Of a stretch of DNA of 32,143 nucleotides, positions 1 through 32,143 are shown in pieces. Source of the DNA: Bacillota bacterium (GTDB lineage Bacteria; Bacillota; Bacilli; Alicyclobacillales; SLC66); assembly GCA_021785975.1 (NCBI GenBank), contig JAJYOE010000005.1:1-32143 (forward strand), read 5' to 3'. Position numbers and translations under genes: made by a program. How positions within the stretch are numbered: the first letter of the stretch is position 1; every line of letters starts with the position of its first letter. The notes under the pieces are model-generated. The model saw only the letters and a program-made list of their open reading frames with translations, had not been told where the DNA came from and searched no databases.

Positions 1-167
1 GGATCAATCGTTACCACCACTTTTGCGCTGGTGATGTCATCACTATCGGCAGAAACGCTGGCATCAAATTCGTTGAAATGTCCGCGTACGTTGGAGATCA
101 TCATGTGACGGACGCTGAAACCAACCTCACTGTGAGCCTTATCAAGATTCCAATTTACATTTGCCAA
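1..167 (-). CDS. YceI-like family protein, partial (N-terminus only; runs off the left edge)
   Basis: Minus-strand translation from a TTG start: (M)ANVNWNLDKAHSEVGFSVRHMMISNVRGHFNEFDASVSADSDDITSAKVVVTIDP; typical YceI N-terminus; AGGAGG at 175-180 upstream. Confidence 0.85.
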   Translation of the reverse strand, partial: MANVNWNLDKAHSEVGFSVRHMMISNVRGHFNEFDASVSADSDDITSAKVVVTID

Positions 168-346
168 AATAATTCCTCCTAAAAATTAATTATTATCATT
201 AGATCGTAAGCGATAGCCTATGTAAGTTGCCGCTCTACTAATGTAATTTTATTATATTACAAATAGTAAGTAATGTACAATAGGTTAGTAGATGTTTTTG
301 TATTCTGACTATTTGACTGGTTCCCATTCGGGATTGAGTGGTGAGA

Positions 347-370
347 CCTGACGGGAAATCTCCCGTCAGG
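347..370. terminator. Hairpin, terminator-like (10 bp stem, 4 nt loop)
   Basis: CCTGACGGGA-aatc-TCCCGTCAGG just downstream of the 408-944 gene; no clear T-tract on either side. Confidence 0.45.
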
Positions 371-407
371 CTCTTGTTAGTAAATAGATGTGACTAGTTT
401 CGAATGA

Positions 408-944
408 TTAAGCAGATGCACTGGAGTTTGGCGGATTGCTGACGGTCGTGCCAGATGGTGTCCAATTTCCGTGTCTTTGGCCATGATCAAAGCCATGTCC
501 CGGCATCGAAGGCATCGTTCCATTAACGAGGTTGGTAATTTGCTGATTGAGACGGGTGAGCATTTGCTGTTCTTGTGTGCTAGTCATTTTTCCACTACTC
601 ACTGCCTGATCAAGATTAGACTTGGCAGAGTTTTCGAGATCTGTAATCAAGGTCGTTGTTGAGACACCTTGTGCTTGCGCAATACTGGCGATGGATTTAC
701 CGGCCTTCAAATCGGATTGCAATGTCGTCGTACTGAGGTTTAAGTCTTTTGCCAAAGTGGACATGAAGTTCCCCATCATTCCTGGTCCACCCCAACCGCC
801 TTGCCCGTGATGGAAGCATGAGGTGGTCGTCGATGTCGATGAGTTGCTGTTTGGTGTTGTCGTCGCTGCATAGGCAGAAATCGAAGCGCCAATGACTCCT
901 GCTGCGATCAGAGTACCAATCAAAGTCTTAGGTATTTTACGCAT
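408..944 (-). CDS. Secreted His/Met/Gly-rich protein with one copy of the repeat domain seen in 5687-6613
   Basis: Signal peptide; ATG at 944 has AAGGAG at good spacing (the listed GTG at 956 overlaps the RBS). Contains LAKDLNLSTTTLQSDLKAGKSIASIAQAQGVSTTTL, similar to the 5687-6613 product. Confidence 0.8.
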   Translation of the reverse strand: MRKIPKTLIGTLIAAGVIGASISAYAATTTPNSNSSTSTTTSCFHHGQGGWGGPGMMGNFMSTLAKDLNLSTTTLQSDLKAGKSIASIAQAQGVSTTTLITDLENSAKSNLDQAVSSGKMTSTQEQQMLTRLNQQITNLVNGTMPSMPGHGFDHGQRHGNWTPSGTTVSNPPNSSASA

Positions 945-1067
945 TTGATGTTTCACTCCTTGGTGTTGATTTATTTACAAGCCCCATCTTCTATCATCAC
1001 GCTGTAAAAATCCTGTATGAAATCTGTGCTACATTAACGACATGGGGATTATTTAGCTGGAGGGAAC

Positions 1068-1907
1068 ATGGTGACAAAAAAGAAGTCAATATTGATCTAC
1101 ACTATCATTACTCTTGTCCTGATCTTAATGCTCTTTTGGTGGTTGGGTGACAGGTGGTATGTCAACTATGCACCTGTTCAACCATTTCTCATCTACTACG
1201 GCGGGATTCCCACTCAAAATAAACAAATCACCACTTTTGTTGATCAATTGACCGGGTACCCTATAGTGATCTTAGGAGATGGGTTAAGTGATTCTGCCCC
1301 ATCCTCTTCAATAATCCGTTTGGCTAAAAAAAGCTCTCCGAATATCGCTTTTTTTGGATACATTAGTATAGGTGTGACTCACCAGGCAGGGAATCTAAGC
1401 GTAAATGAAGTAAAATCGCTGTTAAAGCAATGGAAACAAATAGGCGCAAGTGGTGTGCTGTACGATACTGCAGGTCCTGATTTTGGAGTGTCCTACAAGC
1501 GCCTGTCCCAGCTAGTTGCGCTTGCACATCAATATGGCATGCGGATCATCGTAAATTCGTGGTATCCACAGGCTGTACTGCATGTGGGGCTGACTCGACA
1601 TGACGGTTATCTGGCAGAAAATTGGTATGTCGCAGAAGGTCATGTGCGCTCACAACCGGTCGGTGCTTCCTACATCTCACTAATTAAACAAGAAGGTATT
1701 CCTATTTTTATGACGGCGACAGGCGGTTCTCACATCCAATCCTTATCATTACCAACGATAAAAGCCTGGGTTAAAGGCAGCAAAAAAGTGGCGCAGGGCA
1801 ATTATATCGCCATCTCTGATCAATACTATTCCTCAGACACTGATTACATAGAGTCAGCCAAGACCTTAAAGAACATCATACGAAGTTTTTTTCCTTTTGG
1901 ATTGTAA
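1068..1907 (+). CDS. Membrane-anchored TIM-barrel protein, resembling spherulation-specific family 4 / GH114-like proteins
   Basis: N-terminal TM helix, then YYGGIPTQNKQITTF...GYISIGV...GVLYDTAGPDFGVSYKRLSQLVALAHQYGMRIIVNSW pattern; RBS ggaggg before ATG. Confidence 0.6.
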   Translation: MVTKKKSILIYTIITLVLILMLFWWLGDRWYVNYAPVQPFLIYYGGIPTQNKQITTFVDQLTGYPIVILGDGLSDSAPSSSIIRLAKKSSPNIAFFGYISIGVTHQAGNLSVNEVKSLLKQWKQIGASGVLYDTAGPDFGVSYKRLSQLVALAHQYGMRIIVNSWYPQAVLHVGLTRHDGYLAENWYVAEGHVRSQPVGASYISLIKQEGIPIFMTATGGSHIQSLSLPTIKAWVKGSKKVAQGNYIAISDQYYSSDTDYIESAKTLKNIIRSFFPFGL

Positions 1908-2106
1908 ATTAAGAAAAAATGAGCATTGTATACATACGGGAATCCATACTTTAGAGGATGCGTTGATCAGAGAGTACAGTATGTGAATGCTGATGATAAA
2001 AAAATTTGCGCCAATTTAGTTTGCGGGCAATTTTTTTTTGCATGGAGTTCGTTGAGGAAATGCGCGAAAGTTAAGCGTTTTCTTCGCGTGTATCGAGGTT
2101 TTTTTG

Positions 2107-2123
2107 TGGCATGAAAATTGCAT
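2107..2123 (+). promoter_or_regulatory. Candidate sigma-54 (SigL) -24/-12 promoter for rocD
   Basis: TGGCATGAAAATTGCAT versus consensus TGGCACGNNNNTTGCW; GG-N10-GC spacing exact; 38 nt upstream of the rocD ATG. Confidence 0.8.
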
Positions 2124-2160
2124 TTTACATGAAAAGAGCAATAGTACGAGGAGGGTTTTT

Positions 2161-3360
2161 ATGCAACAGCAAACGAAATCAGCAGCGATTGAACTTGAAA
2201 ACCAATATGGAGCTAAAAATTATCATCCGCTTCCTGTCGTTCTCGTAAAGGGAGAAGGCGTGTGGGTGGAGGATGATCAAGGAAAACGCTATTTGGACAT
2301 GCTCAGTTCCTACTCTGCACTGAATCAGGGACACCGTCACGCGAAGATCATTAAGGCGCTAAAAGATCAGGCTGATCAAATCACACTGACTTCTCGGGCT
2401 TTTTATAATGCACAATTGGGACGTTTCTATGAGAAACTTTCTAAATTGACAGGCAAACCGACCATTTTGCCGATGAATACAGGTGCCGAAGCAGTGGAAA
2501 CTGCGATTAAAGCCATCAGGCGCTGGGCATACGATGTCAAAGGCGTGCCGGACAATCATGCCGAGATCATTGTTTGCAGCGGAAACTTCCATGGGAGAAC
2601 GACGACGATCATTTCATTCTCCTCGGATCCTGAGTATCAGCGCGGGTTTGGACCGTTGACGCCTGGTTTCAAAATAATTCCTTATGGTGATGTATTGGCG
2701 CTTCGCGAAGCCATTACACCGAATACGGCAGCGTTTATCGTTGAACCGATTCAGGGAGAGGCGGGGATCGTCATTCCTCCTGAGGGATTCTTACGAGAAG
2801 CATCGGCGATTTGCAAAGACAATAACGTGCTTTTTGTGGCCGATGAGATTCAAACCGGGCTGGGCCGCACCGGTAAAATTTTTGCCTGTGACTGGGAAGG
2901 CGTTCGGCCTGATGTCTATATCATTGGAAAGGCACTTGGCGGCGGCGTTTTCCCTATCTCTGCAGTGGCGGCCAATGCGGATGTGCTCGGCGTATTTGAA
3001 CCGGGATCTCATGGTTCTACGTTTGGAGGCAATCCTCTTGGATGCGCGGTAGCTATTGCAGCAATGGATGTCATTGAAGAAGAGCACCTGGATGAGCGGG
3101 CGAAGGAACTTGGAGAGTATTTCCTGGGTCGTTTGCAAACTTTGAATGCACCGATCATTCATGAAATTCGCGGACGCGGTCTTTTTATTGGAATGGAACT
3201 GACCACCGCAGCGCGGCCATATTGCGAAGCATTGAAGGAACGGGGACTTTTATGTAAGGAAACTCATGCACATACCATTCGTTTTGCGCCTCCACTCGTG
3301 ATCACAAAAGAAGAGCTGGACTGGGCGTTTGATCAGATCAAAAGTGTGATTGAGGGTTGA
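2161..3360 (+). CDS. rocD: Ornithine--oxo-acid aminotransferase
   Basis: Class III aminotransferase with [50 protein letters not shown] at 2161 preceded by aggaggg. Confidence 0.88.
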
Positions 3361-3386
3361 AAATACTGGGATTGGTGGCGTAAACG

Positions 3387-4655
3387 ATGAGTACTGTGGC
3401 AGTTGCTCAAAAGGATGAAGAATTGAATGTGCTTTTCAGCACGCAAGAGATGATCCAAATTGCCCTTAACAAACTCGGTTATGGCAAAGAAGTATTTGAA
3501 TTGTTAAAAGAACCGATGCGCACACTCACCGTCAGGTTTCCTGTGCGGATGGACGATGGATCGGTTCAGGTGTTTACCGGTTATCGTGCACAACACAATA
3601 ATGCGGTCGGACCGACCAAGGGCGGGATTCGTTTTCATCCTGATGTGACGGAGGATGAAGTGAAGGCACTCTCGATCTGGATGAGCATCAAGTGCGGGAT
3701 TGCAGGATTGCCTTATGGTGGTGGTAAGGGCGGAGTCATTTGTGATCCGCGGAGCATGTCGTTTCCGGAACAAGAACGCCTGGCACGTGCCTATGTTCGG
3801 GCTATCAGTCAAATTGTGGGACCCACCAAGGACATTCCCGCACCGGATGTGATGACGAATTCCCAAGTGATGGCGTGGATGATGGACGAGTATAGCCAAA
3901 TCCGCGAATTTGATTCTCCCAACTTTATCACTGGCAAGCCCATTGCGCTTGGTGGTTCACTTGGTCGTGACTCTTCCACCGCACGCGGCGTAGCCATTTG
4001 CATTCGCGAGGCGGCAAAGGTCAAGGGCATTCCCCTCGAAGGCGCACGTGTAGTAGTGCAGGGATTTGGCAATGCAGGGAGCTATCTGGCCAAATTTATG
4101 CATGACGCTGGAGCAAAAGTCATCGGGATTTCCGATGCTTATGGGGCGATCCACGATGAACATGGCCTCGACATTGATTCCCTTCTCGAGCGCAGGGATT
4201 CTTTTGGCACAGTGACGAAATTATTTAAGAATACCATCACCAATAAAGAATTGCTGGAACTGGATTGTGATATCCTCGTGCCTGCGGCAATTGAAAATCA
4301 GATTACCAAAGAAAATGCGAATGACATCAAAGCTAAAATCATCGTGGAGGCTGCGAATGGTCCCACTACGATGGAGGCAACGAAGATTCTGACGGAGAAG
4401 GGTGTCCTCCTGATTCCGGATGTCCTCGGTAACTCTGGTGGCGTGATCGTATCCTACTTTGAGTGGGTACAAAACAATCAGGGTTACTACTGGACAGAAG
4501 CGGAAGTGGAAGAGAGATTGGAATCATTGATGGTTCGGTCGTTTGAAACGGTGCTGCATACGGCCCAGGCAAGAAATACGGACATGCGTTTGGCTGCTTA
4601 TATGGTAGGCATCAAGCGGATGGCAGAAGCGGTGGAGCTTCGCGGCTGGGTATAA
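3387..4655 (+). CDS. rocG: Glutamate dehydrogenase (Glu/Leu/Phe/Val dehydrogenase family)
   Basis: KGGIRFHPDV, GGGKGGVICDP, APDVMTNSQVMAWMMDEYS, VQGFGNAG, NSGGVIVSYFEWVQN motifs. GudB/RocG not distinguished; adjacency to rocD favours RocG-type. Confidence 0.9.
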   Translation: MSTVAVAQKDEELNVLFSTQEMIQIALNKLGYGKEVFELLKEPMRTLTVRFPVRMDDGSVQVFTGYRAQHNNAVGPTKGGIRFHPDVTEDEVKALSIWMSIKCGIAGLPYGGGKGGVICDPRSMSFPEQERLARAYVRAISQIVGPTKDIPAPDVMTNSQVMAWMMDEYSQIREFDSPNFITGKPIALGGSLGRDSSTARGVAICIREAAKVKGIPLEGARVVVQGFGNAGSYLAKFMHDAGAKVIGISDAYGAIHDEHGLDIDSLLERRDSFGTVTKLFKNTITNKELLELDCDILVPAAIENQITKENANDIKAKIIVEAANGPTTMEATKILTEKGVLLIPDVLGNSGGVIVSYFEWVQNNQGYYWTEAEVEERLESLMVRSFETVLHTAQARNTDMRLAAYMVGIKRMAEAVELRGWV

Positions 4656-4681
4656 ATGCTTACTAAAAAAAATAATCAATG

Positions 4682-4719
4682 CGTGCCTGCAGAACATTAA
4701 CGTGCAGGCACGTTTTTTT
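4682..4719 (+). terminator. Rho-independent terminator of the rocD-rocG unit
   Basis: CGTGCCTGCA-N11-TGCAGGCACG followed by TTTTTTT. Confidence 0.92.
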
Positions 4720-4908
4720 GCAACATTTTATTATGTGGTATTTCTGATATTATGAATGTGAACTTAAAATAGTTCATTTGGATGAATTAAAAATACTTAG
4801 ATTGAACTACTATGTACACTCTTTCTAGCACTATTCATAATGTGATAATAATGAGAAAATAATATTAAAGCAATTATGAATTTATGGTTAACGAAAGGGG
4901 TATATCAT

Positions 4909-5511
4909 TTGAGAATTAATAAATTGGCAATGGCAGCAGTAGCATCCACTATGCTGGTCGGAATTACGGGAGCCGCCAGTGCACATATTTCCGCAAAACA
5001 CGTATCGGCACTTGCTACGAAATTCCCGACAGTCATTATGTTGAATTTATACCATGGACCGCAAAATAATGGCCCAGACGGTTACCCCAACTTTACTCCT
5101 GCTTATTTTTCAGCACCTGCCAATTCAACCGTTAAGCTCATTATTCACAGTTACGATGATGGCCCTGCCGCTGTTGCTACCAGTTATGATAAGGTTCAGG
5201 GAACTGTTGGCGGCTTTGAACTGGTAGATGGCAAAAAAGTGACTTCATTGAAAAACAACAATATCGCACATACGTTAACCATTCCTTCGCTAAAGTTAAA
5301 TATACCGATTCCACCAAAAACGGCAAAAGAAGCTTATGTCACCGTTACCGCAACTGTGAATACAGGAAAAGCAGGCAACTATAACTGGCAATGCATGGTG
5401 GCGTGCGGATCTGGATCAAGCGGTTGGTCTGGCGCTATGTCACCAGGCACAGGTAAAGGTTGGATGTACGGGACATTCACCGTCTATAATTTGAAATCGT
5501 ATCAGAAGTAA
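4909..5511 (+). CDS. Secreted cupredoxin-like protein with CuA-like C-x3-C loop
   Basis: TTG at 4909 with RBS gaaagggg; signal peptide; NNIAHTLTIP and NYNWQCMVACGSGSSGWSGAMSPGTGKGWMYGTFTV at the C-terminus. Confidence 0.75.
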   Translation: MRINKLAMAAVASTMLVGITGAASAHISAKHVSALATKFPTVIMLNLYHGPQNNGPDGYPNFTPAYFSAPANSTVKLIIHSYDDGPAAVATSYDKVQGTVGGFELVDGKKVTSLKNNNIAHTLTIPSLKLNIPIPPKTAKEAYVTVTATVNTGKAGNYNWQCMVACGSGSSGWSGAMSPGTGKGWMYGTFTVYNLKSYQK

Positions 5512-5539
5512 AAACTAAGTCTTACCTCATAGAAATCAG

Positions 5540-5577
5540 AAAATCCTCATCGGCAAGTGTTGATGAGGATTTTATTT
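5540..5577 (+). terminator. Rho-independent terminator
   Basis: AAAATCCTCATC-N10-GATGAGGATTTT then ATTTTG. Confidence 0.88.
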
Positions 5578-5686
5578 TGTCCTCTAATAAAAACTCTAAA
5601 GAAATTCTAAAACTACGTCTCCATAATCCAAGTTGTAAAGAGCATGAATCAGTAGACCAAACCAAATCCTACAGGAGGAATCCATA

Positions 5687-6613
5687 ATGAAAAACATGAA
5701 ATTGATCACAGCAGTCGGGGCACTTGCCATCGCCACGTTAACGCTTGGCAGCACATTGACGTTTGCTGCCACCAATTCGAGTGCCACTTCTAATTCAAAC
5801 ACGCCAACCGGGATCAATTCATCGCAGGCACAAGGGCAATTGATGGGCAAGAGAAGACCACCTGCACCGCTCCCGCCAAGTGAACTGGCAAAAGCGTTAA
5901 ACATCAGCGTCAGCACACTTCGAAGCGATCTGCAAAGCGGACAATCACTACTTGACATTGCTACAACTCAGGGGATCAGCGAAAGCACTTTGGAGCAAAC
6001 CTTGACGACTTTCGTCGATGGACATATTCAAACCATGGTCAACAGTGGAAAGCTGACCTCCACACAGGCCACGAATGCGGAAGCAGCATTTGCAAAACGT
6101 TTACCAACTATGTTGTCTCATAAGGGACTCCCGCCTCGTCCGGGGCAGGGACCTATGGGAGATCATGGGCCGGGCAATGGGCAAGTCTCCGCAATTGGGC
6201 AAGGTCCTGCACAAGGGCAATTCATGGGCAAGAGAAGACCGCCTGCACCGATCCCGCCAAGTGAACTGGCAAAAGCATTAAACGTTAGTGTCAGCACGAT
6301 TCGAAGCGATTTGCAAAGCGGACAATCACTGCTTGACATTGCTACGACTCAAGGGATCAGCGAAAGCGCATTGGAGCAAACGTTGACAACATATGTCGAC
6401 GGGCAAATTCAAACATTAGTCAGCAGTGGAAAGCTGACCTCCACACAGGCGACGAATGCGGAAGCAGCATTTGCGAAGCGTTTACCGAACATGTTGTCTC
6501 ATAAGGGGCTCCCGCCACGTCCAGACCAAGGTCAAGGTAAAGGTTGGGGTCCGGCGAACGGTCAGGGAGCGCTTAGTGGGCAAACGTCATCTGCAGGGAA
6601 TTCCAACTCTTAA
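5687..6613 (+). CDS. Secreted protein with two tandem copies of a repeat domain, linked by Gly/Gln-rich segments
   Basis: Signal peptide; LAKALNISVSTLRSDLQSGQSLLDIATTQGISESTLEQTLTT and LAKALNVSVSTIRSDLQSGQSLLDIATTQGISESALEQTLTT; RBS aggagg. Confidence 0.85.
   Translation: MKNMKLITAVGALAIATLTLGSTLTFAATNSSATSNSNTPTGINSSQAQGQLMGKRRPPAPLPPSELAKALNISVSTLRSDLQSGQSLLDIATTQGISESTLEQTLTTFVDGHIQTMVNSGKLTSTQATNAEAAFAKRLPTMLSHKGLPPRPGQGPMGDHGPGNGQVSAIGQGPAQGQFMGKRRPPAPIPPSELAKALNVSVSTIRSDLQSGQSLLDIATTQGISESALEQTLTTYVDGQIQTLVSSGKLTSTQATNAEAAFAKRLPNMLSHKGLPPRPDQGQGKGWGPANGQGALSGQTSSAGNSNS
5831..6531 (+). repeat. Tandem in-gene duplication, about 320 bp repeated with a 381 bp (127 codon) period
   Basis: 5831-6150 and 6212-6531 align with few nucleotide differences (e.g. 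caagggcaattNatgggcaagagaagacc, gcggacaatcact). Confidence 0.93.
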
Positions 6614-6633
6614 CCAGGATTGTAACAAGTAAC

Positions 6634-6675
6634 AAAAGCAACGCGCCGAATAGTATCATTTGGCGCGTTGCTTTC
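6634..6675 (+). terminator. Rho-independent terminator-like hairpin
   Basis: AAAGCAACGCGCC-N14-GGCGCGTTGCTTT followed by cttg. Confidence 0.8.
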
Positions 6676-6817
6676 TTGTAGGGAATGCTGGTAAGTGACC
6701 GATTCACACAAATTGAATTGCTTTGTTCAGTCTGAGGTGATACGGTAACATAAGTGTGGAAATAATATATTGTCTAATCTGCGTATGTAAGCATTGCAAA
6801 TTACAGGAGACTGCGGC

Positions 6818-7762
6818 ATGAATGAAAAGTTTTCTCAATACTTCACATTTGATCGAGAGGAATGGTCGAAGTTACGCCTCTCTACTCCTCTTCTTTTGTC
6901 TGAAGGGGAATTAAAGAAACTCCACGGAATCAATGAGCAGGTATCGATGGCAGAAGTAACGGATATATATCTGCCTTTATCAAGGCTATTGAATTTATAT
7001 GTTTCCGCAAACAGGTATCGCCAAGAAGTAACGCATGCCTTCTTGGGGACATTAACGGCAAAAGTCCCATATATTATTGGAATTGCGGGTAGTGTGGCAG
7101 TGGGGAAAAGCACAACGGCACGCGTATTACAAGCCCTTTTATCCCGCTGGCCCAACCATCCTAAAGTGGATTTGGTGACCACGGATGGTTTTTTGTTTCC
7201 TAATCAGGTTTTGGAACAGCGTGGATTGATGAAGCGAAAGGGATTCCCGGAAAGTTATGATGTTCGCAGTCTGCTGAATTTTCTTATGGATATCAAATCT
7301 GGATTGCCGGAAGTCCCGGCGCCTGTATATTCTCATCTGTATTATGACATTATGCCGAATGAATATCAGGTGATTCGCCAACCCGACATCCTGATAGTCG
7401 AAGGATTGAATGTGCTGCAAACGCCCTCTGTTGATGGCAGGTCGAATATTTCTAAATTATTTGTCTCTGATTTTTTTAATTTCTCGATCTATGTACATGC
7501 GAAAGAGGAAAATATCAGGCAGTGGTATATTGACCGTTTTCAGGTTTTGAGAAAAACTGCATTTCAACAACCGGAATCCTACTTCCGCCGCTATGGCCAA
7601 TTGACTGAAGAAGAGGCGCAAAATGTAGCTGGTGGCATATGGGAGGAAATCAATTCCATCAATTTAATAGAAAATATCTATCCCACCATGGAGCGGGCAC
7701 ACTTGATCCTGGAAAAAAGATCGGATCATGCGGTGCTGGACGTTAAGCTGAGAAAGCTGTAA
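6818..7762 (+). CDS. coaA: Type I pantothenate kinase
   Basis: [59 protein letters not shown] at 6818 has an RBS (caggag). Confidence 0.93.
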
Positions 7763-7771
7763 ATCATCTTT

Positions 7772-9097
7772 TCATGAGTCGCGATTTTGTGTGCGTAGAG
7801 GGATGAGGACGGTAAACTGGCTCCCTTGTCCTTCCTGACTGCGGACATGAAGGGTACCGCCGTGAGCTTCAACAATCCATTTGACAATCGACAAACCAAG
7901 TCCCATGCCGCTTGCTTGAGAACGACTCGCATCTCCTTGATAAAATCGGTCAAAAATGCGCGTCAGTTCATCTGGTTTCATGCCTATCCCTGTATCAGAT
8001 ACTTCCCATTGCACAGATCGTTTCATCATCGAGCAACTGAGTGTCATCTGTCCGTTTTTTTCAGTAAACTTGCGGGCATTATCCAGCAAATTGAAAAGCA
8101 CCTGACGAATGCGTTCCGGGTCAATGCTCCCCTCTATTCCTTCAGCTACATTGACTTTCAATGCTATTTCGCTCGCTTCACAAAGTGGTGCGAACTGTTC
8201 CGCTATTTCTCGTGTTAGCGCTGAAATATCCGTGTGTTTGAGCACGAGTTGCGCCGTATTGGCATCCGAGCGAGCAAGTGTTAAAAGGTGGTCTAGTAAT
8301 CGGCTAAGGCGCTTGGATTCAGAAAATATACCGTGAATCGTGTGAACCTGGCGATCTGTCCAATCTTCCGTGTGCCCAAGCAGCCACTCCGAATTGGCTT
8401 GTATGGAAGCTAAGGGGGTGCGGAGCTCATGTGATGCATCTGCCACAAACTGCACCTGTCGATTCCACGCTTTGCGAATGGGCACCAATGCCCGATCAGC
8501 CAAGATGAATCCGATGGCGATTGCGATCGCAACACCAAGCACAATCCCTGTAATGGTGATCCAGCGCAACTCTCTTAAGGTCTCCAGCACACCCCCGATA
8601 TTGCGAAGTCCCATCACGAGAAGTGGCCTACTGATGCCGCCTGCATTTACGGAGACAGGAATGACGACGAGACGGACTGGTTGTTGCTCAATGGTGATAT
8701 TTTCAGGGCGAACCGGTCGAACAAAAGCTTTAAGTTGGCGGATGTCTGAACTGGTGAGGTATTTTGGCGCAGGGAAAGCCAACGTGCCATCGGGGCGCCA
8801 TACGATCACGCCAAGCGGTTGGCCGTTTAATGGAGATACGATGGTTCTTTGTTGACCATCCAACCGCCCTTGAGGATGAAGGGGTTGGGGATGTGGCGGT
8901 TCCGCAAGAGAGGGCGGTTTTTTTCCTGATTGAACTGTCTGAAGCACGGGTTGCAATTGAATGATCATATTTCGATCTGCATTGTTAATCAATTGGACAC
9001 TTAAAAAACTGTAGATGGAAATCGAAAATATCGCCAATATGCCCGCGACGACAATTGAATTCCATAATACCAGGCGCCATCTTGTTCGCCAGAACAT
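7772..9097 (-). CDS. Two-component sensor histidine kinase (PhoR/BaeS-like)
   Basis: Two TM segments, FVADASHELRTPLASIQANSEWL (H-box), NLLDNARKFT (N-box), DTGIGMKPDEL, GMGLGLSIVKWIVEAHGG. ATG at 9097 overlaps the regulator stop (TGATG). Confidence 0.92.
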   Translation of the reverse strand: MFWRTRWRLVLWNSIVVAGILAIFSISIYSFLSVQLINNADRNMIIQLQPVLQTVQSGKKPPSLAEPPHPQPLHPQGRLDGQQRTIVSPLNGQPLGVIVWRPDGTLAFPAPKYLTSSDIRQLKAFVRPVRPENITIEQQPVRLVVIPVSVNAGGISRPLLVMGLRNIGGVLETLRELRWITITGIVLGVAIAIAIGFILADRALVPIRKAWNRQVQFVADASHELRTPLASIQANSEWLLGHTEDWTDRQVHTIHGIFSESKRLSRLLDHLLTLARSDANTAQLVLKHTDISALTREIAEQFAPLCEASEIALKVNVAEGIEGSIDPERIRQVLFNLLDNARKFTEKNGQMTLSCSMMKRSVQWEVSDTGIGMKPDELTRIFDRFYQGDASRSQASGMGLGLSIVKWIVEAHGGTLHVRSQEGQGSQFTVLIPLRTQNRDS

Positions 9098-9777
9098 CAG
9101 TGGCCTTCTTTCTTCAAAGAGAATCCAATGCCGCGTTGTGTAGCGATGTAATCTCCACACCCGATGCCCGCGAGTTTTTTTCGTAAATAATGGACGTAGA
9201 CATCGACGACATTATCACTCGCTTCAGAATCAAATCCCCAAACTCTTTCAAACAGCTGCTCGCGTGTGAGAATCCGTTCACGATTGGTCATAAAAAATTC
9301 CAGCATCGAGTATTCAGTGGAACTTAACGAGACCATCAATTCTCCGGATGAGGCGGTATGATGAGTGGTATCGAGCGACAAATCGTGGTACGAAATGATC
9401 CCTTCGTCCCCTAATGCCCCTTGTCTACGCCAAACAGCGCGCATCCGCGCCAATAGCTCCACGACAGCAAACGGCTTTACCACATAATCGTCAGCTCCAA
9501 CATCGAGTCCCCGCACCCGGTCGTCTACGGCATCGCGAGCGGTCACGAGAATCACCGGTGTTTGTGGAGAGGCCGTTCGAATGCGTCTAGTAATCTCTAA
9601 CCCATCGATATCGGGCAACATGATATCGAGCAGGATCATATCATAAGATCCTTCAGTGGCGAGCCACAAACCATCATTGCCGTTTGCGGCGTCATCCACC
9701 TCGTAGCCTTCTTCTGTCAGCGCACTGACCATGGCTCGCAATATTTGTTCATCGTCTTCTACCACTAATATTCTCAT
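9097..9777 (-). CDS. OmpR-family response regulator
   Basis: MRILVVEDDEQILRAM, DMILLDIMLPDIDGLE, VILVTARDA, DYVVKPFAVVELLARMRA and a winged-helix C-terminus; ATG at 9777 with RBS gagggg. Confidence 0.93.
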   Translation of the reverse strand: MRILVVEDDEQILRAMVSALTEEGYEVDDAANGNDGLWLATEGSYDMILLDIMLPDIDGLEITRRIRTASPQTPVILVTARDAVDDRVRGLDVGADDYVVKPFAVVELLARMRAVWRRQGALGDEGIISYHDLSLDTTHHTASSGELMVSLSSTEYSMLEFFMTNRERILTREQLFERVWGFDSEASDNVVDVYVHYLRKKLAGIGCGDYIATQRGIGFSLKKEGH

Positions 9778-9795
9778 TGATTTCCCCTCTATCTC

Positions 9796-9845
9796 TATCA
9801 TAGCGAAGTCTATCCGAGACGAAAAGGATAGACTTCGCTATGATA
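9796..9845. repeat. Perfect 20-bp inverted repeat with a 10-nt loop, between ilvN and the response regulator
   Basis: TATCATAGCGAAGTCTATCC-gagacgaaaa-GGATAGACTTCGCTATGATA. Confidence 0.96.
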
Positions 9846-9872
9846 ATATGGAACAGAAGTTTTAATGTTTGA

Positions 9873-10364
9873 TTAGAATGGCTTCCGACCACGGGCGATA
9901 GCGGTGACTCCCGTACGGCAGATTTGAAGAATGCCGTAAGGAGTTAGTAATTCGATCATCGCTTCTATTTTTTCAGTGTCCCCAACAATCTGAACCACCA
10001 GGGAATCCGAACTTACATCGGCGATGGTGGCGCGAAATGTTTCCGCCAGCGTCATGATCTCGGGCCTTTTTACAGGTTCAGCCTCCACTTTAATCAGTGC
10101 GAGTTCCCTTGCCACGAGCGGTTCTTCACTTAAAATGCTGATATTCACCACATCGATTAACTTCTCCACTTGATTGATCACCTGGTGCATGATTCGGTCA
10201 TCACCTAATGTGACAATAATCATTCGAGACATGCCAGGTTGTTCCGAAGGTCCCACGGTGATGCTGTCAATGTTAAATCCGCGGCGGTTGAAAAGGGCGG
10301 AGACCCTTTGCAGTACTCCGGGATGATCATTGACAAGGATGGCAACAGTATGGTGATGGTTCAT
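9873..10364 (-). CDS. ilvN: Acetolactate synthase small (regulatory) subunit
   Basis: ACT domain: HTVAILVNDHPGVLQRVSALFNRRGFNIDSITVGPSE; start overlaps the ilvB stop by 4 nt. Confidence 0.93.
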   Translation of the reverse strand: MNHHHTVAILVNDHPGVLQRVSALFNRRGFNIDSITVGPSEQPGMSRMIIVTLGDDRIMHQVINQVEKLIDVVNISILSEEPLVARELALIKVEAEPVKRPEIMTLAETFRATIADVSSDSLVVQIVGDTEKIEAMIELLTPYGILQICRTGVTAIARGRKPF

Positions 10365-12070
10365 TTTTCATCATCTCCCAACATCATTTCATGCAACGCT
10401 TTTCCACCAGGCACGACAGGGTACACATTTTCACTGGAGGGGACGACAAATTCAACGAGCACAGGACCCTTGACAGCAAGTGCTTCCTGCCAGACTTGCT
10501 CTGCTTCTGTTTTGTTCGTGGCGCGTAGTCCCTTGACGCCATAGGCTTCCGCCAATTTGACAAAATCAGGACTGCCACTCAGGTCAATTTCACTGTAACG
10601 CTCCTCAAACGCCACTTCCTGCAACTGTCTGACCATGCCAAGCACCTCGTTGTTGATCACGACCACCTTCACTGGAATGTGGTGGATGGCGCAGACGGCG
10701 AGCTCGTGGGAACTCATCTGGATGCCGCCATCACCGTTGATGGAGATCACGAGCGCATCAGGGTTTCCAATTTGCGCACCAATGGCAGATGGCAGCCCGA
10801 ATCCCATCGTGCCCATCCCGCCAGATGAAATCAAGCTCCTCGGACGTGTAAACGGATAATATTGAGCGGTCCAGAACTGGTGCTGGCCGACATCTGTCGT
10901 GATAAAGGCTTCCCCTTTCGTCGTTCGGTGCAATAGTTCAATCACCCACTGTGGTTTTAAGACTTCTTCAGAATCTTGGTAGCGAAGCGGGTGCGATGAT
11001 TTCCATTCCGCAATGGTTTCGAGCCAGGTTGCCGTTGGCAATGAAGAAACTTTTGGCAGCGCATAGTTCAATACGTGTTTGACGTCCCCTATCACTGGGT
11101 ATCTGGTGGGGATGTTTTTCCCGATTTCTGCTTTATCGACATCGATATGGGCGATCTCCGCATGCGGGGCAAACCTCGATGCGTTCATGGTGAGACGATC
11201 GTCAAACCTTGCGCCGACAGAAATCAAAAGGTCGGATTGTTGAATGGCCATATTGGCCGCATATGAGCCATGCATTCCCGGCATGCCCACCCACAGTGGA
11301 TGTTGGCTTGGAAATCCGCCTAGACCAAGGAACGTGGTGACAACAGGGATCCCTGATTTCTCTGCAAATTTGATAAGTTCATTACTAGCATCCGCGTGCA
11401 TGACACCTGCTCCTGCCAATAACACCGGGTGTTTGGCCTGGCCAAGAGCGGCAAGAAGATCATCAATCTGTGGTTCATCAATGTCGCGGCGGATCTGGTA
11501 ACCAGGTAAACTAACGGCTTCTGGCCAGACAAATGTTGTCTCTTTGGCGGTGACGTCCTTCGGAATGTCGACCAGCACCGGCCCTTTTCGCCCCGTATTC
11601 GCGATATAAAAGGCTTCCCGGATCGTTCGTGCAATGTCATTCACATCGCGGACAAAATAGCTGTGTTTGGTCACAGGCATGGTCATTCCTACGATGTCTG
11701 CTTCCTGGAATGCATCGGTGCCGATCATTGAAAGTGGCACGTTGCCGGTGATGATGACGAGTGGTACGGAGTCGATGTGTGCTGTGGCAATCCCTGTAAT
11801 CAAATTGGTGGCACCAGGCCCAGAAGTGACCACGCAAACGCCCACTTTGCCAGTGGCCCTTGCATAACCGTCTGCCGCATGGATGGCGCCCTGTTCATGG
11901 CGGGCCAAATAGTGTCGTAATTCGTTATTTTTATAGATTTCATCGTAAAAATTGAGGATGCTTCCGCCCGGGTATCCGAAGATGCATTCGACACCTTCAA
12001 GAAGCAGTGATCGAAGCAATATTTCCGAACCGGGGATCCGATCTTGTGACAACAGATGGGACGTGTTCAT
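10361..12070 (-). CDS. ilvB: Acetolactate synthase large (catalytic) subunit
   Basis: ThDP-enzyme motifs: FGYPGGSILNFYDEI, RHEQGAIHAADGYARATG, GPGATNLITGIA, GDGGIQMSSHELAVCAIHHIPVKVVVINN; RBS AGGAGG. Confidence 0.95.
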   Translation of the reverse strand: MNTSHLLSQDRIPGSEILLRSLLLEGVECIFGYPGGSILNFYDEIYKNNELRHYLARHEQGAIHAADGYARATGKVGVCVVTSGPGATNLITGIATAHIDSVPLVIITGNVPLSMIGTDAFQEADIVGMTMPVTKHSYFVRDVNDIARTIREAFYIANTGRKGPVLVDIPKDVTAKETTFVWPEAVSLPGYQIRRDIDEPQIDDLLAALGQAKHPVLLAGAGVMHADASNELIKFAEKSGIPVVTTFLGLGGFPSQHPLWVGMPGMHGSYAANMAIQQSDLLISVGARFDDRLTMNASRFAPHAEIAHIDVDKAEIGKNIPTRYPVIGDVKHVLNYALPKVSSLPTATWLETIAEWKSSHPLRYQDSEEVLKPQWVIELLHRTTKGEAFITTDVGQHQFWTAQYYPFTRPRSLISSGGMGTMGFGLPSAIGAQIGNPDALVISINGDGGIQMSSHELAVCAIHHIPVKVVVINNEVLGMVRQLQEVAFEERYSEIDLSGSPDFVKLAEAYGVKGLRATNKTEAEQVWQEALAVKGPVLVEFVVPSSENVYPVVPGGKALHEMMLGDDEK

Positions 12071-12270
12071 CGATTATTCCTCCTAAAAATGTCCAATGCG
12101 TTCGCCCGCATATTGAACCCGATGGTAGCATGAATGAAAGGTCTCAAAAGTGAGATTTATCACACTATTTAGATAGTTTCGTGAATCTATGATGATGGAT
12201 AAAGGTATGTCATTAATCTGCTACACTATGTTCAAGAATGTATAGAACATGTGAAACGAGAGGGCGTTAC

Positions 12271-12306
12271 TTATTCCCTCGATGGGCATATGGCGGGAGG
12301 GAATAA
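12271..12306 (+). promoter_or_regulatory. Leader hairpin overlapping the MFS gene RBS
   Basis: TTATTCCCTC-N16-GAGGGAATAA; the 3' arm contains the presumed Shine-Dalgarno, 3 nt from the ATG at 12310. Confidence 0.55.
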
Positions 12307-12309
12307 CGA

Positions 12310-13491
12310 ATGCGGCGCTTTCTTTGGGCCTCCTATGGAATGTACTTGTTAGCGGGCAGCATCAGCGTGTTGTTTGGTGCGATTATGCCACAATTGGTGG
12401 CCTATTACCATACCACGTACACGACAGGCGGATTGCTTGTTCTCACTCAATCCGTTGGTTTTATTCTTGGCGTGTTGCTGACGGTCAATTTGATGAAAAA
12501 ATATCATCAAAGGGTGATTTTAACCGGTTCGGCGCTGGTGGTGTTCATAGCACTGGCAGGTTTTCTTTTTTGGCCGCCGTTATCTGTGCTCTTCGTCCTG
12601 GTGATCATCAATGGAATAGGCGTTTCGGCCATTGAGACTTCGGTGGCTTCTTATATTATGGAATTATTTGAAGGAAGGCGCGCAGTGGTCATGAGTCGCC
12701 TGGAAGTGGCTTTTGGTTTAGGGGCTTTGGGGATGCCCGCCATCGCCAGCGTGCTGATTGCGATGGGTAGCTGGCGCTTTTCCTCTTTTCCGCTTGCCGC
12801 ACTGGCGCTGGGGTTGATCATTGTATGGCGAACCATGCCAATCACTGACACTTCACCCCATCATGTCGGTTATGCGGATGCGCGAACTGCTGCACCGCCA
12901 GCCTTTTCATCACGCAATGCGCTGTATCGAATCTTGGCGTTATTTCTTGTGCTGATTTTCATTTATGTGGGAGTGGAAGGCAGCTTGAACAGCTTTTTAC
13001 CCACTATTTTTACAGTTTATATAAAAACTAAGCCGTATTTAGCATCGCTTAGTACTACCGTATTCTGGATTGCTATGGTCGTTGGACGCATGGCGATCGG
13101 TTGGATCGTTCACCGCGTCAGCTATGAGCGGTATTTGCTGGGGAGCTTATTGCTCTCCGTGGTGTTCTTCCTGTTATTTGCTCAGTTCCATACCTCGCTG
13201 TGGTCCTATGTCATCGTATGTGGTCTTGGATTCTCGATGTCTGCCATTTATTCTGTCACGATGGTGTATGCCAATCATACGTTTCCTGGTCGGGAACGAT
13301 TCGTTACGAGCGCGGTGACTGGATTTGCGGGAATGGGAATGGCGGTATTTCCTGCGATCATCGGGTATGCGGTATCCCACCTGTTGCCTTGGCAGGTGTT
13401 GTGGCTTCTTTTGCTATTTGCGATCATCATGCTGCTGATTTTTTGGGCGATCGATGGAAGTTTGCGAATCATGCGGCGGCGTACTGAGTAA
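12310..13491 (+). CDS. MFS transporter
   Basis: About 12 predicted TM helices; MFS-like loops; RBS gggaggg. Confidence 0.88.
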   Translation: MRRFLWASYGMYLLAGSISVLFGAIMPQLVAYYHTTYTTGGLLVLTQSVGFILGVLLTVNLMKKYHQRVILTGSALVVFIALAGFLFWPPLSVLFVLVIINGIGVSAIETSVASYIMELFEGRRAVVMSRLEVAFGLGALGMPAIASVLIAMGSWRFSSFPLAALALGLIIVWRTMPITDTSPHHVGYADARTAAPPAFSSRNALYRILALFLVLIFIYVGVEGSLNSFLPTIFTVYIKTKPYLASLSTTVFWIAMVVGRMAIGWIVHRVSYERYLLGSLLLSVVFFLLFAQFHTSLWSYVIVCGLGFSMSAIYSVTMVYANHTFPGRERFVTSAVTGFAGMGMAVFPAIIGYAVSHLLPWQVLWLLLLFAIIMLLIFWAIDGSLRIMRRRTE

Positions 13492-13520
13492 ACTGGGAAA
13501 ATTTTAGTCAATAGGAACGT

Positions 13521-13549
13521 TTGATTTTGGCGATGGCAGGTGGTACACT
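13521..13549 (+). promoter_or_regulatory. Candidate sigma-A promoter for the 13588-17395 operon
   Basis: TTGATT - 17 nt - TACACT. Confidence 0.6.
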
Positions 13550-13554
13550 TATAT

Positions 13555-13568
13555 CGAACATACGTTCT
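13555..13568 (+). promoter_or_regulatory. Candidate LexA (SOS/Cheo) box
   Basis: CGAACATACGTTCT matches the Gram-positive consensus CGAACRNRYGTTYC at all but the last base and overlaps the predicted start of transcription. Confidence 0.7.
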
Positions 13569-13587
13569 GTTTGCGGGAGGTGTTCAC

Positions 13588-13875
13588 TTGCGACCACTTG
13601 CAGAAATAAGGCGGCATATCTTGTTGCAGCGATTGTACGAGCGGATCAAACAAGTGGGAAAATCGTCCGCGAGGCATCTTCAAGCAAATGATATCCAGTT
13701 GCTTCATGTGGAGACCCGTCAGTTTGATGTATTGGTGGAGTACAAATATCGGGGACTTATTTATGAAGCCATGTATACCATCCCAATGTTGGATGCGGAG
13801 ATCGAAGGATGGTTGGCTGATTCGCCGTTTGTCATGAAGCAAGAGACTAATCCATCATATGATAGACAAAATTAA
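13588..13875 (+). CDS. Small protein of unknown function (95 aa)
   Basis: TTG start with RBS gggaggtg; (M)RPLAEIRRHILLQRLYERIKQVGKSSARHLQ...; the listed start at 13540 would lie inside the promoter. Confidence 0.7.
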   Translation: MRPLAEIRRHILLQRLYERIKQVGKSSARHLQANDIQLLHVETRQFDVLVEYKYRGLIYEAMYTIPMLDAEIEGWLADSPFVMKQETNPSYDRQN

Positions 13876-13892
13876 TTAAGGTATAATCGTTC

Positions 13893-14630
13893 ATGATGGA
13901 AAACATAATCAGAATCACTTACCAATCAGCAGCGTATCAAGTCATCGGTTTTATGGCTAGGCCAGATGTCGGCAAAGTGAAGGGGAAGCTTCCGGGACTG
14001 GTGTATTGTCGTGGAGGCATTGGGCGAGTCGGAATGGTTCGACCGGAATGGGTACAGGCATTCGCGTCCAGGGGATTTGTGGTCATGGCTCCCGCTTATC
14101 GAGGTAACGAGGGCGGGGAAGGGCGCGATGAATTTGGCGGTGCAGATGTTGAAGATACTAACGCCGCTGTCCGTTATCTTCGCGAGTTACCTGAAGTTGA
14201 TCCGGATCGGGTGTCTATCATGGGATTTTCAAGAGGAGCAGTCAATGCGTTTCAGACGGCGATCGAGGAGCCTGGGGTGCATCGATTGGTGCTGTGGGGT
14301 GGGGTATCCGATCTCGCTGCTACCTATGAAGAGCGTGTTGATTTGAGAAGAATGCTCCGGCGAGTCATTGGCGGGACCCCTGTGAGGAAATCCGAAAATT
14401 ATCAAAAGCGGTCTGCCATTTATCATGCGGCGGAAATTTCCTGTCCCGTCCTCATCGTCCATGGCACTGCCGATGAGCAGGTGGAGGTGACGCACGCCTA
14501 TCGCATGATCGAAGCGCTCCATCAAGCTGGGAAACCTTTTGCTGCTCACCTTTATGACGGGATTGGTCATCATCCACCGGAGCCGATCTGGTCTGCGGTC
14601 GTCGATCGGTGGACAGAGTGGTTAAGATAG
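13893..14630 (+). CDS. Alpha/beta hydrolase, S9/dienelactone-hydrolase-like
   Basis: GFSRGAVNA nucleophile elbow, PVLIVHGTADEQV, catalytic His in YDGIGHHPPE. Confidence 0.85.
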   Translation: MMENIIRITYQSAAYQVIGFMARPDVGKVKGKLPGLVYCRGGIGRVGMVRPEWVQAFASRGFVVMAPAYRGNEGGEGRDEFGGADVEDTNAAVRYLRELPEVDPDRVSIMGFSRGAVNAFQTAIEEPGVHRLVLWGGVSDLAATYEERVDLRRMLRRVIGGTPVRKSENYQKRSAIYHAAEISCPVLIVHGTADEQVEVTHAYRMIEALHQAGKPFAAHLYDGIGHHPPEPIWSAVVDRWTEWLR

Positions 14631-14643
14631 AGAAGGTGTCACG

Positions 14644-16254
14644 ATGAATCCTACTAATGCAAGTTATCCCTATCGTTCGCGAAGAATGGTCATGCACGCG
14701 CGCCGCGGTATGGTTGCTACATCGTCTTATCTCGCCGCGCAAGCAGGTCTTTCCATTTTGCAGAAACAAGGGAATGCCATTGATGCGGCGATTGCCACTG
14801 CCGCTGCACTGACGGTGCTCGAGCCGACTTCCAACGGGATTGGCGGTGATGCGTTTGCCATTGTCCACGTGAATGGGGAACTTTTTGGATTAAATTCAAG
14901 TGGCCAGTCTCCCGCAGGAATTTCGCTACAGTCAGTTCGCAATCAAGGGCGACAAGAGATGCCGAAGTATGGGTGGTTGCCAGTGACAGTTCCTGGAGCT
15001 CCCAGAGCGTGGGCAGAATTGTCACAACGCTTTGGGAAACTGCCTTTTGCGACTTGTTTGGAGCCTGCCATCAGTTATGCAGAGGAAGGGTACCCTTTGT
15101 CGCCAATTCTTGCAAAGGGTTGGGCGCGCGCTTTTGAAATTTACCGGAAGGCGCTGCAAGGGGATGAATTTCGCCATTGGTTCGATGCGTTTGCGCCGTG
15201 TGCGAGGGCACCGAAGGAAGGAGAAATCTGGCGTTCTGCGGATCACGCCAAAACACTCCGACGCATTGCAGATACATGTGCAGAAGATTTTTACATGGGC
15301 GATTTGGCGGAAAAAATAGATCGTTTTTCAAGGGACACAGGAGGATTTTTGCGAAAGTCCGATCTGGAAACCTATCGAGCTGAGTGGGTGGAACCCGTCA
15401 AGGTGTCTTACCGGGGGTACGATGTGTGGGAACTGCCGCCTAACGGTCAGGGATTAATTGCGCTGATGGCGTTAAACACGTTGAATCATCTGACGTTGTT
15501 TGAGCGGGAATCTATGGAAACGTATCACGCCCAGATTGAAGCTATCAAATTGGCGTTTGCGGACGGGAAATTGCACATTACAGACCCCGATTACATGAGG
15601 ATTTCTGCGTCTGCTTTACTTGATCCCGTGTTCGCCAAAGAGCGGGCGGCGGAGATTCGCGAAGTGGCGCTAGACCCGGTGCCGGGCAGGCCGCCAGCAG
15701 GTGGGACGGTATACCTTGCCACGGCTGATGGAGATGGCAACATGGTGTCCTACATTCAAAGCAATTACATGGGGTTCGGTTCGGGACTCGTAGTACCTGG
15801 AACCGGAATCGCCTTACAAAATCGTGGGCATACGTTCTCCCTTGACGAGCGTGACGTAAATGTATTGGCTCCGGGAAAGCGTACGTACCACACTATAATT
15901 CCGGGTTTTCTAGGAAAGGGGGACGATTATATCGGTCCCTTTGGCGTGATGGGCGGGTATATGCAGCCTCAGGGACATGTTCAGGTCGCATCGAATCTGA
16001 TCGATTTTCACATGAATCCGCAGTCTGCACTGGATGCACCACGTTGGCAATGGATGGAGGGCAAAAAAGTCATTGTCGAACCGGAAGTTTCACAAGCGAT
16101 AGTGGATGGGTTGCGCTCAAAAGGGCACGAGGTAGAAGTGAGCGCGGATCGTGGCGTGTTTGGTCGCGGCCAAGCCATTTTGCGAGACTCTGAAACCGGC
16201 GTGCTTACAGGCGGTACGGAACCGCGGACGGACAGCGGCATCGCCTGCTGGTAA
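14644..16254 (+). CDS. Gamma-glutamyltransferase family protein without signal peptide (YwrD-like)
   Basis: GNAIDAAIATAAALTVLEPTSNGIGGDAFAIV, LPPNGQGLIALMALN, AGGTVYLATADGDGNMVSYIQSNY (nucleophile Thr region), GPFGVMGGYMQPQGHVQV; RBS gaaggtg. Confidence 0.9.
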   Translation: MNPTNASYPYRSRRMVMHARRGMVATSSYLAAQAGLSILQKQGNAIDAAIATAAALTVLEPTSNGIGGDAFAIVHVNGELFGLNSSGQSPAGISLQSVRNQGRQEMPKYGWLPVTVPGAPRAWAELSQRFGKLPFATCLEPAISYAEEGYPLSPILAKGWARAFEIYRKALQGDEFRHWFDAFAPCARAPKEGEIWRSADHAKTLRRIADTCAEDFYMGDLAEKIDRFSRDTGGFLRKSDLETYRAEWVEPVKVSYRGYDVWELPPNGQGLIALMALNTLNHLTLFERESMETYHAQIEAIKLAFADGKLHITDPDYMRISASALLDPVFAKERAAEIREVALDPVPGRPPAGGTVYLATADGDGNMVSYIQSNYMGFGSGLVVPGTGIALQNRGHTFSLDERDVNVLAPGKRTYHTIIPGFLGKGDDYIGPFGVMGGYMQPQGHVQVASNLIDFHMNPQSALDAPRWQWMEGKKVIVEPEVSQAIVDGLRSKGHEVEVSADRGVFGRGQAILRDSETGVLTGGTEPRTDSGIACW

Positions 16255-16286
16255 CTTAGGAATAGGAAGGGGCGTAAGGTGCAGCA

Positions 16287-16868
16287 ATGCCAGGTCGCGC
16301 TTACACTCAAATTATCCTAGCGATGTTGCGCATCGGTGTGCTTGGGTATGGGGGAGGTCCCTCGTCGATACCGCTCTTTCGCCATGAAGCGGTCACCAAG
16401 TACGCATGGGTGAGCGATGATGAATTTTCGGAGATTCTCGCCCTTGCCAATGCATTGCCAGGCCCGATTGCAACGAAAATGGCAGCCTATTTGGGCTACC
16501 GGTTAAAACACACACTAGGTGCCATTCTGGCGGTAGGGGTCAACATTTTGCCATCGTCGATTGCCATGATGGTGGTATTGGTTATCCTGACCTCCTTGCA
16601 AAAGGAGGCTTGGGTAAAAGGCATGACCACTGCCGTGATACCGGTGGTTTTTGTCATGCTTGGCATGCTCGCTTATGATTTTGTCAAAAAAAGCTGGAAA
16701 GGACTAGGAAAAGTACAAGGAACGCTCTTTGGCATCGCGGCGTTCGGAGTGCTGGTGTTATTTCATTTTCAATCTGGGTGGATGGTGATTTTGTTTTTGG
16801 TGTATGGAGCTTTTCACCCAAGTATCTTGAAACGCCTTGGCGGCAGACATAGGGGGTCGCCTGAGTGA
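16287..16868 (+). CDS. Chromate transporter, ChrA family half-size subunit 1
   Basis: ILAMLRIGVLGYGGGPSSIPLFRHEAV...ALANALPGPIATKMAAYLGYR. Confidence 0.88.
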   Translation: MPGRAYTQIILAMLRIGVLGYGGGPSSIPLFRHEAVTKYAWVSDDEFSEILALANALPGPIATKMAAYLGYRLKHTLGAILAVGVNILPSSIAMMVVLVILTSLQKEAWVKGMTTAVIPVVFVMLGMLAYDFVKKSWKGLGKVQGTLFGIAAFGVLVLFHFQSGWMVILFLVYGAFHPSILKRLGGRHRGSPE

Positions 16869-17395
16869 CGCTTTTACACATATTCCTGGCGCTCTTGGTG
16901 GCGAATATACTCGGATATGGAGGCGGTCCATCTACCATCCCGCTGATACAGAATCAGGTGGTGAACGTGTACCACCTGATGTCAAGCGCGGACTTCTTTC
17001 ACGACCTGGCGTTGGCCAACGCCTTACCTGGACCCATCGCTACGAAAATAGCCGTGTATGTCGGATTTACCTCATTTGGATGGATCGGCGCAGTGGTGGG
17101 ATTGGCAGCGACGATTTTGCCTTCCGCAGTGGCTGTGGTAATTCTGCTTGAGTGGCTGCATCACTACAAACAGACTGATCCTGTCAAGGGAATGGTACTT
17201 GTGATTCAACCAGCGATTGCCGTTTTGATGCTCGTGTTAACCTGGAACGTCGGCGTTAGTGGTTACACCTCGATGAACCTGATCCATTTTCTGATCATCG
17301 GTGTGCTTGCCTTTATCGCACTCGTCAAGTTGCGGGTGCATCCAGTATTTGTGATCGCAGGAGCGCTGATATATGGAGCAATTTTTATACGCTAG
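16865..17395 (+). CDS. Chromate transporter, ChrA family half-size subunit 2
   Basis: GTG start overlapping the previous stop (GTGA); NILGYGGGPSTIPLIQNQVV...ALANALPGPIATKIAVYVGF. Confidence 0.88.
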   Translation: MTLLHIFLALLVANILGYGGGPSTIPLIQNQVVNVYHLMSSADFFHDLALANALPGPIATKIAVYVGFTSFGWIGAVVGLAATILPSAVAVVILLEWLHHYKQTDPVKGMVLVIQPAIAVLMLVLTWNVGVSGYTSMNLIHFLIIGVLAFIALVKLRVHPVFVIAGALIYGAIFIR

Positions 17396-17402
17396 CAAAA
17401 GA

Positions 17403-18557
17403 TCAAGCGTGATGATAAGTATTGGATAAAATCATTCGGTAATCTTCCAGAGTGATTGTCCTGACGTTGCTCGGGGTCGAGCCGTTTGCAAAAGCCAATG
17501 CTGCTAATTTGTCAAAGTCTCTCTCATTTACGTCGGGAAGTTCACGGAGTTTTGCAATGCCAAGAGATTGGGTAAAAGCGAATACTCCGTTGATCAGTTG
17601 TTCCACCGCGTGATCATCATCTTGCGCGTCATTTGAATACCCCATTAGTCTCGAGATATCTGCATGAAGAGCAATATTGTCTTGTGCGTTAAAGCGCAAT
17701 ACATGAGGTAAAAAAATAGCATTGGCGATACCGTGCGGCGTGTCGTAGACGCTCCCGAGCGCTTCAGCGAGGCAATGCACGGAAGCTACGTCCGCGTTGC
17801 CAAAGCAAAGACCGGCTAACAGACTCCCCTCCAGCATTTTTGTGCGAGCTTCTAGGTTTTTTCCGTCACTTACCGCGATCGGCAACGCAGGAATGATCGT
17901 ACGCATCGCCTCTGCGCCGTATGCTTTTGAAATGGGGCTTGTGATCGTGCATGTATATCCTTCTATAGCATGAACCAGCGCGTCGACGCCGGTCGCGGCA
18001 GTGACAGATGCCGGTACGCTGACAGTTAATCGGGGGTCCAATACCGCCAGTATGGGGCGCATTTTCTCGTGTTTGAGTGTCATCTTTCGATGTGTAAAGG
18101 ATTCGGTAATGACGGCGGACCTGGTGACTTCAGATCCTGTGCCTGCCGTGGTTGGAACACAGATGACAGGGGCCATCTCCTGATAAGGTCGATGACCATC
18201 TGCATACTCACTGGGATTACCCCCTGATTTTGCGAGAAGGGCGATGGTCTTGGCGGTATCCATCGCACTTCCACCGCCAATGGCGAGCACTGCATCCGCG
18301 TGAATTCCTTGGAATACTTCAGTTCCATACAGACAGTCTGAATCGCGTGGATTTTGGGCGACTTGATCGAAAGTTTCGACATGTATCCCACTTTTTTGCA
18401 GAGACTCCGAAATCGGATCAATGATTCCAGTGCTTACAATACCCGGGTCCGTAACGATCAGCAATCTTTTGAACTCCAGCTTTGTTAATTCATCTGGCAA
18501 TTGGGACGATTCTCCCGTGCCAAAACGAATTCGTGTCGGCATTTGATAGGTAAACAA
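17403..18557 (-). CDS. Iron-containing alcohol dehydrogenase
   Basis: TRIRFGTGESSQLPDEL, AIGGGSAMDTAKTIALL, PTTAGTGSEVTRSAVI, HCLAEALGSVYDTPHGIANAIFLPHVL; TTG start with GGGGATGA upstream. Confidence 0.92.
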   Translation of the reverse strand: MFTYQMPTRIRFGTGESSQLPDELTKLEFKRLLIVTDPGIVSTGIIDPISESLQKSGIHVETFDQVAQNPRDSDCLYGTEVFQGIHADAVLAIGGGSAMDTAKTIALLAKSGGNPSEYADGHRPYQEMAPVICVPTTAGTGSEVTRSAVITESFTHRKMTLKHEKMRPILAVLDPRLTVSVPASVTAATGVDALVHAIEGYTCTITSPISKAYGAEAMRTIIPALPIAVSDGKNLEARTKMLEGSLLAGLCFGNADVASVHCLAEALGSVYDTPHGIANAIFLPHVLRFNAQDNIALHADISRLMGYSNDAQDDDHAVEQLINGVFAFTQSLGIAKLRELPDVNERDFDKLAALAFANGSTPSNVRTITLEDYRMILSNTYHHA

Positions 18558-18673
18558 ATGAGTTCATCCCCTTTTTTTAAATAGAATAAGTTGATAGAGT
18601 GAAGGATGCAACGTGTTAAGTTGATCCATACTAAGCTGATGTAGAATTTTGATTTCAGAAAGGAGAAAATTGA

Positions 18674-19570
18674 ATGGAAAAAAGACGTTTTGGAAGCACC
18701 GATATGGAAGTCAGTGTGCTGGGATTTGGCGGAGCGGAGATTGGCTATCAGGGCGCAACTGAGAAAGAGGTGACTGCCCTATTTGAGAGCGCGCTAGAAG
18801 CAGGGCTAAGTGTGATCGATACTGCAGAATGCTATATGAATAGTGAAGAACTGATTGGCAACACAATTTCACACCGTCGCCATGAATACTATCTGTTTAC
18901 TAAGTGCGGACATGCCTCTGGGATGCAGGGATCCGATTGGGATCCTGTGATGCTGGCGGCGCAAATAGACAGGAGCCTAATGCGCCTGAAAACCGATCAT
19001 GTAGATGTCATTCATTTACATAGTTGCTCTGAAGAGATTTTACAGCAAGGCGCGGTAATTGAAGTCCTTCAGCATGCTAAGCAAGCTGGAAAAACACGAT
19101 ATATCGGCTACAGCGGTGATGGCAAAGCGGCGCTTTGGGCTGTTCAGTCTGGGCTTTTTGACAGTTTGGAGACATCAGTCAATATTGCTGATCAAGAGGC
19201 GATTGAATTGACTATACCTAAGGCGTTGGAGCGGGGCATGGGAGTGATAGCGAAGCGTCCGATTGCCAATGCAGCCTGGAGAAGCGGATCGTTGCCAGAT
19301 GATGAATATGCACGGCCCTACTATCACCGTCTCCAGGCGTTGAATTATGATTTCCTGAATGGGAAAGTCAGCGACTCCATTGCAAAGGCGCTACGCTTTA
19401 CGCTCACGGTGCCAGGCGTGAACACTGCCATTGTGGGCACCGCAAAACCGCATCGTTATCGGGAAAATGTAGAAATGGCAGCGCAAGGGTCGCTTTCGGC
19501 TGAAGACTTTCAGACGATCCGATCCCGTTGGCATGAAGTTGCCAAGTCAGATTGGGTAGGGCTCATTTAA
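18674..19570 (+). CDS. Aldo/keto reductase
   Basis: KRRFGSTDMEVSVLGFGGAEIG, IDTAECYMNSEELIG, KTDHVDVIHLHS; RBS aaaggag. Confidence 0.9.
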   Translation: MEKRRFGSTDMEVSVLGFGGAEIGYQGATEKEVTALFESALEAGLSVIDTAECYMNSEELIGNTISHRRHEYYLFTKCGHASGMQGSDWDPVMLAAQIDRSLMRLKTDHVDVIHLHSCSEEILQQGAVIEVLQHAKQAGKTRYIGYSGDGKAALWAVQSGLFDSLETSVNIADQEAIELTIPKALERGMGVIAKRPIANAAWRSGSLPDDEYARPYYHRLQALNYDFLNGKVSDSIAKALRFTLTVPGVNTAIVGTAKPHRYRENVEMAAQGSLSAEDFQTIRSRWHEVAKSDWVGLI

Positions 19571-19772
19571 GCGATTGAATCCCATCAGCGACATGATCAG
19601 AATGGATTGGTTGATGAATTGCCAACGTGAATAGGTAAAGATTCGTGATGCTAATCCTGCAAATGAAGGAATTTATTATAGAAAACTAGTAAATCTTAAT
19701 ATAAAATGATATTATGCTTAAATATTGTTCATGTGATAATGGTTCGAGCGCTCGCTCGGCGGAGGGATTCAC

Positions 19773-21827
19773 GTGACGGACAAGTGGCAGAATAACGATG
19801 ATGGACAACTTACCATGCCTGGACAATTCCCGGTTTTTTTTGTGATGGATACAAGTGGCAAGGTGTCTTTCATTGAGGAAAAAAAGAATAGGCAGGAAGC
19901 GCTCGACCCCGCTCTGTATTTATATTTACAGAATATATTGAAAAAAAAGCGTTCTAGTATCAGTGACAGTGAGATTTTTGAACTTGATAAAGTTAGTATT
20001 TTTCTCTCCTATATAGTGCTTCATCTTCCTTATGCGCCGTTTCGTATATTACTTGGCAGTGCGAAAGAAGTTCATGCGCATGAGCAAAAGATGGTGAAAG
20101 CATGGCTTCAAGATATGAAAACGATGAATTTCATGAAAGACGAATTGATTGCTGGCTCGGTTTGGGATTTGGCAAGCGAAGGGATGACTGTGACTGATCT
20201 GCATGGGACGATCATCCGGGTGAACCGCATGTTTACACAAATGACTGGATATACCGAGGAAGAGGCGATTGGGGTAAATCCGCGTATCCTTAAATCCGAA
20301 ATTCAGGATACTGCTTTTTATACACAGATGTGGGAACAAATCCTAGCTGAGGGCAGTTGGGAAGGGGAGATCTGGAACAAGCGAAAAGACGGAGAGGTCT
20401 ACCCTGAATGGCTACAAATACGAACAATACGAAATGAAAATGAGGAACCAATGTTCTATGTGGGGACCTTCTCCGATCTGACTTCGCAAAAGCAGTTAGA
20501 ACAGGAGATTCATCGGCGTACCTATTTTGATGAGTTAACGGGTCTGGCCAACGCCAAACAAATCAAAGTTGAAATTATGCAAAGTGTACTTCTTTCCTTT
20601 CAGCAACAAACCTTTGGGGCGATTGCCATGGTTGACTTGGACCGCTTTTCTACGATTAATCTCAGTTCAGGGAGAGAGACCGGCGACAGGTTATTAAAAC
20701 AATTTGCTAAAAAACTACAGGACAACCTCCCCCTTTTTGCACAAGTGGCGAGATGGGAAGACGATAATTTCATGGTGTTGCTAATGCCAGTGCTTAACGC
20801 CCCCTGGCAAACTATGAGAGAACAAGTTCAACTAATGATGCAGGAACTAAAGGAACAAATCGAAGGCAATTATCTGGTGGACAAACAGGCATTTTGGCTT
20901 TCTATCAGTATAGGTATCGCATTTTATCCTACACCACAGGGTGATGCCGACTGGCAGGAGGTCATTCGAAGAGTCGAATCCGCCCTGGAATTCGCCAAGG
21001 CAAAAAGCAGGGATCGCATCGCCATGTATCAACCTACTTTATTGCAGGATCAACAGACAAACTGGCGAATTGAGGAAGATCTTCCCCAGGCCATCGCCAA
21101 TCGGGAGTTTAGTCTGGCGCTTCAGCCGCAATTCGGGGCAGACAAAAGCAGTGACGGAGCAGAGGTGTTACTGCGTTGGCATCATGCGGAAAAGGGGTGG
21201 ATTCCACCCGGGCAGTTCATTCCTGTAGCTGAAAAAACAGGTTGGATATTTTCGCTTGGAGAATGGGTGTTTGAAGAGGCTTGTCGTTTGCAGGCTCAGT
21301 GGATGTCCGCAGGATATAAAGTTCCGTTGTCAGTGAATATCAGCGCGAGACAATTGGAAGATTCAATGCTGGTCGACAAACTCTTGAATTATGTGCACGC
21401 CTATCAATTGGATCCTGGATTACTGACGCTTGAACTGACGGAGAGCATGTTGATGCAGGACAAGGATAAGTTTCAGAAGCAGTTATGGGAGCTTCATCAG
21501 GCGGGATTTCCTATCTCCCTCGATGACTTTGGCACTGGTTATTCATCGCTAGCTTATTTCAATGAATTGCCCATTGATGAGCTAAAAATTGATCAAAAAT
21601 TTGTCAAAGAAATGCTGGTCTCTGAAAAGCACAAGCGGTTGATGGGGATTCTTTTGCATATTGGCAATCAGTTTGGCATCAAGGTAGTGGCAGAAGGGGT
21701 AGAAACCAAGGAACAAGAGGACTTTCTGGTAGCGAAGGGCTGTCAATATTTTCAGGGCTTTTATTATAGTAAACCACGAAGTGTCGAGGAATTCGTCACC
21801 GAGTACCTGGCGGGTTTTGCCCTTTAA
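19773..21827 (+). CDS. PAS-GGDEF-EAL protein with degenerate GGDEF; likely c-di-GMP phosphodiesterase
   Basis: GTG start, RBS ggaggg; PAS (GMTVTDLHGTIIRVNRMFTQMTGYTEEEAIG); GGDEF site reads EDDNF; EAL residues present (AEVLLRWHH, VNISARQLE, ELTESML, DDFGTGYSSL, KIDQKFV, VAEGVE). Confidence 0.92.
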   Translation: MTDKWQNNDDGQLTMPGQFPVFFVMDTSGKVSFIEEKKNRQEALDPALYLYLQNILKKKRSSISDSEIFELDKVSIFLSYIVLHLPYAPFRILLGSAKEVHAHEQKMVKAWLQDMKTMNFMKDELIAGSVWDLASEGMTVTDLHGTIIRVNRMFTQMTGYTEEEAIGVNPRILKSEIQDTAFYTQMWEQILAEGSWEGEIWNKRKDGEVYPEWLQIRTIRNENEEPMFYVGTFSDLTSQKQLEQEIHRRTYFDELTGLANAKQIKVEIMQSVLLSFQQQTFGAIAMVDLDRFSTINLSSGRETGDRLLKQFAKKLQDNLPLFAQVARWEDDNFMVLLMPVLNAPWQTMREQVQLMMQELKEQIEGNYLVDKQAFWLSISIGIAFYPTPQGDADWQEVIRRVESALEFAKAKSRDRIAMYQPTLLQDQQTNWRIEEDLPQAIANREFSLALQPQFGADKSSDGAEVLLRWHHAEKGWIPPGQFIPVAEKTGWIFSLGEWVFEEACRLQAQWMSAGYKVPLSVNISARQLEDSMLVDKLLNYVHAYQLDPGLLTLELTESMLMQDKDKFQKQLWELHQAGFPISLDDFGTGYSSLAYFNELPIDELKIDQKFVKEMLVSEKHKRLMGILLHIGNQFGIKVVAEGVETKEQEDFLVAKGCQYFQGFYYSKPRSVEEFVTEYLAGFAL

Positions 21828-22147
21828 AACTTCTCAACATGAATTTCCTGGATATCCAAAAGGTTGATGAGATGGGTGATTTGAAATAATTCATGCACGT
21901 GATGTTTCAATCCTGTCAGGGTCAGTCGACCTCCACGGCTTTTCAGGTGATTGTGCAGCCCAACAAAGGCACCAAGACCGGTACAATCAATAAAATCAAG
22001 CTTTGACATATTGATGTGGACCTTATGGATTCCGGTATTTACAAATTGATATAATTTCAACTTAAACACCTCTGCTTCCGGTGCGTACAATTGGCCTTCT
22101 AAATTCACCAGGATCAAGTCATCATGATGAATAATTTCTACCGGCAT
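21824..22147 (-). CDS. STAS-domain protein (anti-sigma factor antagonist-like)
   Basis: LVNLEGQLYAPEAEVFKLKL...VHINMSKLDFIDCTGLGAFVGLHNHLKSRGGRLTLTGL; RBS aggggg. Confidence 0.88.
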   Translation of the reverse strand: MPVEIIHHDDLILVNLEGQLYAPEAEVFKLKLYQFVNTGIHKVHINMSKLDFIDCTGLGAFVGLHNHLKSRGGRLTLTGLKHHVHELFQITHLINLLDIQEIHVEKF

Positions 22148-22259
22148 TGACGATACCCCCTATAAAGCCCCCCTGCGCTCATGCGCTCTTATAAGCGTAT
22201 CAATTTAAAGCCATATTAGCAGTGCTAAATGAGGAGAAAATGTGAACAACTCTTAACAT

Positions 22260-22883
22260 TTAAGGTTTTGGTAACAGTTCAGTAATGCCTGTAATGGCCA
22301 TCACCAAAGCCAATATCACGAGTGCCAGAGCGGTAATTCTCAATGTCCAAATTCTCCCTTTCCCCCCGGTGAGTGATAATCCACGATCAATCCCCACCGC
22401 AAGCACCACTTTAATTCCAACAAGAAAAATATAAAAACTGAGAATAAATAATGCGGCGTACCAGAAAGAAACGTTGGCGTAGCGAACGGTGATGGGAGAC
22501 CCGACGACTACCCAGAACAGCCAGGCATGGGGATTGATGATATTGACCATCACTGCATGCCATAACCCTTTAGTGTTGACTGCCAGTGCGAGATTGTCCT
22601 GGTTTTGCTTTCTGGCAGCGCGCCATGTATCTAATGCAATATAACCTATCATGAACGCCCCCAGTACTGTCATGCCATGCAGAACCCAAGGAGGAACATG
22701 ACTAAACAGCCATACAGTGGCTGCTACAATGAGAGCATCAGTAATGATAGGGGCAAAGGCCACCAGTGTGCCGCGTCTCCATCCATACTGCGCGCTTTGC
22801 GAGATCACCAAAGCCTGGAGTGGACCCGGCGCAAGCCCGGATGCCAGGCCCAACAAGATGCCAGTGAGGAGTACGTGAAACAT
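22260..22883 (-). CDS. LysE/RhtB-family transporter
   Basis: GILLGLASGLAPGPLQALVISQSAQYGWRRG...NIINPHAWLFWVVVG; RBS aaggag. Confidence 0.85.
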   Translation of the reverse strand: MFHVLLTGILLGLASGLAPGPLQALVISQSAQYGWRRGTLVAFAPIITDALIVAATVWLFSHVPPWVLHGMTVLGAFMIGYIALDTWRAARKQNQDNLALAVNTKGLWHAVMVNIINPHAWLFWVVVGSPITVRYANVSFWYAALFILSFYIFLVGIKVVLAVGIDRGLSLTGGKGRIWTLRITALALVILALVMAITGITELLPKP

Positions 22884-22941
22884 AAGCCAACTCCTTATCT
22901 GTTTGAATTCAAATAGGTTGTAAGGTTTATTACAGGATTCG

Positions 22942-22970
22942 TTGCTAAACTCCTCGATAAAGACTAGAGT
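22942..22970 (+). promoter_or_regulatory. Candidate sigma-A promoter for the flavinylation cassette
   Basis: TTGCTA - 17 nt - TAGAGT upstream of the ATG at 23002. Confidence 0.4.
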
Positions 22971-23001
22971 AGCCTATTTTAATTTAGAGGAGTTCACATT
23001 C

Positions 23002-23631
23002 ATGGCGAAAAAGATGGGTAAACGATTAATGGGAATTTGTGGGGTAGCTGTCACTGCTGTTTACGCTGCAGGTTATATTTATACAATGCCATCGGCACAA
23101 GCAAACGCTGCTAGTGCATCGCTTCCTGCCGCTTCGACAAGCACCCCTGCGTCCTCTGGCGCGTCGGCAAGTGCATCTGCGTCTTCTTCCACCCCCACTA
23201 CTAATACTGCTAAGCATACCTCAAAGCAACATTCAACGTCATCACAAAATCATCAATCTACGAAATCATCGTCAACATCGTCAACATCGTCCACATCGTC
23301 GACATCGACATCGAAATCATCATCATCAGCATCATCCAAAAAGTCGCAAGCCGCATCCACTGCCAAATATAAAGACGGCACATTTACCGGAACGGGGACC
23401 AACTCCTATGGCACCTGCTCCGTGGCGGTAACGATTCAGCACGGCAAGATTGTTTCAGCAAAAATCACCAATTACATGATGCACTATCCCCAGTATTATA
23501 TTGATCCGCAGTTACCCCAGGAAGTAGTGTCCATGCAGACATGGCAGATTTATATTGTTTCTGGCGCAACGGCAAGTACCTACAATTTTGCAGAAGCCGT
23601 GTATTATGCACTTCAAAAGGCGAAGGCATAA
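23002..23631 (+). CDS. Exported FMN-binding domain protein with a long Ser/Thr-rich linker
   Basis: N-terminal TM/signal; Ser/Thr/Lys linker; FMN_bind-like domain YKDGTFTGTGTNSYGTCSVAVTIQHGKIVSAKI...IYIVSGATAST with the SGAT flavinylation motif. ATG at 23002, RBS agaggag. Confidence 0.88.
   Translation: MAKKMGKRLMGICGVAVTAVYAAGYIYTMPSAQANAASASLPAASTSTPASSGASASASASSSTPTTNTAKHTSKQHSTSSQNHQSTKSSSTSSTSSTSSTSTSKSSSSASSKKSQAASTAKYKDGTFTGTGTNSYGTCSVAVTIQHGKIVSAKITNYMMHYPQYYIDPQLPQEVVSMQTWQIYIVSGATASTYNFAEAVYYALQKAKA
23269..23304 (+). repeat. Four tandem 9-bp repeats (TCGTCAACA-type) coding Ser-Ser-Thr
   Basis: tcgtcaaca tcgtcaaca tcgtccaca tcgtcgaca, flanked by further tca/tcg-rich sequence to about 23337. 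Confidence 0.9.
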
Positions 23632-23659
23632 TGATGAATTGTCAGTTTAGGAGGCAATC

Positions 23660-24589
23660 ATGGAGTTACCATCAAAGTATCGAATGACTTCTGATTCACG
23701 GTTGCTCATGGGGACGCTCGTGAACATCCAGGTCGTGGGCAATGAGGTGGCGAATGTCATAGACAACGCGATTGAAAAGGCGTTTTCTGCGATGCATTTT
23801 GTTGAGGCAATGTGTAGCCGTTTTGATGACCAAAGTGCGCTACGTGAACTGTGCAGACATCCTGGAGAGTGGATGAAGGTTCCTGACGTGCTGTTTGAAA
23901 CCCTTCGTTTGGCGTTAACGATGAGTGAACTGACGGATGGCGCTTTTGACCCTACTATTGGGAACTTGCTTGATCGCCATGGTTTTAATACCCATTATTT
24001 GACGGGTGAAGTGATTAGTATTGATGCTGACGCACAAGAAAAGGTCAGTTTTCGCGATATTAGTCTTGATGAAGAGGCTCGGAATGTCTACTTACATAAA
24101 CCAATGCTTCTTGATTTAGGGGCTGTGGCAAAAGGGTTTGCTGTGGACCTTGCGGCAAAAGAACTGTCTGAATTTAAGGGGGTTGCCATCAATGCCGGAG
24201 GAGACCTATTCCTTAAAGGGGTAGATCCCACAGGGGAAATCTGGAAAGTGGGGATACAACACCCTAAAGACAAAGAGGCCATGATTGCCTGGCTAAGTAT
24301 TACCGATGCTGCGGTTTGCACCTCCGGCACTTATGAGCGTAGGAGCCCCATTAATCAGGAGATTCACCATCTGTTTGATTTCACAACAGGCCAAAGCACC
24401 AAAGGATTGGTAAGCTGCACTGTGATCGCGCCGTTCGCCATGCTAGCAGATGCGGTGTCCACCGCTGCATTTGTACTTGGCAAAGATCGCGCGCTGGATT
24501 TTGTCAATGAGTTGGAACTCGATGCACTATGTATTGATGATTCACTGGAAATTTCAATGACAGATGCGATGGAGAGGTATTTAGGATGA
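23660..24589 (+). CDS. apbE: FAD:protein FMN transferase
   Basis: LMGTLVNIQVVG, MCSRFDDQSALREL, TDGAFDPTIGNLLD, LDLGAVAKGFAVDLAAKEL, AINAGGDLFLKG, AVCTSGTYER; RBS aggagg. Confidence 0.93.
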   Translation: MELPSKYRMTSDSRLLMGTLVNIQVVGNEVANVIDNAIEKAFSAMHFVEAMCSRFDDQSALRELCRHPGEWMKVPDVLFETLRLALTMSELTDGAFDPTIGNLLDRHGFNTHYLTGEVISIDADAQEKVSFRDISLDEEARNVYLHKPMLLDLGAVAKGFAVDLAAKELSEFKGVAINAGGDLFLKGVDPTGEIWKVGIQHPKDKEAMIAWLSITDAAVCTSGTYERRSPINQEIHHLFDFTTGQSTKGLVSCTVIAPFAMLADAVSTAAFVLGKDRALDFVNELELDALCIDDSLEISMTDAMERYLG

Positions 24590-25404
24590 ATTTAGACAAA
24601 CTGATGAAAACGCCAAAAGGATATTTGCTGGCTATATTGATAGGGTTAACGCTGGTGGCGTCGCTTCGTCCTCAGGATCATATCGGACTTTTGAATGCGG
24701 GTATTGCTGTCATCACCGCGCTCGCGATCGATGGAATTGTCGCGAAGTTGTATAAAAATAAAAAGAAGTTCTCCGATGGCGGGATGATCACCGCGTTAAT
24801 CATCGCGAATGTGCTTAGTAATACGACGCCTTGGTACATCATCGTGGCGACTACGGCAGTGGCGCTACTTTCAAAGCACATCATCAAGTCGGGGAGAAAA
24901 CCGATTTTCAATCCGGCAGCATTTGGCCTTTTATTCGCCATTTACATCTTTTCTACCGGACAAAGCTGGTGGGGTAGTCTGGCTTTACTTCCCACGTGGC
25001 TAATACTGATCATGATCGTACCAGGCATCTTTATCTCCATCAAAGTAAATAAGTTTCCGCAGGTCGCCTCGTTTTTGGGCATGTATTTTGTGCTGATGTT
25101 GATCATGGCCGTTTTTCATTTGGGATTGCCTTACGACACGCCGGCGGACGCACTCCGTATTCCATTCGTCAATTCAGCGATTTATCTCGCGTTTTTTATG
25201 CTTACCGATCCTCCTACCACACCATCCACCTATCCGAAGCAAATCGTGTTTGGTAGTTTGGTCGCGATCGTAGGTTCAATCATCTTTGCTAATTATGGAG
25301 GACTAGCTTACTTGTTGATCGGTCTCTTGGCCGGAAATCTGGTGAATTTTACTTTTATGAGAGCGAGGCAAAAAAAAATGAGCGAAGTGGTGATTGAACA
25401 CTAA
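24586..25404 (+). CDS. RnfD/NqrB-like integral membrane protein
   Basis: Multiple TM helices; GRKPIFNPAAFGLLFAI and FFMLTDPPTTPSTYPKQIVFGSL typical of the NQR2/RnfD/RnfE family; ATGA overlap with apbE. Confidence 0.85.
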   Translation: MNLDKLMKTPKGYLLAILIGLTLVASLRPQDHIGLLNAGIAVITALAIDGIVAKLYKNKKKFSDGGMITALIIANVLSNTTPWYIIVATTAVALLSKHIIKSGRKPIFNPAAFGLLFAIYIFSTGQSWWGSLALLPTWLILIMIVPGIFISIKVNKFPQVASFLGMYFVLMLIMAVFHLGLPYDTPADALRIPFVNSAIYLAFFMLTDPPTTPSTYPKQIVFGSLVAIVGSIIFANYGGLAYLLIGLLAGNLVNFTFMRARQKKMSEVVIEH

Positions 25405-25474
25405 AAAAGTTTTTTGATATTGTGATGTTTTATCATACAATGAGGACAGAGGCCAAAAGGGGGCATGTGTAGTA

Positions 25475-26296
25475 GTGGACGCTGAAATTCTTCAGCATTT
25501 TGCGAAAGTGTCTGAATTTTGGAATTTGTTATGTATGGATGATACGACCATAGGTGTATCTGACACGGAAAAGTTTATTGCCTATGTTCCCGGAAAAACA
25601 TTTTCGTTAGGGATTAAAGTGGGCGATCCGATCAAACCAGGAAGCATTACTCATCAAGCATTGACCTCAGGATTAAGGCAGCAGACTTTTGTGCCTAAAG
25701 AAGTTTTTGGAGTACCTACGATTGCCATAGGGTTTCCCATCATCGTCGATGGGAAAGTAGTCGGTTGTATTTCTACAGCGGTTACGCAGGAGAGACAAAT
25801 GGAACTTCAGCAGGATGCGGAACAAGTCTCTGCTTCCAGCGAAGAACTATCCGCGACGGCAGAACAGTTGGCGGCATCTTCCAATGAGGTTTCGCGTTTA
25901 ATTGAAAATGTAAAAATGCAGGCAGACAGTCTGCGAAAAGAAATTGACCAGATTAACCAGGTGTCGAAATTAGTGCAAGAAGTCACCTCGCAAACCAAAC
26001 TTATCGGCCTTAATGCAAGAATTGAAGCGGCGAGAGCGGGTGATTCGGGAAGGGCTTTTGGCGTAGTGGCAGAAGAAATACAATCTCTTGCGGAGACGAC
26101 GCGCCAGTCGACGGAGGCCATTCAAAAAAGTATCCACAGTGTCATTCAAAGCATTGAAGAACTGACGCAAAGTTCTACCAATGTGAATCTGGCTTCCCAA
26201 GAGCAACTTCAGGCTATTCATACTCTTTCTCAAATGACCGTTCATCTGGCAGACAATGCAGAATCTCTTCGCAATCTTGCACAAGTGGAGCCTTGA
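25475..26296 (+). CDS. Short soluble methyl-accepting chemotaxis-like protein with N-terminal sensory domain
   Basis: GTG start; no TM helix; signalling tip SQTKLIGLNARIEAARAGDSGRAFGVVAEEIQSLAETT; YfmS-like architecture. Confidence 0.85.
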   Translation: MDAEILQHFAKVSEFWNLLCMDDTTIGVSDTEKFIAYVPGKTFSLGIKVGDPIKPGSITHQALTSGLRQQTFVPKEVFGVPTIAIGFPIIVDGKVVGCISTAVTQERQMELQQDAEQVSASSEELSATAEQLAASSNEVSRLIENVKMQADSLRKEIDQINQVSKLVQEVTSQTKLIGLNARIEAARAGDSGRAFGVVAEEIQSLAETTRQSTEAIQKSIHSVIQSIEELTQSSTNVNLASQEQLQAIHTLSQMTVHLADNAESLRNLAQVEP

Positions 26297-26332
26297 TTAC
26301 TTTGAACTTATACTCTGCATATCATTAAAATG

Positions 26333-26359
26333 AGGCTTGGCATCGCGCCAAGTCTTCTT
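26333..26359 (+). terminator. Likely terminator after the chemoreceptor-like gene
   Basis: AGGCTTGGC-atcgc-GCCAAGTCT then tctta (one G-T pair). Confidence 0.6.
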
Positions 26360-26456
26360 ATTTGTATTATATTTGATGGTAATGTATTTTGTTGTGAATC
26401 GATAGTTGTCAACGATCACACACCATGTGTTCTGAGCGACTAGGAAGGAAGTCATC

Positions 26457-27380
26457 ATGGGAAAAGCGGGAACTTATGCATTGCTGTTGCTGACCGCCAT
26501 ATTTTGGGGCAGCGCATTTGTATTCTCCAAAGTCGCAGAAAATTCTGTGCCGCCAGTGGTGGCAGCGTTTTTCAGGTTTGGTTTTGGCGCGATCATTGGC
26601 GTGCTAATGATTCTCGTACAAAAAGCGCGAAGTCCTAAATTTGTTGCCACTCCCAAAACAGCATGGCGTGAGACCATCATCCTTGGACTAGTGGGGGTTG
26701 CTGGCTATAATTTATTCTTTTTTGCAGGATTGTCATTATCACTCGCCTCTGATGGCAGTATGGTCATTCCCACGCTTAGTCCTGCGATCACGATTATTCT
26801 ATCCGTACTTTTTTTGAAAGAACGATTTAGGAAAAATCAAACGATGGGACTTATGATCACGTTGTTGGGGGCACTGACTTTTTTTTCTGCCATTTTGTTC
26901 TTGCCTTCAACAGGCGGAATGCAGCGCCTGCTTGGCGATGGTTTGTTTTTGGGATCTGCCGTATTATGGGCCATTAATACTCTGCTGAGTAAACGAATCA
27001 CCAGTCGCGTGGATCCGTTTTTGGTGACGACTTATGCCATGGTTTTTGGAGGAGCTTTCATTGGCATCATCGCATTTCCGTACTTACTACACCTTGATTT
27101 TCAACATCTTAGCTGGAAATTTTGGCTGAATGAAGTGTATCTTGCATTATTTCCGAGCGTACTTGCCAATTGGTTCTATTATTTGGGCGTTCATCGGATT
27201 GGGCCGGCAAGGGCATCTGTGTTTATGTATTTTGTGCCAGTCTCTTCGCTGATCATTGCGGGGATTGTGCTTGGTGAAACCTTGACTTTGACTCAGTTTT
27301 TAGGTGCCGCTTTGATGATGGTAGGAGTGTGGTTGGTCAATCGTAAAGCGAAAACACTAAAAACGGAAACAGATAACTAA
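26457..27380 (+). CDS. EamA/DMT-family transporter
   Basis: Ten TM pattern; LLLTAIFWGSAFVFSKVAENSVPPVVAAFFRFGFGAIIG and C-terminal EamA repeat; RBS ggaagg. Confidence 0.9.
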   Translation: MGKAGTYALLLLTAIFWGSAFVFSKVAENSVPPVVAAFFRFGFGAIIGVLMILVQKARSPKFVATPKTAWRETIILGLVGVAGYNLFFFAGLSLSLASDGSMVIPTLSPAITIILSVLFLKERFRKNQTMGLMITLLGALTFFSAILFLPSTGGMQRLLGDGLFLGSAVLWAINTLLSKRITSRVDPFLVTTYAMVFGGAFIGIIAFPYLLHLDFQHLSWKFWLNEVYLALFPSVLANWFYYLGVHRIGPARASVFMYFVPVSSLIIAGIVLGETLTLTQFLGAALMMVGVWLVNRKAKTLKTETDN

Positions 27381-27400
27381 CGTGAAGAGGGATGTTGCCT

Positions 27401-29626
27401 GTGCCAATTTTATATGACGAGAAAACAAAACAATTTCATCTCCAAGCAGGTTCTAGCAGTTATCTTTTTGAAATCCATAAAGATGCTTATCTAGCTCATC
27501 GCTATTATGGGGGGCGATTGTCCCAACCGATCATTGCACAGCCGCTCATCACCGTGGCGCGCTCGTTCTCACCGAATCCGGACTCAAGCGATGATAATTT
27601 TTCACTCGATACATTGCCGCAGGAATATCCTGTCTATGGTACTTCGGACTTTCGTTTGCCTGCGCTTGAAGCTAAGTTTGAAGACGGCTCAACGCTGATA
27701 GAATTAAGGTATCAGCGCCATCGCATATTTCCTGGGAAACCAGCGTTGCGCGGGTTGCCGGCTACATACATTGAAAACGAAAGCGAAGCCACCACGCTCG
27801 AAGTGGATTTGGAAGATGCGTTAAAAGGACTCGTAGTGACACTCTGTTACACTGCGTTTACCAATCATTCTGTCATCGCACGTTCTGCTTTTGTCTCCAA
27901 TCAAGGGTCAGAGAGAATCATGCTTAAACGTGTACATTCTGCAGCGATGGATTTGCCAGATGCGGATTATGATCTGATCCATCTTCCTGGCGCTCACGTG
28001 CGTGAGAGAGAGTTGGTGAGGATGCCGCTTGACCGCTCTGTGCATCAGTTGGAAAGTAGAAGAGGAGCAAGCAGTCATCAGCAGAATCCATTTCTGGCAC
28101 TGGTCCGAAAAAATACTACCGAGGAATTCGGAGAAGCGATAGGCGTATCGCTCGTATATAGCGGAAATTTCCAAATGACAGCAGACGTCGATCAATACGA
28201 TTCTGCGCGGGTATTGGCAGGCATTAACCCGTTTGACTTTGAGTGGGCACTGGAGCCAGGGGAAGGATTTCAGACGCCGGAGGCATTATTTGTTTATACA
28301 AAAGAGGGATTAGGAGGCTTGTCCCGCGAATTTCACCGACTATTTCGGACAAGGCTGGTAAGAGGGAAGTTTCGCGATAAATTGCGGCCAGTATTGATTA
28401 ACAACTGGGAAGCAACTTATTTTCAATTTGACCAAAAGACCCTTTTGGAACTGGGCAAATCCGCCAAGGAACTTGGGGTCGAACTGTTTGTGCTGGATGA
28501 CGGCTGGTTTGGTCATCGCAATGATGATCGCAGTTCACTGGGAGATTGGAGCGTGGATTTGCAAAAGTTGCCTGATGGCCTGGGGTTTTTGGCAAATTCG
28601 ATCACTGATCAAGGGCTACAATTTGGAATTTGGGTAGAACCTGAAATGATCTCACCAGACAGTGATTTATACCGTGCACATCCAGATTGGTGCCTGCATG
28701 TGCCATTTCGTAACCAGTCATTGAGTAGACATCAACTAGTGCTGGATTTTTCTCGAGATGAGGTTTGCGATGCGATTTTGCATCAACTTGAGAAACTGCT
28801 TCAAAGCGCGCCAATTCGATATGTGAAATGGGACATGAACAGGCATATTTCAGAAGCGGGATCCGTCGGTTGGCCTGCTCATCGTCAGCGTGAAGTAGCG
28901 CATCGCTATATGCTTGGATTGTACCGTTTGCTCGATCAATTGACTGCTATGTTTCCTGAGGTGCTTTTTGAAAGTTGTTCCGGTGGTGGTGGCAGGTTTG
29001 ATCCGGGAATGCTGTATTACATGCCGCAAGTCTGGACAAGCGACAATACAGATGCCATATCCAGGCTTTCTATTCAGTTTGGTACGAGCCTCGTATACCC
29101 TGTGATCACAATGGGTTCTCATGTCTCTGCTGTCCCGAATCATCAGGTGGGACGAGTGACATCCATTGAAACGCGCGGATTTGTCGCGATGATGGGGAAT
29201 TTGGGTTATGAACTGGATGTGCGAAAGTTATCTGAAGAAGAGCGCGGGATGGTTCAATCGCAAATCAATCTTTATCACGAGATACGGCATATCGTGTTAT
29301 TCGGGGATCTTTATCGTCTGCGTCAGCCGAGCAATAAGCGCGATACGGCATGGATGTATGTGAGTGAAAATCGGGAAGAGGCATTTGTCACTTATGTCAA
29401 AATCCTGGCAGAAGCGAATCCGCCTTTGGACCGTCTTCGATTGCAGGGGCTAGACGAAAAGCAGCAATACCAAGTTACGCTGATGGGCGATGAAGTGAAT
29501 CGGTATATCCCTATTGCCACAAAGGATATGGAGATTAGCGGCAGCGAACTGATGAATTTTGGGCTTCTGATCCCTTATTTGCATGGGGATTTTCTAGCGT
29601 GCGCCTGGTCGTTAAAGGCAAAATAG
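27401..29626 (+). CDS. Alpha-galactosidase, glycoside hydrolase family 36
   Basis: NNWEATYFQFD, LFVLDDGWFGHRNDDRSSLGDW, FGIWVEPEMISPDSDLYRAHPDW, YVKWDMNRHISE, LFESCSGGGGRFDPGMLYYMPQVWTSDNTDA. GTG at 27401 has better RBS spacing than ATG at 27392. Confidence 0.93.
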   Translation: MPILYDEKTKQFHLQAGSSSYLFEIHKDAYLAHRYYGGRLSQPIIAQPLITVARSFSPNPDSSDDNFSLDTLPQEYPVYGTSDFRLPALEAKFEDGSTLIELRYQRHRIFPGKPALRGLPATYIENESEATTLEVDLEDALKGLVVTLCYTAFTNHSVIARSAFVSNQGSERIMLKRVHSAAMDLPDADYDLIHLPGAHVRERELVRMPLDRSVHQLESRRGASSHQQNPFLALVRKNTTEEFGEAIGVSLVYSGNFQMTADVDQYDSARVLAGINPFDFEWALEPGEGFQTPEALFVYTKEGLGGLSREFHRLFRTRLVRGKFRDKLRPVLINNWEATYFQFDQKTLLELGKSAKELGVELFVLDDGWFGHRNDDRSSLGDWSVDLQKLPDGLGFLANSITDQGLQFGIWVEPEMISPDSDLYRAHPDWCLHVPFRNQSLSRHQLVLDFSRDEVCDAILHQLEKLLQSAPIRYVKWDMNRHISEAGSVGWPAHRQREVAHRYMLGLYRLLDQLTAMFPEVLFESCSGGGGRFDPGMLYYMPQVWTSDNTDAISRLSIQFGTSLVYPVITMGSHVSAVPNHQVGRVTSIETRGFVAMMGNLGYELDVRKLSEEERGMVQSQINLYHEIRHIVLFGDLYRLRQPSNKRDTAWMYVSENREEAFVTYVKILAEANPPLDRLRLQGLDEKQQYQVTLMGDEVNRYIPIATKDMEISGSELMNFGLLIPYLHGDFLACAWSLKAK

Positions 29627-29738
29627 ATGAAGTTTTTGTAACGGTACTCGCTGACTATTGCTTTACTACCACTGAGCGACTATATTTATCCATGTTAAAC
29701 AAAAAAGCAATTCATACTTGAATTGGGGATACTTTTAT

Positions 29739-31619
29739 ATGATTTATGGGATTAAACGCTTGCTGGTCGGTCGCCCTCTCAAGACGCGAGAGAGCCAACA
29801 CGTGCGAATTGGAATTTTTCGAGGGATGGCCATCTTAACGCCTGACGCGTTGTCCAGTGTCGCCTACGCGACAGATCAGATGGAATTTATCCTGGCTTCC
29901 ATCATCGGAGTAGGGGCTTCGGCTACTTATGTCGCCAATGTGCTTGGCTTTTCCCTTGTGGGAACTATCATAATTGCCGGGCTGGCATTGCTTCTTTTTC
30001 TAGCCTACCGAAATATCATCAGCCATTATCCCATGGGTGGCGGAGCTTATTCGATCGGCCTTAACGACTTAGGTCAATTCTGGGGTTTGTCTGCTGCGTC
30101 TACGTTAATTATCGGTTATACGCTAACGGTGGCTGTGTCTATTGCATCAGGGGTTGACGCGATTGCTCCGTTTTTCCCTTTTGTCATGCATCACAAACTG
30201 CTTTTTAATGTGTTGCTCACGCTGGTGATCATGATCATCAACTTGCGGGGCACCGGAGAGTCAGCGAGTATATTTATTCCGTTTACGTATTTATTTATCC
30301 TGAGCATTTTCACTCTCGGTGCGGTGGGAGTGATCAATGCCGTTTCTCACCCGGGGCATATCCATATACCAAGCATCAACGGGATGCAAGCGGTCAGTGG
30401 AATGTCCCTGTTTTTATTTCTGCGCATGTTTGCCAACGGATGCAGTGCCCTGACAGGAATTGAGGCGGTATCGAACTCCGTGCCGATTTTCAAGGAACCT
30501 TCACCTAAACGGGCGCAAAGGCTTTTGCTCACACTAGTCGGTACACTGAGCCTGTTGTTTTTGATTGTATCAGGACTCGCTTTGTTGCACGGATTACAGT
30601 ACAATCCAGACGTTCCGCTCATTCAACAGGAATCAATTATGATTTTCGGTCTGCACGGTCTTGGCTATATTATCAGTTTAGTGATATCCATCGCCACAAT
30701 GGCTATTCTGATCATAGCCGCCAACACAGCGTTTACTGGTTGTCCTGCACTTTGGTCATCCATGGCACGCGATGGGTTTATGCCGCGTTGGATTCTTCAC
30801 AAAGGCGATCGGCTGGTTTACAGCAACGGCATCGTATTTTTAACGTTCATTTCACTTCTTCTGACATTTGCTTTTGACGCAAAAATCGGTCGCCTCATCG
30901 CGCTATACGGGGTGTCTGTCTTTTATACGTTTAGCGTTTCGCAACTCGGTATGCTGGTGAGGTTGTTCCGCGAACGAGGACGCCACTGGGTGCTGACGGC
31001 AATTGGAAGCATGATCGGTTTGTCTTTGACTGCGGCTGCCTGCCTTATCTTTGGCATCACCCGCTTTTTTGACGGCGCATGGCTGGTGCTTATCGGTGTT
31101 CCTCTCATGGTATTTATGTTCATGAAAATCAAGCGCCATTATGAACAGGTCAAAGTGGACCTGAAATATGATTTTTCAGTGCCATTTAGCAAATACCCCC
31201 CGGGGTTGACCATTGTCCCTATTGCTTCGGTGAACAAGGCGTCCGTGGCGGCGCTACAATATGCGGTAAGTCATTTTGACAATGTGATTGCCGTACACGT
31301 GGTGACTGCAGACACAGAAGAAGGAATGAAACAAGCTGCCCAAAAAATCGAGGCTGAATGGGATCAGCTCCATTCCAACATTCGACTGGTGGTCATCAGT
31401 TCTCAATACCGCTCGGTGGCAAGACGCCTGCAGCGATTTGTCGAATACGAATTGAACCAGTATGATTCATCAGATATCACTATGGTGATTCCTCAGTTTT
31501 TGACTAGTCGCTGGTGGCATTCTTTACTTCACAGCAAAACGGCAGGATGGCTTTTGGCCTGGCTGATATTCAACAAATCCGTCAAGGTGATTACGGTCCC
31601 CTATCGATTATCGCGCTAA
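29739..31619 (+). CDS. kimA: APC-superfamily transporter, KimA-like (potassium uptake)
   Basis: IKRLLVGRPLKTRES...LTPDALSSVAYATDQMEFILA, NLRGTGESASI, GCSALTGIEAVSNSVPIFKEPSPKRA, C-terminal VIAVHV...VVISSQYRS...WWHSLLHS resemble remembered B. subtilis KimA (YdaO). Confidence 0.75.
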   Translation: MIYGIKRLLVGRPLKTRESQHVRIGIFRGMAILTPDALSSVAYATDQMEFILASIIGVGASATYVANVLGFSLVGTIIIAGLALLLFLAYRNIISHYPMGGGAYSIGLNDLGQFWGLSAASTLIIGYTLTVAVSIASGVDAIAPFFPFVMHHKLLFNVLLTLVIMIINLRGTGESASIFIPFTYLFILSIFTLGAVGVINAVSHPGHIHIPSINGMQAVSGMSLFLFLRMFANGCSALTGIEAVSNSVPIFKEPSPKRAQRLLLTLVGTLSLLFLIVSGLALLHGLQYNPDVPLIQQESIMIFGLHGLGYIISLVISIATMAILIIAANTAFTGCPALWSSMARDGFMPRWILHKGDRLVYSNGIVFLTFISLLLTFAFDAKIGRLIALYGVSVFYTFSVSQLGMLVRLFRERGRHWVLTAIGSMIGLSLTAAACLIFGITRFFDGAWLVLIGVPLMVFMFMKIKRHYEQVKVDLKYDFSVPFSKYPPGLTIVPIASVNKASVAALQYAVSHFDNVIAVHVVTADTEEGMKQAAQKIEAEWDQLHSNIRLVVISSQYRSVARRLQRFVEYELNQYDSSDITMVIPQFLTSRWWHSLLHSKTAGWLLAWLIFNKSVKVITVPYRLSR

Positions 31620-31624
31620 TATTA

Positions 31625-31665
31625 AAAAAAGCAGGTTAGGAGCATACTCCGACACCTGCTTTTTT
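31625..31665. terminator. Bidirectional terminator between convergent genes
   Basis: AAAAAAGCAGGT-ta-GGAG-cata-CTCC-gac-ACCTGCTTTTTT. Confidence 0.9.
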
Positions 31666-31675
31666 ACTTAGGTGG

Positions 31676-32143
31676 TTACGCCTTTGCGGCTTCAAATTCT
31701 TTTTTACGTTCCTCAATCTGCTCAAATGCTTGAAATGGGAGCGGCTTTTCCCCGCCAATCAGGCGTGCCTGCAGAACGAGTTCGGCTGCTTCATCTAAAG
31801 TAGCGAGTAATTGGGCAGTTTCTGCAGGTGATTTGCCAAACGCAAGCACTCCGTGATTGGCGAGCAGAACGGCGGAAATACCCGGTTTTGATTTCACCGC
31901 GTCTACGATTCCCTGAACGGATGCATCTGAACCACGAGGGGCCCACGCGATTACGGGAATCGGTTCTGTCATGCCAAAGCGCATCAGCGGTTCATATACG
32001 ATCGGGATCGGCTCATGAGCGATGGCAAAAGCTGTCGCGTGTGGCGCATGAGTATGAATAATACCGCCAACGGATTGCCTGGCTCTGTACACTGCGGCAT
32101 GCATTTGAATGATTTCTGCCTGCGCAGGCATCACTTCTCCTTC
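31676..32143 (-). CDS. Class II aldolase/adducin family protein, partial (runs off the right edge)
   Basis: AEIIQMHAAVYRARQSVGGIIHTHAPHATAFAIA and LLANHGVLAFGKSPAETAQLLATLDEAAEL; the N-terminal part of the family is missing and the frame stays open to the edge (EGEVMPAQ). Confidence 0.88.
   Translation of the reverse strand, partial: EGEVMPAQAEIIQMHAAVYRARQSVGGIIHTHAPHATAFAIAHEPIPIVYEPLMRFGMTEPIPVIAWAPRGSDASVQGIVDAVKSKPGISAVLLANHGVLAFGKSPAETAQLLATLDEAAELVLQARLIGGEKPLPFQAFEQIEERKKEFEAAKA

Follow-up and report, generated by a model that had tools for sequence, protein, structure and literature searches.

The closest described relatives of the locus reported here are the NQR/RNF-like systems (Meheust 2021, PMC8238504; Huang 2024, PMC10979944), recorded as 127 clusters, mainly in Actinobacteria and CPR (PMC8238504). 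In the Rnf and Nqr complexes themselves, RnfD or NqrB holds two flavins, an FMN bound covalently to a threonine close to the outer face and a riboflavin that lies closer to the cytosol; electrons leave the FMN_bind subunit for NqrB/RnfD, from which they reach quinone or RnfC (PMC9325719, PMC10643135, PMC9588780). By cryo-EM, the riboflavin is flanked by Asn124 and Asp248 in the RnfD of C. tetanomorphum (PMC9588780), and in NqrB it contacts Thr162, Asn203 and Asp346 (PMC9325719, PMC10643135). The flavinylation threonine has also been lost in the NAD-fused NQR/RNF-like system, where the FMN of the partner subunit was proposed to visit the non-covalent site (Huang et al. 2024, PMC10979944). As to how the FMN is attached, those exported FMN_bind proteins that have been characterised receive it outside, from a secreted or lipidated ApbE, and cytosolic ApbEs have been described only for cytosolic or fused substrates (review, PMC12052999). 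The 2021 flavinylation survey retained every cluster in which at least one target gene had a signal peptide (PMC8238504), so that a signal-less ApbE with an exported substrate could pass unremarked.

The window, by which we mean the whole stretch of 32,143 nucleotides analysed, belongs to a 1.36 Mb MAG of Bacilli (G000, 60.5% complete). Between 23002 and 25404 it encodes an anchored FMN_bind protein, an ApbE and an RnfD/NqrB-like membrane protein, with the following features:

23002..23631, + strand: gene 1, membrane-anchored FMN_bind protein of 209 aa (Pfam, profile, ATG behind GAGGAG), with a TM/signal segment at aa 9-28, an S/T/A-rich linker at aa ~36-119 and the FMN_bind domain at aa ~120-209
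23557..23580, + strand: flavinylation motif VSGATAST within gene 1, with Thr190 as the predicted FMN site
23660..24589, + strand: gene 2, ApbE-type FAD:protein FMN transferase of 309 aa, without signal peptide (Pfam; ribosome-binding site GGAGG)
24586..25404, + strand: gene 3, RnfD/NqrB-like integral membrane protein of 272 aa (Pfam; T69, N109 and D208 retained)
25414..25441, + strand: promoter-like site TTGATA-16-TACAAT between the cassette and the fourth gene (consensus match only)

A previous inspection of the DNA, the sequence-only reading, had noted three consecutive genes, the last two overlapping by ATGA, and a first product with a TM/signal segment, a Ser/Thr-rich linker of about 85 residues and one FMN_bind-like domain ending IYIVSGATAST. 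All of this is present: the overlap is at 24586-24589, there is one signal/TM segment, the linker is rich in Ala as well, and the FMN domain has a single SGAT motif. The start of gene 1, which had been placed at a TTG (22942), was 60 bases too early and is most likely the ATG at 23002, which fits best with its GAGGAG ribosome-binding site. Pfam bears out the proposed identity of gene 2 (ApbE, PF02424; 219.5 bits, full domain), in which the conserved blocks are seen against TM1553 and other solved transferases, and of gene 3 (NQR2_RnfD_RnfE, PF03116; 56.1 bits in two stretches, cut-off 27.7). The FMN_bind assignment (PF04205), however, is marginal for the window member alone, with 21.5 bits in hmmscan (cut-off 22) and 24.4 in the genome search, and draws its support from the orthologues: 30 of 34 match the family at E <= 0.01, all those aligned possess [ST]GAT, and a profile built from 34 homologues matches the solved FMN-binding domain 8p2a in the PDB (E 1.7e-10).

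The arrangement is real and not due to chance, as the gene order is kept in dozens of genomes. The survey covered Bacillota, the host group being mostly uncultured Bacilli; relatives were searched and 6-18 kb around the matches extracted, giving 47 loci including the window. In 44 of these the RnfD-like gene is preceded by an FMN_bind gene; the three exceptions are two contig ends and one lone RnfD-like gene (L062). The order FMN_bind-ApbE-RnfD-like was also found in all eight loci from outside the order (class- and phylum-wide searches). Over all uncut, unbroken loci, FMN_bind is upstream of the RnfD-like gene in 52/53 and ApbE is present too in 45/53. Within the order, 40 of 59 genomes have the RnfD-like gene; PF04205 was found in 34 of these 40 and in none of the other 19 (Fisher p = 1e-10, a value that ignores shared ancestry and is indicative only). 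ApbE occurs in 58/59 genomes, and the unit is therefore defined by the pairing of FMN_bind with the RnfD-like gene. The three genes are thus a conserved unit, and the idea that their order might be conserved in no relative fails. A second, frameshifted RnfD-like copy without FMN_bind, apparently decaying, was seen in one genome (G619; L151:8080-8570).

Among homologues of the RnfD-like protein, 32/32 scanned match PF03116, and a profile of 32 homologues matches the RnfD chains 9eri, 8ahx and 7zc6 in the PDB, unlike a search with the single sequence, which returned no match; an AlphaFold2 model from four sequences (pLDDT 45) was too poor for use. In a tree, the cassette proteins, Clostridial RnfD and a third group from Bacilli form separate, well-supported sets (cassette support 99/96). 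The S/T-x-A-T motif of the five-helix linker, the threonine of which carries the covalent FMN in NqrB and RnfD, is missing here. The sequence-only reading had remarked on its absence from the window member, and this extends to 47 RnfD-like proteins, bar a chance TGAT in one disordered N-terminus. The residues of the riboflavin site are kept: T69, N109 and D208 align with Thr83, Asn124 and Asp248 of the 7zc6 RnfD and are retained in 31/32, 32/32 and 32/32 cassette proteins, and the same Thr, Asn and Asp are found in nearly all of 28 Clostridial RnfDs. Through the RnfD alignment, T69 would be the counterpart of Thr162 in NqrB. Three residues before N109, P106 is Pro in 30/32 cassette proteins and Asn in 28/28 Clostridial RnfDs; judged by spacing, this position would correspond to the ribityl-contacting Asn200 of NqrB, so that the pocket is altered and the bound flavin could differ.

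A distant group of RnfD-like proteins was encountered in Bacilli (L152:7929-9680, L155 and L139-L141; genomes G502, G631, G594 and G604). Its members keep the riboflavin-site Asn and Asp and have no FMN_bind or ApbE gene nearby; G502 and G631 each have two of the genes in tandem, and at L152 the surroundings are synthase genes of fatty-acid/polyketide type and a gene for a VCBS/UnbV-like protein. On a Metabacillus plasmid (NZ_CP088246.1, 160228-161025; L157:8755-9552), the RnfD-like gene overlaps a redoxin gene by 4 bases, which suggests a thioredoxin-like partner in place of FMN_bind.

The sequence-only reading had seen no Rnf or Nqr partner nearby, and the observation can be widened: the membrane core of these complexes (PF02508, comprising RnfA, RnfE, NqrD and NqrE) was detected in 0/59 genomes of the order with control genomes positive, and a complete Rnf or Nqr complex encoded at scattered sites was rejected on this ground. 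Searches with RnfC_N returned short, weak matches only, and none in the window's genome or in G001. The NAD-binding domain PF00175 was found in none of 32 RnfD-like proteins scanned, and in 47 homologues the sequence continues for no more than 40 residues past the membrane domain, so a fused domain missed by annotation was discarded. Co-directional genes next to the cassette, seen in 20 cases downstream and in 18 upstream, are of unrelated families and include no flavin or NAD reductase, ferredoxin or cytochrome. In the window, the cassette is followed by a gene (25475-26296) for a soluble MCP-signalling protein with an N-terminal sensor-like part, as in 3/3 genus members with sequence at that place. 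The MCP-type gene was rejected as a conserved fourth gene or donor, being limited to this genus (three loci) with unrelated neighbours at the other loci; the promoter-like site preceding it suggests that it is transcribed separately. The survey of relatives thus yielded no conserved fourth gene. Two-component genes (response regulators and histidine kinases) lie beside or near the cassette at L045, L050, L056, L062, L066, L070 and L075 and are possible regulators; as a partner, such a system looked promising but was not consistent across loci. Elsewhere in the window, 408-956 (-) and 5687-6613 (+) encode related proteins. The latter has a signal peptide, and in it a stretch, PPSELAKALN.S.STLRSDLQSGQSLLDIATTQGIS..., is duplicated that scores as a helix-turn-helix in Pfam though the protein is exported.

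With moderate confidence, we regard the cassette as a minimal flavin relay across the membrane and as a donor-less form of the NQR/RNF-like systems. We infer its flavin occupancy, docking, direction, donor, acceptor and order of flavinylation and export. The path would lead from the cytosolic or quinone side to a riboflavin in the RnfD-like protein, from there to an outer FMN, and on to an extracytosolic partner with which this FMN would exchange electrons. The anchored FMN_bind protein would carry a single covalent FMN outside, on Thr190, and would dock on the RnfD-like protein at the place left by that protein's lost covalent FMN; the cassette fits the model of a partner FMN visiting a non-covalent site. 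Attachment of the FMN would fall to ApbE, most likely in the cytosol and ahead of export of the FMN_bind protein.

The N-terminus of gene 1 is positively charged, an AxA-like site follows the hydrophobic segment, and the charges flanking the segment point to an N-in/C-out anchor in most orthologues, with positive charge before it and none after. The domain also looks exported by composition: exported-like proteins of the window's genome have on average 16% charged residues (n=22) and cytosolic-like ones 25% (n=89), and at 11% the FMN domain is lower than any of the 89. The extracytosolic placement proposed earlier is therefore what the anchor and the composition predict. Conservation of the TM helix (mean 0.62; Y21, G24, Y25 and T28 being the conserved residues) is near that of the domain (0.68) and well above that of the linker (0.33), which argues for a working, retained membrane helix with specific contacts, although the AxA motif may allow cleavage. 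The emphasis on a long tether is weakened by the variable length of the linker, some 85 residues in the window's protein and 30 to 173 among orthologues. A cytosolic FMN domain on an N-out/C-in anchor, with all the chemistry internal and the RnfD-like protein linking the domain to quinone, would remove the mismatch with a cytosolic ApbE, and a few orthologues do have Lys-rich linkers, but the charge pattern, the AxA site, the low-charge polar domain and the outside position of the NqrC/RnfG domain (PMC9325719, PMC9588780) make this very improbable. ApbE itself appears to stay inside the cell. In contrast to the ApbEs of extracytosolic flavinylation systems, that of the cassette has no signal peptide or lipobox: a heuristic (not SignalP) that called a signal-like segment in 26 of 30 ApbEs from other Bacillota, its calibration set, called none in 51 cassette enzymes and none in 19 further ApbEs sampled in the order, and the window's ApbE is 24% charged, near the cytosolic mean. 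A start-codon error hiding a signal peptide was rejected, since a mere three codons separate the ATG from the stop upstream of it; the 19 other ApbEs sampled offered no signal-bearing enzyme elsewhere in these genomes, and no twin-Arg motif consistent enough for Tat export was seen. Another possible explanation is that ApbE acts outside, exported non-classically or retained on the outer face, and flavinylates its substrate after export as in Listeria and Gram-negatives. The precedent of the characterised exported FMN_bind proteins is of this kind (PMC12052999), but the missing signal segments, the cytosol-like charge and the fact that the cassette ApbE is the sole ApbE in seven genomes at least 97% complete render it quite unlikely. 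A cytosolic ApbE and an exported substrate are hard to reconcile unless flavinylation comes first, and on this simplest reading we predict that it probably precedes export, by a route accepting covalent FMN. The fuller proposal, in which the protein is flavinylated in the cytosol and exported with its FMN attached, with no need for FAD export, to form a stand-alone two-flavin wire from quinone or a cytosolic reductant, is put forward tentatively.

The source and direction of the electrons admit further alternatives. The donor may be a fixed, unlinked cytosolic reductase, the system being an NQR/RNF-like one whose NAD module is encoded apart from it, at another place in the genome; the described relatives have PF00175 fused to the membrane domain (PMC8238504), yet the domain is absent both in and next to the cassette, and we consider such a split somewhat doubtful. 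The homologous step in Rnf and Nqr runs from the FMN_bind subunit to RnfD/NqrB, so that inward flow is also allowed, from an external reductant through the FMN_bind protein and the riboflavin of the RnfD-like protein to menaquinone or a cytosolic acceptor. Of these pathways the cassette retains this half alone, without a cytosolic module through which NADH or ferredoxin could feed in, which would suit an inward relay; against it, the NAD-binding domain fused in the NQR/RNF-like relatives points to outward flow in those systems (PMC8238504), and no extracytosolic dehydrogenase linked to the cassette was found. An inward relay seems unlikely; the NAD-fused relatives argue for outward and the Nqr/Rnf homology for inward flow, with the sequence fixing neither. 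The sequence-only reading had proposed outward flow to a metal, a quinone or a secreted protein, which may be regarded as candidate acceptors. Among acceptors for an outward relay, Fe(III) is plausible: acidophilic Bacillota, Alicyclobacillus tolerans among them, are reported to reduce it (PMC8790237), although nothing in these sequences ties the cassette to iron.

If the cassette is such a relay, the Rnf/Nqr design would be cut to two proteins and two flavins, a test of the minimum required for transmembrane electron movement. It holds nearly all FMN_bind proteins of one order of Bacilli (38/40 PF04205 matches), and its consistently signal-less ApbE calls into question whether flavinylation of exported FMN_bind proteins always takes place outside; cytosolic flavinylation, if true, would free these bacteria from exporting FAD for the purpose. 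At L077-L081 and L073, in several genomes that belong to a single genus of the order, another ApbE without signal peptide adjoins an MsrQ-like/ferric-reductase-type membrane protein some 5-8 kb from the cassette. A review has asked that the mechanism of Fe(III) reduction outside the acidithiobacilli be better understood (PMC8790237), and the cassette may be counted as one candidate for it.

Listeria-type PplA is a lipoprotein with two FMN_bind domains, encoded next to Ndh2, EetA and EetB. The cassette resembles the flavin-based extracellular electron transfer of Listeria (PplA, FmnB, Ndh2, EetAB) in its Gram-positive surface FMN_bind protein and ApbE-type flavinylation, but it has one FMN domain, no lipobox and no Ndh2, EetA or EetB among its neighbours, and it brings an RnfD-like protein and a signal-less ApbE in place of the secreted FmnB. 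The ApbE of Klebsiella pneumoniae (PMC12052999) is likewise cytosolic, though its substrate is the cytosolic fumarate reductase, whereas the substrate linked to the cassette enzyme is predicted to be exported. With the RnfG and RnfD half of Rnf, the cassette shares an anchored FMN_bind protein and an RnfD-like protein with the riboflavin-site Thr, Asn and Asp; it differs by the lack of RnfA/RnfE in the 59 genomes and of a convincing RnfC, by the lost RnfD threonine and by its separate clade. Compared with Na+-NQR, it corresponds to the NqrC and NqrB half, only two of six subunits, with no NqrD/E and no evidence of ion pumping. Most similar are the NQR/RNF-like systems, which also combine FMN_bind with an NqrB/RnfD-like protein without the flavinylation Thr, in the absence of RnfA/E, NqrA/F and, in the cassette's case, a convincing RnfC. 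The signal peptide that these systems show on the FMN_bind or ApbE gene is supplied by the signal/anchor segment of gene 1, and the threonine of the RnfD-like protein is lost in both. They are, however, defined by a cytosolic C-terminal PF00175 NAD-binding domain; lacking it, the cassette falls outside the published definition and is filed as a variant. The cassette also differs from the NQR/RNF-like clusters in its phylogenetic home, Bacilli, and in its unusual ApbE without signal peptide.
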